Shown here: piece after piece, positions 1 through 64,000 of the stretch
Numbering within the stretch: the first letter of the stretch is position 1
Layout: each line of letters begins with the position of its first letter
DNA from: Evansella clarkii
GTDB taxonomy: Bacteria > Bacillota > Bacilli > Bacillales > Salisediminibacteriaceae
Reading direction: 5' to 3'
DNA length: 64,000 nt
Assembly: GCF_002019695.1 (NCBI RefSeq)
Contig: NZ_KV917376.1
Span: 2,055,380-2,119,379 of the forward strand
Made by a program: the position numbers and the translations under genes
The notes under the pieces: model-generated
Told to the model about the DNA's origin: nothing
Database searches by the model: none
The model's input: the letters and a program-made list of their open reading frames with translations, nothing else

Positions 1-754
1 CGGACTCGCCTTTGTTATTCTTATCATCTTCTTCGGACTTTTCTTCGTCGTCCTTATCTTCGTCCTCGGACTTTTCTTCGTTATCCTTATCGTCTTTGCC
101 GGAAAATTCCTGCTCCTCTGATTTTTCTCCTGAGTCGTTTTCTTCCTGTTTGTTTTCTTCGTTATTTGGATTTGTCTCGCTGTCATCCTGTTGCTTACCT
201 TTGTTCGTTTCATCAGTTGAGTTATCATTGTTTTCTTCTTCGTCTGAAGAATCTTTGTCTGATTTTTTCAGCTTGCCGGCAAGCTCTTTTGATTTCTCTG
301 ATGTATTTGATTTAATCTCGTCGAACTTGCTTGTAGTAGCAGTTTTCAGCTCATCAAACTTAGTGGATGTGCTGGACTTTATGTCGTCAAACTTAGTAGA
401 CGTTGTAGATTTTATGTCGTCAAATTTTGTTTTCGTTGTTTCTCCAAGCTGTTTACTTTTTTCCATTACCTGATTTTTACCTTTTTCATAGCCGGATTTA
501 GTCTGGGTGGAAATGTCAGACCTTAGTTCTTTTCCTGCTTTCGGTGCGAAGAGTAACCCTGCTGCAGCACCAGCGGCTGCGCCTAAAATAGCACTGGTAA
601 CAACTTTCCCTGCAGCGCCGTTTCCTTTACTGTTTTTTGCTTTTTCATTTTTGTTTTGATTTTGCTTATTGTCCTGGTTTTCGTTCTTGTTCTGATTCTC
701 TCCCTTGTTTTGGCTGTCTCCGCTGTTTTTTTGTTCTTCGTTTTTGTTAGTCAT
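1..754 (-). CDS. YtxH-domain general stress protein (3' end outside window)
   Basis: The gene reads leftward from ATG at 752-754, with a strong RBS (GGAGG) just upstream, and runs off the window start, so the C-terminus is missing. The first ~50 residues are hydrophilic and rich in Asn, Gln and Lys. A small-residue hydrophobic segment (about 55-75, Ala/Gly-rich, then LLFAPKAGKELR) is the YtxH signature: a membrane-anchored or membrane-proximal stretch. After it come four 11-residue repeats of the form KFDDIKSTTST, resembling LEA-type amphipathic helices, then a long Glu/Asp/Lys/Ser tail. YtxH proteins are sigma-B/sigma-H stress proteins in Bacillus; a sigma-B-like promoter lies upstream here. 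The molecular function is unknown. The plus-strand Ser-rich frame in this region is the shadow of this gene. Confidence 0.8.
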   Translation of the reverse strand, partial: MTNKNEEQKNSGDSQNKGENQNKNENQDNKQNQNKNEKAKNSKGNGAAGKVVTSAILGAAAGAAAGLLFAPKAGKELRSDISTQTKSGYEKGKNQVMEKSKQLGETTKTKFDDIKSTTSTKFDDIKSSTSTKFDELKTATTSKFDEIKSNTSEKSKELAGKLKKSDKDSSDEEENNDNSTDETNKGKQQDDSETNPNNEENKQEENDSGEKSEEQEFSGKDDKDNEEKSEDEDKDDEEKSEEDDKNNKGES

Positions 755-816
755 ACTTACCAACCTCCGTTAAAATTTTTCCTTAGTAAGTTCCTGTGTT
801 TAAGGACTATCAACCA

Positions 817-843
817 ATACCCGTCATTGGTCAACAGACAAAC
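817..843 (-). promoter_or_regulatory. Candidate sigma-B promoter of the YtxH-type gene
   Basis: Read on the minus strand, GTTTGT (843-838) and GGGTAT (822-817) are separated by 15 bp. This resembles the sigma-B consensus GTTTAA-N12-15-GGGTAT. It sits about 60 bp upstream of the start codon, and ytxH homologues are sigma-B controlled in B. subtilis. The -35 match is only partial. Confidence 0.4.
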
Positions 844-920
844 ATGAAAACAATGGAAGAATAGAGAGCCGAAAAGAAGAGATCGGAAAGTAGTGTTAAA
901 GTCCTGGTTGAAAAGGTGTG

Positions 921-955
921 AAAAAAGAACACTCTCGATTGATTGAGAGCATTCC
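921..955 (-). terminator. Rho-independent terminator after the DUF457-type gene
   Basis: On the minus strand a 9-bp stem (AATGCTCTC / GAGAGTGTT, two G-U pairs) with an 8-nt loop is followed by CTTTTTTC. It separates the upstream membrane-hydrolase gene from the YtxH gene. The remaining 755-1079 bases hold only this and the candidate promoter. Confidence 0.6.
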
Positions 956-1079
956 TTTCATTAAATTATTTGTTTTTTCAGAAGGGCATGGTGTATCCAG
1001 TCAGAATGCTGCTATCATCTTTTTCGGACGAATTCTTCGTTACGTATAACGAACTGCAATAAATAAGAATACTCATCAG

Positions 1080-1535
1080 TTAAAACCACTCTTTATAAAG
1101 GTAAAAAGCGGCTGCGGCAAGAATAAGTAACTCAGAAAATTTTCCGGTCCGGTAAATCGGGATTGTCGTTCTTTTATTAGTCAGCGGGGCAAACAAAGGA
1201 ACCCCTGCTTTTGAGAATAAATCTCCTGCCACATGAAAGAGATAACCTAAAAATAACCCTGTAGTAAATCCATGCTGCAAAGTAAAGGCCATAAGTCCAG
1301 CAGCAATACAGGCAATGGCAGAGTGGGTTATTCCCCTGTGCCCAAAAAGAAGGTTCACCGGACGGGAAAAAAAGGGAATTCGTTTTCCTATGTAAGAACG
1401 GCTTTCGTCAATATCCGGCAATACAGATCCAATTAATACACCGCTTACTAACGGTACGGAAATATGTAAATTAAGATAGGGGGCTAAAGCTGTAACTCCG
1501 GCAAGTGAAGTAATAATATGTGTGTAATAGCGCAT
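1080..1535 (-). CDS. DUF457/YdjM-type membrane-bound metal-dependent hydrolase
   Basis: A 151-residue integral membrane protein. I chose ATG at 1535 (MRYYTHIITS) because GGAAAGAGG lies 6-8 bases before it; a longer frame from 1562 has no RBS. Family marks visible: an N-terminal MRYYTH segment, LPDIDESRSYIGK near residues 40-50, the histidine motif GHRGITHS, and a C-terminal GYLFHVAGDLFSKAG. Together these form the predicted metal site between four or five membrane segments. Members are annotated as LexA-regulated inner-membrane hydrolases, but no substrate is known. It stands alone with its own terminator. Confidence 0.8.
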   Translation of the reverse strand: MRYYTHIITSLAGVTALAPYLNLHISVPLVSGVLIGSVLPDIDESRSYIGKRIPFFSRPVNLLFGHRGITHSAIACIAAGLMAFTLQHGFTTGLFLGYLFHVAGDLFSKAGVPLFAPLTNKRTTIPIYRTGKFSELLILAAAAFYLYKEWF

Positions 1536-1669
1536 GTTGTTTCCTCTTTCCTTGATTTTCAAAAAAATGGTCTCGTAAAAGTATAAACGTTTTTTTGTAA
1601 TCAGGCATCACTCGGTTTTATAATAAAGGTATATTTACAACGACAATTTTTATAAATGGGAGGGATACT

Positions 1670-2602
1670 ATGACAGCAACAGAGGAGTTCACCTATTCGG
1701 CTAATGACGGAACGAATTTATATGTCAATAAATGGACAGTGGAATCGGCTGAAAGGCCAAGGGCAGTAATTCAAATCGCCCACGGGATGGCAGAGCATAT
1801 CAAAAGGTATGATATTTTCGCCAGGTTTCTGGTCCGGCACGGTTTCTCCGTCTATGGAAACGATCACAGGGGCCATGGGAGACTTGCTGAAAGAAACGGT
1901 ACTTACGGCTACTTTTCTGATGAGAATGGCTTTGACAAGGTAGTGGACGATATGCTTTTGCTGACAGACAAAATTCAGTCAGAAAATCCAAATACTCCTG
2001 TTATTTTATTCGGCCATAGTATGGGTTCTTTTCTTGCGAGAAGGTATATGCAGCTTTACGGAGAAAAACTCAGTGGTGTTATCCTTTCCGGTACTGGTGG
2101 TAACAAAGGAAATTCAGTAAAAGTTGCAAAAATGATAGCAAGGGCAGAAAGCAGAATAAGAGGCAGAAAGACTCCCAGCCCTCTTATGACAAAGCTTACT
2201 TTTGGAGCTTACAATAAAAAATTCAAACCGTCCTTAACAGAATATGACTGGTTGAGCAGAGACAATGAGGAAGTCAGGAAATATATAGAGGATCCGCTGT
2301 GCGGTTCAGAGTGTTCTGCAGGTTTTTTCATTGATTTGTTTGAAGGCCTAGAGCTCATAAACGATAAAAAGAACATCAGAAAAATTCCTGAATCACTACC
2401 CGTTTATATTTTTTCAGGGGAAAAGGACCCTGTTGGCAATGATACTAAGGGAGTCCGTCAGGTATACGAAGCCTTTCTGGAGGCAGGCCTGGAAAATGTG
2501 GAACTTAAGTTTTACGAGGGAGGCAGGCATGAAATGCTTAACGAGACAAACAAGGAAGAAGTTTATCAGGATATTTTAGCCTGGCTCGAGAAGCACCTTT
2601 AA
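1670..2602 (+). CDS. Alpha/beta hydrolase, lysophospholipase / monoacylglycerol lipase type
   Basis: A 310-residue cytosolic serine hydrolase of the Hydrolase_4 group (YtpA/PldB-like). The oxyanion segment is AHGMAEH (38-44), the nucleophile elbow GHSMGS gives Ser117, and the acid and base are most likely Asp253 (SGEKDP) and His287 (GGRHEM), so the triad is complete. Family members cleave lysophospholipids or monoacylglycerols; B. subtilis YtpA makes the antibiotic-like lysophospholipid bacilysocin. An RBS (GGGAGG) sits 7 bases upstream of the ATG. It is monocistronic; the MITE-like repeat begins 10 bases after the stop codon. The precise substrate cannot be read from sequence. Confidence 0.85.
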   Translation: MTATEEFTYSANDGTNLYVNKWTVESAERPRAVIQIAHGMAEHIKRYDIFARFLVRHGFSVYGNDHRGHGRLAERNGTYGYFSDENGFDKVVDDMLLLTDKIQSENPNTPVILFGHSMGSFLARRYMQLYGEKLSGVILSGTGGNKGNSVKVAKMIARAESRIRGRKTPSPLMTKLTFGAYNKKFKPSLTEYDWLSRDNEEVRKYIEDPLCGSECSAGFFIDLFEGLELINDKKNIRKIPESLPVYIFSGEKDPVGNDTKGVRQVYEAFLEAGLENVELKFYEGGRHEMLNETNKEEVYQDILAWLEKHL

Positions 2603-2611
2603 AAAGTTTTT

Positions 2612-2872
2612 TTAGTGAATGAATTTCATATAGTTCAAGATATTCATCTTTAATACGAACACTATCTTAAAATGTTACTTTATTGTTCGATTTACGCTTC
2701 AGATATACGCGTTCTGCGGGCACGGCTTCAACTAATTTTTGACGGATGAACGCCGTCAAAAATGGATTTTCAGCTCGCGTTATTCCCGCAAGAGTCGCCG
2801 TCTTACGCTGCAATCGAAAAGTAACGTTAGTCTTTTTTTATTCAAAGCCTATATATGAAATTCGTTCAAGTA
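2612..2872. repeat. MITE-like interspersed repeat, family A copy 1
   Basis: A ~260-bp non-coding element with imperfect terminal inverted repeats (left TGAATGAATTTCATATAG, right CTATATATGAAATTCGTTCA). Its interior, containing TCTGCGGGCACGGCTTCAAC and TTTTTGACGG, recurs in the opposite orientation at about 10.03-10.38 kb and, heavily deleted, at 34.08-34.20 kb. No ORF is present. The presence of ends with variable interiors suggests a non-autonomous mobile element. Confidence 0.75.
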
Positions 2873-3003
2873 AAAAAAAATGAGTATGTCGTTAGCTCAG
2901 AATGATTAAATAATCCCTGTTATAGAAGAGTAGTTGTCTTCAACACACTTCTTAAGTAACAACCATAATTCTGAGCAAAAGTGATACTCAATTAAAAAAT
3001 ATT

Positions 3004-3032
3004 TTGACAACTGAGAAAACTAGTGATAAAAT
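3004..3032 (+). promoter_or_regulatory. Sigma-A promoter P1 of the tandem S-box leader
   Basis: TTGACA (3004-3009), 17-bp spacer, TAAAAT (3027-3032). Transcription would begin about 30 bases before the first SAM riboswitch. Confidence 0.85.
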
Positions 3033-3069
3033 TCTTTTCAACTTAATAAATTTTAATTATCAAATTTTT

Positions 3070-3186
3070 CTTATCCAGAGAGGCGGAGGGACTGGCCCGT
3101 TGAAGCCCGGCAACCACGGAACTGCATTGCATTTCCGAAGGTGCTAATTCCTGCAAAGCTTATTTCGAGCTTTGGAAGATGAGACA
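3070..3186 (+). promoter_or_regulatory. SAM-I riboswitch (S-box) 1
   Basis: Shows the conserved S-box blocks in order: CTTATCCAGAGAGGCGGAGG, GACTGGCCC, GAAGCCCGGCAACC, AAGGTGCTAATTCCTGCAAA, and the closing GGAAGATGAG that pairs with the opening CTTATC to form P1. SAM binding stabilises this fold and favours the downstream terminator at 3230-3261. It is the first of two tandem units before metX. Confidence 0.95.
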
Positions 3187-3229
3187 GAGAAGAATCAGGA
3201 ATATTTCCTGTAACTTATCGTACTCATTT

Positions 3230-3261
3230 CCCTCTGCTTGTTTCAGGCAGAGGGATTTTTA
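3230..3261 (+). terminator. S-box 1 expression-platform terminator
   Basis: CCCTCTGC / GCAGAGGG stem with a short loop followed by ATTTTTA. No coding sequence follows it before the next promoter at 3359. Confidence 0.85.
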
Positions 3262-3358
3262 CGTTTAGACACTATGAAAAAATGCTTGTCTTTTCAGTAA
3301 AAGAAACAGGATTATTCCTGAAAATCAAAGTAATCTGATAAAAATACTAAATAATGGT

Positions 3359-3387
3359 TTGACTTCATTAAATTAACGTGTTACTAT
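3359..3387 (+). promoter_or_regulatory. Sigma-A promoter P2 of the tandem S-box leader
   Basis: TTGACT (3359-3364), 17-bp spacer, TACTAT (3382-3387). It lies about 100 bp after the first terminator, so the second riboswitch has its own start of transcription. Confidence 0.75.
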
Positions 3388-3434
3388 TCTAAATAATTGA
3401 ACTATACTGAGTTTTACTAATTAAATATTTTTTA

Positions 3435-3552
3435 CTCTTATCAAGAGTGGTGGAGGGACTGGCCCGTTGAAACCCGGCAACCAGCACATGAGCAGAAGCT
3501 TTATTGTGCAAGGTGCCAAATCCTGCAAAGCAGCAGCTTTGGGAGATGAGAG
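3435..3552 (+). promoter_or_regulatory. SAM-I riboswitch (S-box) 2
   Basis: CTCTTATC opens and GATGAGAG closes P1. Inside are GGTGGAGGGACTGGCCC, AACCCGGCAACC, GGTGCCAAATCCTGCAAAGC, all S-box landmarks. The P3 arm differs clearly from copy 1, so this is not a recent duplication. It directly precedes metX. Confidence 0.95.
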
Positions 3553-3573
3553 CGGAATGTAATTTGATTTCGT

Positions 3574-3610
3574 CTCTCTGTCTCCAATGACAGAGAGTTT
3601 TTTATTTATT
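3574..3610 (+). terminator. S-box 2 terminator before metX
   Basis: CTCTCTGTC / GACAGAGAG stem with a 6-nt loop, then a run of six T. The metX RBS follows 60 bases on. Confidence 0.85.
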
Positions 3611-3682
3611 TAGAAATGATCCTTCCGTCACTGGCCGCATCCGGAAAAAGTTCGGGAAAAAGTTTACCGTGGAGGTGAGGCA

Positions 3683-4783
3683 ATGACAGTGAAAGAAAAA
3701 GGAGAAACGCAAACCGGCAAGGTGCTATTGCCAGAGTTTACACTGGAGTCAGGAGAAACCCTTCAAAACCTGGAATTAGCATATGAAAGGGCGGGTGCTG
3801 ATAATGGGGAAACGGTGCTTATCTGCCACGCCTTAACTGGAAATCAGCATACTGTCGGGACGGAAAAAGAGCCTGGCTGGTGGCGTGGACTTATCAACTA
3901 CGGAGGCTACGTGGATTTAGCCGAACACCAGACGATTACTTTTAATGTCCTTGGAGGGTGTAATGGAAGCACTGGCCCTTCCAGCAGGAATGAAGCTACA
4001 GGAAAACCTTATTTAACCGATTTTCCTTTTGTAAGTGTCAGAGATATGGTAAGAGCACAGAAAATAGCTCTCGATAAAATAGGAATCACGCACCTTAAAG
4101 CCGTAATTGGCGGTTCTCTTGGAGGAATGCAGGCATATGAGTGGGCACTCGAGTATCCGGAAATCGTTGATTCCTTAATAGTAATGGCAGCCACTCCATC
4201 GTTGTCAGACTATGGAATAGCTTTCAACGCCATGGCCAGAAAAGCGATAATGGATGATCCTAACTGGAACAACGGTGGGTACTCTGAAGAAGCTTTTCCT
4301 GTCAATGGCCTGTCGCTGGCGAGAATGGTGGGAATGGTCACTTACCGTTCCGGCAGACTTTTCAGCCAGAGATTCCATAGGGAAACGAAAGACGAATGGG
4401 GTGAAAACCATTCAGAAGTGGCATATCAGGTAGAGTCATATTTACTGTATCAGGGAGACAAATTCACAAAAAGGTTCGACCCAAATTCTTATCTGTATTT
4501 ACTTAAAGCTATGGACAGACATGATATAGAAGAAAACAGAGGTCCATTGGCTGAAGTTCTGGCCCGTTTTAAAAAGAAAGTACTGCTAATTTCGTACGAG
4601 AGCGACCTGCTGTATCCACCTGATGAAATTGAACAGCTTGGGAACGCGTGGAAAAAGGCCGGGGCGGATGCAACAGTCCACCATGTTAACACAATTTTCG
4701 GCCATGATGGATTTTTAACAGAGTTTGATAAATGGGGAGATATTGTAAAGCGGACACTGGAAAAACAGACGGAGACAACTTAA
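3683..4783 (+). CDS. metX: Homoserine O-acetyltransferase
   Basis: A 366-residue alpha/beta-hydrolase-fold acyltransferase that moves the acetyl group of acetyl-CoA to homoserine, giving O-acetylhomoserine, the first committed step of methionine synthesis by direct sulfhydrylation. Family motifs: HALTGNQH near 49-56, LGGCNGSTGPSS at 90-101, and the nucleophile elbow GGSLGGMQ with Ser145; the C-terminal FGHDGFLTE holds the catalytic His. Acetyl versus succinyl preference cannot be settled by eye, but length and Bacillaceae context favour acetyl. The ATG follows GGAGGTGAGG. Two S-boxes precede it and a third begins 9 bases after its stop, leading to metY. Confidence 0.93.
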   Translation: MTVKEKGETQTGKVLLPEFTLESGETLQNLELAYERAGADNGETVLICHALTGNQHTVGTEKEPGWWRGLINYGGYVDLAEHQTITFNVLGGCNGSTGPSSRNEATGKPYLTDFPFVSVRDMVRAQKIALDKIGITHLKAVIGGSLGGMQAYEWALEYPEIVDSLIVMAATPSLSDYGIAFNAMARKAIMDDPNWNNGGYSEEAFPVNGLSLARMVGMVTYRSGRLFSQRFHRETKDEWGENHSEVAYQVESYLLYQGDKFTKRFDPNSYLYLLKAMDRHDIEENRGPLAEVLARFKKKVLLISYESDLLYPPDEIEQLGNAWKKAGADATVHHVNTIFGHDGFLTEFDKWGDIVKRTLEKQTETT

Positions 4784-4791
4784 AAGATCTA

Positions 4792-4907
4792 CTCTTATCA
4801 AGAGAGGCAGAGGGACTGGCCCGATGAAGCCCGGCAACCATCGAGTAAACAATATACTCGGAAGGTGCCAAATCCTGCAAAGCTGTTACAGCTTTGAAAG
4901 ATGAGAG
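4792..4907 (+). promoter_or_regulatory. SAM-I riboswitch (S-box) 3, intercistronic
   Basis: CTCTTATC ... GATGAGAG closes P1, with GAGGCAGAGGGACTGGCCC, GAAGCCCGGCAACC and GGTGCCAAATCCTGCAAAGC inside. It starts only 9 bases after the metX stop and I see no convincing promoter between, so it probably acts on read-through from metX or from a promoter inside metX. It controls the metY fusion gene. Confidence 0.95.
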
Positions 4908-4927
4908 GAAGGACATAAATTTTTATG

Positions 4928-4960
4928 CACCTTTCTTTCAGAGAAAGGTGTTTTTATTTT
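4928..4960 (+). terminator. S-box 3 terminator
   Basis: CACCTTTCT / AGAAAGGTG stem followed by TTTTTATTTT. Transcripts ending here would stop 250 bases before metY. Confidence 0.85.
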
Positions 4961-4989
4961 ATATCTTTGTTAAAGTCTGATGTTTTTTA

Positions 4990-5125
4990 CGGAAGGTGCG
5001 AGACGCCTTCGGGAATAGCATTAGCTGAAGATCCCGCAGGGAGGTTTTTCCCGAGGAAGCTGAAGCAATGTCCGAGGCAAGCGAGCGTCCTGGAGTGAAA
5101 ATCAGCAACAAAGTTTAATAAACCA
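4990..5125 (+). repeat. GC-rich interspersed repeat, family B copy 1
   Basis: About 130 bp running from GGAAGGTGCGAGACGCC to GGAGTGAAAATCAGCAACA. A near-identical copy is at 58936-59067. Repeats of this style (GCGAGACTCCTGCGGGA... followed by ...GTGCCCGCGG) are common in Bacillaceae intergenes. This copy sits between the S-box 3 terminator and the metY RBS and so lies inside the regulated leader. Confidence 0.75.
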
Positions 5126-5188
5126 TTTTTATAAAAGTCTGTAAACGGAAAACTGACTGCGGGCATTCTGGAATGAAGAAAAAATTAA

Positions 5189-7006
<1,818 letters not shown>

Positions 7007-7052
7007 TCCAGGAACTTATATATTTGTGAGAAATTTAAGTTAAATGGTGATA

Positions 7053-7265
7053 TCGCAACAACGACTTCATTTCGCAACAAGGGAAGCTGATATCGCAACA
7101 AGGACCACGTATATCGCAACAAGACAGGTGAAAATCGCAACAAAGATATCATTTCGCAACAAGGGAAGCTGATATCGCAACAAGGACTAAGTATATCGCA
7201 ACAAGACAGGTGAGAATCGCAACAACGATATCATTTCGCAACAAGAATCGCGTATTTCACAACTA
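7053..7265. repeat. TCGCAACAA array with 21-bp (two helical turns) periodicity
   Basis: Ten perfect copies of TCGCAACAA start at 7053, 7072, 7093, 7114, 7135, 7154, 7175, 7196, 7217 and 7236, and a decayed copy at about 7257. The steps are 19, 21, 21, 21 repeated, giving an 82-bp higher-order unit in which the spacers also recur. The array fills the gap between metY and the substrate-binding gene, with no terminator visible inside it. Confidence 0.9.
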
Positions 7266-7292
7266 ATAAATTATGAAAAGGAGAGAAGTATC

Positions 7293-8288
7293 TTGTCACA
7301 CATTAAAAATTACAGCCTACTACTATTCGCAATACTGGGAGCAGCTTTTTTAACAGCCTGCGGCACGTCTACTTCCGGGGCAGATGCTTCTCATCCGGAC
7401 AAAATTACAGTAGACTACGCATTTTATTCACCTACCAGCCTCGTATTAAAAGAGTTCGGCTGGCTGGAAGAAGCGTTTGAAGAAGAAGGAACTGAAATTG
7501 AATACGTTTTGAGCCATGGAAGCAACAGGGCACTGGAGTTCCTCTCAGGAGGAAGTATTGACTTTGGATCAACAGCAGGTGCCGCAGCGTTAATGGCTAA
7601 GAGTAATAATTCACCTATAAAGAATGTGTATATATATTCTCAGCCTGAATGGACGGCTCTTGCGGCGAATGCTGATTCCGGTATTCAGTCTGTAGCGGAT
7701 CTTGAAGGTAAAAAAGTCGCGGCTACATTAGGAACAGACCCTTATATCTTCCTTATAAGAGCGCTGAATGAACACGGTCTTACAAGTAATGATATTGAAG
7801 TGGTACCGCTGCAGCACAGTGACGGAGCCAACGCACTGGCTACAGGACAAGTGGACGCCTGGGCAGGGCTGGATCCTCACATGGCAAGACAGGAGCTGGA
7901 AACAGACGCAGAGTTGTTTTACAGAAATACCGAATTTAATACTTACGGCTTCCTGAATGTTCGTGAAAGTTTCGCGGAGCAATATCCTGAAGCGGTAGAT
8001 AAAGTAATTGAAGCATATGAAAAAGCCCGTGTATGGGCCCTTGAAAATCCTGAAGAAACAGCTGAAATTTTAGCAAAAGAAGCAGATATCGATGGTTCGG
8101 TAGCTTCCTTGCAGCTGGAAAGAAACGACTTCTCAAATCCAGTACCTGGAGATGAACACAGGGAGAGCCTCAAAGAAGCGGGAGACGTTCTCCAGCGCTC
8201 TGGCGATATAGACGAATCCCTGGATATTGAAGAGCTTGTTAATGAATTAATCGACTCCTCTTACGCAGAACGGGTCATCGGAGATTAG
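7293..8288 (+). CDS. ABC transporter substrate-binding lipoprotein, sulfonate/nitrate/taurine type
   Basis: A 331-residue SsuA-like lipoprotein. The start is TTG at 7293, placed after AAAAGGAGAG; an ATG 20 bases upstream is out of frame. A short signal peptide ends in LTAC with lipidated Cys23. The mature part has the NMT1/SsuA layout: YAFYSPTSLVLKEFGWLEEAF near the start, GSIDFGSTAGAAALM (binding cleft) and a DLEGKKVAATLGTDPY segment. It would capture an organosulfur compound outside the membrane for the permease and ATPase encoded next. No SsuD-type monooxygenase is nearby, so the true substrate is open; the met context suggests a sulfur source. Confidence 0.85.
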   Translation: MSHIKNYSLLLFAILGAAFLTACGTSTSGADASHPDKITVDYAFYSPTSLVLKEFGWLEEAFEEEGTEIEYVLSHGSNRALEFLSGGSIDFGSTAGAAALMAKSNNSPIKNVYIYSQPEWTALAANADSGIQSVADLEGKKVAATLGTDPYIFLIRALNEHGLTSNDIEVVPLQHSDGANALATGQVDAWAGLDPHMARQELETDAELFYRNTEFNTYGFLNVRESFAEQYPEAVDKVIEAYEKARVWALENPEETAEILAKEADIDGSVASLQLERNDFSNPVPGDEHRESLKEAGDVLQRSGDIDESLDIEELVNELIDSSYAERVIGD

Positions 8289-8303
8289 AAGGAGGGAACG
8301 GAA

Positions 8304-9173
8304 GTGGCAGTTTCAGAAAGACACCAGAATAACAGCACAGCATTTTTTGCGAAAAAAGAAAAAGCAGCTCAAGTTAAATCCAGATACAGCATTTTAAAAG
8401 TGCCGGCGGGAAAGATTGGTCTTTCCCTCCTTCTTCCTGTTTTGCTCCTCTTGAGCTGGGAAGCTGGATCAAGGCTGCAGTTAATCGATTCCCACCTTCT
8501 TCCTGCTCCTACAGTCGTATTAATTACCCTGTGGTCCATGGCGGCTGACGGAAGTTTATGGCAGCATACAGGAGCGACTTTGTACCGGATGTTCTGGGGC
8601 TTTATCTGGGGAACACTGATAGCTGTCATCCTCGGGTCCATTACCGGAATGTCAAAAAAAGTGGAACTGATGGTAGATCCGCTTATACAGGCGTTCCGTT
8701 CCATTCCATCTCTTGCCTGGGTCCCGCTCTTTATTCTCTGGCTCGGTATTGGAGAAGTTTCCAAAGTAACCCTGATAGCGGTAGGTGTGTTTTTCCCGGT
8801 CTACCTGAATGTTACCGGAGGCATACAGTCTGTTGACCGCAAACTGATTGAAGTTGGAAAGGCATACGGTTTATCCACTTTCCAGCTGATCAGAAGAATC
8901 GTCCTGCCAGCATCACTACCGTCATTTTTCACAGGACTCAGAAGCGGACTTGGATTAGGCTGGATGTTCGTTGTAGCGGCAGAGCTGATGGGGGCGAGCC
9001 AGGGGCTTGGATTCCTTCTTGTTCTGGGGCAAAATACAGTACGGCCGGAAGTTATTCTTGCAAGTATCTTGTTGTTTGCGGTGCTTGGAAAAATAACTGA
9101 TTCTATTTTGAAAAAACTGCAGGACAAAGCACTGCACTGGCAGGATCGGATGGAAAATAACGAAGCAGCATAA
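8304..9173 (+). CDS. ABC transporter permease, SsuC/TauC type
   Basis: A 289-residue membrane protein with GTG start at 8304 after AGAAGGAGGG, 15 bases after the preceding stop. A ~40-residue basic cytosolic N-tail comes before about six membrane helices of the BPD_transp_1 fold. The EAA loop that docks with the ATPase is visible as EVGKAYGLSTFQLIRRIVLPASLP. Typical SsuC length is about 260, so the N-tail is somewhat long. It is co-transcribed with the lipoprotein and ATPase. Confidence 0.87.
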   Translation: MAVSERHQNNSTAFFAKKEKAAQVKSRYSILKVPAGKIGLSLLLPVLLLLSWEAGSRLQLIDSHLLPAPTVVLITLWSMAADGSLWQHTGATLYRMFWGFIWGTLIAVILGSITGMSKKVELMVDPLIQAFRSIPSLAWVPLFILWLGIGEVSKVTLIAVGVFFPVYLNVTGGIQSVDRKLIEVGKAYGLSTFQLIRRIVLPASLPSFFTGLRSGLGLGWMFVVAAELMGASQGLGFLLVLGQNTVRPEVILASILLFAVLGKITDSILKKLQDKALHWQDRMENNEAA

Positions 9174-9186
9174 GGAGGAAGACTCG

Positions 9187-9927
9187 ATGAGTTTAACTGT
9201 AGAAAATGTAAGCAGAAGTTTTTCAGGAGATAAGGCAGTTGATAATGTATCCTTTACTGCGAAGAAAGGGGAAATCATCGGGCTTCTCGGTACGAGCGGA
9301 TGTGGAAAAAGCACCGTTCTCCGAGCTATATCAGGGCTTGATACTGGTTATGAAGGAACGATCACAGTTAACGGCCTGAAGAGCAGGTCTGTGAACAAGG
9401 ATCTGGGGATCATTTTTCAGGAACCGAGATTAATGCCTTGGCTCACTGTCCTTGATAATGTCTGCTTCGGCCTGGAAGGGGACAAAAAAGAGAAAAAAAC
9501 GAAAGCGTTAAAGCTGCTGCAGCAAGTTGGCCTCCATGGATTTGAGCATTATTATCCGAAACAGCTGTCAGGGGGGATGGCGCAGAGAACCGCTATCGCC
9601 AGAGCCCTTGTAACAGAACCGGAAACGCTTCTCCTCGATGAGCCGTTCAGTGCTCTTGATGCGTTCACGAAGCTGCAGCTTCAGGATATGCTGCTTGATC
9701 TCTGGAACAGTTACCAGCCGACGATGGTAATCGTGACGCATGATATTGATGAAGCTTTGTATCTCTGCGACCGGATTATCATTCTGAAAGGGCAGCCTGG
9801 AAGCGTCCATAAAAACATTGAAATTAACAAACAAAAACCGAGAAGCAAAGCTGACCCTGAGCTAACTAAATTAAAGGGAGAAATTCTTAAAGCCCTTGAA
9901 CTTGAAAAGAAAGCAGCATCCTTTTAA
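9187..9927 (+). CDS. ABC transporter ATPase, SsuB/TauB type
   Basis: A 246-residue nucleotide-binding subunit. Walker A is GTSGCGKST (35-43), the Q-loop is FQEPRLMPW, the signature LSGGMAQR, and Walker B plus D-loop LLLDEPFSALD, with switch His in VTHDIDEA. RLMPWLTV after the Q-loop is typical of the nitrate/sulfonate/taurine family. The ATG at 9187 follows TAAGGAGGAAG, 13 bases after the permease stop. It completes a lipoprotein-permease-ATPase operon. Confidence 0.9.
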   Translation: MSLTVENVSRSFSGDKAVDNVSFTAKKGEIIGLLGTSGCGKSTVLRAISGLDTGYEGTITVNGLKSRSVNKDLGIIFQEPRLMPWLTVLDNVCFGLEGDKKEKKTKALKLLQQVGLHGFEHYYPKQLSGGMAQRTAIARALVTEPETLLLDEPFSALDAFTKLQLQDMLLDLWNSYQPTMVIVTHDIDEALYLCDRIIILKGQPGSVHKNIEINKQKPRSKADPELTKLKGEILKALELEKKAASF

Positions 9928-10025
9928 TTGATTGATTATTGGCAATGATCAATTGATTTCCGACCAAAAACTCCGGATAAAGGCAGTGTTACGGAGCTTA
10001 TAATACCCTGTAATAAGCAGTGTTG

Positions 10026-10378
10026 ATTGCAGCCTAAGACGGCGGTGACTGTCTCTTCCTCTGCTCCTGCGGTTACTCGTCGCAAAAAGAGTTCTGCTCC
10101 TGCGGTTACTCGTCGCAAAAAGAGTTCTGCAAGCTTAGCTCCGTAGAATATCCGTCGAGACAACTCGATGTATTTGCGGTGAAGAAGATGCTCGTTCTTG
10201 CGGGAACAGCATGAAAAGCTGAAAATCCATTTTTGCCTGCGTTCAGCCGTCAAAAATTAGTTGAAGCCGTGCCCGCAGAACGCGTCCGTCTGAAGCGTAA
10301 ATCGAACAAGAAAATAACATTTTAAGATAATGATAGTATTAATGATTAAAATCTTGAATTCTAAAAATGATTCAGTTT
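10026..10378. repeat. MITE-like interspersed repeat, family A copy 2, with an internal insertion
   Basis: In reverse orientation to copy 1, the blocks GATTGCAGCCTAAGACGGCG, GCTGAAAATCCATTTTTG, CCGTCAAAAATTAGTTGAAG and CTGAAGCGTAAATCGAACAA are shared. About 150 bp extra sits between the first and second blocks and contains a perfect 33-bp duplication (10060-10092 and 10093-10125). The right end is AAATGATTCAGTTT; the left end is uncertain. The rest of 9928-10409 shows nothing else except the RBS of the next gene. Confidence 0.7.
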
Positions 10379-10409
10379 AACAAATTGTTTTTATAAGGAG
10401 GCAATAACG

Positions 10410-12122
10410 ATGACAGCACAATTAACTAAAGAGAAGCGGACGATTCTGCCTCCTGTCAGAACAAGCAAAGCAAACCTTCAGGATTATGATAAAACAATTA
10501 ACGAATTCAGCTGGGATGACGCCCTGAATGAACTTGCCAAGGCGCCTGCAGGACAGTGGAACGCGGCTTATGAATGTATCGACCGTCACGCAGATGAGGG
10601 TTACGGAGAAAAAACAGCCCTTCTTTTTACTGACGGAGACAGAGAGGAAAGCTACAGCTTTTCAGAAGTTAAACAGATAACAGATAATTATGCGAGAGTT
10701 TTACTTAAGAACGGAGTCAAAAAAGGTGACCGTGTCTTCATCTTCCTTCCTAAATCACCGGACTGCTATTTCACTATCCTGGCTGCCATAAAAGTGGGAG
10801 CAATCGCAGGGCCTCTTTTTGAAGCATTTATGGAAGACGCAGTGAAAGACAGAATGACAGATTGTGAGGCTCAGTATTTAATTACTGACGCAGCGCTTGG
10901 TAAACGTGTACCTTACGAGGAAATCCCGTCCCTCATTAAAACATGGGATATTTCTGAACTGCAGCAGGAAGCAGAGAGCTTGCCTGAGGACGATTCTCCT
11001 GTTGTGTGGGTTGATAAAGAAGACGGGATGCTGATCCATTACACATCCGGATCAACTGGCAAACCAAAAGGCGTGCTGCACGCTCACCGGACTATACCTC
11101 ACCAGTATATTACCGGAAAATGGGTGCTGGACATCCAGGAAGACGATGTTTACTGGTGCACCTCACATCCTGGCTGGGTAACAGGAAGTGTATACGGGGT
11201 TTTTGCTCCATGGCTTAACCGGGCAACTGTCGTCATTCACGGAGGGCGTTTTGATGCGGAGCAGTGGTATGAATTGATTGAAAAATTCAAAGTATCTGTC
11301 TGGTACAGCGCACCCACAGCTTTCAGGATGTTAATGAGCCAGGGGGTAGCATATAAAAACTATGATCTTTCTTCATTAAGGCATATTTTAAGTGTTGGTG
11401 AGCCCCTCAACCCGGAAGTGATTTACTGGGCATATGAGAAATTCGGTGTGCGGATTCACGATACATGGTGGATGACGGAAACTGGCGGCCACCTGATCGT
11501 TAACCTGCCTTCCCAGCCAATTAAACCAGGATCCATGGGACGTGCTTTTCCGGGAATTGAAGTAGGCATTCTTGATGAAAATAATGATCCCCTTCCAAGA
11601 GGAGAAACAGGAAAGCTGGCTGTAAAAGCTCCATGGCCAGGGCTTATGAAAGAGATTTGGAAAAATGAAGCGAAATACCGCTCTTATTTTACAGACAATG
11701 GCTGGTATATCTCCGGCGATACAGCTTATCAGGATGATGACGGTTATGTCTTTTTCAACGGCCGGGATGATGACTTAATTAAGACTTCTGGTGAAAGGGT
11801 AGGTCCCTTTGAGGTGGAAAGTAAGCTTATTGAGCATCCAGCTGTTGCGGAAGCAGGCGTAATTGGCAAACCAGACCCGGTAAGGGGAGAAATTATAAAA
11901 GCCTTCGTTACACTGCGGGAAGGGTATTCGGAAACACCCGACCTTGTCGAGGAAATACGAGTCTTTGTTAAAACAGAGCTTGCGGCTCATGCTGCGCCTA
12001 AAGAAATTGAAATACTTAATGAGCTTCCGAAAACGAAAATCAGCGGGAAAATATTACGACGGGTACTAAAAGACAGGGAGATAAAAAAGCTGCGGCAGGA
12101 GAAAGGAGCATCAGGCCAATGA
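10410..12122 (+). CDS. acsA: Acetyl-CoA synthetase (AcsA-type acyl-CoA ligase)
   Basis: A 570-residue AMP-forming ligase close in length and layout to B. subtilis AcsA. It activates acetate to acetyl-AMP and then acetyl-CoA. Motifs: P-loop YTSGSTGKPKG from residue 211, WWMTETGG in the middle, ISGDTAYQDDDGY and the hinge GRDDDLIKTSGERVGP, and the C-terminal KTKISGKILRR with the regulatory lysine. B. subtilis has a similar enzyme beside acuABC; here it instead overlaps homoserine dehydrogenase by 4 bases (ATGA). This suggests acetyl-CoA made here supports O-acetylhomoserine synthesis by MetX. Acetate versus propionate preference is not certain. Confidence 0.85.
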   Translation: MTAQLTKEKRTILPPVRTSKANLQDYDKTINEFSWDDALNELAKAPAGQWNAAYECIDRHADEGYGEKTALLFTDGDREESYSFSEVKQITDNYARVLLKNGVKKGDRVFIFLPKSPDCYFTILAAIKVGAIAGPLFEAFMEDAVKDRMTDCEAQYLITDAALGKRVPYEEIPSLIKTWDISELQQEAESLPEDDSPVVWVDKEDGMLIHYTSGSTGKPKGVLHAHRTIPHQYITGKWVLDIQEDDVYWCTSHPGWVTGSVYGVFAPWLNRATVVIHGGRFDAEQWYELIEKFKVSVWYSAPTAFRMLMSQGVAYKNYDLSSLRHILSVGEPLNPEVIYWAYEKFGVRIHDTWWMTETGGHLIVNLPSQPIKPGSMGRAFPGIEVGILDENNDPLPRGETGKLAVKAPWPGLMKEIWKNEAKYRSYFTDNGWYISGDTAYQDDDGYVFFNGRDDDLIKTSGERVGPFEVESKLIEHPAVAEAGVIGKPDPVRGEIIKAFVTLREGYSETPDLVEEIRVFVKTELAAHAAPKEIEILNELPKTKISGKILRRVLKDREIKKLRQEKGASGQ

Positions 12123-13426
12123 CCTTAAAACCTTATAAAATTGCTATAATCGGTTTTGGAACAGTAGGTGAAGGAGTTTATGAGACAATCGAAAAAAAAT
12201 CGGAAAAGCTCGGTTTACTCCTAGGGCGCCAGGTTGAAGTTCCTGTTGTTCTCGTAAAAAACGGAGATAAGCCGAGGCAGGTCAGCAGGAAGACGGAAAT
12301 CACCACCTCTTTTGATTTGATATTAAATAAGAAAGAGATTGATGCGGTGGTGGAGGCTACTCCGGATGCTGCTACTGGCTATCCTTATGCAGCTGCCCTT
12401 CTGGAGAAGGGTGTGTCTGTCATCACCGCTAATAAGGAGCTTGTAGCAAAGCATGGGGAAGAGCTTCAAAGACTCGCTGAACGATCAGGGGCAGATCTCC
12501 TCTACGAAGCTGCTGTAGCAGGGGGGATTCCATTACTGAACACACTCAGGCATACGCTTAAAACAAATACGATTGACAAACTGGAAGGTATCCTTAATGG
12601 AACTTCAAATTATATATTAACAAAAATGCGTACTGAGAGAGCTCCATTTACCTCTGCCCTGGAAGAGGCTCAGGAAAAAGGGTACGCGGAAGCAGTCCCC
12701 GACAAAGATGTTGATGGATGGGATGCTTATTATAAAACTACGATTTTAAGCAGGTGGATATACGGGAAGTCTCCTGTCTGGCAGGACAACGCTCCGCGGG
12801 GAATACGAAATGTTGCCTCTGAGGATATTAAACTTGCTGAAAAAGCAGGAGGAAGACTTAAACACATTGCTTCATTAGTGAAAAGAGGAACGGAGGTGCA
12901 TGCTTCTGTAACACCTTGTTTCCTGCTCGACAATCATCCTTTATATAATGTAGAGGGCGTAAATAACGGTATTAATATAGAAGGAAGTATTGTAGGATCC
13001 GTACTGCTTCAGGGGCCAGGCGCAGGTAAATTTCCAACAGCGAGCGCTGTTGTGGAGGATCTGGTGAATCTGTTAAAAAATAAGCATGAGCTTCCTGAAA
13101 GTAAGGGAACGGAATTTTTATCACATGGCTTGAACAAAGAAGCAGGGGAGCATTCAGATGAGGACAATTCTGTTTATTTTCTGGCATGGGATGGGTCAGC
13201 TGCTAAAAAAGCAGCATTACCAGGGGAGGCTGTGTTATGGCAGTCCGAAAATGAGTTCGGCACTTCTGCTGCAATCGTTCATTTTCCTGGTGAGTCTGCC
13301 AGAGGGCTGGAGAAATTTCAACGGAACGGTGGAAGAGTTTATCCCCTGTCCACTAATAACCCTGTCAACACAATCAGAGCAGATATAAGCAAAGAAGAGG
13401 GAAAGAAGCGGCTGTCTTATATTTAA
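12119..13426 (+). CDS. hom: Homoserine dehydrogenase, divergent form
   Basis: A 435-residue NAD(P)-dependent enzyme converting aspartate semialdehyde to homoserine. The N-terminal Rossmann motif is GFGTVGEG (12-19); VITANKELVAKHG and LEGILNGTSNYILTKM are catalytic-domain hallmarks. The usual ADPTLDVEGxDAAHKL block appears as AVPDKDVDGWDAYYKT, keeping the catalytic Lys but changing its surroundings, including a Trp. The last ~90 residues hold no clear ACT-domain match. ATG overlaps the acsA stop, so translation is probably coupled. It is likely a paralogue serving the methionine branch, separate from the main hom-thrC-thrB set, which is not in this window. Confidence 0.85.
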   Translation: MTLKPYKIAIIGFGTVGEGVYETIEKKSEKLGLLLGRQVEVPVVLVKNGDKPRQVSRKTEITTSFDLILNKKEIDAVVEATPDAATGYPYAAALLEKGVSVITANKELVAKHGEELQRLAERSGADLLYEAAVAGGIPLLNTLRHTLKTNTIDKLEGILNGTSNYILTKMRTERAPFTSALEEAQEKGYAEAVPDKDVDGWDAYYKTTILSRWIYGKSPVWQDNAPRGIRNVASEDIKLAEKAGGRLKHIASLVKRGTEVHASVTPCFLLDNHPLYNVEGVNNGINIEGSIVGSVLLQGPGAGKFPTASAVVEDLVNLLKNKHELPESKGTEFLSHGLNKEAGEHSDEDNSVYFLAWDGSAAKKAALPGEAVLWQSENEFGTSAAIVHFPGESARGLEKFQRNGGRVYPLSTNNPVNTIRADISKEEGKKRLSYI

Positions 13427-13449
13427 AGCAGCTGCTTTTCTTTTCGTTT
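13406..13449 (+). terminator. Terminator overlapping the end of hom
   Basis: AAGCGGCTG / CAGCTGCTT stem (one G-U pair) with a 14-nt loop spanning the stop codon, then TTTCTTTTCGTTTT. It closes the acsA-hom unit. The remaining bases up to 13811 show no gene; a plausible AT-rich promoter zone lies around 13720-13760. Confidence 0.7.
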
Positions 13450-13811
13450 TAGTACATATGAAGGTGGAGACAATTAAAAGTAGTGGCGAAATGCTTCGAA
13501 TTAACCTGAAATGATAATTGACTGAAAAAAGGGTTCAAAAGTCCCGTAAAATGATGGAATTGCTGATGATCTTGTTTATTACTGGGGCAATAGTTATTGT
13601 TTTTAGGTTCTGCGGATCCGGAAAAGAGTGACAAATCATTATATAAACTGCAGTAGGATAGCAGTCTAACCCCAGTAAACTCCAGCGGAAATTAACCTTT
13701 TTTGTCGAATCTAAAAAATTATCAAAATTTTGCGAGGTTTTATGATATTCTAGTAAGAACAAGACCGAACAATAGAGAAAGGTCATATTTTAAAAGGTAG
13801 AGGTGCTGCAC

Positions 13812-15113
13812 ATGTTTCGTACACTCCGTAACATTTTTCGCGTGGGGGATCTGCGCAACAAGATTATCTTCACATTACTTATGCTGGTTGTGTTTCGTAT
13901 CGGCGCACATATTCCGGCACCTGGTGTCAATGCTGATGTCCTCAACTTCGAAGGACTTGCCGCATTTGGCTTCCTTAACGCATTCGGGGGAGGAGCTTTA
14001 GAAAACTTCTCTATTTTTGCTACTGGAATCATGCCTTATATTACTGCTTCAATTATTGTCCAGTTACTACGAATGGACGTTGTTCCTAAATTCGCCGAGT
14101 GGGCTAAAGAAGGAGAAGCAGGCCGTAAGAAGCTTGCTCAGGTTACCCGCTACGGTACGATCGGTATAGCATTTTTACAAGGGTTAGCGCTGTCAGCAGG
14201 TTTCAATAATATTATGCCTGGCCTTGTGCCCGACCCTAGTTTTGGTAAATACATTCTCATCGCCATTGTCCTGACTGCAGGAACTGCCTTCCTTATGTGG
14301 CTTGGTGAGCAGATTACTGCGAAAGGTGTAGGAAACGGAATTTCCATTATCATTTTCGGTGGTATTGTCTCCGCCCTTCCAAACGGCGTAAATCAATTAT
14401 ACGCAAGCTACATTGCGGATGCTGGAGATCAGCTTTTCGTTAATATAGTAATCATTGCATTGTTAGCGCTTGCTGTACTGGCAATCGTTGTAGTCGTGGT
14501 TTTTGTACATCAGGCAATCAGAAAGATTCCTGTGCAGTATGCTAAGAAAATGGCTGTTGGAGGACGTCCTACAGGAGGACAGTCGACTCACCTGCCGCTG
14601 AAAGTAAACGCAGCAGGGGTTATCCCGGTTATTTTCGCCATGTCACTATTCGTTTTTCCGCCGACTGTAGCAAACCTGGCAGGTGCTGATACAGCAGTAG
14701 GCCAGTGGATTGTAGCTAACTTTGATAATACGCAGCTATTCGGGATGCTGTTTTACGCAGCATTGATTATCGGATTTGCTTACTTCTATACATTTGTTCA
14801 GATCAACCCAGAACAAATGGCGGAAAACCTCCGCAAACAAAACGGCTTTATTCCAGGAATCCGCCCTGGTAAAAATACCGAGGTGTACATTACCCGCACG
14901 CTTTACAGACTCACGTTCGTGGGCTCGCTGTTCCTGGCATCAGTTTCAATTGTACCCCTGCTGTTCACCGCAGCAATGGGGCTGCCGCCAGCTGTACAGA
15001 TCGGCGGAACAGGACTCCTCATCGTCGTCGGTGTTGCATTAGATACCATGAAACAAATCGACAGCCAGCTCATCGACCGCCGCTATACAGGCTTCCTGAA
15101 GAAGAGCTCTTAA
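13812..15113 (+). CDS. secY: Protein translocase subunit SecY (solitary copy)
   Basis: A 433-residue protein of the canonical SecY length with ten predicted membrane helices. It starts MFRTLRNIFRVGDLRNKI; ATG at 13812 fits an AGAGGTG RBS better than the in-frame GTG at 13803. Conserved SecY features include RIGAHIPAPGVN (helix 1/plug region), the QITAKGVGNGIS segment, and the ribosome/SecA-binding loops VQYAKKM and QNGFIPGIRPG. Bacillaceae normally have secY between rplO and adk in the spc operon; neither is here. It is flanked by hom and an MFS gene, so it is probably a second SecY. It lacks the divergent features of accessory SecY2. Confidence 0.9.
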   Translation: MFRTLRNIFRVGDLRNKIIFTLLMLVVFRIGAHIPAPGVNADVLNFEGLAAFGFLNAFGGGALENFSIFATGIMPYITASIIVQLLRMDVVPKFAEWAKEGEAGRKKLAQVTRYGTIGIAFLQGLALSAGFNNIMPGLVPDPSFGKYILIAIVLTAGTAFLMWLGEQITAKGVGNGISIIIFGGIVSALPNGVNQLYASYIADAGDQLFVNIVIIALLALAVLAIVVVVVFVHQAIRKIPVQYAKKMAVGGRPTGGQSTHLPLKVNAAGVIPVIFAMSLFVFPPTVANLAGADTAVGQWIVANFDNTQLFGMLFYAALIIGFAYFYTFVQINPEQMAENLRKQNGFIPGIRPGKNTEVYITRTLYRLTFVGSLFLASVSIVPLLFTAAMGLPPAVQIGGTGLLIVVGVALDTMKQIDSQLIDRRYTGFLKKSS

Positions 15114-15132
15114 TTAATTTTAATATTCATTT

Positions 15133-15175
15133 CAAACCTCCGTGGGCGGTCCTTCCGCCGCGGGGGTTTTTGTTT
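15133..15175 (+). terminator. Terminator after secY
   Basis: AAACCTCCGTGGGCGG pairs with CCGCCGCGGGGGTTT through a short loop, followed by TTTGTTTTGG. Confidence 0.75.
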
Positions 15176-15209
15176 TGGTTTTTGGGAGCGTGGGTTGTGG
15201 CGGTAACGT

Positions 15210-15470
15210 GTCGTGGGTTCCTGGAACCAAGGTGCCAGGATGGGAGAAGAAGTATGAGGGAGAATGAGTGAGGAAAAGGGAGGTATTCAACGTGTCCCCA
15301 GTGTACCTGGAACCGGGGTACCTGGAACCAAAGTGCAAAAAGGAACATAAGTGAGGATAAGTGAGAAAAGGAGAGAAGTCCAACGTGGCACCGTTGAACC
15401 CGGTCCGCTGGAACCCGGTCCCGAGGTGCCAGGTTGCCAGAGCGAGTATAAGCGAGCATGAATGAGCTTT
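15210..15470. repeat. Cluster of GGAACC/GGTGCC short repeats with an imperfect direct repeat
   Basis: CCTGGAACCAAGGTGCCAGG (near-palindromic), two CCTGGAACC units, GAACCCGGTCC twice and GAGGTGCCAGGTTGCCAG occur within 260 bp. Two longer stretches (about 15248-15305 and 15350-15400), both Ala/Gly-purine rich and ending CAACGTG, look like an older duplication. Minus-strand frames here have no RBS and are treated as spurious. Confidence 0.65.
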
Positions 15471-15544
15471 TTGGAGCCACGCCAACCAACTCACCCCATC
15501 CCAACCACACGACTTCCCACGACCACCCCCGCCTCATCCCAACA

Positions 15545-15702
15545 TTAATCCCGATGTAACCGTCCGTAAAACTCCCGCCTCAAAACATGAGTGGAAGCGA
15601 AGATGTTCATGCGGGAGATAACGGACGCTAACATCCCGATTGGTTCAACTAACAACCAGTGGGGGATGAATAAAACCCCCACTGATTGAAGGTTCACTTT
15701 AT
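15545..15702 (+). repeat. TTTAT-bounded two-hairpin element (bcr1-like) copy 1
   Basis: 158 bp from TTAAT|CCCGATGTAACC to GGTTCACTTTAT. Hairpin 1 pairs CGTCCGT...CTCCCGC with GCGGGAG...ACGGACG over an internal AACAT/ATGTT arm; hairpin 2 pairs CAGTGGGG with CCCCACTG. The right TTTAT (15698-15702) covers the stop codon TAA of the MFS gene. Copies are at 54287-54437 and, truncated, at 54569-54657. Size, fold and TTTAT borders match what I recall of bcr1 elements of the B. cereus group. Confidence 0.75.
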
Positions 15703-16955
15703 GTCACAGCTTTTTTACCAGCCCCTGGGTCCCCCACGACAGCACGGTCCCCGATCGGGACGTTAAGCTGGTAAAATATTCGCGAATTCCATGCAATCAA
15801 AGTAGCAATTACGATGACGGTCCCGAGCCCAGTGAATAACAAGGTAAAGCTGTATATCTCAGCAAAAACACCGCCGAGCCCCGCACCTAGCGGAATCCCT
15901 GACTGGGCCAGGAGAGTCCTCACTGTAAAGACACGCCCTCTGATATTTTCAGGCACCCGCTTTTGGTAAAAGGTTGTGTTATTAATTGTAAAAACAATGG
16001 CGAAGACACCCTGGCACATGGAAAAAAACAAAGCCAGCCACACATTTGTAGTTAAGCCGAGAAGGATAAACAATACGCCACCCATAGTCAGGCTGCCGAG
16101 CATAACGAAACGGAGGTTCTTTGGCTGCCTGAAAAACCCGGTTATAAAAGAGCCGAACACCATACCGAGAGAGAACAAGGACATAAACAATCCATATTGA
16201 AATTCGGTGCCTCTGAGGTGTTCAATAACAAATGGAAGAAACATTGGCTGGGCTGCACCAGTACTGAAATTTATAATCATCATCAGAATTCCGATCCAGA
16301 AAAGGACAGGATACAGCCTGAAAAATCCGATGCCTTCTTTAAACATAGCCAACCATGATGGCTTCACTGAAGGTTGGTTCCGCTCCATTTTTTGCACGAA
16401 TAACAGAAGAATTCCAGATAAGGTAACCGCAGTTACAAGAATAGAGATAACCGCCAGCGGACCTAGCATGGTTAACAGCAGCCCGCCCAGAGCAGGCCCT
16501 ATGAGCATCATTGTCTGCATTGTACCTTCGAGAATGGAATTGCCCCGCTGCAGATGTTCTTTCGGTAAAATAAACGCAACATAAGACATACTGGCTGGCC
16601 GGAAGAGGGGTTCAGCAAGCCCTGTAACCATTGCAGCGATAAACAGTACAGGCAGCTGAAGCTGATCAGTAAACAGCAAAACAGCCGGAATGAAAAACGC
16701 CACAGCTCTCAGCCATTCAGAAATGATCATTACAGTTTTGTACTGGAACCTGTCGATATAAGGGCCGGCGAGAAGGTTAGTCAGCAGGCTTGGCACCATA
16801 AAGGACACCCATATCATACTCATAGCTATCTTCGAGCCCGATAAATCGTAAACAAGCCAGGAAATGATAAAAGCAGCGAATGTTCCTCCCAGACCAGAAG
16901 CTCCCTGGGCAAGCCATAAAAACAAAAACGAGCGTTTGAAAATAAACTCTTTCAT
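15699..16955 (-). CDS. MFS transporter (drug-efflux type)
   Basis: A 418-residue, twelve-helix secondary transporter of the MFS_3/enterobactin-exporter-like group. The loop between helices 2 and 3 reads AGPYIDRFQYKTVM, a form of the MFS motif A. Strong RBS (CGGAGG) sits 6 bases before the ATG. It lies 71 bases downstream of an ArsR-type regulator on the same strand, an arrangement typical of substrate-induced efflux. Its stop codon is shared with the border of the bcr1-like element, so the last residues may have been changed by that insertion. Substrate unknown. Confidence 0.82.
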   Translation of the reverse strand: MKEFIFKRSFLFLWLAQGASGLGGTFAAFIISWLVYDLSGSKIAMSMIWVSFMVPSLLTNLLAGPYIDRFQYKTVMIISEWLRAVAFFIPAVLLFTDQLQLPVLFIAAMVTGLAEPLFRPASMSYVAFILPKEHLQRGNSILEGTMQTMMLIGPALGGLLLTMLGPLAVISILVTAVTLSGILLLFVQKMERNQPSVKPSWLAMFKEGIGFFRLYPVLFWIGILMMIINFSTGAAQPMFLPFVIEHLRGTEFQYGLFMSLFSLGMVFGSFITGFFRQPKNLRFVMLGSLTMGGVLFILLGLTTNVWLALFFSMCQGVFAIVFTINNTTFYQKRVPENIRGRVFTVRTLLAQSGIPLGAGLGGVFAEIYSFTLLFTGLGTVIVIATLIAWNSRIFYQLNVPIGDRAVVGDPGAGKKAVT

Positions 16956-17026
16956 TTCGTTCCTCCGTTTTATTAAGAAATTTTTCTTATTAAAAGACTT
17001 CCTAATCTAAGGGTGCCGTTTAGTTC

Positions 17027-17923
17027 CTATGATGTAATATATTTTTTTATTTTCCTTTCCATTTCCGTTAAGCCTTCTTCCCTGTAGCTGAAGCTTTCTG
17101 GTCTGCCAGGTGAGATATGGATACGGACGAGCCCGGCTGCACGAAGGGAGATCAGATGATGATGGACAGTACTCTTTGCAAGGCCGCTGTATTCATGGAT
17201 CTTTTTAAAGGTTTCCGGCTGGCCCTCTGCGAGGAATTTTAATATTTTTATTCTGTTTTCATCCGATAATGCCTGCTGTGCCCGCATCGACTCAGGAGGA
17301 ATGGACTGGCCAGGCCCTGTTATTCCATCCGCGGCATACTGGTAAAAGAGCTGATTTTCTCCATAGCTGTACAGAACAACGGGGCGGGAGTGATACTGGG
17401 GCAGAAGAAATACCTTTTGTTCATCTGGCTGATTTTCCAGATAAAAACCTCTCGTGGTTTTTTCTATCACTTCCACTTCGTTTAATTGACTCAGTGCTTC
17501 TTCTGTTTTAAGATGCTGAGTATTTAACTCCTGAAAGATTCGCGGATCCAAAACAGAGAAGTATTTCCTGTGCCATTGTTCAAGAATTGGACCTGTCTCC
17601 ATAATGGGCACAGGTGGTTCAGCCGGAAGCTGATTTATCGTTGGGAGGGAAGGAGGAAGATCTTCTGTTTCTGAAATCCAGGATAACAGATCCTCAATGG
17701 ATTCCCCTGTTTCTCCTTGTAATACCGCGCTATGAACACAGCTTATAGTAGTAAGAATCTCCTCATTTTGTAAACTTTTCAGGAATTCATCATCAAAAGA
17801 CTTTGCTGTTGCGTTTCGCCACTTTGTTCCAAGGTCGACTTTCTTCCAGAGACTCTTTGTTGAGAAAACATAAAGACTTACGAGGAATTCCATTTGTGGT
17901 GTAAATTTAGAAATTACTTGCAT
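17027..17923 (-). CDS. ArsR-type winged-helix transcriptional regulator
   Basis: A 298-residue DNA-binding protein. I chose ATG at 17923 because GGAG lies 9 bases before it; an in-frame TTG at 17938 is the alternative. About 210 residues of alpha/beta sequence with no motif I recognise (DUF5937-like layout) come before a C-terminal ArsR helix-turn-helix, from QQALSDENRIKILKFLAEG through SGLAKSTVHHHLISLRAAG to a wing with SPGRPESFSYREEG. This order (sensor first, HTH last) is the reverse of simple ArsR proteins. It probably controls itself and the downstream MFS gene through the paired palindromes at 17928-17974. Confidence 0.85.
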   Translation of the reverse strand: MQVISKFTPQMEFLVSLYVFSTKSLWKKVDLGTKWRNATAKSFDDEFLKSLQNEEILTTISCVHSAVLQGETGESIEDLLSWISETEDLPPSLPTINQLPAEPPVPIMETGPILEQWHRKYFSVLDPRIFQELNTQHLKTEEALSQLNEVEVIEKTTRGFYLENQPDEQKVFLLPQYHSRPVVLYSYGENQLFYQYAADGITGPGQSIPPESMRAQQALSDENRIKILKFLAEGQPETFKKIHEYSGLAKSTVHHHLISLRAAGLVRIHISPGRPESFSYREEGLTEMERKIKKYITS

Positions 17924-17927
17924 ATTG

Positions 17928-17974
17928 TTCGACTCCAATCGAATGATTATTTTTATAGTTCGATTATATTCGAA
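17928..17974. promoter_or_regulatory. Two matched TTCGA-N6-TCGAA operators
   Basis: Perfect 16-bp palindromes occupy 17928-17943 and 17959-17974. Their centres are 31 bp apart, about three helical turns. The first lies between the RBS and the start region of the ArsR-type gene, the second in its likely promoter. This is the expected layout for cooperative autorepression. Confidence 0.7.
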
Positions 17975-18094
17975 CGAAACACAATTAGCAACCGGGAATT
18001 ATAATATTCTGTAAATTAGACACCTGGGAGAAAATCTGGAATAATTAAGGAGAGAGATACCGGAATAATAAATGAATTTAAAAGGAGGGGCAGG

Positions 18095-18733
18095 ATGCCG
18101 AAAAAGGATGGAGGCTTAGTATTTTATCCACGTAAAAGCGACCGTTTGGAGGGGAAAAACAAAACGTCCTTCCATGTTACGGTGATTTTATTTTATTCCT
18201 TGATTCTTTTTTCACTGGGCGTACTCATATACACTATAGTTGTAGCAGGAGCTTCAGTATTCGGGAACTTCATGTATCCGTTCTTTTATCCCCTTTTGGC
18301 TGCCGCAACTCTTTACGCAACTAACAAGCCGCCTATACCTTTTCTCAGCAAAAAAGAAAAGCTGGAGAATCTGCAGTATCATTTGAACGAGAAGGAATTG
18401 CATATTATTTTATCCGGTAAAATAAAAATGTCGGTCCCGTATAAGAGTATTTTTTATGCGGAAAAGCTCCCTGAGCCAATTGGAAAACCTGGGTCTGTCC
18501 AGTCACAGGGAAAATTTTTATGGATCGCTGATCAAGCTATCGGAGTAGACGACTACGGGGCCCTTTATGTTTTCTCCAGTTCACTGTCAGAAGGAGTTTT
18601 ACTGCATCGGAAGTTTGAAAAAATACTTGTTTCTCCTGAAAAAGACGAGGAATTTATGGCGGAAATAAAAAGGCGCGCGAAAGTTGAGGAGTCAAATAAG
18701 AAAGCAGCCTCCTTAATGAAAAATATAAGGTGA
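18095..18733 (+). CDS. Two-helix membrane protein with a PH-like cytosolic domain
   Basis: 212 residues. A basic N-terminus (to about 28) is followed by two hydrophobic helices (about 29-50 and 55-75) and a soluble domain whose strands (ELHIILSGKIKMSVPYKSI, then FLWIADQAIGVDDYGALYVFSS) resemble bacterial PH/YcxB-type domains. The ending is basic and helical. RBS AAAGGAGGGG. I do not recognise a named family and assign no function. It is monocistronic and transcribed away from the ArsR gene. Confidence 0.6.
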   Translation: MPKKDGGLVFYPRKSDRLEGKNKTSFHVTVILFYSLILFSLGVLIYTIVVAGASVFGNFMYPFFYPLLAAATLYATNKPPIPFLSKKEKLENLQYHLNEKELHIILSGKIKMSVPYKSIFYAEKLPEPIGKPGSVQSQGKFLWIADQAIGVDDYGALYVFSSSLSEGVLLHRKFEKILVSPEKDEEFMAEIKRRAKVEESNKKAASLMKNIR

Positions 18734-18754
18734 GAAAAAATGTTTTGACAGTAC

Positions 18755-18797
18755 ACCAGCCGGGCTCAATTTATAATGAGCCCGGCTGGTTTTTTCT
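18755..18797 (+). terminator. Strong terminator
   Basis: ACCAGCCGGGCTCA pairs with TGAGCCCGGCTGGT over a short AT loop, followed by TTTTTCT. Confidence 0.9.
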
Positions 18798-18825
18798 CCG
18801 TAAGAACCAGAGGTTAATAATAAGA

Positions 18826-19386
18826 TTAGTATAGAAAAGGAACAAGGCGGAATCGGTGGCGGCACCAGTAAACATAAATGTCACCATATTTTTTCTGGAA
18901 AAATGCCTCTTCCAGACTCATTCTGTAGTGAAGAGCGCTTCCTACAAAAATAAAGGTAAACAGCAGCGAGAGCCAGTGGCCGCTTATAAACAGGCATGTT
19001 CCTGCAGCAATCAGGAAAAAACCTGTATGAAAAGGGTGTCTGGTAAATCTGTATGGGCCGCTGCTGTACAGAGGCTGGTCTTCAGACGGAATAATTGTTC
19101 TTGTGAAATAAGGCTTTGTAAAACGGTAAGTCCAGTAACGCAGCAGCAAGCCGCTGCCGATAAAAAACAAGCCGATATTTTTGCATAATACAGAAGAACT
19201 TTCGAAAAAGGTGCTGATCAGGAATCCCGCCGATACAGCACACAGAAACATAAAGGAAAGCAAACCTTTCAGTAAGACGGCTTTACTCCATACCTCCTTT
19301 TTCTTTTCGTGGGATTCAGTAAACACAAACCATTCCAGCAGCCAGGCGGCAATTAAAATGATGAAAAAAAGGACAGTGATATTCAT
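18826..19386 (-). CDS. ICMT/PEMT-type membrane methyltransferase
   Basis: 186 residues with about five membrane helices. The conserved SAM-binding motif of isoprenylcysteine and phospholipid methyltransferases is present: GPYRFTRHPFHTGFF, followed by the EEAFFQKKYGDIYVYW block near the C-terminus. Bacterial members act on lipids or prenylated compounds, but the substrate is rarely known. ATG at 19386; the upstream region shows only a weak purine-rich RBS. It stands alone. The gap 19387-19713 has no further gene that I can support. Confidence 0.78.
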   Translation of the reverse strand: MNITVLFFIILIAAWLLEWFVFTESHEKKKEVWSKAVLLKGLLSFMFLCAVSAGFLISTFFESSSVLCKNIGLFFIGSGLLLRYWTYRFTKPYFTRTIIPSEDQPLYSSGPYRFTRHPFHTGFFLIAAGTCLFISGHWLSLLFTFIFVGSALHYRMSLEEAFFQKKYGDIYVYWCRHRFRLVPFLY

Positions 19387-19679
19387 ACTCCTAGTCTGTA
19401 CGGAAATAGAAAAATTACACCTGCATTACCACGAAATACTGTGGTTCATTGCAGAAAAAAGTGATTTTTCCATCCAGTAATAATTGTTCAATTACAGAGC
19501 GCTGAATGGAATTAGGAATATTAGACGGCTATCCACAAAATTACGCTTTCAATCAGCGAAATGGGGGGTCAATCGTCGAAATGATTTTTTCCTCGAAACA
19601 GGGGGGAAACCCAAAATGATAAATCCTGAAACCGAGAAGACCAACGAACAAAATGCCCCCAATTTCCAAACATCAAAAA

Positions 19680-19706
19680 AAGAGACAGATATAAATCTGC
19701 CTCCGT
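19680..19706 (-). terminator. Terminator of the coat protein pair
   Basis: On the minus strand GAGGCAGAT / ATCTGTCTC stem with a TTAT loop, followed by seven T. Confidence 0.8.
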
Positions 19707-19713
19707 TCTTCTT

Positions 19714-20094
19714 TTATTGAGTCTGATTATTCTGCCCGTTGCTGTAGGGCATCTGGTTTTCGTAACCTGTGAATCGCTGGTAGGACTGCTGAAGGGTTTG
19801 CGGCTGTGCAGCTTCGAAGCTGTACCAGCCTTTTTCAAACATTAAATTAAACAAGTCACGCTGGCAGCGCTGGGATTCCACGAAAACCTGTTCAAGGTCC
19901 ATGTATAATGCTTCATGGCTTGCTTCGTTCAGCGCAGTGGAATAAGACGACGTCATGTATTTTTCCGTTGCAAGCATGTCGTTAATATAATCCCTGTCTG
20001 TCATTTGAGGCGTTTCCGGAATCTGAGTCTTAGGGTTTTTGATTTTGCTTTGCTGCTGGCCTTGATTTTGCCCCTGGCCTTGTCCGTTATTCAT
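19714..20094 (-). CDS. Spore coat protein, CotF/YhcQ type
   Basis: 126 residues. The Gly/Gln-rich N-terminus (about 1-25) is followed by a coat-F helical domain: DRDYINDMLATEKYMTSSYSTALNEAS and then LEQVFVESQRCQRDLFNLMFEKGW, the pattern seen in CotF and YhcQ. The Gln/Asn-rich tail is typical of coat proteins. RBS AAAGGAGG is 10 bases from the ATG. It is second in a two-gene unit, 20 bases downstream of a related coat gene. Mother-cell expression late in sporulation is expected from the family. Confidence 0.85.
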   Translation of the reverse strand: MNNGQGQGQNQGQQQSKIKNPKTQIPETPQMTDRDYINDMLATEKYMTSSYSTALNEASHEALYMDLEQVFVESQRCQRDLFNLMFEKGWYSFEAAQPQTLQQSYQRFTGYENQMPYSNGQNNQTQ

Positions 20095-20114
20095 ATTTAG
20101 GAATCCTCCTTTCT

Positions 20115-20411
20115 TTATTGTAATTGACTGCTGTTCTGAGATTGATTTTGTTTATCAAAATGAGCGAGCAGCATTTGATAATGCATATGATGCATTCTTC
20201 CTGCTTCATCAAGTGCCTGTGAAATCTGCTGATCCTGGCATTGGGCAGCGAAAGCGTGCGCTTTTTTCATTGCAAGTAAGTTCCAGGAGAGCATATCACT
20301 GATGTATAAATGATCTTTGCTTGTAATCACTTCCGGCGGCTCAGGCATGATGTTTTGCTGCTGAGGCTGCATGCCAGGCTGCTGGTTCATTCCCGTTGTC
20401 TGCTGATCCAT
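20115..20411 (-). CDS. Spore coat protein, CotF-like (partner)
   Basis: 98 residues from ATG at 20411. The in-frame ATG at 20420 lies directly on the GGAGGTGG RBS, so the second ATG, 8 bases from it, is preferred. A Gln/Met/Pro-rich head of ~28 residues leads into a coat-F helix pair (KDHLYISDMLSWNLLAMKKA, then DEAGRMHHMHYQMLLAHF, which carries the His-rich family signature). It is co-transcribed with the following coat gene; the two probably form heteromers, by analogy to other CotF-family pairs. Confidence 0.82.
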   Translation of the reverse strand: MDQQTTGMNQQPGMQPQQQNIMPEPPEVITSKDHLYISDMLSWNLLAMKKAHAFAAQCQDQQISQALDEAGRMHHMHYQMLLAHFDKQNQSQNSSQLQ

Positions 20412-20626
20412 TTTTTCCATCCACCTCCGATATTTTTAAATAATGAGCCATTCACTCCGTTAGTTTACTTCAGAGGCGGAGAACTATACTTCCACAAAAA
20501 GAGCAGTTTTTTTGCACAAAAACACTATGATAAACGTAAAATGAATAGAATTAAGAAAATTTTCAGTCATCACTATTGCGTCTGACCGAAAAAAATTATA
20601 TAGTAATAGTTGTAAACATTTCGTGT

Positions 20627-20658
20627 AAAATTTTGCTGCACATTGGGTGCAAAATTTT
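20627..20658. promoter_or_regulatory. AAAATTTTGC inverted repeat upstream of fadN
   Basis: AAAATTTTGC (20627-20636) and GCAAAATTTT (20649-20658) form a perfect 10-bp inverted repeat over a 12-nt centre, 13 bp before the FadR box. It could be a second operator or a leader hairpin. Confidence 0.45.
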
Positions 20659-20670
20659 TTGCTCAAAAAA

Positions 20671-20688
20671 TGAATGAGTATTCATTCA
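20671..20688. promoter_or_regulatory. FadR operator
   Basis: TGAATGAGTATTCATTCA is an almost perfect palindrome that matches the B. subtilis FadR box TGAATGANTANTCATTCA. It lies 22 bp before fadN. FadR bound here should repress fadNAE until long-chain acyl-CoA releases it. Confidence 0.9.
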
Positions 20689-20710
20689 AAGCGGGAGAAG
20701 GAGGTACTTC

Positions 20711-23098
20711 ATGACTGGGAAGATCAAAAAAGTAGCAGTATTGGGTTCAGGTGTAATGGGTTCAGGTATCGCAGCTCATTTAGCCAATATCGGTATTCCA
20801 ACACTCTTACTTGACATTGTGCCAAGAGAATTGACCTCAGCAGAAGAGAAGAAGGGATTGACTCTGGAAGATAAAGCGGTGAGAAACCGGCTTGCGACAG
20901 AGTCGATTCAGAAGCTGAAAAAACAGAAACCGGCGCCATTGGCGAAAAAAGAAAATATTGACCTCATTGAAGCTGGAAACATGGAAGATGATATGAAGCG
21001 TCTTTCAGAGGTGGACTGGGTTATTGAAGTAGTGGTAGAAAATCTTGAAATCAAGCAGAAAGTTTTTGCTCAGGTTGATGAGTACAGGAAAGAAGGAACG
21101 ATAATCAGTTCCAATACTTCTGGTATTTCCATCGAAGCGATGGCAGAAGGCCGTTCTGAAGATTTCCGCAGACATTTCCTGGGAACTCACTTTTTCAATC
21201 CGCCTAGATACTTAAAGCTTCTTGAAGTAATTCCCACGAAAGATACTTCTAAAGAAGTTTTCGATTACATGGTTAAATTCGGTGAAGATGTGTTAGGAAA
21301 GGGTGTTGTTGAAGCGAAGGACACGCCAAACTTTATAGCTAACCGGATTGGTACTTACGGCTTACTCGTTACAGTAAGGGAAATGCTTAACCGCGGTTTC
21401 TCCGTTGGTGAGGTTGACTCAGTAACAGGACCTGCAATCGGAAGGCCGAAAAGTGCAACTTTCAGAACACTGGATGTCGTGGGACTTGATACTTTCCTTC
21501 ACGTTGCTAAAAATGTATACGACCAGGTGGAAGGGGAAGAAAAAGAAGTTTTCGATCCTCCTGCCTTCATGAAGGAAATGGCTGAAAAAGGCTGGCTTGG
21601 AAGCAAGTCAGGACAAGGCTTCTATTATAAGAAGAAAGGCGAAAAAGGAAGTGAGATCCTTGAGCTGGACTTCGAAACAATGGAGTATGTACCGCGTAAA
21701 AAGCTGAAAGCTCCTTCTGTACAGCAAAGCAAACAGGCGAAATCAAAGCAGGATAAATTGAAAGCGCTTGTATACGCTGATGACCGTGCAGGCGAGCTTG
21801 TCTGGAATATACTTAAACCGGTTCTTCTCTACTCCGCTGAGAAATACGCGGAGGTGGCGGAAAACATCCGTGACGTCGACCTTGCTATGAAGTGGGGATT
21901 CGGCTGGGAGCTTGGCCCATTTGAAACATGGGATGCCATCGGTCTTGAGAAGTCAGTTCAGCGTATGGAAGAAGAAGGAGAAACAGTTCCGGCATGGATT
22001 AAAGAAATGCTTGTTAAAGGATTTACAAGCTTTTATAAAGGCTATGACGGCTACTACCACAATGGAGAGTACGCTACAGCTGAAATAAATGAAAAAGTAA
22101 TCAACATCAAACAGGTAAAAGAGGAAAGTGGCGTAATTACTAAAAATGCAGGAGCTTCTCTCATAGACATTGGAGACGATATCGCACTGCTGGAATTCAC
22201 GTCACCAAACAACTCTATCGGTCTAGATGTGCTGCAGATGATCAGTAAATCCATTGATGAAGTGGATAAGAACTATCGCGGGCTTGTCATTAACAACCAG
22301 GGCAAGAACTTCTGTGTAGGTGCAAACCTGATGATGATTCTTATGGAAGCACAGGACTTCAACTGGCCTGAACTGGACCTTGTTGTCCGCCAGTTCCAGA
22401 ATGCAATGGCAAAAATCCGTTACTCCTCTAAACCAGTAGTTACCGCACCGTTCGGAATGTCACTTGGCGGTGGAACAGAGATTTGCTTACCATCAGCAAG
22501 TATCCAGGCATCTATGGAAACTTACATGGGTCTTGTGGAAGTAGGAGTAGGATTAATCCCTGGAGGCGGTGGAAACAAAGAGCTTTACCTCCGTCAGATC
22601 GAAAGGCTTCCTGAAGGAGCTCAGATTGACCTGCAGGCTGTTGCGAACCAGGTGTTTGAAACAATAGCGATGGCTAAAGTAAGTACCAGCGCGCAAGAAG
22701 CGGAACAGCACGGATTTATCCGCCCGCAGGATGGAATAAGCATCAACGGAGACCACCTGCTTCATGATGCGAAACAAAAAGCACTTCACCTTGCAAACGC
22801 AGGTTACCAGGCTCCGAAACGTAAAAAGATTCCGGTAGTAGGTGAAACTGGTTATGCAGCAATGGTACTGGGCGCTAAGCAAATGGAGCTAAGCGGCTAC
22901 ATTTCAGAGCATGATATGAAAATCGCTGATAAACTCGCCTTCACAATTGCGGGCGGACGAGTGCCAAAAGGAACTGAAGTAGATGAACAATATTTACTGG
23001 ACATCGAGCGTGAAGCCTTCCTGAGTCTTTTAGGTGAACCAAAGACTCAGCAGAGAATGTCACACATGCTGACAAAAGGCAAGCCGTTACGTAACTAA
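20711..23098 (+). CDS. fadN: 3-hydroxyacyl-CoA dehydrogenase / enoyl-CoA hydratase
   Basis: A 795-residue bifunctional beta-oxidation enzyme with the dehydrogenase first. The NAD motif GSGVMGSGIAAHLAN is at 12-26, followed by SSNTSGISIEAMAEG and the hydroxyacyl-CoA signature HFFNPPRYLKLLEV. A second dehydrogenase C-domain follows, then a crotonase-like hydratase domain (about 480-680) with SLGGGTEICLPSA. Order and length match B. subtilis FadN (YusL). RBS GAGAAGGAGG. First gene of fadNAE under a FadR box. Confidence 0.95.
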   Translation: MTGKIKKVAVLGSGVMGSGIAAHLANIGIPTLLLDIVPRELTSAEEKKGLTLEDKAVRNRLATESIQKLKKQKPAPLAKKENIDLIEAGNMEDDMKRLSEVDWVIEVVVENLEIKQKVFAQVDEYRKEGTIISSNTSGISIEAMAEGRSEDFRRHFLGTHFFNPPRYLKLLEVIPTKDTSKEVFDYMVKFGEDVLGKGVVEAKDTPNFIANRIGTYGLLVTVREMLNRGFSVGEVDSVTGPAIGRPKSATFRTLDVVGLDTFLHVAKNVYDQVEGEEKEVFDPPAFMKEMAEKGWLGSKSGQGFYYKKKGEKGSEILELDFETMEYVPRKKLKAPSVQQSKQAKSKQDKLKALVYADDRAGELVWNILKPVLLYSAEKYAEVAENIRDVDLAMKWGFGWELGPFETWDAIGLEKSVQRMEEEGETVPAWIKEMLVKGFTSFYKGYDGYYHNGEYATAEINEKVINIKQVKEESGVITKNAGASLIDIGDDIALLEFTSPNNSIGLDVLQMISKSIDEVDKNYRGLVINNQGKNFCVGANLMMILMEAQDFNWPELDLVVRQFQNAMAKIRYSSKPVVTAPFGMSLGGGTEICLPSASIQASMETYMGLVEVGVGLIPGGGGNKELYLRQIERLPEGAQIDLQAVANQVFETIAMAKVSTSAQEAEQHGFIRPQDGISINGDHLLHDAKQKALHLANAGYQAPKRKKIPVVGETGYAAMVLGAKQMELSGYISEHDMKIADKLAFTIAGGRVPKGTEVDEQYLLDIEREAFLSLLGEPKTQQRMSHMLTKGKPLRN

Positions 23099-23122
23099 GA
23101 AAGTCTGAAGGAGGGGAATCTT

Positions 23123-24301
23123 TTGAGAGAAGCCGTCATAGTAGCAGGTGCGCGAACACCTGTAGGAAAAGCAAAAAGAGGTACATTAGCGAAAGTAAGG
23201 CCAGATGATTTAGGGGCTTTAACAATAAAAGAAACATTAAAACGAGCAAACAATTTTGATCCAAGCCGTGTAGAAGACGTCATTATCGGCTGTGCCATTC
23301 CGGAAGCAGAACAAGGGCTGAATATGGCCAGAAATATTTCCGCACTGGCGGGAATGCCAAATTCAACTCCTGCGATCACTATTAACAGGTACTGCTCATC
23401 CGGGCTGCAAAGTATCGCATATGCATCAGAAAGAATTATGCTCGGAAACTCCCAGGCAATTATCGCTGGCGGAGCGGAATCTATGAGTCTGGTTCCAATG
23501 ACTGGACATGTGGTGGCGCCGAACCCAACACTCGTAGCGGAAGCTCCTGAGTACTACATGGGAATGGGCCATACTGCAGAAGAAGTGGCAAGACGTTTTG
23601 AAATCAGCCGTGAAGATCAGGACACTTTTGCAGCTGAAAGCCACAGAAGAGCTGCAAAAGCAATTGAAGAAGGAAAGTTTAAAGATGAAATCGTTCCTGT
23701 TCCAGTAACTATGCGCTCTTTCGACGAGAAACATAAGCTTGTCGAAAAAGAAATCCTGTTTGATACAGATGAAGGAGTACGCCACGGAACTACAGTGGAA
23801 ACTCTTGCAAAACTTCGTCCAGCTTTCCATGTAAAAGGAACTGTAACAGCAGGAAACGCTTCACAAATGAGTGATGGTGCTGCCTCTGTTTTAGTAATGG
23901 ACAGAGAAACAGCTGAAGCAGACGGATTGACTCCGTTAGTAAAATTCCGATCCTTCGCTGTAGCTGGTGTTGCGCCTGAAATTATGGGGGTAGGTCCTGT
24001 AGAAGCTATTCCTAAAGCGGTTAAGCTGGCAGGACTTGAACTTTCCGACATTGGATTATTTGAATTAAACGAAGCATTCGCTTCTCAGGCAATCCAGATT
24101 CACCGGGAACTGAAGCTTGATTATGACAAAGTTAATGTTAACGGCGGAGCAATCGCTCTGGGGCATCCGCTTGGCTGTTCAGGAACAAAGCTGACACTCA
24201 GCCTTATTCATGAAATGAAGCGTCGCGGCGAACAGTTCGGTGTCGTAACAATGTGTATCGGCGGCGGAATGGGCGCAGCTGGAGTCTTTGAACTGATCTG
24301 A
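23123..24301 (+). CDS. fadA: Acetyl-CoA C-acyltransferase (3-ketoacyl-CoA thiolase)
   Basis: 392 residues, TTG start at 23123 placed by GAAGGAGGGG. The acyl-accepting Cys91 lies in INRYCSSGLQS, and the second and third thiolase signatures are GGAIALGHPLGCSG and VTMCIGGGMGAAG. It performs the last step of each oxidation cycle, releasing acetyl-CoA. It is 24 bases after fadN and belongs to the same operon. Confidence 0.95.
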   Translation: MREAVIVAGARTPVGKAKRGTLAKVRPDDLGALTIKETLKRANNFDPSRVEDVIIGCAIPEAEQGLNMARNISALAGMPNSTPAITINRYCSSGLQSIAYASERIMLGNSQAIIAGGAESMSLVPMTGHVVAPNPTLVAEAPEYYMGMGHTAEEVARRFEISREDQDTFAAESHRRAAKAIEEGKFKDEIVPVPVTMRSFDEKHKLVEKEILFDTDEGVRHGTTVETLAKLRPAFHVKGTVTAGNASQMSDGAASVLVMDRETAEADGLTPLVKFRSFAVAGVAPEIMGVGPVEAIPKAVKLAGLELSDIGLFELNEAFASQAIQIHRELKLDYDKVNVNGGAIALGHPLGCSGTKLTLSLIHEMKRRGEQFGVVTMCIGGGMGAAGVFELI

Positions 24302-24312
24302 TAGATTACAAG

Positions 24313-24355
24313 AGTTGCCAGGCGGGTGTTCGCGTAACTTAGCCCGCCAGGCCTG
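24313..24355 (+). other. Intercistronic hairpin between fadA and fadE
   Basis: GCC-A-GGCGGG pairs with CCCGCC-A-GGC around a 16-nt loop. No T-tract follows, so it is more likely an mRNA-stabilising or processing element than a terminator. Confidence 0.55.
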
Positions 24356-24398
24356 AAATTTAAGTTTAATATTAAATACCATTCAAGGAGGAACGAGC

Positions 24399-26180
24399 AT
24401 GACAACTTCAAGCAAAACAATTAAAGGCGGCGGCTTCTTACTGGAAGAGCTGACTCCTGAGCAGGTTTTTACACCGGAAGACTTTACAGATGAACATAAG
24501 ATGATTGCGAAAACAACGGAAGATTTCGTTGTTGAGCAGGTAGTACCTGAGGTAGAAAAAATTGAAGAGCACCAATTCGACATTTCTGTCCGCTTACTGA
24601 AAGAAGCAGGAGAACTTGGTCTTTTAGGAGCCGACGTTCAGGAAGAGTACGGCGGAATCGGACTTGATAAAATCAGCTCTTCTTTAATCACCGAAAAATT
24701 CGCGCTTGCAGGTTCTTTCTCCCTTTCACACGGAGCTCACGTTGGAATCGGTTCTCTGCCTATCGTGTTCTTCGGTAACGAAGAGCAAAAGCATAAGTAC
24801 CTTCCTGCATTAGCGACAGGCGAAAAGCTTGCTGCATATGCTCTAACAGAGCCAAGCTCAGGTTCTGACGCTTTAAGTGCAAAAACAGTGGCGAAATTAA
24901 ATGACGCTGGAACTCACTATGTACTTAACGGTGAAAAACAGTGGATTACGAACGCTGGCTTCGCAGATGTCTTTGTTGTATACGCAAAAGTTGACGGTGA
25001 ACATTTCACTGCGTTTATCGTAGAAAAAGACTTTGAAGGTGTTTCCACTGGTCCGGAAGAGAAGAAAATGGGTATTAAAGGTTCTTCTACTCGTACATTA
25101 ATCCTTCAGGATGCTCTTGTACCGAAGGAAAATGTGCTTGGAGAAATCGGTAAAGGCCACGTTATCGCGTTTAACATCCTTAACATTGGACGTTACAAGC
25201 TTGGAGTAGGCTGTGTAGGCGGAGCTAAGCGTGCTATTGAAGTATCTGCTAAATATGCTAACGAGCGTAAGCAGTTTAAACTACCAATCTCTAAATTCAC
25301 ACTTATTCGCAAAAAGCTTGCAGAAATGGCTGTGAAAACTTATGCAGCAGAAAGCTCTATCTACCGTACAGGCGGATTGATTGACGCTGCATTTGAAAAC
25401 CTTTCTGACGAAGAACAAAAAGACGGAGCTGCAGTTGGTAAAGCTATCGGTGAGTACGCAATTGAGTGCTCCCTGAACAAAGTATTCGGATCTGAAGTAC
25501 TCGATTTCGTAGTAGACGAAGCAGTACAAATCCACGGTGGTTACGGCTTCATGGCAGAATACGAAGTAGAATCCATGTACCGTAACTCAAGAATCAACCG
25601 TATTTTTGAAGGAACTAACGAAATCAACCGTATGCTCGTACCTGGAACGCTTGTAAGAAAAGCAATGAAGGGCGAACTGCCGCTTCTTGAGAAAGCTGGA
25701 AACATTCAGGAAGAGCTTATGATGATGATGCCTCAGGAAGTAGGCGATGAGCCGCTTGAGCAGGAAAAATATCTTCTTGATAACGCTAAGAAAATCTTCA
25801 TGATGGTTGCTGGTACTGCTGTTCAGAAATACGGCGAGAAGCTTGCGAAAGAACAGGAAATGCTTGCGAATGTAGCGGACATCGTTTCCGAAATCTTCAG
25901 CATTGAGTCTGTAATCCTTCGTACAGAAAAAGCAATCAACAAAGATGGTCTGGAGAAAGCAGAGCAGAAGCTTTTTATGACTCAGGTATTCACTCAGGAA
26001 GCGTTCAACCATATCGAAGCTATCGCGAAAGAGTCTCTCGTTGCTCTTGAAGACGGAGATACTGCACGCACAATGCTTTCTATTCTTAAGAAGCTGACTC
26101 GTCACAACCCAGTAGACGTAGTTGCTAAAAAGCGTGAAATCGCAGCGCGAATTGTTGAAGCTGAAAAGTACGTAATCTGA
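24399..26180 (+). CDS. fadE: Acyl-CoA dehydrogenase
   Basis: 593 residues, the long FAD-dependent form of Bacillus FadE (YusJ) with an extra C-terminal helical domain after ~400. It makes trans-2-enoyl-CoA in the first step of beta-oxidation. [13 protein letters not shown] binds FAD/substrate, [10 protein letters not shown] follows, and [12 protein letters not shown] carries the family signature; the C-terminal domain has [24 protein letters not shown]. Codon use is highly biased like that of strongly expressed genes. Confidence 0.95.
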
Positions 26181-26299
26181 TTTTTTCGCCGGATTTCCCG
26201 GAAAACTAATGTAAATTTGTTAGCCAATTTGGGGCACTCCCCTGCCCCAATAAAATAATTCTCCTTTCTAAAAAGAAAGGGCATTCTCCTCTCTGTATG

Positions 26300-26334
26300 A
26301 CGCAAAAGAGCCCCTGTTTGGGGCTCTTTTGCCG
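26300..26334 (+). terminator. Terminator of the fad operon
   Basis: GCAAAAGAGCCCC / GGGGCTCTTTTGC perfect stem with a 4-nt loop, functional in both orientations. The stretch to 26694 also holds a direct repeat of TGAATTCCAGAAAGA (about 26449 and 26500) but no supported gene. Confidence 0.85.
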
Positions 26335-26694
26335 TTGTGGAGGAATTGAGCAGCAAGAGGTATCTGCGTCTCTTGAGCGGGAGTTTGGGGCAGGCTGAAG
26401 GGGGGAAGAGGTGCTGTTATCCTTTGAGCATGGAGAAAGCATGCACTGAATTCCAGAAAGAGTGTGATTCAAGCGTTGAGTGTAAATAAAGCCCGCATTG
26501 AATTCCAGAAAGAAGGCGACTCATCCCTCGAGAAAGTCAGTGCCCCAGCTGAAGTAACGAACTGGAGCTGCTTTCCGCTCCCGTGCTCGTTTCAGCTCAT
26601 TCACCCGCGGGTAAAAGATGAATGTACGTTAAATCTGGTTGCTTTCCTCACATTTGTGCATACTAAATAACCTAGCATTATGAGGAGGGATACA

Positions 26695-26856
26695 ATGGAT
26701 AAAAAAACAGGTAAGGAATTTTTCCATGAAGAGAGGATAGAATCCACTGAAAAGTTCACACAGGAGTCACGTCGTGGGGATACAGAACTGGAAACCTCTA
26801 TTCAGGAAACGTATGAACAGCTTTCTCCGGAGGATACTGAAGGTAAAAATCAATAA
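26695..26856 (+). CDS. Small hydrophilic protein, 53 residues
   Basis: ATG at 26695 follows TGAGGAGGGATACA, an excellent RBS. The product is highly charged (Glu, Lys, Arg, Thr-rich, beginning MDKKTGKEFFHEERIESTEK) without hydrophobic segments. A GGGGCA/TGCCCC stem follows the stop. I do not recognise a family. It sits in front of yusI. Confidence 0.65.
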   Translation: MDKKTGKEFFHEERIESTEKFTQESRRGDTELETSIQETYEQLSPEDTEGKNQ

Positions 26857-26935
26857 GGGGCAGAATTATTGCCCCTTCCATAAATCAAATGTAATAATAT
26901 AGAAAGAAAGTTAAAGGATTTAAGGAGGTTTTCAC

Positions 26936-27292
26936 ATGAGTTTAACATTTTATCACTACCCTAATTGTGATACTTGCAGGAAAGCGAAAAAGTGGATGGA
27001 CGAACAAGGATTATCGTATGAGGCTACTCATATTGTAAATGACCCTCCCTCAAGGGAAGAAATCCAGGATATATATGAAAATAGCGGGCTTGAATTGAAG
27101 AAATTATTCAACACAAGCGGAAAGCGTTACCGGGAACTTGGCATGAAAGATAAAATGAAGGATTCCACAGAAGAGGAACTTCTGGACTTACTGGCTTCTG
27201 ATGCCATGTTAATAAAACGGCCTTTAGTCAGCAATGGAACTAAGGCAACAGTAGGGTTCAAAGAGGAAACGTTTTCAGAAACCTGGAAATAA
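26936..27292 (+). CDS. yusI: ArsC/Spx-family protein YusI
   Basis: 118 residues with a thioredoxin-like ArsC fold. The active-site region is NCDTCRKAKKW (CxxC with Cys11 and Cys14), followed by PPSREEIQ and the KRPLVSNG motif. The family contains arsenate reductases and Spx regulators; the CxxC favours a redox role, and the true activity of YusI is unknown. RBS AAGGAGG. It is next to gcvH as in B. subtilis. Confidence 0.88.
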   Translation: MSLTFYHYPNCDTCRKAKKWMDEQGLSYEATHIVNDPPSREEIQDIYENSGLELKKLFNTSGKRYRELGMKDKMKDSTEEELLDLLASDAMLIKRPLVSNGTKATVGFKEETFSETWK

Positions 27293-27439
27293 GCTGCGGA
27301 ATGGTTGCTTATAGGAGTGTTAATATACTATATTTAAAGTTGAGGGTATATTTGCTGGACTGTGAAATACATAGTTTATATGGAATAAGTATCCACAGTC
27401 CGTATTCATTCTAATGATATGAAGCGGAGGGTTTTATGG

Positions 27440-27826
27440 ATGAGTAATTTACCAAAGGAACTTAAGTATTCAGAAGAACACGAATGGGTAAAAACAGAAG
27501 ATGGAAAAGTACGTATTGGTATTACTGACTTTGCACAGGCAGAGCTGGGAGACATTGTTTTCGTAGAGCTTCCTGAAGTAGGAGACGATATTGAAGCAGA
27601 CGAGCCATTTGGCAGTGTAGAGTCTGTTAAAACTGTTTCTGAGCTATATGCCCCTGTCAGCGGCAAGGTAGTTGAAATCAATGAAGAGCTTGAAGACTCT
27701 CCGGAGTTTGTTAACGAATCTCCATATGAAAAAGCATGGATGATCGTTGTTGAACCTTCCGATTCTTCAGAAGTTGATAACTTAATGACAGCTGAGCAGT
27801 ACGAAGAAATGATTAGTGAAGACTAA
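27440..27826 (+). CDS. gcvH: Glycine cleavage system H protein
   Basis: 128 residues. ATG at 27440 is chosen because GGAGGG lies 8 bases upstream; the frame could extend to 27419 without an RBS. Lipoylated Lys64 lies in [15 protein letters not shown], in a hammerhead fold. GcvH shuttles the aminomethyl group and, in Bacillus, is also the hub for lipoyl transfer to 2-oxoacid dehydrogenases (through LipM/LipL). LipA, which inserts sulfur into octanoyl-GcvH, is encoded at 54.7 kb. The protein is strongly acidic. Confidence 0.95.
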
Positions 27827-27838
27827 TTAGCAAGCAGG

Positions 27839-27873
27839 AAGCAAGGGGCATATCAGGCCTCTTGCTTTTTTAC
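27839..27873 (+). terminator. gcvH terminator
   Basis: AGCAAGGGGC / GGCCTCTTGCT stem followed by TTTTTTA. Confidence 0.85.
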
Positions 27874-27934
27874 TTGGCCTGTACTAAGGCTGCCTCGACA
27901 GTTTAAGTTTAGAATACCCGCGGAGAAAGTGATC

Positions 27935-28472
27935 GCAAGAAGGCCTTGCGTTACTTGAGAGGCTGACATCGCGTTACTCAAGGGATGCAAGAAGGCCTTG
28001 CGTTACTTGAGAGGCTGACATCCTGTTACTCAAGGGGTGCAAGAAGGTCTTGCGTTACTTGAGAGGCTGACATCGCGTTACTCATGGGGTGCAAGAAGGC
28101 CTTGCGTTACTTGAGAGGCTGACATCGCGTTACTCATGGGGTGCAAGAAGGCCTTGCGTTACTTGAGAGGCTGACACCGCGCGTTACTCATGGGGTGCAA
28201 GAAGGCCTTGCGTTACTTGAGAGGCTGACATCGCGTTACTCAAGGGATGCAAGAAGGCCTTGCGTTACTTGAGAGGCTGACACCGCGTTACTCAAGGGAT
28301 GCAAGAAGGCTTTGCGTTACTTGAGTGGCTGCCATCGCATTACTCAAGGGGTGCAAGAAGGCCTTGCGTTACTTGAGAGGCTGACATCGCGTTACTCATG
28401 GGGTTCAAGAAGGCCTTGCGTTACTTGAGAGGCTGACACCGCGCGTTACTCATGGGGGGCAAGAAGGTCATG
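27935..28472. repeat. 52-bp tandem repeat array (10 units plus a partial)
   Basis: The unit starts GCAAGAAGGCCTTGCGTTAC and continues TTGAGAGGCTGACATCGCG then TTACTCAAGGGRT. GCGTTACT occurs twice per unit at alternating 23- and 29-bp steps. CTTGAG and CTCAAG inside one unit can pair; several units carry CTCATG instead. Two units are 54 bp by a CG insertion. Frames through the array are interrupted. Bases 28473-28739 show no gene apart from the RBS of the next one. Confidence 0.93.
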
Positions 28473-28739
28473 TACTCCCTCATTCATACTAGGCCCTTCA
28501 CTCAGGGCATAAAGGACACCTTATCTTTCACTCATTGGGACAAATCTCTTCACTTTGGATACTTCCTTCTCTCCATCTTTCGTTCTGTATATCAGATCAA
28601 AACTCCTCTCCACCCAAAGGACCGGGCTATATAAACTGCTTCATACTGCCATCACTGGTTAAACTTACACTCCAATGCCTGACATATAATCTTCCTCAAC
28701 GGATCAAGCTAACCTTAAAAAGGAAGGGGAGTAGTCAGC

Positions 28740-29081
28740 ATGGCGGATAATGAACAGTATTTCAACACATCTGCAGAAAATGGACAAACTGTTACAAGGC
28801 ATATTGTGGATGATATCAGAAGAAACCGGGCCAAGTCGAGGGAGGAAATCACCCAGCAGGTAACCCGGCAGAATGAGAAAGACGGGGCGACTGGCCTCTA
28901 CCTTGGTGGCCAGAAAATAGGCCACATGCCTGGGGGAGATCAGCAGCACTTGTTTGAAATGGCGGAAGGTTTTGAGTTTGACAAAGATAAAATTTATAAA
29001 AAGAAAACAGATGCTGCCGCCGCGAAGAATCCGGACCAGCCGCAGGCTTATGTGGAAGGCTGTGATATGGGCTGGTGCTGA
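28740..29081 (+). CDS. Small conserved protein, possibly YusG/DUF2553-like
   Basis: 113 residues, ATG at 28740 after AAGGAAGGGGAG. Helical Arg/Glu-rich first half (IVDDIRRNRAKSREEITQQV), then GLYLGGQKIGHMPGG, a EGFEFDKDKIYKK stretch and an ending VEGCDMGWC with two Cys. The position between gcvH and metNPQ and the 'LYxGxQxIG' core are what I would expect of YusG, but I cannot confirm this by alignment; the N-terminal half looks longer. Function unknown. Confidence 0.6.
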   Translation: MADNEQYFNTSAENGQTVTRHIVDDIRRNRAKSREEITQQVTRQNEKDGATGLYLGGQKIGHMPGGDQQHLFEMAEGFEFDKDKIYKKKTDAAAAKNPDQPQAYVEGCDMGWC

Positions 29082-29085
29082 AGCG

Positions 29086-29126
29086 GGAAAATCGTATGGA
29101 GAGATTCCTCCATACGATTTTTTGTT
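29086..29126 (+). terminator. Terminator
   Basis: AAAATCGTATGGAG / CTCCATACGATTTT stem with a 6-nt loop, followed by TTG TTATTTT. Confidence 0.9.
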
Positions 29127-29266
29127 ATTTTCCAAAATTAGGCTTCCCATCTCACTCTTTATCGTCTATATTATAATTTAGTGAGTCGAAATATTTTTTA
29201 TTTTTAATAAAATACATAAATAAAATAGAACAGGTCCGCCTTCCTAATGGCGGGAGGAGAAAAGAG

Positions 29267-30544
29267 ATGGGGAAAATACTCAGCGAATGGCCTCGCCAGT
29301 TTAAAGGCTATAACAGAAATGTCCGCTTATTTCTGATTAGTTCCATCCTTGCCCATTCCGGAATGGGTATCTTTATGATCATTTACAATTATTATGTCCG
29401 TGAACTTGGGTTCGATGACCAGATGAATGGTTCTGTTATAGCGATGCAGTCTATAGCCACAGCACTGCTTCTTTTGCCTGCCGGGATTTTGAGCGACAGG
29501 GTGGGAAGAAAGAAAGTAATCCTGTACGGCGCCGTATTTACCGCCGTCAGCCTGTTTTTCAGAGCTGTCCTGGCAGGGGAAGTTTCCCTCCTTGGGCTCG
29601 CGTTCATGACGGGAATGTTTATGGCTTTTATCCAGGTTTCTTCCATACCGCTGCTGGCAGAAAATTCAACGGAAAAACAGCGTGTGCATTTATTCAGCTT
29701 TAATTTTGCGGTCATTATGATTGCTAATGTTATTGGCAATATTTTTGGCGGGGTTGTAAGTGATTTTTTCCATTATGTTATTGGCCTTGATCAGCTTTGG
29801 AGTATCCGGATCACGCTGCTTGCAGGAACTGCGTTTTTCTTCAGTGCTTTAATTCCTGTCTCTAAAATACAGGAAGAGCGTAAACTGGAGGATAAAAAGG
29901 TTCAGGACAGGTCCCTTAAAAAGTTATTTCAGTCAAACAGGGCGGGAATCAAAATTATCCTCCTGTTTGCCGGAGCTCAGATATTAATAGGGTTTGGCTC
30001 CGGACTTGTTATTCCATATCTGAATTTATACTTTGTGGATCGCTTTGAGATCTCACACTCCCTTGTAGGTTTAATTATTTCTTCCGGGCAGGCGATGACT
30101 GCTGTTGCTCTTATGATAGGCCCTGCTGTAGTTGCAAGGGTAGGGGAAGTGAAAGCAGTTGTTATACTGCAGCTCCTGTCCATACCGTTTTTGCTTCTTA
30201 CCGCCTTTACGGAAAATCTGTACTGGGCAGTTTTTGGTTTTCTGTTCAGACAGGCGCTGATGAATGCAGGCAATCCGATTCAAATGTCATTAATGATGCG
30301 GAGTGTGGATAACTCGATCAAAGGCCTGGCAAATTCTGTAGGGCAGGCAGTTTTCATGCTTGGCTGGGCCGTAATGGGTCCTGTATCCACCACTATCGTT
30401 ATGATTTATGGTTCATATACAGGGTATGCAATCGTGTTTTCCATCACCGGTGCCCTCTATCTGCTCGGAACAATTTACTTTTTCTTCGTCTTCAGAAAGC
30501 CTCTATACAGTAATACGGAAAAACTTCCGCAAAATGCAGGTTAA
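29267..30544 (+). CDS. MFS transporter
   Basis: 425 residues with twelve predicted helices and a charged central loop (about 200-225, KIQEERKLEDKKVQDR). Motif A appears as GILSDRVGRKKVI, typical of drug-H+ antiporters and sugar-efflux proteins. RBS GGGAGGAG. In the B. subtilis order this position is filled by yusF-yusE, so it is an insertion or replacement relative to that map. No substrate can be inferred. Confidence 0.85.
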   Translation: MGKILSEWPRQFKGYNRNVRLFLISSILAHSGMGIFMIIYNYYVRELGFDDQMNGSVIAMQSIATALLLLPAGILSDRVGRKKVILYGAVFTAVSLFFRAVLAGEVSLLGLAFMTGMFMAFIQVSSIPLLAENSTEKQRVHLFSFNFAVIMIANVIGNIFGGVVSDFFHYVIGLDQLWSIRITLLAGTAFFFSALIPVSKIQEERKLEDKKVQDRSLKKLFQSNRAGIKIILLFAGAQILIGFGSGLVIPYLNLYFVDRFEISHSLVGLIISSGQAMTAVALMIGPAVVARVGEVKAVVILQLLSIPFLLLTAFTENLYWAVFGFLFRQALMNAGNPIQMSLMMRSVDNSIKGLANSVGQAVFMLGWAVMGPVSTTIVMIYGSYTGYAIVFSITGALYLLGTIYFFFVFRKPLYSNTEKLPQNAG

Positions 30545-30615
30545 TAGAGGTTTTTTCGTTCGGTATGTGGAATTTTAGAAGATAGCCATTTTAATAAAGG
30601 TCGGGGGACAAGAAA

Positions 30616-30945
30616 ATGGAAAACCTTCTCATTGATTCTGCTGAACGGATAAAAAAGGGGGAGCATATTGCCGGTCTTGTGAAAAAAGCAGATATCACCT
30701 TTTTTATAAAATGTGAAGAAGACGGCTGGTTTGTTCATTTATATAACGGGGAGTTTGAAATACGGAAGCAGTCTGCAGAAGATAAAGGGGATTGGCTGGT
30801 AATTGAAGGAAACCCATCATCAATAAAACGTTTTATAAATGGAGAAGATTTTCTCCTCTCTATGAAACGAAGAGGAGAGCTAAAGGCTGAAGGGAAGCTG
30901 AGACAGCTGCTTCTTCTGGAATCAATCTGGTTTTTAACGAAGTAG
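30616..30945 (+). CDS. yusD: SCP2-like protein, YusD type
   Basis: 109 residues. The second half, GDWLVIEGNPSSIKRFINGE then MKRRGELKAEGKLRQLLLLESI, has the SCP-2 sterol-carrier pattern (…GDxxAxxxLxxGxL…GxLxxxG…) of a lipid-binding pocket. yusD flanks metN in B. subtilis and this gene lies just upstream of the met riboswitch, which supports the name. RBS GGGGG ahead of the ATG. Ligand unknown. Confidence 0.65.
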   Translation: MENLLIDSAERIKKGEHIAGLVKKADITFFIKCEEDGWFVHLYNGEFEIRKQSAEDKGDWLVIEGNPSSIKRFINGEDFLLSMKRRGELKAEGKLRQLLLLESIWFLTK

Positions 30946-31016
30946 GAGGTTACCACAAACTTCCGTATGGCAATCCCAGTAATAATTTTACGCAAATAAT
31001 TATTTTATAAAACTAT

Positions 31017-31046
31017 TTGACAACCTTTAATTTTTCATGATAAGAT
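31017..31046 (+). promoter_or_regulatory. Sigma-A promoter of metNPQ
   Basis: TTGACA (31017-31022), 18-bp spacer, TAAGAT (31041-31046), about 37 bases before the S-box. Confidence 0.8.
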
Positions 31047-31082
31047 GCTGTTTAGTAATTGACTGAACATTAATTTAATATT

Positions 31083-31186
31083 TCTTATCCAGAGAGGCGG
31101 AGGGACTGGCCCGATGAAGCCCGGCAACCACCAGGGAAACCTGGAAGGTGCCAATTCCTGCAAAGCATAGGCTTTGGAAGATAAGA
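31083..31186 (+). promoter_or_regulatory. SAM-I riboswitch (S-box) 4
   Basis: TCTTATC opens and GATAAGA closes P1, with AGAGAGGCGGAGGGACTGG, GAAGCCCGGCAACC and GGTGCCAATTCCTGCAAAGC inside. It controls the methionine importer operon. Confidence 0.95.
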
Positions 31187-31204
31187 GACGGGACTTTATT
31201 TATT

Positions 31205-31248
31205 AACCTTTCTGCTTATTTTCGTGAGCCGAAAGGTTTTTTTGTTTT
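31205..31248 (+). terminator. S-box 4 terminator
   Basis: AACCTTTC / GAAAGGTT stem enclosing a GCTTA/TGAGC inner stem, followed by seven T. About 120 bases remain to metN. Confidence 0.85.
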
Positions 31249-31370
31249 ATATATAGCCATACTGTTTGTTAAGATAGGAGAGCTTGCACTATAATCCTTT
31301 CGCACTCTAAATTGACTAAACAGATAAGATTACAAGATATATAGTTTTTAAAGAAAGTGAGGCCCAAAGG

Positions 31371-32396
31371 ATGATTAACTTATCTAAGCTTTCTAAGGTC
31401 TTTAATACGAAAGACGGCAAAGTAACAGCTGTCGATAATATAGATTTGACCATTGATGAAGGGGAGATATTCGGTATTATCGGTTACAGCGGAGCAGGTA
31501 AAAGTACGCTAATCAGGCTGCTGAATATGCTCGAGTCTCCATCTGAGGGCTCTGTAACAATAGCTGGTAAAAAGATGGAGGATCTTTCGAAAAGAGAGCT
31601 GAGAGAGGCTCGCCAGGAGATCGGAATGATATTCCAGCATTTCAATCTGCTCTGGTCCAGAACAGTAAAAGACAATATTGCCTTTCCTCTTGAAATTAAA
31701 GGGGTACCAAAAGAGGAAAGAGACAAGCGGGTAAACGAGCTAATCAGGCTTGTTGGACTGGAAGGAAGAGGGGGCTCTTACCCTTCTCAGCTTAGTGGAG
31801 GACAGAAACAAAGGGTGGGTATTGCAAGAGCTCTTGCCAATAATCCGAAAGTTCTTCTCTGTGATGAGGCAACTTCAGCTCTTGACCCGAAAACGACTGA
31901 CTCGATTCTCGATCTGCTAACAGACATTAATAAAAACCTTGGCTTAACTATCGTTCTTATAACCCACGAAATGCATGTGATCAGGAAAATCTGCCACCGG
32001 GTAGCAGTAATGGAACAGGGCAGGGTTGTAGAACAGGGTAATGTTCTCGATGTGTTTAAGCGGCCAAAAGAAGATATGACAAAAGAATTTGTTAAACAGG
32101 TGACTGAACCAGAGGAAACGGAAGAAACATTAAAGGATCTCTTTGGAGAAGAAGGGATAGGCCATATACTCCAGCTGACATTTGTCGGCGGTGACGCCAA
32201 AAAGCCTTTAATAAATAATATTGTCAGGTCATTTGATGTTACTGTGAATATCCTTCAGGGGAAGATCAGCCAGACGCAGAACGGGCCATACGGTTCATTA
32301 TTTATCGGGGTTGACGGGGAAGCCTCCGAAATAAACCGTGTTAAAGATTATATCCGTGAACAGCAAGTGGAAGTGGAGGTGATCCACGGTGAGTAA
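31371..32396 (+). CDS. metN: Methionine ABC importer ATPase
   Basis: 341 residues. Walker A GYSGAGKST near 38-46, Q-loop FQHFNLLWSRTV, signature LSGGQKQR, Walker B VLLCDEATSALDP, and switch ITHEMHVI. The last ~95 residues (from about 247) form the NIL domain, a ferredoxin-like fold that binds methionine and shuts down transport. It energises uptake of methionine (both isomers and sulfoxide in B. subtilis). The stop overlaps the permease start by 8 bases. Confidence 0.95.
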   Translation: MINLSKLSKVFNTKDGKVTAVDNIDLTIDEGEIFGIIGYSGAGKSTLIRLLNMLESPSEGSVTIAGKKMEDLSKRELREARQEIGMIFQHFNLLWSRTVKDNIAFPLEIKGVPKEERDKRVNELIRLVGLEGRGGSYPSQLSGGQKQRVGIARALANNPKVLLCDEATSALDPKTTDSILDLLTDINKNLGLTIVLITHEMHVIRKICHRVAVMEQGRVVEQGNVLDVFKRPKEDMTKEFVKQVTEPEETEETLKDLFGEEGIGHILQLTFVGGDAKKPLINNIVRSFDVTVNILQGKISQTQNGPYGSLFIGVDGEASEINRVKDYIREQQVEVEVIHGE

Positions 32397-33075
32397 ATTG
32401 ATTGCGGGAAACATTTTATTGTTTCCGAATGTAAACTGGGAGAACATGTGGGAGGCAACTCAGGAAACACTGTATATGTCTGTAGTGGCATTGCTGTTCA
32501 CTTTCCTGTTCGGACTTCTCCTCGGGCTGCTTTTGTTTTTGACAGACCGTGGGAATCTCTGGGAAAACAGAATTATCCAGGGGGTTACAGCGGCATATGT
32601 GAACGTATTTCGTTCGATCCCATTCATTATTTTAATTGTATTGCTAATCCCGTTTACCAGGATTGTGGTGGGAACGATGCTGGGACCCTCAGCGGCACTC
32701 CCTGCTTTAATTATTGGGGCTGCCCCCTTTTATGCAAGGATGGTAGAGATCGCCTTAAGGGAAATTGACAAAGGCGTCATCGAAGCTTCCAAATCAATGG
32801 GAGCAAGTAACAGCCAGATTATTTTTAAAGTACTGCTTCCTGAATCTATGCCGGCCCTGGTGTCGGGACTTACTGTTACAGCTATCGCACTTGTCAGCTA
32901 TACTGCGATGGCGGGAGTTATTGGAGCAGGAGGTCTCGGGGACCTGGCGTACCGTGACGGATTCCAGAGAAGAAACACAGATATCACCCTCATGGCGACT
33001 TTGATTGTGTTAGTGATCGTCTTTATCCTTCAGTTTATCGGTGATCGCTTGACCAATAGATTAGACAAAAGATAA
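32389..33075 (+). CDS. metP: Methionine ABC importer permease
   Basis: 228 residues with five to six helices. GTG start at 32389, within the metN end, after GTGGAGGTGATC. The EAA loop is EASKSMGASNSQIIFKVLLPE, typical of the MetI/MetP family. It forms the membrane channel with MetN, and receives methionine from the MetQ lipoprotein encoded next. Confidence 0.93.
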   Translation: MSKLIAGNILLFPNVNWENMWEATQETLYMSVVALLFTFLFGLLLGLLLFLTDRGNLWENRIIQGVTAAYVNVFRSIPFIILIVLLIPFTRIVVGTMLGPSAALPALIIGAAPFYARMVEIALREIDKGVIEASKSMGASNSQIIFKVLLPESMPALVSGLTVTAIALVSYTAMAGVIGAGGLGDLAYRDGFQRRNTDITLMATLIVLVIVFILQFIGDRLTNRLDKR

Positions 33076-33106
33076 TAATTTTTTAAAAAATAAGGAGGAC
33101 TTTATA

Positions 33107-34030
33107 ATGAAAAGAATTTTTAAAACTCTAAGTGTAGCAGGTTTATCAGTTGGGCTGCTTGCAGCTTGCGGCGAAGGAGATAACAATAATAACAACCAGG
33201 CTGGAAACGACGGCAATGCAGGTAATAATGAGGAAGTAAACAACGATGCTGAGGAAAATAATAACGAAGGCAACAATGAAGAAGCAGCAGAAGATCTGGG
33301 TGAATTAGTAGTAGGTGCTACAAACGTTCCACACGCTGAGATTCTGGAATTTGCCCAGCCGCTTCTTGAAGAAGAAGGCGTGGAACTCGATATCGTAACT
33401 TTTAACGATTATATTCTTCCGAACGAAGCACTTGACGCTGGTGAACTGGATGCAAACTACTTCCAGCACATTCCTTACCTTGAAATGCAAATCGAAGAAA
33501 ATGGCTATGATTTTGTAAATGCTGGTGGCATCCATATTGAGCCAATCGGTATATATTCTCAGGAATACAGCAGTCTGGACGAGCTTCCGGAAGGGGCACA
33601 GATCATTATGAGTGATTCTGTTGCTGATCACGGGCGTATCTTAATGATGCTTGAAGACAATGGCCTTATTACTCTTGCAGAAGGTGCAGGAATTGGCGCT
33701 TCAATTAATGATATTGAAGAGAACCCTAATAACTTTGATTTCCAGGCAAATGTGGAAGCGGCTCTTCTCCCAACAGCTTATGAAAATGGCGAGGGTGATG
33801 CAGTGCTAATCAACTCTAACTATGCGCTTGACGCTGGTCTGAACCCATTAGAAGATGCAATTGCACTTGAATCTGGCGACCAGGACAACCCATATGTTAA
33901 CGTAATAGCTGTAAATTCAGGCGATGAAGAAGATCCGCGAATCGTTAAGCTTGTAGAAGTGCTTCTGTCTGAAGAAGTAAGAGATTTCATTGTTGAAGAA
34001 TACGATGGTGCAGTAGTACCAGCTGAATAA
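33107..34030 (+). CDS. metQ: Methionine-binding lipoprotein with a long Asn/Glu linker
   Basis: 307 residues, longer than the usual ~275. The signal peptide ends LLAAC with lipidated Cys21. Residues 22-66 are an almost uninterrupted run of Asn, Glu, Asp and Gly, an extended acidic tether, before the NLPA domain begins at LGELVVGATNVPHAEILEF. Conserved binding residues are within ANYFQHIPYLE and IGIYSQEYSSLDELPEGA. RBS AAGGAGG. The long acidic tether suggests life in high salt or high pH; that is inference. Confidence 0.94.
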   Translation: MKRIFKTLSVAGLSVGLLAACGEGDNNNNNQAGNDGNAGNNEEVNNDAEENNNEGNNEEAAEDLGELVVGATNVPHAEILEFAQPLLEEEGVELDIVTFNDYILPNEALDAGELDANYFQHIPYLEMQIEENGYDFVNAGGIHIEPIGIYSQEYSSLDELPEGAQIIMSDSVADHGRILMMLEDNGLITLAEGAGIGASINDIEENPNNFDFQANVEAALLPTAYENGEGDAVLINSNYALDAGLNPLEDAIALESGDQDNPYVNVIAVNSGDEEDPRIVKLVEVLLSEEVRDFIVEEYDGAVVPAE

Positions 34031-34041
34031 TATTGTATGTC

Positions 34042-34075
34042 AGACCCGGTTCTTTTAAAGAGCCGGGTTTGTTTA
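34042..34075 (+). terminator. metNPQ terminator
   Basis: ACCCGGTTCTT / AGAGCCGGGT stem with a short loop, then TTGTTTATTT. Confidence 0.8.
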
Positions 34076-34077
34076 TT

Positions 34078-34204
34078 TACTTGAATGAATTTCCGTGCCC
34101 GCAGAGAGGTCCGGCTGAAGCGTAAATCGAACAACAAAGTAAATCTTTAAGATAGTGTTTGCATTCAAGTTGGAAATCCTGAATGATGAAATCGATTCAC
34201 TTAG
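34078..34204. repeat. MITE-like interspersed repeat, family A copy 3 (internally deleted)
   Basis: Begins ACTTGAATGAATTTC (terminal repeat) and jumps directly to CCGTGCCCGCAGA, then CTGAAGCGTAAATCGAACAA and AAGATAGTGTT, ending GATGAAATCGATTCACTTA. Both ends are kept while about 130 bp of the interior of copy 1 is absent. The remainder to 34372 has no gene. Confidence 0.75.
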
Positions 34205-34372
34205 GAAAGCAAATATCATTTTCATTTTTCTCAGCACCTCATGATATTTTTCCTGATTAAAGTAATAATAAAAAATGCTTACTTTTCATTGTTAGCTCTG
34301 CAAAGAATAAAGAAGCAGCCAAGTGAGAAAAACAACAGGAAATAAAAAGCCAAATTAAAGGAGTGCAGAAAT

Positions 34373-34744
34373 ATGGATAACGAAATTAGGCCAATGTCTT
34401 CGGTGGAAGAAGCATTACATCATTATAAAGAAGGCTTAGGGACTTTTACGAGGCAGATGCCGGAGATTGCGAGTAAATACAATGCCTTTACAGAAGCCTG
34501 CTTTGAGGAAGGGAAACTGACACAAAAAGAGAAACAGCTGATCGCGCTGGGAATCAGTCTGTATGCTCAGGACGAGTATTGTATTATCTATCATATGAAA
34601 GGCTGTCTCGACCAGGGGTGTTCGCAGGAGGAAATCCTTGAAGCTGTTGGTGTCACAGGAGCATTTGGCGGTGGGGCAGCGATGAGCCAGGGAGTTACTC
34701 TGGTGGAAGAATGCCTCGAAGAATTTGGAGGGAATCTTCATTAA
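34373..34744 (+). CDS. yurZ: Carboxymuconolactone decarboxylase/AhpD-fold protein YurZ
   Basis: 123 residues, all-helical AhpD-like fold. The usual redox motif ExxCxxC is altered to [12 protein letters not shown]: the first Cys and following His are present but the second Cys is moved four residues on. It is followed by the [20 protein letters not shown] block. Gene order metQ-yurZ-sufC equals that of B. subtilis. RBS AAAGGAGTG. Probably a peroxide- or thiol-related role; unproven. Confidence 0.85.
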
Positions 34745-35060
34745 GCAGTAATTACAGCCAGGTAACCCAGTTTTTGGAATTGTGAGAATATTGGAGGTAT
34801 TAAGCGTATATTTCCATCTTCTCTTGGTGAGGTGGTGAGAGGAAATCTTACACTGCCTCCTTCCTGTATAAGCAGCGCTGTGCACTTTGGGTAAAAATAT
34901 CTTAGATGGTATGATTGGTTTGTAAGAAAAAGAGGTCAAAGTCTGGTTTAAGGTGCGAACGATTAGGGAAGTTTTTCTTCAAGCACCAAAGTTTGACCAA
35001 AAAAAACCGAAAGGAATGTGATTCATTATCCATCAGATTCAAACCAAACATACGAACGAG

Positions 35061-35213
35061 ATGGAAAAGGCAATGTACCAGTCATATGGTATAGGTTATG
35101 AGGAGTATAATCGTAAACTGGAAAACCGTATCGAGGTTGAAAAAGAACGGGAGAAAGACCATCATAAATCGATGCAGATTCTCTCGCAGTACAGCAGACA
35201 GATCCACACATAG
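35061..35213 (+). CDS. Small charged protein, 50 residues (start uncertain)
   Basis: From ATG at 35061 the frame gives a Tyr/Glu/Lys/Arg-rich product (MEKAMYQSYGIGYEEYNRKL, then a charged helix). No good RBS precedes this ATG. The frame is open up to 35022, and an ATT codon at 35025 sits 9 bases after AAAGGA, so initiation at ATT, adding 12 residues, is possible. A strong terminator begins 46 bases after the stop. The rest of 34745-35060 shows nothing I can name. Confidence 0.4.
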   Translation: MEKAMYQSYGIGYEEYNRKLENRIEVEKEREKDHHKSMQILSQYSRQIHT

Positions 35214-35257
35214 AACGATGTATGTAAGAGGGCAGTACCTTTAAGAAATATATGTAT

Positions 35258-35303
35258 AACCGGCTGGCAGGCGCAGAGTCTGCCAGCCGGTTTGTTTTCC
35301 CCC
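35258..35303 (+). terminator. Strong terminator before the suf promoter region
   Basis: AACCGGCTGGCAG / CTGCCAGCCGGTT 13-bp stem, 9-nt loop, then TGTTTTCCCC. Confidence 0.85.
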
Positions 35304-35377
35304 TGTAACCTCCATTTTTGTAAATACAGAATGGAGAGTTTCAACATGGGAATATTAAAGTGTAGAGTAATAATCAT

Positions 35378-35393
35378 TCTCAATTAGGAGAAG
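35378..35393. promoter_or_regulatory. Fur-box-like palindromic site upstream of suf
   Basis: AATAATCATTCTCAATTAGG overlaps the 16-bp palindrome TTCTC-N6-GAGAA. AT-rich with ATAATCATTCT resembling part of a Fur 7-1-7 box. It lies 200 bp before the suf promoter and the match is weak. Confidence 0.25.
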
Positions 35394-35590
35394 TATAATA
35401 CATTTAAATGAGAAAAAGCTCCAATAAATTTTGTATGGCCTCCTGGAGTGTTTCTTTATATAACGAAAAAGTATTAGCAATTAAAGACGAATGGGTTTAT
35501 AGAAAAAACGTGAAAAATGGAAGAAATTAAGCGAGAGAGCACATGAGCATTTAATATTTGTTCTAATATTGAAGAATATTTGCTTTTCCC

Positions 35591-35645
35591 TTGAACTCGT
35601 TTTTCATTTGATATAAGATTAGAATGAGAATAGATTGAGAATGAA
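35591..35645 (+). promoter_or_regulatory. suf operon promoter with direct-repeat operator
   Basis: TTGAAC (35591-35596), 17-bp spacer, TAAGAT (35614-35619). Immediately downstream AGAATGAGAAT and TTGAGAATGAA repeat the core GAGAAT/GAATGA at about 12-bp spacing (35620-35643), a likely operator across the start of transcription. The remainder of 35304-35590 shows no gene. Confidence 0.55.
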
Positions 35646-35727
35646 CGGAAGCTGAAAAAGTGTTCATCAACAGCAATCTTAGCACGTTTGTGATCAAACA
35701 TGCAAAAAAATAAATGGAGGTATTGTC

Positions 35728-36510
35728 ATGTCTGCACCAAACTTAAAGGTTGAGGATCTTCATGTTTCGATTGAAGATAAAGAAATTCTGAAAGGCTTTG
35801 GCATTGAAGTGAAAGGCGGGGAAATCCACGCTATTATGGGTCCTAACGGAACAGGTAAATCCACTCTTGCTTCCGCATTAATGGGCCACCCTAAATATGA
35901 AGTAACTAAAGGTAATGCAACCTTCAATGGTGAAGATCTTTTTGAAATGGAAGTTGACGAGCGTGCACGCGCAGGTCTTTTCCTTGCAATGCAATATCCG
36001 AGTGAAGTTGCAGGTGTTACTAATGCAGACTTTGTTCGTACTGCTATAAATGCTCACCGTGAGGAAGGCGACGAAATTTCTCTAATGAAATTTATCCGTA
36101 AAATGGACGAAAAGATGGGAACTCTTGAGATGGATGAGTCCTTCCAGCACCGTTATCTAAATGAAGGCTTCTCCGGCGGTGAGAAAAAACGCAACGAAAT
36201 TCTTCAGCTGTTAATGCTTGAACCAAAGATCGCAATTCTTGATGAAATCGACTCAGGACTTGATATCGATGCATTAAAAGTAGTTGCACAAGGTATTAAT
36301 GAAATGCGCAGCGAAGACTTCGGCTGCCTGATTATTACCCACTATCAGCGCCTTCTGAATTACATTAAGCCTGATTTTGTACATGTTATGATGCAGGGAC
36401 GCATCGTTAAATCAGGTGGTCCTGAACTGGCAGAGCGCCTTGAAGCAGAAGGTTACGAGTGGATTAAAGAAGAACTTGGAATTGAAGACGAAACAGTAGG
36501 CCAGGAATAA
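35728..36510 (+). CDS. sufC: Fe-S cluster assembly ATPase SufC
   Basis: 260 residues. An ABC-type soluble ATPase: Walker A GPNGTGKST (about 38-46), signature FSGGEKKRNE, Walker B AILDEIDSGLDIDALK and ITHYQRLLNYI, all standard for SufC. It binds SufB and SufD and powers scaffold rearrangement. RBS TGGAGG. First gene of sufC-D-S-U-B. Confidence 0.97.
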   Translation: MSAPNLKVEDLHVSIEDKEILKGFGIEVKGGEIHAIMGPNGTGKSTLASALMGHPKYEVTKGNATFNGEDLFEMEVDERARAGLFLAMQYPSEVAGVTNADFVRTAINAHREEGDEISLMKFIRKMDEKMGTLEMDESFQHRYLNEGFSGGEKKRNEILQLLMLEPKIAILDEIDSGLDIDALKVVAQGINEMRSEDFGCLIITHYQRLLNYIKPDFVHVMMQGRIVKSGGPELAERLEAEGYEWIKEELGIEDETVGQE

Positions 36511-36535
36511 TTGCGGTTGACGAGGAGGAATAACG

Positions 36536-39496
<2,961 letters not shown>

Positions 39497-39714
39497 TTAC
39501 AGATTTTCCCCTAAACCTTGGTTTAACCTGTGCTTATGATGTAAAATGGTAAGTATAGTTTGGCTTATGCCAAAAGATGACTTCCCTTAGCTGGTTTGGA
39601 AGTTATTATTCAGAAGCTGGCATCGCCGCGTATGACATTCAACGGACTGAACGGTTTCTGAAAACAGGAAAGTCGCCCTGACATGTGACAGTATCAATAA
39701 GGGAGGGTTTTTTC

Positions 39715-41112
39715 ATGGCAAAAAAAATGCCTGAAATTAGTGAATATCAATACGGGTTTTCTGATAAAGATGTCTCTATTTTCCGTTCTAAAAAAGGATT
39801 GACAAAAGAGATTGTTGAAGAAATTTCCCGCATGAAAGAAGAACCAAAGTGGATGTTGGACTTCCGTCTGAAATCCCTTGAACAGTTTTATAAAATGCCT
39901 ATGCCTCAATGGGGCGGGAATCTGGCTGAGCTTAATTTCGATGAGATTACGTACTACGTAAAGCCATCAGAGAAATCAGAGCGTTCATGGGATGAAGTTC
40001 CTGAGGAAATTAAAAATACGTTTGACAAACTTGGTATTCCGGAAGCCGAGCAGAAGTATCTCGCGGGTGTTTCCGCTCAGTATGAATCTGAGGTTGTTTA
40101 CCACAATATGAAAGAAGAGCTTGAAGAACAAGGTATTATCTTTAAGGATACAGATACAGCTCTTAAAGAAAATGAAGACATTTTCAGGGAGCATTTCGGA
40201 ACAGTTATTCCTCCATCTGACAACAAGTTCGCAGCGCTGAACTCTGCTGTATGGTCAGGAGGATCCTTTATCTACATTCCAAAAGGGATTAAAACAGATA
40301 CACCATTACAGGCTTACTTCCGTATTAACTCTGAAAATATGGGACAGTTTGAGCGTACGCTCATCATCGCTGATGAAGACAGCTCTGTACACTATGTAGA
40401 AGGCTGTACAGCTCCTGTTTATACAACAAACTCACTGCACAGTGCAGTTGTTGAAATCATTGTTAAAAAGGATGCATACTGCCGTTATACAACAATTCAG
40501 AACTGGGCGCCAAACGTATTCAACCTTGTTACTAAGCGTGCGGTAGCGGAAGAAAACGCAGTGATGGAATGGGTTGATGGAAACATCGGTTCCAAGCTGA
40601 CAATGAAGTATCCTGCAGTAGTAATGAAAGGCCGCGGTGCCCGTGGTAACGTTCTTTCTATCGCGATTGCAGGTAAAGGGCAGCACCAGGATGCCGGTGC
40701 AAAAATGCATCATCTGGCACCTGATTGTTCTTCAACAATTGTTTCTAAATCCATCTCTAAGCACGGCGGTAAAGTAACTTACCGTGGTATCTGCCACTTC
40801 GGCCGTAAATCTCAGGGATCTAAAGCTAATATCGAGTGTGATACGTTAATTATGGATAATCAGTCAACTTCTGATACTATCCCTTATAACGAAATCCTCA
40901 ACAACGATATTACTCTTGAACACGAAGCGACTGTATCCAAAGTATCTGAAGAGCAGCTCTTCTATCTGATGAGCCGCGGAGTTTCAGAGCAGGAAGCAAC
41001 AGAAATGATCGTAATGGGCTTCATTGAGCCATTCACTAAAGAGCTTCCAATGGAATATGCAGTTGAGATGAACCGTCTTATCAAGTTCGAGATGGAAGGT
41101 TCTATCGGTTAA
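39715..41112 (+). CDS. sufB: Fe-S cluster assembly protein SufB
   Basis: 465 residues from ATG at 39715 (RBS AAGGGAGGG); a GTG at 39685 is in frame but lacks an RBS. It is the scaffold on which the cluster is built: [12 protein letters not shown] and [17 protein letters not shown] are core SufB motifs, followed by [21 protein letters not shown] 218-base gap separates it from sufU, without visible terminator, so it may have extra control. Confidence 0.97.
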
Positions 41113-41132
41113 TTTTAACCAATAATATAACT

Positions 41133-41168
41133 AAGCGGATCTGCCTCTGGCAGATTCGCTTTTTTGCG
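41133..41168 (+). terminator. suf operon terminator
   Basis: AGCGGATCTGCC / GGCAGATTCGCT stem with a 3-nt loop, followed by TTTTTG. Confidence 0.9.
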
Positions 41169-41381
41169 TTCCGCTTGTTAACAATTATGTCCTGATATCT
41201 GATGGCTGCAGGTTTTTTTGATGTTATCCCTTCAGACGTTTCCTTGACGTTATAATATCTTTTCTAATTAATTGATATGTTACTTAAAGTGGTGATAAGA
41301 TACATTATGTAACTTCGTTTCTTCTTTCTAACTTTTATTTTCTTGTGTATAATAAGCGAGTGATTAAGGGGGGGACGGCGC

Positions 41382-41936
41382 ATGGAGTTTGTTGATGCGA
41401 TTCGTGACGTAAAAAAAATTGAGCAAATAAAAGCAAAGTTAAAAGAACGCTCCATTCGGGATTATCTGCTTTTTGTAATAGGAGTTAATACGGGCCTCAG
41501 AATCAGTCAATTGCTGAAGCTGAAATTAAATGACGTACTGACTGCAGAAAGAGAACCAGCGAGAGTTTTATATATATCGCCGGATGAGCGTGGAATATAT
41601 TTAAACAGAAATGTAAGGAACGCGTTAAGCCATTTTCTTGAGAAGAAAGAACTCTCCAGAGAAGACTATTTATTTACTTCAACCAAAAAAGGGGAACCTA
41701 TAACGAGACAGCATGCTTACAGGATTGTTAAGCAAGCAGCTGCAGAAGCAGGGATACATGAGCACATTGGAACCCACACCTTAAGAAAAACATTCGGATA
41801 TCATGCGTTCAGAAAGGGAGTATCATTAGCACTATTACAAGAGCGGTTTCATCATGCTACTCCTTCGGAAACACTCAGATACATTGGGGCAAAAAAAGAA
41901 GATGTCACTATACCTATGATTGATGTAAATCTCTAA
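41382..41936 (+). CDS. Catalytic-domain-only tyrosine recombinase
   Basis: 184 residues, about the size of the catalytic domain alone. The full active-site set can be traced: Arg40 in NTGLRISQLL, His132 and Arg135 in THTLRKTFGYH, His157/158 in RFHHATPSETL and nucleophile Tyr167. The N-terminal SAM-like core-binding domain is missing, as in some stand-alone Bacillus and FimB-like proteins. RBS GGGGGGA before ATG. No att-like direct repeats or phage genes are visible nearby. It may act on inverted DNA segments or be a domesticated relic; unclear. Confidence 0.85.
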   Translation: MEFVDAIRDVKKIEQIKAKLKERSIRDYLLFVIGVNTGLRISQLLKLKLNDVLTAEREPARVLYISPDERGIYLNRNVRNALSHFLEKKELSREDYLFTSTKKGEPITRQHAYRIVKQAAAEAGIHEHIGTHTLRKTFGYHAFRKGVSLALLQERFHHATPSETLRYIGAKKEDVTIPMIDVNL

Positions 41937-42020
41937 AAGATTATTGGCGAATATTCACTTCAAGATTAACCTCCAAGCAGTGTGCCGGGGGTTTTACAGA
42001 CAGTTATATGGGATAAAAGG

Positions 42021-42048
42021 AAACCGGGGATTTCCCCGGTTTTTTCTA
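42021..42048 (+). terminator. Terminator after the recombinase
   Basis: AAACCGGGGA / TCCCCGGTTTTTTC. The remainder of 41937-42301 shows no gene. Confidence 0.85.
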
Positions 42049-42301
42049 TTCTCTGAAAATGGTGTATTATTTATTGTGGCGGCTCCATGTAGTTTCAACA
42101 ATTTCATTAACAGGTAATTTATACTGCAGGTAGAAAAGGACCTAAAATGAAGCTAGGGCGTCCCGTATGCCCAAACTCCTGGAAAAACATGGAGAAAGGT
42201 CACACAAGAACGTCCGCATGGTACATGTATGCCATCTGCACGCCACCCGCACATCATAACCAACAAAAATAAAATATAAAATAAAAAACGGAGGAGATAG
42301 A

Positions 42302-43150
42302 ATGATCTGGACAGGATTAGCAGGCTGGGGAGACCATGACTCCTTATATCATGATCTGAAATCCACTGCTGATAAGCTCAGCCAGTATGCCGGGCACTTC
42401 CCAATTGTGGAACTGGATGCATCTTTTTATGCGGTACAGCCCGAACGTAATATGAATAAATGGGTTAATGATACGCCAGAGTCATTTCAGTTTGTCGTAA
42501 AAGCTTATCAGGGAATGACAGGACATCAGCGGGGAGAAATTCCCTTCGATTCAAAAGAGGAGATGTTTGAAGCTTTTAAAAAGTCACTTGAGCCCATGAG
42601 AGACGCAGGAAAGCTTGCCATGGTTCTGCTGCAATTTCCACCTTGGTTCGACTGCAGGAAAGAAAACGTGGATTATCTACGCTACTCTAAAAGATTGCTG
42701 GGAGATATCCCTTCTGCTTTGGAATTCCGGCACCAGTCATGGTTTTCTCCTCAATACAGAGAGAGGACGATACAATACATGAAAGAAGACAACTGGATTC
42801 ACAGCATCTGCGATGAACCGCAAGCAGGCGAGAAATCGATTCCCTTTGTGCCTGTACCAGTTGGAGATAAGACTCTCGTCCGCTTACATGGCAGAAATGT
42901 GCACGGCTGGACGAAGCCTTCCAAAGGCCAGGAATGGCGGGATGTTCGTTATCTGTATGACTACAGCGAATCAGAGCTCACCAGCCTTGCAAATAAAATA
43001 CAATCTGTCGCTCAGGATACGGGGGAGGTTTTTGTGATTTTTAATAATAATTCCGGGGGGCATGCGGCAGGCAATGCCAGTAGGTTTATGGAGATTGCCG
43101 GCCTGAAATATAAGGGTCTGGCACCTCGACAAATGGACTTATTTGACTGA
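42302..43150 (+). CDS. yunF: DUF72 family protein YunF
   Basis: 282 residues, TIM-barrel DUF72 fold. Family marks: GLAGWGDHDSLY at the start, VELDASFYAVQPE near 40, FVVKAYQGMTGH and ALEFRHQSWF near 145, and the C-terminal FNNNSGGHAAGNA. The family resembles xylose-isomerase-like barrels and is often suspected of nucleic-acid repair; no activity is proven. RBS CGGAGGAGATAG. First of yunF-E-D-C, all on the same strand. Confidence 0.9.
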   Translation: MIWTGLAGWGDHDSLYHDLKSTADKLSQYAGHFPIVELDASFYAVQPERNMNKWVNDTPESFQFVVKAYQGMTGHQRGEIPFDSKEEMFEAFKKSLEPMRDAGKLAMVLLQFPPWFDCRKENVDYLRYSKRLLGDIPSALEFRHQSWFSPQYRERTIQYMKEDNWIHSICDEPQAGEKSIPFVPVPVGDKTLVRLHGRNVHGWTKPSKGQEWRDVRYLYDYSESELTSLANKIQSVAQDTGEVFVIFNNNSGGHAAGNASRFMEIAGLKYKGLAPRQMDLFD

Positions 43151-43288
43151 TAATAGAGGATAGACGGGAAGTAAAAAGATAAATGTCAGATGATTATTTT
43201 CCACAGGGAATCCAATGGTAATTGTGTAATAATAAGTTAGCTTACAAATAGAATTGACAGAGTGGAAAAGTTGAAAGCAGGTTAACAT

Positions 43289-44110
43289 ATGGAATGGATA
43301 GTTTTGATTATTTTAGGGCTTGCCGCTGCAATTTTGGGCAGCATTATGGGACTTGGCGGAGGAATAATAATTGTTCCTGCTCTCATGATTCTGAGTGCGT
43401 ACACAGCCTTTTTTGAGGGAATTACCCCACAGACTGCAGTTGGAACCTCTCTTCTGGTTATGATTTTCACTGGTCTGTCATCGACATTGGCTTATATGAA
43501 ACAGAAGACCGTAGATTATAAAGCTGCACTGATTTTTTTCTGTGGCAGCGGACCAGGTGCTCTGTTTGGCGTCTGGCTTAATAAAGATATTAATACAAAC
43601 AATTTTTTAGTCTTTTTTGGATGTTTCATAATAATCGTTTCTTTTATATTAATGGTGAGAAAATACATTAAGCCCCTGAAGAGAAGAGGAGCAGGAATTA
43701 CAAGAAGTTATACTGCTCCCGGCGGGGAAACAATTACGTATGGTTTTCAGCCTTCGGTGGCAATTGCCATCTCATTTGTTGTAGGAATGTGTTCAGGGCT
43801 CTTTGGTATCGGCGGAGGATCTATGATGGTCCCGGCAATGATTCTCCTGTTCGGGTTTCCTCCTCATCTGGCAGTGGCTACCTCTATGCTGATGATATTT
43901 TTATCGGCAATTGTCAGCTCTCTTTCCCATATCTCATTGGGAAACGTGGAGTGGCTGTATGCTCTGGCGTTAATCCCAGGTGCATGGTACGGTGGTAAAA
44001 TTGGGGCAGCAATTAACAGAAAAATGACAAGCCAGGCGGTCGTAAATATGCTGAGAATTTTTCTGGTCATTATAGGAATAAGGCTTATTTACCAGGGTAT
44101 TACCGGGTAA
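43289..44110 (+). CDS. yunE: TSUP/TauE family membrane transporter YunE
   Basis: 273 residues with eight predicted helices in two repeats. Each repeat contains the glycine motif: GSIMGLGGGIIIVPAL near 20 and GMCSGLFGIGGGSMMVPA near 170. TSUP proteins move sulfite, sulfonates or other anions out or in. The substrate of YunE is unknown. The start is ATG 43289 with a weak RBS (GCAGG). Position between yunF and yunD is conserved. Confidence 0.88.
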   Translation: MEWIVLIILGLAAAILGSIMGLGGGIIIVPALMILSAYTAFFEGITPQTAVGTSLLVMIFTGLSSTLAYMKQKTVDYKAALIFFCGSGPGALFGVWLNKDINTNNFLVFFGCFIIIVSFILMVRKYIKPLKRRGAGITRSYTAPGGETITYGFQPSVAIAISFVVGMCSGLFGIGGGSMMVPAMILLFGFPPHLAVATSMLMIFLSAIVSSLSHISLGNVEWLYALALIPGAWYGGKIGAAINRKMTSQAVVNMLRIFLVIIGIRLIYQGITG

Positions 44111-44239
44111 AGGATTGCCCGGGAAAACACAGTCTGTTAAGAGGGTGAAAGTACCTGCCGATATAAAAATAACATGCTATACCCCTCTCTGGATGAAAAT
44201 ATCCGAGGGGCATATTGACTTGGATAAGGCGGTGAGATT

Positions 44240-45646
44240 TTGGCAGTCAAAAAGCTGCGAATACTCCATACAAATGATCTGCACAGCCAGCTGGAAAACT
44301 GGCCTTCAGTAACAGCCTGGCTTAAGGACAGAAAGAAGCAGGCAAAAATAAATGGGGAAGATGTTCTCCTTTTTGATATTGGCGACCATGCAGACAGGGC
44401 GCACCCTGTTACGGAGGGACTGCATGGGACCGGAAATGTAACTCTGTTAAATGAACTTGAATATGATGCTGTAACCATTGGCAACAACGAAGGTATGACT
44501 CTTCCTAAAGCAGAACTTAACCGTCTTTACAGCAATGCCGAATTCCCGGTAATTGTAAGTAATTTATTTGAACCCAGTGGAGAGCGGCCAGAGTGGGCGA
44601 CCCCCTGGAGGATAATTACTACTCCTGGAGGCCTCAGAGTTGGTATCACAGGGGCTACTGTGCCTTTTCAGCTGTTTTATAAAACACTAGGCTGGAAAGT
44701 GGAGTATCCTTTGGAGGAACTGAGCAGAATAGCCAAGGAACTTAAACCGGAGACAGATTTGCTTATATGTCTCTCCCACTTAGGCTTATCAGAGGATGAG
44801 CAGCTTGCGGAACAAATCCCGGAGTTCGATCTCGTGCTTGGAGCCCATACTCACCACGTACTTCCGGACGGGAAAAAAATAAACAGTACCTGGATAAATC
44901 AGTGTGGACGGGGCGGCAAGTACGCCGGAGAAGTGAAAATTAATATTTATAATGAAGGCAACCTGCAGAGTAAGGCTGATATATATAAGGTTACAACTGA
45001 AAAAATGAATCTTAATCATCGGGATGACAAGACTGATAAACTGATAAGTGAACTGGCTGTTCAGGCTGACAGGAATATGAGTAAAAAAATTATAGATCTG
45101 CCCGAGTCTCTTAATTCAGACTGGTATTCCCCGGCATCTCTGGCAACTCTTCTTGCAGAAGGCCTTACAGAATGGTGTGATGCTGAAATAAGTATGGTGA
45201 ATGCGGGAGTTTTACTTGATGGCCTTCCTGAAGGCCTCGTTACTTATAAAGATATTCACCGAATATGCCCTCATCCAATAAACCCGGCTGCAGTACGGAT
45301 TTCCGGTGAAAAGTTACTGGAAATTATCAGACAGGCGAGAAAAAAGGAAATGGTCGAATTTGCGTTAAAGGGTTTTGGCTTCCGGGGGAAAATTCTTGGC
45401 GCAATGGTATTTGATAAAATAGAAGTACCGGAGAATAAGTCATACATAAGTGAAGAGGATGTATTTATAAACGGTGAAAAACTTTCCCGGTCAAGGAAAT
45501 ATAAGCTGGCTACACTGGATATGTTTACTTTCGGCCATTTGTACCCAGCGATAAGTTCCATCACAGAGAAGGAATATTATATGCCGGAATTTCTCCGTGA
45601 TGTGTTAATATGGAAACTAAAAGAACAATATCCTGAACCAGAATAA
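44240..45646 (+). CDS. yunD: 5'-nucleotidase-family metallophosphoesterase YunD
   Basis: 468 residues, TTG start at 44240 after AAGGCGGTGA. The N-terminal metallophosphatase holds ILHTNDLHSQL (metal ligands Asp, His), DIGDHADRAH, GNNEG, and LSHLG and GAHTHH. The C-terminal domain (from about 290) is of the nucleotidase type. No signal peptide is present, so the protein is cytosolic unlike UshA. A CCCCTC/GAGGGG hairpin precedes it at about 44180-44207. Confidence 0.87.
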   Translation: MAVKKLRILHTNDLHSQLENWPSVTAWLKDRKKQAKINGEDVLLFDIGDHADRAHPVTEGLHGTGNVTLLNELEYDAVTIGNNEGMTLPKAELNRLYSNAEFPVIVSNLFEPSGERPEWATPWRIITTPGGLRVGITGATVPFQLFYKTLGWKVEYPLEELSRIAKELKPETDLLICLSHLGLSEDEQLAEQIPEFDLVLGAHTHHVLPDGKKINSTWINQCGRGGKYAGEVKINIYNEGNLQSKADIYKVTTEKMNLNHRDDKTDKLISELAVQADRNMSKKIIDLPESLNSDWYSPASLATLLAEGLTEWCDAEISMVNAGVLLDGLPEGLVTYKDIHRICPHPINPAAVRISGEKLLEIIRQARKKEMVEFALKGFGFRGKILGAMVFDKIEVPENKSYISEEDVFINGEKLSRSRKYKLATLDMFTFGHLYPAISSITEKEYYMPEFLRDVLIWKLKEQYPEPE

Positions 45647-45745
45647 ACTTACCTGCCACGTCTGGACATACACCTTTTCTTTCCCAGGCTCATAGTTTGA
45701 TTTAAGGTTCCCCTTATAATCAGCAGAAAGAAAGAGGTGTAAATA

Positions 45746-46048
45746 ATGGTGGAGGTAAAACCGCTTTTTATTGAAGGGAAGCCGTTTACAGCAGTTTCAG
45801 TCCAGCTTCCCAAAACTAATCTTTTAATGGTATCTAACGAAACCGGCTATATCATGTGTGGAGCACTCGATGTGAATTTGCTGAACGAGAAATTACAGGG
45901 TCGTAAAATAATTGCAGGCAGAGCCACAGGTGTCAGGTCTATTGAGGATCTGCTGGCTGCACCACTGGAATTAGTAACAGTCGAGGCGGAGAAAAAAGGA
46001 ATTTTTCAAGGAATGACAGGAAAAGACGCGCTGCTAAAAATGGCGTAA
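45746..46048 (+). CDS. yunC: DUF1805 protein YunC
   Basis: 100 residues. The DUF1805 core is visible: NLLMVSNETGYIMCGALDVNLLNEKL, then GRATGVRSIEDLLAAP. The fold is small alpha/beta and the function is unknown. RBS AAAGAGGTG. The gene follows yunD by 99 bases and ends the yunF-C group here. Confidence 0.88.
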   Translation: MVEVKPLFIEGKPFTAVSVQLPKTNLLMVSNETGYIMCGALDVNLLNEKLQGRKIIAGRATGVRSIEDLLAAPLELVTVEAEKKGIFQGMTGKDALLKMA

Positions 46049-46127
46049 GGATAGATCCGCAGCTCCTTTCAAGCTGGCATAGGGAGGGGCTGCTGTTAAG
46101 TGCCTAAGAAAAAGGACGGGGGATCAT

Positions 46128-47231
46128 ATGAGATTACGGTCAATCAACGCGCTGAAAGATAATGATTGTCTGGCAAAAGCAATTTATAACGAAAATGGAC
46201 AAGTATTGCTGCATAAAGGAGTCGTCCTGACTAAAGGGATGATTGAAAAAATGAAGGCTAAAGGAATCACTTTTGTTTATATAGAAGATGCCCTGACGGA
46301 TGATTTATATATTAAAGAAGGTGTAAGTGAAAAAACGAGACAGGAGTCGATTCATACGATTCAGTCTAATTTCCGGACTATTTCTGAAGAAATAGTATTG
46401 GGAAAATCAATAGATATGGATAAACTGGAGCCTTCCTTTTCCTCTGTAGTTAAGAATATACTTAGTGACATTCGGGAGAATAAAGAAGCGATTTCAATGC
46501 TTTCAGATGCTTTTAGCTATGATACATATATTTTTCGTCATTCCTTAAATGTTACTATTTATTCTCTTGCTTTAGGAAAAAAGTATGGATTGAGCGAGAA
46601 GCAGCTGGAAGAGCTGGGCATGGGGGCGATCCTTCACGATATAGGTAAAATCGCAATCCCTGAAAAAATCCTCAATAAAAAAGAAACACTAACAGATGAT
46701 GAATTTAAATTAATTCAGGAACACCCTGAAATAGGGTTCGATCTGCTAAGGAAATCCCATACGATTTCCTTACTGGCTGCTCATTGTGCCTACCAGCACC
46801 ATGAAAGAATAGATGGCTCAGGATATCCCCGGGGACTGAAAGGGAAGGATATTCATCTTTATGCCAAATTAATCGGGGTAGCAGACGTTTTCGAAGCAGT
46901 GACAGGAAACAGAGTATACCGGAATGCAAAGCTTCCCCATGAGACACTCGAGCTTCTTTATTCTGGCGTGAATACTTTATTCGACAAGGATATTGTGGAG
47001 GCTTTTGCAAAAACAATAGCTATTTATCCAGTGGGGCTGGAAGTGACTTTAAGTGACGGACGTACAGGGGTTGTTGCAAAGCAAAACGGAGATTTTACTT
47101 CCAGGCCTGTGATCCGGGTGACTAAAGAGAAGGGAAAGGAAGTTGCCCCTTATGAAGTGGATCTTATGAAAACGCTGAATGTCACCATCTCTTCCTGTGA
47201 AACATCACTTTCTCAGGAAGAAGCCTCCTAA
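46128..47231 (+). CDS. HD-GYP domain protein, probable cyclic-di-GMP phosphodiesterase
   Basis: 367 residues. The N-terminal part (1-110, DUF3391-like, with NGQVLLHKGVVLTKG) precedes the HD-GYP domain (about 125-310): RHSLNVTIYSLALG, the HD pair GAILHDIGKIAIPE, HPEIGFDLLR, and HHERIDGSGYPRGLKG with the GYP triad, followed by GVADVFEAVTGNRVYR. All metal ligands appear intact, so hydrolysis of c-di-GMP (or cGAMP) is likely. It stands between yunC and thyA, where B. subtilis has none that I recall. Confidence 0.9.
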   Translation: MRLRSINALKDNDCLAKAIYNENGQVLLHKGVVLTKGMIEKMKAKGITFVYIEDALTDDLYIKEGVSEKTRQESIHTIQSNFRTISEEIVLGKSIDMDKLEPSFSSVVKNILSDIRENKEAISMLSDAFSYDTYIFRHSLNVTIYSLALGKKYGLSEKQLEELGMGAILHDIGKIAIPEKILNKKETLTDDEFKLIQEHPEIGFDLLRKSHTISLLAAHCAYQHHERIDGSGYPRGLKGKDIHLYAKLIGVADVFEAVTGNRVYRNAKLPHETLELLYSGVNTLFDKDIVEAFAKTIAIYPVGLEVTLSDGRTGVVAKQNGDFTSRPVIRVTKEKGKEVAPYEVDLMKTLNVTISSCETSLSQEEAS

Positions 47232-47294
47232 AATAATAATTAAAGTAAGACAGAAAAATAAAAAACAAATTAACTAACTGAAAGGGTGGTTTCT

Positions 47295-48089
47295 GTGCAG
47301 CAGTACCTCGACTTATGCAGGCATGTCCTGGAAAATGGAACGGAAAAAGAAGACAGAACCGGCACGGGGACAATCAGCACCTTCGGCTACCAGATGCGCT
47401 TCGATCTGAATGAAGGATTTCCGGTGCTGACTACGAAAAAACTGGCGCTCCGTGCTATTATCCATGAGCTCCTGTGGTTTATTAAAGGAGACACAAATAT
47501 TAAGTACCTTCAGGAAAACAATGTCAGGATATGGAACGAATGGGCTGATGAAAATGGTGACCTTGGCCCTGTGTACGGTAAGCAATGGCGTTCCTGGCCG
47601 GATCCTGATGGAGGAACAATCGACCAGCTTGGCAAAATTATTAATGAGATTAAAAGCAACCCTGATTCCCGCAGACTAATAGTGAACTCCTGGAATGTTG
47701 CAGACCTTGATAAAATGGCGCTTGCTCCCTGCCATTGCCTGTTCCAGTTTTATGTAGCTGACGGTAAGCTGTCCTGCCAGCTCTATCAGCGAAGCGCGGA
47801 TCTTTTCCTTGGTGTGCCGTTTAACATAGCCTCCTATGCTTTGCTGACAATGATGGTCGCTCAGGAATGTGAGCTTGAATTAGGTGAGTTTATCCATACT
47901 TTCGGAGATGTTCACATATATAGGAATCATATTGAGCAGGTGAATCTTCAGCTTACGAGGGATCCGCGGCCGCTGCCGGAGATGAAACTAAATCCGGATA
48001 TAAAGAAAATCGAGGACTTTACAATAGAAGATTTTGAGTTAACGGGATACGACCCGCACCCTCACATTAAAGGCGAGGTGTCTGTATGA
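47295..48089 (+). CDS. thyA: Thymidylate synthase
   Basis: 264 residues from GTG at 47295, exactly the length of E. coli ThyA; the GTG at 47286 overlaps the RBS AAGGGTGG. Catalytic Cys146 is in [12 protein letters not shown], followed by [14 protein letters not shown] and the folate-binding end. It methylates dUMP to dTMP and produces dihydrofolate, which the overlapping folA product reduces. Confidence 0.96.
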
Positions 48090-48574
48090 TTTCTATGGTA
48101 GTAGCGATGGATGAAAACAGAGTAATTGGTAAGGACGGGGACTTGCCATGGCACCTTCCGAATGACCTGAAATTTTTTAAACGGGTAACAACAGGACATA
48201 CAATTATAATGGGGCGTAAAACTCATGAATCTATCGGAAGGCCTCTGCCTGACAGGCGGAATATCGTGGTAACAACCCAGCAATCATATGCACCTGAGGG
48301 CGTGGAAGTGCTTCATTCACTGGATGAAGTGAAACAATTTGCCGACAAAAAAGAAGAAGAGTTCTTTTTAATAGGTGGAGAAACATTGTTCAGGCAGCTC
48401 CTGCCAGTAACGGGCAGAATTTATCTGACAGTCATTCATGATGAATTTGAAGGGGACACGTATTTTCCGGAAATATCAGAAGATGAGTGGGAAGTGGTTT
48501 CCTCTGAAAAAGGGGAGACTGACGAGAAAAATATTTATGAGCATACCTTCCTTGTTTATGAAAGGAAGAAATAA
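48086..48574 (+). CDS. folA: Dihydrofolate reductase
   Basis: 162 residues, NADPH-dependent. Key segments: [28 protein letters not shown] (catalytic Asp27 region), [17 protein letters not shown] and FLIGGETLF. It overlaps thyA by 4 bases (ATGA), a common arrangement that couples folate recycling to thymidylate synthesis. Confidence 0.96.
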
Positions 48575-48609
48575 TGGATGTAAAAACCATAGTCAGCAAG
48601 TGCTCCGCA

Positions 48610-48640
48610 GACCAGAGGCCGTTGCCTCTGGTTTTTTTGT
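48610..48640 (+). terminator. thyA-folA terminator
   Basis: ACCAGAGGC / GCCTCTGGT stem with CGTT loop, then seven T. Confidence 0.9.
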
Positions 48641-48691
48641 GAAAGAAGATGTCCTTTCCTGCATATGATTGTGCAGAAGGGGGATTTTGTT

Positions 48692-49558
48692 ATGAGAAAG
48701 TTTCGTGCATTTAAAGCCCGGCCTCGTCCGAAAAAAAGAAAAGGTCCGTTACCCTTCCGCTATGTTTTCATCATATCGCTGCTGATTTTCAGCTTTATGA
48801 CAGTACAGGGACTGATAATTGTTGAGAAAGGGATCAGGCCAACCCTTTTAACAATTGCCAAAACAGAGACCCAGAGAATCGGGACATTAGCTATTAATGA
48901 TGCAATCTCGAAAAAAATACTTGAGGAATCCGGGATGGAAAACCTTATAGAATTCGATACAGACAATCAAGGAAATATACAGTCAGTAAGATTTAACACA
49001 GTCATTTATAATTATGTCCTGCGGGAAACAGTAAAGCGGGTTCAGGATTATTTAAATGATATAGAACACGGCAGGGTCAGGGATATCAGCCTTCCTACAG
49101 ATGTAGATATAAACAGTGAAGGAGCTACATTCTCGGAAGACGGCATTATTCATATGATCCCATTAGGGCAGGCTACAAATAATGCCCTCCTCGCCCATCT
49201 GGGGCCGAGGGTGCCTGTAAGACTGTCGGCAATTGGCGAAGTGAAAGCTGACTTTAGCCAGGAAGTTATTAATACCGGGATTAATAATACGTTTATTAGT
49301 TTAGCTGTAGACATAACTGCTGACGTGAAGGTAGTTATTCCCTTTGCTACTGATACCGAAGTCGTGAAGACTTCTATTCCGGTAGCAACAGTCTGGCTCC
49401 CCGGAGAAGTTCCGGAATTTTACAGTACTGGTGGCGATGGCCCTGTTCCTGCTATTATTCCAAAACCTTCACCTGAGGGTGCAGACGAGGAGGCGGGCAC
49501 GTGGGAAACAGCGGAGTTAGAACTGCTTGAAGAGCTGGAAAAAGAGGAAAATAATTAA
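48692..49558 (+). CDS. yunB: Sporulation protein YunB
   Basis: 288 residues. ATG at 48692 is placed by GAAGGGGG; a start at 48665 would overlap it. Basic N-terminus, one membrane helix (about 21-45), then an extracytosolic domain: INDAISKKIL, SVRFNTVIYNYV, and LGPRVPVRLSAIGEVKADF. B. subtilis YunB is a sigma-E product needed for proper spore formation. The C-terminus is longer than I recall for B. subtilis and rich in Glu. Confidence 0.88.
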   Translation: MRKFRAFKARPRPKKRKGPLPFRYVFIISLLIFSFMTVQGLIIVEKGIRPTLLTIAKTETQRIGTLAINDAISKKILEESGMENLIEFDTDNQGNIQSVRFNTVIYNYVLRETVKRVQDYLNDIEHGRVRDISLPTDVDINSEGATFSEDGIIHMIPLGQATNNALLAHLGPRVPVRLSAIGEVKADFSQEVINTGINNTFISLAVDITADVKVVIPFATDTEVVKTSIPVATVWLPGEVPEFYSTGGDGPVPAIIPKPSPEGADEEAGTWETAELELLEELEKEENN

Positions 49559-49609
49559 GGTTGTTCTTTTCGGGAGTATTTGATAAAATAAACCTCGGTT
49601 TGATAATTT

Positions 49610-49800
49610 AATAAAAGTTGTGCCTCATCGTTCCGGTGAGGTAGAGGCGCGGAATTTATCAGTATGAAGCAGGAGTCTGGACGGCTGTGATTGCTTCTGA
49701 AAGGGAATTCTGCCGAAGCAGGGTTATCCATCCAGGATACCTTAGCTGGGGCTGTATTTAAGAGATGCAGCACTGTCACTCTGTTTGATTTGGAGTGGAG
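49610..49800 (+). promoter_or_regulatory. Lysine riboswitch (L-box)
   Basis: L-box landmarks occur in order: GTGAGGTAGAGGCGCGGA, AGTATGAAGCAGGAGTC, CTGAAAGGGAATTCTGCCGA, AGCAGGG, TAGCTGGGGCTGTATTTAA, GAGATGCAGCACTGTCAC. A terminator lies 45 bases downstream, so transcription attenuation by lysine is expected. It controls the NhaC-family gene. Confidence 0.9.
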
Positions 49801-49842
49801 GACTACTTACCTGTATACGGTGGGAAATCGATTTGTTAATGA

Positions 49843-49880
49843 GACAATGACAAGCGGATTTTTCCCTTGTCATTTTTTTT
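49843..49880 (+). terminator. L-box expression-platform terminator
   Basis: AATGACAAG / CTTGTCATT stem with an 11-nt loop, then eight T. Confidence 0.85.
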
Positions 49881-49987
49881 GTGCTATTAAATAGTTCTTG
49901 CTCCAGTCCGTTGTGTACTAAATAATTATCAAGCTGAACAAGCTATTATGAAAATACAGTCTAAGAGAATTAAGGGAGGATTTAAGA

Positions 49988-51556
49988 ATGGAACATGGTG
50001 TGTTGTCATTACTGCCGCCAATTTTGGCGCTTGTAATGGTTATTATTACTAGGCGCGTTCTGCTGTCTCTGGGAATCGGAATCATTGTAGGTGCTTTAAT
50101 GGTGAACCAGGGGGAGGAAGCGTTTATAAACGAAACTCTTTCTCAAATTCTGTCTATAGTAACAGGAATTTTCTGGTCTGAGGGAGGAGTGAACACGTGG
50201 GAATTTTATATTATTTTGTTTTTATTAATTCTGGGTGTCATTGCTGCACTGATTACTTTAACAGGGGGAAGCAGAGCTTTCGGGGAATGGGCGTTAAACA
50301 GGGTTAAAACACGAATTGGTGCCCAGTTTGTTTCCGCCTTTCTCGGGATAATTATCTTTATTGATGATTACTTTAACAGTCTGACAGTAGGTAATGTCAG
50401 CAGACCTCTTACAGACAGACATAAAATATCAAGAGCAAAGCTTGCCTATATTGTTGACTCTACAGCGGCGCCTATGTGCGTTATAGCGCCATTGTCAAGC
50501 TGGGGAGCATACATCATTACTATTATCGGGGGCATACTCATCACACATGGAGTTACCCAGTATGAAGCGTTACAGGCATTCTTATTAATCGCACCAATGA
50601 ATTTTTACGCTATTTTTGCTATTCTTCTTGTTTTTGCGGTTGCTTATTTCAAACTTGATCTGGGGCCAATGCGCACTCATGAAATGCGTGCTCTCGAAAC
50701 AGGGGAACTCACGGACAAGGCAAAGGGCCCTGTTCCAGGGGATGCGGAAGATACAAAACCAGCTGTCGAAGGAAGGACTGGAGACCTGATCTGGCCAATA
50801 GTAACTCTTATCGCAGCGACAGTTGTGTTTATGATAGTTACAGGCATACAGGGTACAGAAGGACAGGCAGGCCTTCTGGCAACGTTTGAAAATACAGATG
50901 TCGCTGCATCACTGTTGTATGGCGGATTAATTGCTCTGATAGTCACAATAGCTATTGCCTTTATGAGACGCCTGCACATTAATAAAATTGGATCTGGCAT
51001 CTTTGCAGGGATTAAATCCATGCTGCCTGCAATTTATATTTTAATTTTCGCCTGGACGATCATTGAAATTATCGGTGAACTAGGCACAGGGGAATACCTG
51101 GCAGGAGTAGTTAATGAGCATATTCAGATTGGATACCTTCCAGTACTTGTATTCCTGCTCGCAGGTTTCATGGCTTTCTCCACCGGGACTTCCTGGGGAA
51201 CATTCGGAATTATGCTTCCTATCGCCGGAGATATGGCAGCTGCTACTGATATTTCCCTTCTGCTTCCTGTGATGGCAGCGGTTCTTGCAGGGGCAATTTT
51301 TGGCGATCATTGTTCTCCTATTTCAGATACCACTATTCTGTCATCTGCGGGGGCAGGAAGCCATCATATTGACCATGTATTAACACAGCTTCCTTATGCT
51401 TTGATAACAGCACTGATATCTTCAGCTGGATTCCTGGTATTAGGATTCAGCGGCAGCCTCCTGCTGGCACTTCTGACAGCTGCTGCGGCTTTTGTATTAA
51501 TAACAGCGGCTCTGAAGTTCGGACTTCCAGTCATTTACAAGGAAAAAACAAATTAA
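49988..51556 (+). CDS. lysW: NhaC-family carrier, probable lysine transporter LysW
   Basis: 522 residues with about twelve helices. It belongs to the NhaC Na+/H+ antiporter superfamily: FLGIIIFIDDYFNSLTVGN and STAAPMCVIAPLSSWGAYI, and GDHCSPISDTTILSSAGAGS near the end. The L-box directly upstream changes the reading: NhaC-like genes under L-boxes were proposed as lysine transporters (LysW) by comparative genomics. So lysine uptake is more probable than sodium-proton exchange. RBS AAGGGAGG. Terminator at 51561-51590. Confidence 0.85.
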   Translation: MEHGVLSLLPPILALVMVIITRRVLLSLGIGIIVGALMVNQGEEAFINETLSQILSIVTGIFWSEGGVNTWEFYIILFLLILGVIAALITLTGGSRAFGEWALNRVKTRIGAQFVSAFLGIIIFIDDYFNSLTVGNVSRPLTDRHKISRAKLAYIVDSTAAPMCVIAPLSSWGAYIITIIGGILITHGVTQYEALQAFLLIAPMNFYAIFAILLVFAVAYFKLDLGPMRTHEMRALETGELTDKAKGPVPGDAEDTKPAVEGRTGDLIWPIVTLIAATVVFMIVTGIQGTEGQAGLLATFENTDVAASLLYGGLIALIVTIAIAFMRRLHINKIGSGIFAGIKSMLPAIYILIFAWTIIEIIGELGTGEYLAGVVNEHIQIGYLPVLVFLLAGFMAFSTGTSWGTFGIMLPIAGDMAAATDISLLLPVMAAVLAGAIFGDHCSPISDTTILSSAGAGSHHIDHVLTQLPYALITALISSAGFLVLGFSGSLLLALLTAAAAFVLITAALKFGLPVIYKEKTN

Positions 51557-51559
51557 TTT

Positions 51560-51590
51560 AAGAAAGAGCGGTTCTGCCGCTCTTTTTGTT
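51560..51590 (+). terminator. Terminator after lysW
   Basis: AAGAGCGG / CCGCTCTT stem with TTCTG loop, then TTTTTG. Confidence 0.85.
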
Positions 51591-51670
51591 ATTATTCAAA
51601 GAAAATATTTCCCTTTCTTTGATATAATCAGCGATATATTCAGAGTAATGTAGAATATTGCGAAAATACT

Positions 51671-51700
51671 TTGACAAACCGGGAAAGAATCCAATATAAT
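51671..51700 (+). promoter_or_regulatory. Sigma-A promoter of the SNF symporter gene
   Basis: TTGACA (51671-51676), 18-bp spacer, TATAAT (51695-51700). A ~120-base leader separates it from the gene. Confidence 0.85.
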
Positions 51701-51828
51701 GGGACCTACTAGTGATTATATTTTTGCATGACTAAAGACGGAGGAGGGCAGAATTAAAGATATACTTAACTACTAAATTGACAGAAAAATAGTAATAATC
51801 AGAGAAAAAAGAAGGGAGTGTTTTATCA

Positions 51829-53172
51829 ATGGCAGATAGAGAACAATGGGCCTCCAAGATGGGCTTTATCTTAGCTGCGGTTGGTTCTGCAGTTGGTTTA
51901 GGTAATATCTGGCGTTTTGCATACGTTACAGGAGACAGCGGGGGAGCAGCATTTTTAATTATTTACATTGCCTGTATTATACTTATCGGTCTTCCTGTAT
52001 TACTTGCTGAATTTGCGATCGGGCGAAAAACACATACCGACGCTGTAACCGCTTTTAATAAACTTACACCTGGAAAACCTTGGGTGATCGGCGGTATCAT
52101 AGGTGTTTTGACCTCATTCTTAATCTTATCCTTCTATGGTGTTATCGCCGGCTGGGTGTTGCACTTCTTCTTCAGTTATCTCACTGGACAGGCTCAGGGA
52201 GTGGCAGAAGGGGGATATGCAGATTATTTCGTCAACTTTATTGGCGGATCAGCGGGGCCTGTTATCTGGCAGCTTATATTTATGGCTGTTGTTATATCAA
52301 TTGTTTTCTTTGGTATTAAAAAAGGAATCGAACTTGCAAACAAAATTTTTATGCCATTATTAGCTTTAATTGTTGTTATTTTAGCAGGTTATGCTTTAAC
52401 GCTCGATGGAGCTGGTGAAGGTCTTGCCTTCTTATTCAGCCCTGACTGGAGCGCTTTCGGCAACCTGGATGTTTACGCAGCTGCCGTAGGGCAGGCATTC
52501 TTTACACTCTCGCTTGGTATGGCAATTATGATTACATATGCCAGCTATCTTCCTAAGGACACACATCTTCCGAGTGCAGCTGGTACTGTAGTAACATTCG
52601 ATACGCTCTTTGCAATTATTGCCGGTGTAATGATTTTCCCGGTGGTATTCACATTTGGGGTTGACCCTGCGGCAGGGCCGACGTTAATTTTTATCACGCT
52701 GCCTGAAGTATTTAATGTAATGGGCGGAATGGGAACATTCTTTGCTTTGTTGTTCTTCTTCCTGGTGGCAATCGCTGCTCTTACATCTTCCATTTCACTG
52801 CTGGAGCCAAGTGTTTCCTGGCTGATGCATCAGTTTAAGTGGAACAGGAAAAAAGCAACGTTGACTGCAGGTATTCTGGTTGCTATCCTTGGAATTCCGT
52901 CTGCGTTAAGTCAGGGAGGACCACTTTCAGATTTTACTATCGCAGGTCTGCCTTTCCTGGATGCAATAGATACATTAACAGACAGATATACCCTTCCTCT
53001 TGGCGGGTTAATCATCGCGTTGTTTGTAGGCTGGGGCTGGAATCAAGTTGATGCTCTCAGAGAGACTGGCTTAACAGATTCGGTGTTAGGAACTCTCTGG
53101 CTTTGGTTCCTTCGTATTATAGCTCCACTTGGAATTCTGTGGATTCTGCTTATAAACTTCGGTCTGTTTTAG
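51829..53172 (+). CDS. Sodium-dependent SNF-family symporter (neurotransmitter/amino-acid type)
   Basis: 447 residues, LeuT/MhsT-like. First-helix motif GFILAAVGSAVGLGNIWRFAYVTGDSGGAAF binds Na+ and substrate; eleven or twelve helices follow with the family DTLFAIIAGVMIFP segment. It couples amino-acid uptake to sodium. Placing after the LysW gene may be chance since it has its own promoter. RBS GAAGGGAG. Substrate unknown; B. halodurans MhsT transports Trp and other large residues. Confidence 0.9.
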   Translation: MADREQWASKMGFILAAVGSAVGLGNIWRFAYVTGDSGGAAFLIIYIACIILIGLPVLLAEFAIGRKTHTDAVTAFNKLTPGKPWVIGGIIGVLTSFLILSFYGVIAGWVLHFFFSYLTGQAQGVAEGGYADYFVNFIGGSAGPVIWQLIFMAVVISIVFFGIKKGIELANKIFMPLLALIVVILAGYALTLDGAGEGLAFLFSPDWSAFGNLDVYAAAVGQAFFTLSLGMAIMITYASYLPKDTHLPSAAGTVVTFDTLFAIIAGVMIFPVVFTFGVDPAAGPTLIFITLPEVFNVMGGMGTFFALLFFFLVAIAALTSSISLLEPSVSWLMHQFKWNRKKATLTAGILVAILGIPSALSQGGPLSDFTIAGLPFLDAIDTLTDRYTLPLGGLIIALFVGWGWNQVDALRETGLTDSVLGTLWLWFLRIIAPLGILWILLINFGLF

Positions 53173-53185
53173 AATTTAAGTAACA

Positions 53186-53242
53186 CAAAAAAGGCTGTCC
53201 TGTATGGTCACTTTCCAGTGATGATACGGGGGCAGCCTTTTT
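53186..53242. terminator. Bidirectional terminator between the symporter and lytH
   Basis: AAAAAAGGCTG / CAGCCTTTTTT arms with partial pairing in between (ATCACTGG / CCAGTGAT-like). Serves both converging genes. Confidence 0.85.
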
Positions 53243-53263
53243 TGATTAACCTAGAAGCAGAAC

Positions 53264-54262
53264 TTATTTTTTATTCCTTTCGATTCGTTCCCATGCTCTC
53301 AAGTTAGGGTATGGGTCAAAAGACCACTCAAAAGCACCGTTATCTTTATACATTCCATAATGTAAGTGAGGCGGGAATTTTCCCTGGGTTCCAGGTTTTC
53401 CATACCCGGAACTCCCCACATATCCAATTACTGTACCTGGTTCAACGATAGTGCCTCGTTCCATGCCTTTTTCAAAACTGCTGAGGTGAGCGTAATAATG
53501 GTAAACATTATTTGTATCGCGAATTCCTACTCTCCAGCCCCCATATTTATTCCAGCCTTTTAATTCAACAATTCCATAAGTTGTCGAGCGTACCGGGGTC
53601 CCGTAACCTGCAAAGATATCAGTACCCTCGTGAATTCTTCTTCCGCCCCAGCCTCTCGAATCGCCCCAGGTGCTTCGGTAGCTGTAGTTATAATTTAATG
53701 GAACAGGAAAGGCACGGTCTCTCAGATCAAGGGTACCAAAAGTATTATAAATTTTACCATAACCCGTAATCAGCTCAACTGCTTTATCCCTTTGATAATA
53801 ATCCCAGATAGCAATTCTTAAATTCTCCTCTCCGGGACCGAACTGGGAAAGCTGTTCGACAAAGGTATGTAAAACGTCCTCGTCGTCATTAATGTCAGCT
53901 TTTCCATCACCGTTTCCGTCAAGGCCTTTCCCTCCGAAAAGGGAGATGGATACCTCATCCGTATCTTCCTGGTCCGGGTTCTGCGCTCCAGTCCACTCTT
54001 CAGTAGTAAAGTAAAAGGCAATAAAACCATTTTCCTGCGGGAGATCGTTTCTTGCCTGTCTTAGCCCTCTTTCATAGCTGTCTGCTGCAGCTATGTAATA
54101 CCAGGGGATATGTGAAACAGCTTCCGCCTTTTGATATAATGCCATTCTTTCTTTATAAACTTCCTCAGAGGTCAGCTCCTGTACCTTTGAAGCAGAATAG
54201 TGAAAGGGAAGGATAAATAAAAGTGGAATGACAATAAGCATTGTTTTTACCCAAATTTTCAT
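53264..54262 (-). CDS. lytH: M23 family peptidase, LytH-like spore peptidoglycan endopeptidase
   Basis: 332 residues. ATG at 54262 (MKIWVKTMLIVIPLL) has AAAGGAGA 9 bases upstream; the longer frame starting within the bcr1-like element has no RBS. A signal/anchor helix (4-22) leads to an N-terminal helical segment and an M23 zinc domain: HEGTDIFAGYGTPV (first His and Asp), HYYAHLSSF and PHLHYGMY (His-x-His). B. subtilis LytH trims L-Ala-D-Glu cross-links in the spore cortex. Its neighbour lipA is conserved. Confidence 0.88.
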   Translation of the reverse strand: MKIWVKTMLIVIPLLFILPFHYSASKVQELTSEEVYKERMALYQKAEAVSHIPWYYIAAADSYERGLRQARNDLPQENGFIAFYFTTEEWTGAQNPDQEDTDEVSISLFGGKGLDGNGDGKADINDDEDVLHTFVEQLSQFGPGEENLRIAIWDYYQRDKAVELITGYGKIYNTFGTLDLRDRAFPVPLNYNYSYRSTWGDSRGWGGRRIHEGTDIFAGYGTPVRSTTYGIVELKGWNKYGGWRVGIRDTNNVYHYYAHLSSFEKGMERGTIVEPGTVIGYVGSSGYGKPGTQGKFPPHLHYGMYKDNGAFEWSFDPYPNLRAWERIERNKK

Positions 54263-54286
54263 TGTTGACTGCTTCTCCTTTCCTGT

Positions 54287-54437
54287 TTTATCCCGATGTA
54301 ACCGTCCGTAAATCTCCCACCTGAAAACATGAGTGGAAGCGAAGACGTTCAGGTGGGAGATAACGGACGATAACATCACGATTGGTTCAACTAACAATCA
54401 GAGGAAGATGCCCCCACTGATTGAAGGTTCACTTTAT
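54287..54437 (+). repeat. TTTAT-bounded two-hairpin element (bcr1-like) copy 2
   Basis: 151 bp with perfect TTTAT at both borders (54287-54291 and 54433-54437). The first hairpin carries paired changes relative to copy 1 (CTCCCACC/GGTGGGAG in place of CTCCCGCC/GGCGGGAG). The second hairpin has lost several G (AGAGGAAGATGCCCCC). It lies just upstream of lytH and could affect its expression. Confidence 0.78.
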
Positions 54438-54568
54438 CCGCATACTTAGTGTACGGTAATCCACTATGAATCCATTCCGGGAAATAGTGGAAAAGGCAAG
54501 GCGTGGCTTTAGAACAGAACCTTTGAGATTTCGGGCTTTTCATGATAAAGTAACAAGTGGCAGAACAG

Positions 54569-54657
54569 TTTATCCCGATGTAACCGTCCGTAAAACTCCC
54601 GCCTCAAAACATGAGTGGAAGCGAAGATGTTCAGGCGGAAGAAAACGGGCGATAATG
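54569..54657 (+). repeat. TTTAT-started bcr1-like element copy 3 (truncated)
   Basis: Begins TTTATCCCGATGTAACC and matches copy 1 through the first hairpin (GTGGAAGCGAAGATGTTCAG), then decays after GGCGGAAGAAAACGGGCGAT; the second hairpin and right border are missing. It is 132 bp after copy 2 and 67 bp before lipA. The stretch between the copies has no gene. Confidence 0.7.
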
Positions 54658-54723
54658 ACAGGATATTAGATAGCAAATCCATTAAACTAAGTAGTATACT
54701 GTAACTGACAGGAGCGTGGAAAA

Positions 54724-55605
54724 ATGGCGAAAAAAGAAGAGTATATCAGGAAGCCTGACTGGCTGAAAATAAAACTTAACACGAATGAATCTTATACCGG
54801 TTTAAAGAAAATGATGAGAGAGAAAAAACTACATACTGTATGTGAGGAAGCGAAATGCCCTAATATTCATGAATGCTGGGCTGAAAGAAAAACAGCTACT
54901 TTCATGATTCTTGGTGATGTTTGTACGAGAGCCTGCCGTTTCTGCGCTGTAAAAACCGGACTTCCCAATGAACTTGACAGACAGGAGCCGGAAAGAGTTG
55001 CAGAATCCGTGAAACTAATGGGATTAAAGCATGCAGTTATTACAGCGGTAGCCCGTGACGATCTGAAAGACGGGGGAGCAGAAATTTTTGCTGAGACAGT
55101 CAGAGCGATCAGACGGTCCAGTCCATTTACAACAGTCGAAGTGCTTCCTTCTGACATGGGCGGAAAAGAAGAGAACCTTCGTATTTTAATGGATGCACGC
55201 CCTAACATTTTAAACCATAATATCGAAACTGTAAGAAGCCTGACACCAAGAGTACGGGCAAGAGCCACATACGAAAGATCTCTGGAATTCCTCAGACGGG
55301 CAAAGGAAATGCAGCCTAAGATTCCTACTAAATCAAGCCTGATGATTGGTTTAGGAGAAACAAAAGAAGAGATCATCCAGACAATGGACGACCTCCGGGC
55401 AGTAGACGTGGATATTATGACGATCGGCCAGTATTTACAGCCTACAAAGAAACACTTAAAGATCAAAAAATACTGGACACCTGAGGAATTTAATGAACTC
55501 AGGGATATTGCATTCAGTAAAGGGTTTAAGCATTGTGAAGCAGGTCCGCTCGTTCGCTCTTCCTATCATGCGGATGAACAGGTTAACGCGGCTGAGCAGG
55601 CATAA
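54724..55605 (+). CDS. lipA: Lipoyl synthase
   Basis: 293 residues, radical-SAM enzyme inserting two sulfurs into octanoyl groups on GcvH or other lipoyl domains. Two Fe-S sites are seen: auxiliary cluster Cys40, Cys45, Cys51 ([12 protein letters not shown]) with the C-terminal RSSYHADE serine, and radical-SAM Cys67, Cys71, Cys75-type motif CTRACRFC (Cys67, 71, 74). RBS TGACAGGAGCG. The suf operon provides its clusters and GcvH its substrate. Confidence 0.96.
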
Positions 55606-55607
55606 AA

Positions 55608-55648
55608 AGAAAGTCACTTTCCTTCATGCAGGGAAAGTGACTTTTTAT
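55608..55648. terminator. Bidirectional terminator between lipA and yutC
   Basis: AAAGTCACTTTCC / GGAAAGTGACTTT 13-bp stem with a short loop and T-tracts in both directions. Confidence 0.9.
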
Positions 55649-55652
55649 ATTA

Positions 55653-56327
55653 TTAATTTTCCTGCATAGAGTTGCCCTCTGTCCTTCTGTCACTGTCTGA
55701 AGTTTCATACTCAGTATTCTGAAGCATATCCGGATTAAGGTCCACTTCTTCACCTTGAGGGTACTCTTTCATTTCTTCAATGGTTTGTTCCAGTGTTTTT
55801 GCATATTCAGGTTCTCTTGGAGACAGCCCCTGAAATCTCTTAATGTCCTGAATTAAGCCAGGGTTATCAGCTACATACACATCGAAATAAGCAGGAACAA
55901 TGGACAGGGCGGTCTTTTTCACCTGAGTAGCTACAAAATCACGATCCTCTGAAGGAGTATCGTAAGCCATCAGCACATGCTGGTCTGTAACCAATACTGC
56001 CACTTCATTTAAGTATGGATTTAAAGCAGCCATCTGGCTGATAGTCTGTGCCATCAGCGACCTGTCATAAACAGCATAACCAGCCGCTTCCTGGCCGCTT
56101 AATGCAGTATCTCTTGTCTGGTGGTCAAACCCAAACCTGTTATATTTATCAAATTCAGAATTGGCCCTTCTGTTTATGACCAAATTACTGTCAGGCTGCC
56201 TGTATCCCTGGAACAGATCGAATTGCTGCCCCTGTGCCCCTCCGGCGTTATTTTCAGCTCCGCACCCTGTAACTGCAAATGACATGCAGAGTAACCCGAT
56301 CATACATTTAATTGATCCCTTTTTCAT
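55653..56327 (-). CDS. yutC: YhcN/YlaJ-family sporulation lipoprotein YutC
   Basis: 224 residues from ATG at 56327, set by AGGAGGTGG 7 bases upstream; the longer frame from 56408 is rejected. The lipobox AVTGC gives lipidated Cys near 22. The YhcN domain includes TQIS-like MAQTISQMAALNPYLNEVAVLVTDQHVLMAY and ATQVKKTALSIVPAYFDVYVADN. Such lipoproteins are deposited in the spore inner membrane and influence germination or outgrowth. Confidence 0.86.
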   Translation of the reverse strand: MKKGSIKCMIGLLCMSFAVTGCGAENNAGGAQGQQFDLFQGYRQPDSNLVINRRANSEFDKYNRFGFDHQTRDTALSGQEAAGYAVYDRSLMAQTISQMAALNPYLNEVAVLVTDQHVLMAYDTPSEDRDFVATQVKKTALSIVPAYFDVYVADNPGLIQDIKRFQGLSPREPEYAKTLEQTIEEMKEYPQGEEVDLNPDMLQNTEYETSDSDRRTEGNSMQEN

Positions 56328-56466
56328 TTTATACCACCTCCTGTTCAGTAGGTTTTCCGAACGAAGGAAGAAAAATGGTGGTAATTTGTGCCTCAGGATA
56401 ATAATCAATATTGAAATTCCATGAGAAATCAGGCAAGATATATATATAAAGTGAGGTGTATGCTAT

Positions 56467-56760
56467 ATGGTCCGCATCCAGGGAAACACTTATGAGGTTC
56501 TGGAAGATGTCCGCGATGGATGGGCAGAAGAGGAATTCAAAAACAGATACAGTGATGTATTAAATAAATATGATTATATAGTCGGTGACTGGGGTTATGA
56601 ACAGCTCAGGTTAAAAGGTTTTTTTGAGGATAGTCATAAAAAATCCGGCTTTGACGCAAAGATCAGTTCTCTCCCGGAGTACTTATATGAATACTGTAAC
56701 TTCGGCTGCGCATATTTTGTGCTGAAAAAAGTAAAGGGAGAAGAAAAAAGTCCTTCTTAA
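56467..56760 (+). CDS. yutD: YutD family protein (DUF1027)
   Basis: 97 residues. Recognisable blocks: EVLEDVRDGWAEEEFKNRYSDVL, KYDYIVGDWGYEQLRLKGFF and LPEYLYEYCNFGCAYFVLKK, which define YutD. Function unknown. RBS AGTGAGGTG. It is next to lipA/yutC as in B. subtilis. Confidence 0.88.
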   Translation: MVRIQGNTYEVLEDVRDGWAEEEFKNRYSDVLNKYDYIVGDWGYEQLRLKGFFEDSHKKSGFDAKISSLPEYLYEYCNFGCAYFVLKKVKGEEKSPS

Positions 56761-56765
56761 ACAGT

Positions 56766-56937
56766 AGAGACTGGGACAGAGAAAAGTATTTACCTTGAAA
56801 AAACGAATGGTAAAGTTCACTTAGGTCAGGAAATATACGACTGTCTCTTCCTCTTCCGGAGCGTTATCTATGCTCCTGTTCTGCTCCTCATTCGTTTTTT
56901 TCTTTAGGAAATATCCTTTTGTCCCCAGTCTCTTTTT
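56766..56937. repeat. Long inverted repeat (AGACTGGGACA type)
   Basis: Left arm AGAGACTGGGACAGAGAAAA and on to AACGAATGG, right arm ATTCGTTTTTTTC and on to TTTTGTCCCCAGTCTCT. About 45 bases per arm pair with small gaps around a ~75-base centre. The right end carries TTTTTG, so it may terminate yutD. The GAGACTGGGACA theme is widespread in Firmicutes intergenes. Confidence 0.7.
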
Positions 56938-56975
56938 GCTGCCTTTTTTATATTAAATTGGAATTCAAGCAGATG

Positions 56976-57251
56976 TTAATAAGGATTACTTTTATCGACT
57001 CGTTTGTCTGCATGCGTAGGGTGGGCTCCTGCTTCTTTTCTTGGTGCATTCTGGTGATAGTTGCGATTTTCGTAAACAAAGGCGCTGGCAGCCTGCTGCC
57101 CTTCTTCCCAGGGAGTAGTCTTCTTAAGAGTTCCTTCAATAGGAGAGCCATACGGACCTTCAGGAGACTGTTCAGGGATAAGTTGTTTCCTGTTCTTTTC
57201 CACCGTTATAAAATCAGAGTATTTTTCATCTTTGTCCAGTTCATGATCCAT
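56976..57251 (-). CDS. Small hydrophilic protein, 91 residues
   Basis: ATG at 57251 has AAGGAGG 9 bases upstream; a longer frame to 57368 is not supported. The product is rich in Asp, Glu, Lys, His and Asn, with no hydrophobic segment (MDHELDKDEKYSDFITVEKN ... ENRNYHQNAPRKE). I do not recognise a family with confidence. It resembles small cytosolic stress/spore proteins in composition only. Confidence 0.65.
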   Translation of the reverse strand: MDHELDKDEKYSDFITVEKNRKQLIPEQSPEGPYGSPIEGTLKKTTPWEEGQQAASAFVYENRNYHQNAPRKEAGAHPTHADKRVDKSNPY

Positions 57252-57396
57252 CAAAAAACACCTCCTTGCCCTTATTATTGGCAAAAAGGTGTTTTCTTTC
57301 CTGAATAGCTGTGTGCAAATAATGGAACTGCATTTGAGGAAATATCTTCGGCAGTTCAATGAACACAATATTTGGTGCTGGAGAGGAAATGGCCAT

Positions 57397-57663
57397 TCAG
57401 AGGATTTCGTATAGAAATTCCCTTAGTTCCCCGCCTTCTTCGTCATTCATTTTAAAGGTCTCCTCAAGGTATCCTGGTTCTTCGAGGTCGTCCTGGCCAA
57501 GAATAGCAAAACGGCTGGACTGTATGTCAAGGACGAGCTTTTTACCGTAATAACGGTCTGTTGTGATTACTACTAGATCAAATCTCTGATGCTCCCCCAT
57601 AAAGCTTACATATCTGGTCTTTGTTTCTTCCGTTTCATCATATAAGAAAAAACGTTCTGACAT
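57397..57663 (-). CDS. DUF3055 family protein
   Basis: 88 residues. The sequence TRYVSFMGEHQRFDLVVITT then KKLVLDIQSSRFAILGQDDLEEPGYLEETF fits DUF3055. RBS AAAGGAGCGGG. No function known. It follows glpX by 32 bases on the same strand and may be co-transcribed. Confidence 0.72.
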   Translation of the reverse strand: MSERFFLYDETEETKTRYVSFMGEHQRFDLVVITTDRYYGKKLVLDIQSSRFAILGQDDLEEPGYLEETFKMNDEEGGELREFLYEIL

Positions 57664-57695
57664 ATAATCCCGCTCCTTTTCGATTCTCCAATTTC

Positions 57696-58673
57696 TTACT
57701 GATCCTCAGGCATTGCAAGATGAGGTTTTCTTTCCAGTCGATGATGTGTCTTAATATACCGGATTGTCCCGGTTTTTGCACGCATTACAATCGAATCTGT
57801 CTCAACGAGATCCCCTCCGAGAAACCTTACGCCCTCAAGAAGTTCTCCTGAAGAAACCCCTGTGGCGGCAAAAATCGCATCGTCTCCTTTAACAAGGTCG
57901 TTCAGCTGAAGAACTTCAGATAAATCAGTGATCCCCATTTTCCTGCATCTCTCAGCTTCTTCATCATTCATTGGCACAAGCCTTGCCTGCATGTCACCGC
58001 CCAGAGCTTTGATCGCTGCAGCGGAGATCACTCCTTCAGGGGCTCCTCCTGTTCCCACGAACAAATCTATTCCGGTTCTCGGCATGACCGTGGCGATAGA
58101 TGCTCCTACATCACCGTCTCCAAATAGTTTAACACGTGCGCCTTTTTTCCGTATTCTTTCTACCAGTTCTTCATGTCTCTTTCTTTCCTGTATGATTACA
58201 GTGACATCTCTTACGCGCTTATTTGTCATTTTGGCAACGATATCAATAGTTTTTTCAATAGGGTCTGTGAGACGGACTAAGCCTGCAGCTTCCGGGCCTA
58301 CCGCTATTTTTTCCATATACATATCCGGGGCATGCAGGAGAGTTCCTTTATCTCCTACTGCAATAACTGCCATGGCATTGGGGTGGCCTTTTGCAACAAT
58401 GCTGGTCCCTTCCAGGGGATCTACCGCAATATCCACTTCCGGGCCGCTTCCGCTGCCCAGTTCTTCTCCTATGTATAACATTGGTGCTTCGTCCAGCTCT
58501 CCTTCGCCAATAACGACAGTACCTTGCATGTTTACAGAATCAAACATGCTCCGCATTGCTGTTGTTGCCGCATCGTCCGCTTCATTCTTTAATCCTCTCC
58601 CCATCCATTGTGAGGAAGCAAGTGCTGCCGCTTCGGTGACTCTTACGATTTCCAGTGCTAATTCCCGATCCAT
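57696..58673 (-). CDS. glpX: Fructose-1,6-bisphosphatase class II
   Basis: 325 residues from ATG at 58673 ([18 protein letters not shown]) with GGAGGT 7 bases upstream. Metal and substrate residues: GEGELDEAP (32nd-Asp/Glu region), [12 protein letters not shown] and [14 protein letters not shown]. It removes the 1-phosphate from FBP for gluconeogenesis, useful when growing on fatty acids via fadNAE or acetate via AcsA. Confidence 0.94.
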
Positions 58674-58935
58674 AAAAAGTACCTCCAGTTTCTCCAAATT
58701 GTTTTCTATGATATTATTTTTCTATACTATGTAAACTGAAAAGAAATCAGTGCATAGCCCTGTTCTGTATTTGTTATTACATAATCCTACATCATAATAA
58801 CAAAAAACATGTTTAAAATACATTTATTTTTCGTTTTTCAGGGAATTAATCATCGAAAAACCTTAAATGTGACATACTATTTGTTTTTGGGAAGGGCTAT
58901 CTTAAACGTGAATGTTGGTTTTGAAAATTTGATTG

Positions 58936-59067
58936 TAGCGAAAGGCGTGAGACGCCTTCGGGAATAGCATTAGCTGAAGATCCCGCAGGGCGGTTTTTCC
59001 CGAGGAAGCTGAAGCAATGCCCGAGGCAAGCGAGCGTCCTGTAGTGAAATCAACATCTAAGTTTAAT
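58936..59067 (+). repeat. GC-rich interspersed repeat, family B copy 2
   Basis: Near-identical to 4990-5125 in the block GAGACGCCTTCGGGAATAGC through GAAGCAATGCCCGAGGCAAG to GCGAGCGTCCTGTAGTGAAA, with about five differences. It lies 33 bp before yutE. The remainder of 58674-58935 is AT-rich and probably holds the glpX promoter. Confidence 0.75.
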
Positions 59068-59099
59068 ACAGCCTATAAAAGAAAGGGGATTGTTCTGTT

Positions 59100-59546
59100 A
59101 TGTATTTTGTTGACAGAGAATTGCTTGAGAAAAGGCTTGTTTATTTAGAAAAAAATATGAAGGTTTTTTCTGAAAGTAAAGAATGGGTTTCCGAAGTAGA
59201 GAAAGCTGCACTGGAACGAATCAGCCATATGTTAATTGAAACGATCACAGACACCGGAAATCAGATGATCGATGGGTTCATTATGAGAGACCCGGGAAGC
59301 TACAACGATATTATTGATATCCTTGTTGATGAAAAGGTTATTTCCAAGCCTGAAGGAGACTCCCTTAAAAGAGTTTTTGCATGGAGAAAACCACTGCTTC
59401 AGGAATATACAAACATTGACCATAAAAAGCTTCACGATAGCATGCTTGCGGAAAGCACAGCATTGCTTAATTATCCAGGAAAAGTGCGCCGGTATATTGA
59501 AAACGAACTAGGACCTGTTTCCGCATTCCTGCCGCAAAAAGATTAA
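59100..59546 (+). CDS. yutE: DUF86/HepT-like protein YutE
   Basis: 148 residues, all-helical HEPN-type fold. HepT toxins carry RX4HXY; here the same place reads RKPLLQEY, so the His is replaced by Gln and RNase activity is doubtful. No MntA-type nucleotidyltransferase antitoxin neighbours it. YutE of B. subtilis holds the same genomic place. RBS AAAGGGG. Function unknown. Confidence 0.85.
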   Translation: MYFVDRELLEKRLVYLEKNMKVFSESKEWVSEVEKAALERISHMLIETITDTGNQMIDGFIMRDPGSYNDIIDILVDEKVISKPEGDSLKRVFAWRKPLLQEYTNIDHKKLHDSMLAESTALLNYPGKVRRYIENELGPVSAFLPQKD

Positions 59547-59671
59547 TTCATCGGGCGAGCAGGCAGTGAACAATTTTTGAACGAATTAAGGCTATTTTTC
59601 TAACTTTCTGTATAGTAAATTTACAAGCTGTTTTCCTTTCTATACAATTAAGCTGAAGGATGGTGAGGAAA

Positions 59672-60307
59672 ATGGCCTTACAACCCACCTCAACACGGGA
59701 TCAGATTTTAGTGCTGCTTAAAAAGCAGCAGGAATTAACTGTTGCAAGTGTAGCTGTAAAACTGGATATAACTGAAATGGCTGTCAGAAGGCATCTTAAC
59801 ACCCTTGAAAAAGATGGTTATGTTATGACAAGCCTGGTACGCCAGTCAATGGGCAGACCTGTCAAACTATACAGGCTGACTTCTGCAGGGGAAGAATTAT
59901 TTCCGAGGGATTACAGCAGTCTGGCTATTGATCTGCTAAGAGGGACAGAACAGATTAACGGCCCCGGTGTAGTATGGAAATTGTTTCTGCAGAGAAATAA
60001 CAGGCTTATCAGAAAACATGAGAAGAGACTGTCTTCAAAGGATTACGATGAAAAAGTAAATGAGCTGGCAAGAATTCAGAACGAAGATGGATACATGGTT
60101 GAGCTTGTTCGTGAAGAAGATGGATCTTATGTAATTAAGCAGTTCAACTGCCCTCTATTTAAAGCTGCAAAGCAATTTCCCGACTTATGCAAGGCGGAAA
60201 GAGCTTTATTCCAGGAGCTGCTTAGCCCGGCAGAAGTAAAATGTGAGACGTTTATGCTCTCTGGACAAGCACCTTATTGTTATTATAAAATCAATAGAAC
60301 TAATTAA
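59672..60307 (+). CDS. SufR-like Fe-S-binding HTH regulator (COG2345)
   Basis: 211 residues from ATG at 59672; an ATG at 59660 lies upstream but too near the RBS. N-terminal winged helix: TRDQILVLLKKQQELTVAS then LDITEMAVRRHLNTLEKDGYV. The C-terminus has four Cys in CPLFKAAKQFPDLC, VKCETFML and APYCYYKI, the pattern of SufR-like sensors that bind a cluster. In cyanobacteria and actinobacteria SufR controls suf. The suf operon is encoded at 35.7-41.1 kb. Confidence 0.85.
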   Translation: MALQPTSTRDQILVLLKKQQELTVASVAVKLDITEMAVRRHLNTLEKDGYVMTSLVRQSMGRPVKLYRLTSAGEELFPRDYSSLAIDLLRGTEQINGPGVVWKLFLQRNNRLIRKHEKRLSSKDYDEKVNELARIQNEDGYMVELVREEDGSYVIKQFNCPLFKAAKQFPDLCKAERALFQELLSPAEVKCETFMLSGQAPYCYYKINRTN

Positions 60308-60342
60308 GACGCCGCTTATAAAGTGGCGGTTTTTTTTCACTC
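60308..60342 (+). terminator. Terminator after the SufR-like gene
   Basis: CGCCGCTTATAAAGTGGCG stem with weak centre, followed by eight T. Confidence 0.7.
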
Positions 60343-60385
60343 TCTTGCAGGAATAAAGATACATAATTATTGGAGGTTTTCAGCA

Positions 60386-61150
60386 ATGAAACAATATAAA
60401 GGATATTTAATTGACCTTGATGGCACGATGTATCGGGGGGAGGAAAGAATCGATGCTGCCTCAAGATTTGTTACTAAGTTGGCAGAACAGGAAATACCCC
60501 ATTTGTTTGTGACGAATAACTCTTCCAAGACACCTGAGCAGGTTTCTGATAAGCTCCTCTCCATGGACATACCGGCGAAACCGGAACAGGTGGTCACTTC
60601 AAGTGTAGCTGCGGCCAGATTTATTAAAAAGCAGTACGGTGAGACCGGAGTTTATATGATAGGAGAGAAAGGACTCAAAACCGCTCTGGAGGATGAAGGA
60701 CACCGGTTGACAGAAGAAGCACCTGAAGTTGTTGTCATGGGTATAGACCATGAAATTAGTTATGAAAAACTTGCAAAAGCGGCCCTTGCCGTACGTAATG
60801 GAGCTGCTTTTATTTCTACAAACGGAGATGTAGCTATCCCTACAGAAAGAGGACTGCTGCCTGGTAATGGGGCTCTAACGTCGGTCGTTGAAGTATCTAC
60901 AGGGCAAAAACCGGTTTTTATTGGGAAGCCGGAGTCGGTAATAGTGGAATTAGCACTTGAAATGCTGGGAACTTCTCTGCAGGATACCGTCATGGTGGGT
61001 GATAATTATCAGACAGATATACTTGCTGGAATTAATGCAGGTATGGATACTATTATTGTTCACACAGGAGTGACGGCAAAGGATCAGCTTGGCGGTTTTA
61101 AAATCCAGCCGTCCTGGTCGATCGATTCACTGGATGACTGGAAGTTTTGA
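60386..61150 (+). CDS. yutF: HAD-superfamily NagD-like phosphatase YutF
   Basis: 254 residues from ATG at 60386 (RBS TGGAGG); the longer GTG frame is rejected. HAD motif I is DLDGTMYRG, II FVTNNSS, III-IV VMVGDNYQTDI. C2-capped NagD type; acts on small phosphate esters. Typical neighbour of yutE and yutG in Bacillus. Confidence 0.9.
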   Translation: MKQYKGYLIDLDGTMYRGEERIDAASRFVTKLAEQEIPHLFVTNNSSKTPEQVSDKLLSMDIPAKPEQVVTSSVAAARFIKKQYGETGVYMIGEKGLKTALEDEGHRLTEEAPEVVVMGIDHEISYEKLAKAALAVRNGAAFISTNGDVAIPTERGLLPGNGALTSVVEVSTGQKPVFIGKPESVIVELALEMLGTSLQDTVMVGDNYQTDILAGINAGMDTIIVHTGVTAKDQLGGFKIQPSWSIDSLDDWKF

Positions 61151-61242
61151 AAAACAAGGCAATCAATGAAATAGTGGAAAGAGGATCCGATCCGCCAATA
61201 AATACAGCACCCGATCCTCTCCTTAATTATCTGTTATTTATA

Positions 61243-61280
61243 CAAAAAAGGACATTCATCTGCTGAATGTCCTTTTTTAC
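61243..61280. terminator. Bidirectional terminator between yutF and yutG
   Basis: AAAAAAGGACATTCA / TGAATGTCCTTTTTT 15-bp stem with TCTGC loop. Confidence 0.92.
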
Positions 61281-61293
61281 CCTTTATTAAATT

Positions 61294-61785
61294 TTATTCA
61301 CTATCTTCCGCACCATGGGCCAGACGGCTGGACGCGGCGGCTGCTATAGCTCCTACAATATCATCCAGGAAGGTGTGGCAGCCATTACTTTTATCGTTTA
61401 GTTTTTTCAGGATTCCAGGTTTTAGCTTATCAATATAACCATAGTTCGTAAAGCCTATAGACCCGTAGACATTTACGATGGACAGAGCAACGACTTCATC
61501 AACCCCATATAATCCTTCATCTCTTTCGATGATTCCCTGCAGAGGCTCAGCGAGCATTTTTTCTTCGGCCAGACGATCCAGCTGGATACCGGTGATGATG
61601 GCATTCTGCACCTCACGTTTAGTAAGGACCCTCTCGACGTTTTCTCTGCATAAATCCATTGTTAAATTGGGATAGTACTTCTCCTGCAGAAAAAATACAA
61701 GCTCTGCTATATCTTCAATAGTTACGCCTCTTTCATGAAGCCAGCTTCTCGCCGTTTTTGTAATAAGCTTACTGTTCTCTTTCAT
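61294..61785 (-). CDS. yutG: PgpA-like phosphatidylglycerophosphatase YutG
   Basis: 163 residues. Features of the soluble YutG/PgpA-like group: RSWLHERGVTIEDIAELVFFLQ, GVDEVVALSIVNVYG and TFLDDIVGAIAAAASSRLAH. No clear membrane helices, unlike classical PgpA. Role inferred from the family: metal-dependent phosphatase in phospholipid synthesis. RBS GGGTGATG with weak spacing. Confidence 0.82.
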   Translation of the reverse strand: MKENSKLITKTARSWLHERGVTIEDIAELVFFLQEKYYPNLTMDLCRENVERVLTKREVQNAIITGIQLDRLAEEKMLAEPLQGIIERDEGLYGVDEVVALSIVNVYGSIGFTNYGYIDKLKPGILKKLNDKSNGCHTFLDDIVGAIAAAASSRLAHGAEDSE

Positions 61786-61961
61786 AACATCACCCTAAGT
61801 TATTGTATAGATAAGTATATGTTCAATTAGCCATTTTAGTGAAGCTGGTATGTGCAATAGTATATACCCGTACGCTTGTTTTATTCGCATAGGCGGATGA
61901 ACAAATTGGGCTTTCTCATCATACAATAGTATCGGTATGGTGACCGAAGGGGGGGCAGCAC

Positions 61962-63008
61962 GTGTTAGAACGGGAATTATATGAGAAATACCGGATATAT
62001 CCAGATGCAATCTTTCATATCGGGAGTGATCAAATTGTGGAGGCAGGAGGGGAGAAATATCTCATTCGTCCCACAGATGAAAGGATGATAAAAAAAGTTC
62101 CTGAAAAGAATGCCATGGCACAATGGCTCATTTCACAAGGAGATACGGATGTAGCAATTTTTCTCCCTCCGGACAACCGCAGACATACAGTGTATATTGA
62201 TGGAGCTGATTCACTTATTTTTCAGGTTCAGAAGCCGGGAGACAGGCAGTACAGATACAGAAAAACGGAGGGTGCAGGCAGCAGGCTGGCAGAATTCCAT
62301 AATAAAGGCTTTGGCTATACCCCAAACGGTAAGGCGTCTGCACGTGAGACGTCACTAACATGGAAACAGCGCTGGGAGAGAAGGCTGGATCAGCTGGAAG
62401 AATGGTATATGGCAAAAGTTCAGGACCCTGAGAAAACATTGTTTGATGAGGACTTCTTTTTAACATTTCCTTATTATTTGGGGATGAGTGAAAATGCTAT
62501 TCAAATGATGGGAGAAATAGAAGCAGCTGAAAGGGCGTCCTATCAGACACCTGGATACAATACTATATGTCATGAACGGTTCAGCGAAAAGAGCTGGCTT
62601 ACTCTGGATGAAAATAATGAATCACGGGTAAAGGTCCCGTCTGATTTCACATATGACCATTACACAAGAGATATTGCAGAATACCTCAGAAGTACGTGGC
62701 TTGACAATGAAACATCAAGAGAAAGTGCGGGAAAAAAGATTAATACCTTTTTAAATGAGTATGAATCAGTTCGAAGCCTTTCAGGGACGGATCAAAAACG
62801 CTTGTTTGCCAGGCTGATGTTTCCGATTCATTATTTTAAAGTAATCGAAAGATATTATCAGACATTAAACGATAAGGAAAAAATCGTGATGGAACAAAAG
62901 GCCCTTCATATTTTTAACAACTCCAAAGAATATGAACAGCTCCTGGCATTGCTAGTAAGAAGGTATCGTTCTCTTCGGAGAAGCGGGCTTCCTGAATGGA
63001 TTGTCTAA
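61962..63008 (+). CDS. yutH: Spore coat-associated kinase-like protein YutH
   Basis: 348 residues, GTG start at 61962 after GAAGGGGGG. It is of the CotS/YutH group: degenerate aminoglycoside-kinase-like fold with YLIRP start, LPYY-like TFPYYLGMSENAIQ, TICHERFS (HE instead of HGD), TYDHYTRDIAEYLRST and FPIHYFKVIERYY. The altered catalytic loop makes kinase activity doubtful. CotS-type proteins are in the spore coat. Confidence 0.86.
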   Translation: MLERELYEKYRIYPDAIFHIGSDQIVEAGGEKYLIRPTDERMIKKVPEKNAMAQWLISQGDTDVAIFLPPDNRRHTVYIDGADSLIFQVQKPGDRQYRYRKTEGAGSRLAEFHNKGFGYTPNGKASARETSLTWKQRWERRLDQLEEWYMAKVQDPEKTLFDEDFFLTFPYYLGMSENAIQMMGEIEAAERASYQTPGYNTICHERFSEKSWLTLDENNESRVKVPSDFTYDHYTRDIAEYLRSTWLDNETSRESAGKKINTFLNEYESVRSLSGTDQKRLFARLMFPIHYFKVIERYYQTLNDKEKIVMEQKALHIFNNSKEYEQLLALLVRRYRSLRRSGLPEWIV

Positions 63009-63114
63009 TTGGCTCTCTGGCAATGGCTTAAATCGTGAATTTTGCTCCTCTGTAATAGGAAAAGGTATACTGGGATGAGAGCTGAAATCATTTCCAGGAA
63101 GGGTGAGCTTATTG

Positions 63115-64000
63115 ATGTCGTCCAGACCATATGTCTTTGTAACGAGGAAAATACCGGAAGAAACACTTGTAACGCTTAAAGAAAAAGCAGAAGTAAAAAT
63201 GTGGCCAAAAGAGGAAGAGCCTGTGCCGAGAGAGGTGCTGCTTGAAGAAGCAGGAAGGGCAGAGGGACTGCTTACAATGCTTTCGGACAGCATTGATAAA
63301 GAACTGCTTGAGCAAGCGCCAAAACTCAAGGTAGTCGCAAACATGGCAGTTGGATACGATAATATTGATGTATCCTTTGCACGTGAGAAAAACGTCTTTG
63401 TCTGTAATACCCCGGATGTTTTGACGGAAACAACAGCTGACCTCACTTTTGCGCTGCTAATGGCTTCAGCAAGAAGGCTTGTGGAGGCGTCTGAGTATAT
63501 TAAAGACGATCGCTGGAAAAACTGGAGTCCGCTGCTTCTTGCAGGAGCCGACATCCATCATAAAACAATAGGGATCTTCGGGATGGGCAGGATAGGCGCC
63601 GCAGTCGCAAAACGAGCAGCTGGTTTTGGAATGAATGTACTTTATCATAACAGATCAAGGAACATTCAGGCAGAAAAGGAGCTTGGTGCTTCTTACGTAA
63701 GCTTTTCAGAACTGCTGGAAGATGCGGACTTTGTTGTATCTCTAGCACCGTTAACTGAGTCTACGAGGAATGTATTTAACGAGGATGCTTTCAGTAAGAT
63801 GAAAAATACTGCATTCTTCATTAATGCCTCCAGGGGCGGCCTGGTGGATGAAGGTGCACTTGCAGGAGCGCTGGAAAACCTGCAGATTGCCGGGGCAGGC
63901 CTTGATGTTTTTAAAGAGGAACCAATTGGAAAAGACCATCCGCTGTTACGGTTTAAAAATGTCACTGTCCTGCCGCATATCGGAAGCGCAAGCAGGGAAA
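63115..64000 (+). CDS. D-2-hydroxyacid dehydrogenase (glyoxylate/2-ketogluconate reductase type), 3' end outside window
   Basis: 295 residues are visible from ATG at 63115 (RBS AAGGGTGAG). The NAD motif is GIFGMGRIG. The catalytic set is intact: Arg in INASRGGLVDEG, Glu in KEEPI and His in LPHIGSAS, all before the window edge, so only ~25 residues are lacking. GhrB-like reductase acting on glyoxylate, hydroxypyruvate or 2-ketogluconate; lacks SerA regulatory domain as far as seen. Confidence 0.9.
   Translation, partial: MSSRPYVFVTRKIPEETLVTLKEKAEVKMWPKEEEPVPREVLLEEAGRAEGLLTMLSDSIDKELLEQAPKLKVVANMAVGYDNIDVSFAREKNVFVCNTPDVLTETTADLTFALLMASARRLVEASEYIKDDRWKNWSPLLLAGADIHHKTIGIFGMGRIGAAVAKRAAGFGMNVLYHNRSRNIQAEKELGASYVSFSELLEDADFVVSLAPLTESTRNVFNEDAFSKMKNTAFFINASRGGLVDEGALAGALENLQIAGAGLDVFKEEPIGKDHPLLRFKNVTVLPHIGSASRE

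Follow-up and report, generated by a model that had tools for sequence, protein, structure and literature searches.

Intergenic arrays of a short direct repeat with a step of about 20.5 bp in Evansella clarkii and other Bacillales

The array between metY and a transporter gene

The DNA analysed here, referred to as the window, is a 64-kb stretch of the genome of Evansella clarkii (genome G000, G000:C1:2055380-2119379). An array of direct repeats of TCGCAACAA lies in it between a metY-like gene and a gene coding for the substrate-binding protein of an ABC transporter (Table 1), for which "sulfonate/taurine-like" is a putative label taken from a first-pass annotation of this DNA. The array sits within an apparent operon. 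The SAM riboswitch upstream of metY is a sulfur-specific control of the region, and it is distinct from the array.

Table 1. Coordinates of the array, its neighbours and other features of the window
Feature	Position	Strand	Remarks
SAM riboswitch upstream of metY	4792..4907	+	RF00162, 95 bits
metY-like gene (Cys/Met metabolism PLP enzyme + CoA-binding domain)	5213..7006	+	Upstream neighbour; stop 46 bp before array
TCGCAACAA array	7053..7265	+	10 exact cores and 1 decayed; spacers 10,12,12,12 repeated (82-bp unit)
Decayed eleventh copy	7257..7265		TCACAACTA
NMT1/THI5-type ABC transporter substrate-binding protein	7293..8288	+	TTG start, downstream neighbour
33-bp unit	10060..10130		Perfect 2.2-fold repeat, intergenic
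Second array	27935..28467		Different core, GCGTTACT(TGAG/CAAG/CATG); 52-bp unit = about 23 + about 29 bp
Other riboswitches	3068..3185, 3435..3552, 31082..31187, 49634..49813		Together with 4792..4907, four SAM and one lysine

The window contains exactly ten exact copies of TCGCAACAA, every one of them in this array and on the + strand; they start at 7053, 7072, 7093, 7114, 7135, 7154, 7175, 7196, 7217 and 7236, and the last core ends at 7244. The core-to-core steps (19,21,21,21,19,21,21,21,19,21) average 20.5 bp, with 19 bp at each fourth step, and this series gives the 82-bp higher unit that TRF detects (2.4 copies, 93% matches). When the window is shuffled with its dinucleotides preserved (100 shuffles), the core occurs 0.58 times on average and at most 4 times. 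The ten exact copies and the decayed one at these steps, as reported in the first-pass annotation, are therefore confirmed and far above chance, and TRF supports the 82-bp unit with repeated spacers that it had also described. The description of the array as non-coding and without terminator is in line with what was found: it lies between the stop codon of the metY-like gene and the start of the transporter gene, no terminator-like site was found in 6800-7500, and none of the five matches obtained in the window at the Rfam gathering score overlaps it. Its proposal that all copies face the same side of the helix stands only in part. A step of 21 bp does equal two turns, but the 19-bp steps would keep the same face only with a local helical repeat of about 10.25 bp.

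Regarding the rest of the window, two of the SAM riboswitches are less than 500 bp apart, upstream of an ORF which by eye is metX-like. The second array lies past a hairpin that, by eye, looks like a terminator; its core forms 15 pairs in the E. clarkii genome and none in the 8 other genomes of the genus.

Arrays in the same genome and in the genus

The genome of E. clarkii contains 105 adjacent pairs of the form TCGCAACAA-N9..14-TCGCAACAA and none of the reversed pattern. These correspond to at least 14 arrays, 14 of which were retrieved and parsed. Only 2 of 148 exact copies lie outside arrays in the 63.9 kb of array loci, and none does in the rest of the window, so that at the loci counted the even scatter of the motif, which would have spoken against the first-pass reading, is not seen. 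Single copies scattered over a genome are what a motif of the uptake-sequence type would show.

A Pfam scan of 20 proteins adjoining these arrays, including the two neighbours in the window, reveals no common theme. The neighbours include HisI/E (histidine biosynthesis), selA, thymidine kinase, rho, a NERD protein, an antiporter-type membrane subunit, an IS3-type integrase and a luciferase-like oxidoreductase, and most have no sulfur link that Pfam makes visible. The first-pass annotation had considered that the array may be an operator of a methionine/sulfur operon, as its location downstream of metY and ahead of the transporter gene, along with the SAM riboswitches of the same region, could suggest. 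This is not borne out, since there are at least 14 arrays beside varied genes, and since the congener G008 retains the metY-transporter pair (75% identity for the transporter protein) but lacks the array, the two genes being 53 bp apart. We consider a sulfur-specific operator very improbable.

Among the alignments listed, the similarity between arrays of the E. clarkii genome ends approximately at the array limits, and on this basis a mobile element surrounding the array was rejected. The exception is the pair L103/L104, in which the start of a transporter gene is common too. The L104 array (1917-2123, G000:C1:3121916-3122122) adjoins selA, shares spacers and the transporter-gene start with the window locus, and may derive from an ancient copying of the array together with its flank. 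Seven of the 14 parsed arrays are within 0.65 Mb of dnaA on the 5.2-Mb contig, an apparent lean to the origin side.

The sister species G003 has an array at its metY locus, next to a transporter that is 99% identical, and 74 adjacent pairs of TCGCAACAA overall. The fixed spacing in relatives, which the first-pass annotation had named as a test, is thus kept in this species. Orthologous arrays are present in G003 at 10 of 13 E. clarkii loci, and their copy numbers (G000/G003) are often unequal: 24/24, 33/11 for L102/L109 and 11/13.

Nine of the 11 orthologous array pairs at these 10 loci were used to count differences (both L100/L111 pairs were omitted), each G000 unit being matched to the G003 unit with the nearest spacer. 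The cores differ at 76 of 1305 positions (5.8%) and the spacers at 359 of 1669 (21.5%), which makes the core approximately 4-fold less divergent, in a comparison restricted to cores with up to 3 mismatches and with a Fisher test that ignores concerted evolution. The positions of the core that change least are G3, C4, A5, A6 and A9 (3, 4, 4, 2 and 0 of 109, respectively). The pair L096/L114 is contrary to this trend, its core and its spacers having nearly equal divergence (7.2% vs 9.0%). The lower divergence of the core may be taken as an indirect sign that the cores are protein binding sites.

The spacers of the G000 and G003 arrays (n=326) are mostly of two lengths: 249 have 12 bp and 69 have 10 bp, while 11 bp (4), 9 bp (2) and 13 bp (2) are rare. 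Unlinked loci with unrelated spacer sequences show the same succession of lengths, 12-12-12-10, and the 10-bp spacers follow a separate loose consensus, GRAWYYCRWW. Taken together, these two observations suggest that the 82-bp unit may be ancestral to many arrays. The repeat unit itself extends to about gawwTCGCAACAAG, the core being about 9-14 bp long.

In the rest of the genus, the TCGCAACAA array is absent from 7 of the 8 other genomes (including G005, which is 76% complete), and with such a patchy occurrence no general need for arrays is visible.

Occurrence, step and placement across the Bacillales

The exact pair of TCGCAACAA occurs in 3 of 397 genomes of the order: E. clarkii itself, G126 (1 pair) and G367 (10 pairs, at an 18-bp step). 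A relaxed triple, TCGCAA-N12..16-TCGCAA-N12..16-TCGCAA, is found in 40 of the 397 Bacillales genomes, E. clarkii included, and in 25 of 135 genera, when about 0.003 matches per genome are expected at random with equal base use. The reversed triple, which was intended as a control, matches in 22 genomes and 15 genera. Its matches include apparent coding sequences, perfect repeats and also, with AACGCT as the core, arrays built like those of TCGCAA, such as AACGCTCTTATCTC...; the G178 repeat AACGCTCGCAAATCC contains both the TCGCAA and the AACGCT cores. Since there are true arrays among the reversed matches, the class extends beyond a single core, and the reversed pattern is not a null. By a hand count of the matches listed, at least 19 genomes with TCGCAA and at least 5 with AACGCT have matches at two or more separate places. 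Of the 30 TCGCAA loci L151-L180, no fewer than four seem to be coding or follow an 18-bp step (G074, G180, G367, G377), and these genomes are outside the sample used below. The most matches of any genome scanned, 308, are in G152, whose AACGCT triples follow at steps of about 20 bp (AACGCTCTTATCTCAGGAAT; L380, L381).

A scan of genome contigs for the exact core returned 29 stretches, and in 26 of them an ORF of at least 60 aa spans at least one run of cores. No such ORF crosses any core run of L040, L047 or L060. L040, from Peribacillus glennii (3 copies, steps of 21 and 18), and L047, from Paraliobacillus ryukyuensis (20-bp step), look like arrays of the same kind as that of the window. Exact TCGCAACAA triples with 21-22-bp steps and near-identical spacers also occur outside the phylum, in Prevotella (L039, L042, L059) and in Saprospiraceae (L045, L054); these are crossed by ORFs of at least 60 aa and may be of coding or tandem-repeat origin. 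The window array has no match among plasmids and phages, and one G360 array has none among plasmids. In viral contigs, the exact triple pattern gives one stretch, with 18-bp steps, and the relaxed pattern 109 stretches, which are raw and unsorted matches.

The distance between consecutive TCGCAA motifs was measured at 103 loci, which were picked among listed matches whose steps are 18-22 bp or come from a wide-gap search (steps of 10-40 bp) in 18 genomes already known to match, so that the genomes are not unselected. The distances are 19 (57), 20 (142), 21 (324), 31-32 (8) and 39-42 (90), and a single value falls between 22 and 30. The wide-gap search recovered the same arrays, and its distances are concentrated at the same values; L325 and L345 have no array of at least 3 cores. 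The 31-32-bp steps are found only in G212 and G322, two species of one genus. These same two genomes contain a 40-bp unit that starts with TCGCAAGT and repeats nearly perfectly (L329 2465-2550, L331 2426-2511), perhaps a longer-period relative.

Within a genome, the extension of the core is mostly uniform across unlinked loci; it differs between lineages, while the step of about 20.5 bp is near-constant. In G297, TCGCAATAA is found in 53 of 53 cores at 9 loci; in G000, TCGCAACAA in 146 of 181 cores at 13 loci; in G291, TCGCAAGAT in 11 of 14 cores at 4 loci; and in g30 (four species), most cores read TCGCAA(A/T)TA. The cores of G188, G147, G223, G212 and G322 are less uniform, and those of G248 are unlike those of other species of its genus. 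As for the ends of the arrays, L172, L173 and L174 (G147, G311 and G406) terminate in a common flank, ACTGGAAAA, after which comes an arm that matches in part; this has the look of a conserved array end. A different flank, GAATTCCGC(T/A)GGTATT, is common to L158 and L159.

It may be asked whether the arrays are a by-product of slippage duplication, in which neither spacing nor core would be constrained. Units of 82 bp can be seen, as can near-identical adjacent units, and the copy number of orthologous arrays is variable, but slippage does not account for a core that diverges so much less than the spacers, for spacer lengths that are quantised at 12 and 10 bp in unlinked loci, nor for a step of about 20-21 bp that recurs across many genera with different core extensions. 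We regard this explanation as improbable.

Whether such arrays are always intergenic was one of the checks proposed in the first-pass annotation. In the chosen sample of 103 loci, with 105 arrays, none lies mostly inside a called gene, with gene calls that were made here from codon usage (two genes were missed in L100) and that are lacking around six of the arrays, five of G212 and one of G152. A coding function was rejected, considering that the antisense ORF over L102 (298 aa) is not conserved in the ortholog L109 (109 aa) and that 82 bp cannot be divided into whole codons; long antisense ORFs occur over some arrays because the repeat has no stops.

Arrays between co-directional genes number 51 in the sense and 15 in the antisense orientation, or 42 and 14 when G003 is left out, as its arrays mostly duplicate those of G000 in these counts. 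Convergent pairs harbor 20 arrays and divergent pairs 6, against a gene-pair background of 38 to 30. In a scan of at most 250 bp on each side, run without a shuffled control, a terminator-like hairpin was detected between the stop codon and the array for 37 of the 74 arrays that lie behind a co-oriented gene; four of these have one after the array as well. A terminator is present only after the array in 4 of 74 (8 of 74 in total have one there), and none was found for 33. About half of these arrays are thus situated past the point where the upstream transcript should end. The window array, in its apparent operon, is an exception.

In the 8 genomes with a located dnaA, the terminus being assumed opposite to it, 41 of 52 arrays point in the leading-strand direction. 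A strict replication orientation was rejected, the fraction being 41/52; in this count, G003 largely duplicates G000. This leading-strand bias is inseparable from the sense bias.

The first-pass annotation had also suggested a structured RNA spacer. When 17 arrays were folded on both strands and compared each with 40 spacer-shuffled versions, the z-scores ranged from -3.0 to +3.5 with no consistent sign, and a structured RNA was rejected on these grounds. The sense strand of the window array has a z-score of -0.79. On either strand, the fold of L102 is better than that of its shuffled versions (z -3.0), but its ortholog L109 does not share this score (z -0.45 and -1.17). More generally, a transcribed array could be bound as RNA, or could act as a spacer or stabiliser of the mRNA. 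The common orientation of most arrays and their upstream genes (SS 51, SA 20 vs AA 15, AS 6), the apparent operon around the window array and the folding of L102 would be in line with an element of this kind. On the contrary, the inconsistent folds and the many arrays beyond a terminator-like hairpin argue against it, the sense bias cannot be told apart from a preference for the leading strand of replication, and steps of about 21, 31 and 41 fit the DNA helix better than RNA. We find an RNA-level element hard to credit.

Curved DNA due to A-tracts was rejected as a general rule from the fraction of phased A/T tracts (tracts of at least 4), which is 0.05 in the E. clarkii arrays, 0.00 in G152 and G178, and up to 0.37 in G311.

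Relation to known repeats and possible meaning

The nearest described kind that we found is the STAR element of Staphylococcus aureus. According to Purves et al. 2012 (PMC3532100), STAR elements are intergenic direct-repeat arrays of unknown function, whose loci differ between species and which expand and contract; the repeat is a 14-bp GC-rich sequence, T(G/A/T)TGTTG(G/T)GGCCC(C/A), and its copies are separated by at least 40 bp. The present arrays are similar in being intergenic, in having locus-specific spacers and in their variable copy number. They differ in that the core TCGCAACAA (reverse complement TTGTTGCGA) does not match the 14-bp consensus and in that 318 of 326 spacers are of 12 or 10 bp. 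They are therefore not STAR elements, although they are STAR-like in behaviour.

The iterons and centromere repeats of plasmids are direct repeats about two helix turns apart that are bound by an initiator or a partition protein. The present arrays resemble iterons in this spacing, but they occupy many chromosomal loci beside varied genes, none of the 20 adjoining proteins scanned with Pfam is an initiator, and the window array has no plasmid counterpart. REP/BIME palindromes and the bcr repeats of the B. cereus group are also dispersed intergenic families, whose units form hairpins or are longer; unlike REP/BIME, the arrays described here consist of short direct repeats, with no palindromic hairpin unit and no fold common to the 17 arrays. 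CRISPR arrays have the same repeat-spacer layout, with long repeats and unique spacers, whereas here the core has 9 bp, the spacers are far shorter and they are re-used within an array. Searches of the literature on intergenic repeat families, on STAR and on the core string, with most subscription literature outside their scope, returned no description of such arrays, in agreement with the first-pass annotation, which knew of no described family with this period.

We favor, with a little less than even confidence, the idea that the window array is one copy of a dispersed intergenic family of direct repeats that would act at the DNA level as rows of sites for a putative protein, that is, as binding arrays in the wide sense. 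Of the three ideas of the first-pass annotation, a DNA-level multi-site element, operator-like or nucleoid-protein-like, is thus the best that is left, as a putative assignment, and the structured RNA spacer is not retained. Steps near 21 bp, with 31 and 41 bp as alternatives, suit one face of the helix, from which we infer a trans-acting reader of DNA; one core at many loci, which nevertheless differs between lineages, points to a common reader or a common source.

According to this proposal, a core of about 9-14 bp would recur every 20.5 bp or so between variable spacers, and each core would be the putative site of a sequence-specific protein that acts on DNA rather than on RNA. The spacing of about two turns would place neighbouring molecules on one face, where they may bind cooperatively and form a long filament or a roadblock, often in the gap between a terminator and the next gene. 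Copies would multiply within an array by duplication of a unit (82 bp in the window array), and the family could be chiefly a selfish repeat in the way it spreads, using the putative protein as its handle. Several observations do not fit well with the protein-binding proposal or weaken its basis: the occurrence is patchy; the reversed-pattern control is not clean; the window array lies in an apparent operon; L096/L114 has nearly equal core and spacer divergence; some genomes have non-uniform cores; with its 19-bp steps the array is not exactly in phase; the steps of 31 bp, which are the best independent sign of phasing, are confined to two species of one genus; and the orientation bias (51 vs 15; 41/52 leading) is not required by a purely symmetric DNA site.

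Another hypothesis is that of a selfish or neutral family, STAR-like, which spreads to intergenic sites where it is tolerated, whose arrays lengthen through duplication and whose core is kept for a copying or mobility enzyme, with no function for the host. It would explain the patchy occurrence in the genus and in the order, the G008 metY locus without an array, the frequent location past terminators, where insertion is harmless, the variety of neighbour genes and the unequal length of orthologous arrays (33 vs 11 copies in L102/L109). On the other hand, apart from L103/L104, the alignments listed show no shared element around the E. clarkii arrays, the window array matches no plasmid or phage, and copying alone does not explain a near-constant step with differing cores. 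We see this as a real possibility, if not a likely one.

A more speculative and rather unlikely extension of the protein-binding proposal is that a protein whose preference drifts from lineage to lineage coats the phased arrays, insulates transcription units or organises the nucleoid, and co-evolves with the core, in an undescribed system that would be widespread in the Bacillales, if patchy.

If the family is selfish, it would be a compact case of repeats that keep their period while the core drifts, and would bear on the question of the purpose of STAR-type repeats. Should a host protein bind the arrays, chromosome organisation or the insulation of transcription in this large and well-studied order would have a layer that has gone unnoticed, and the species with and without arrays would be natural experiments.
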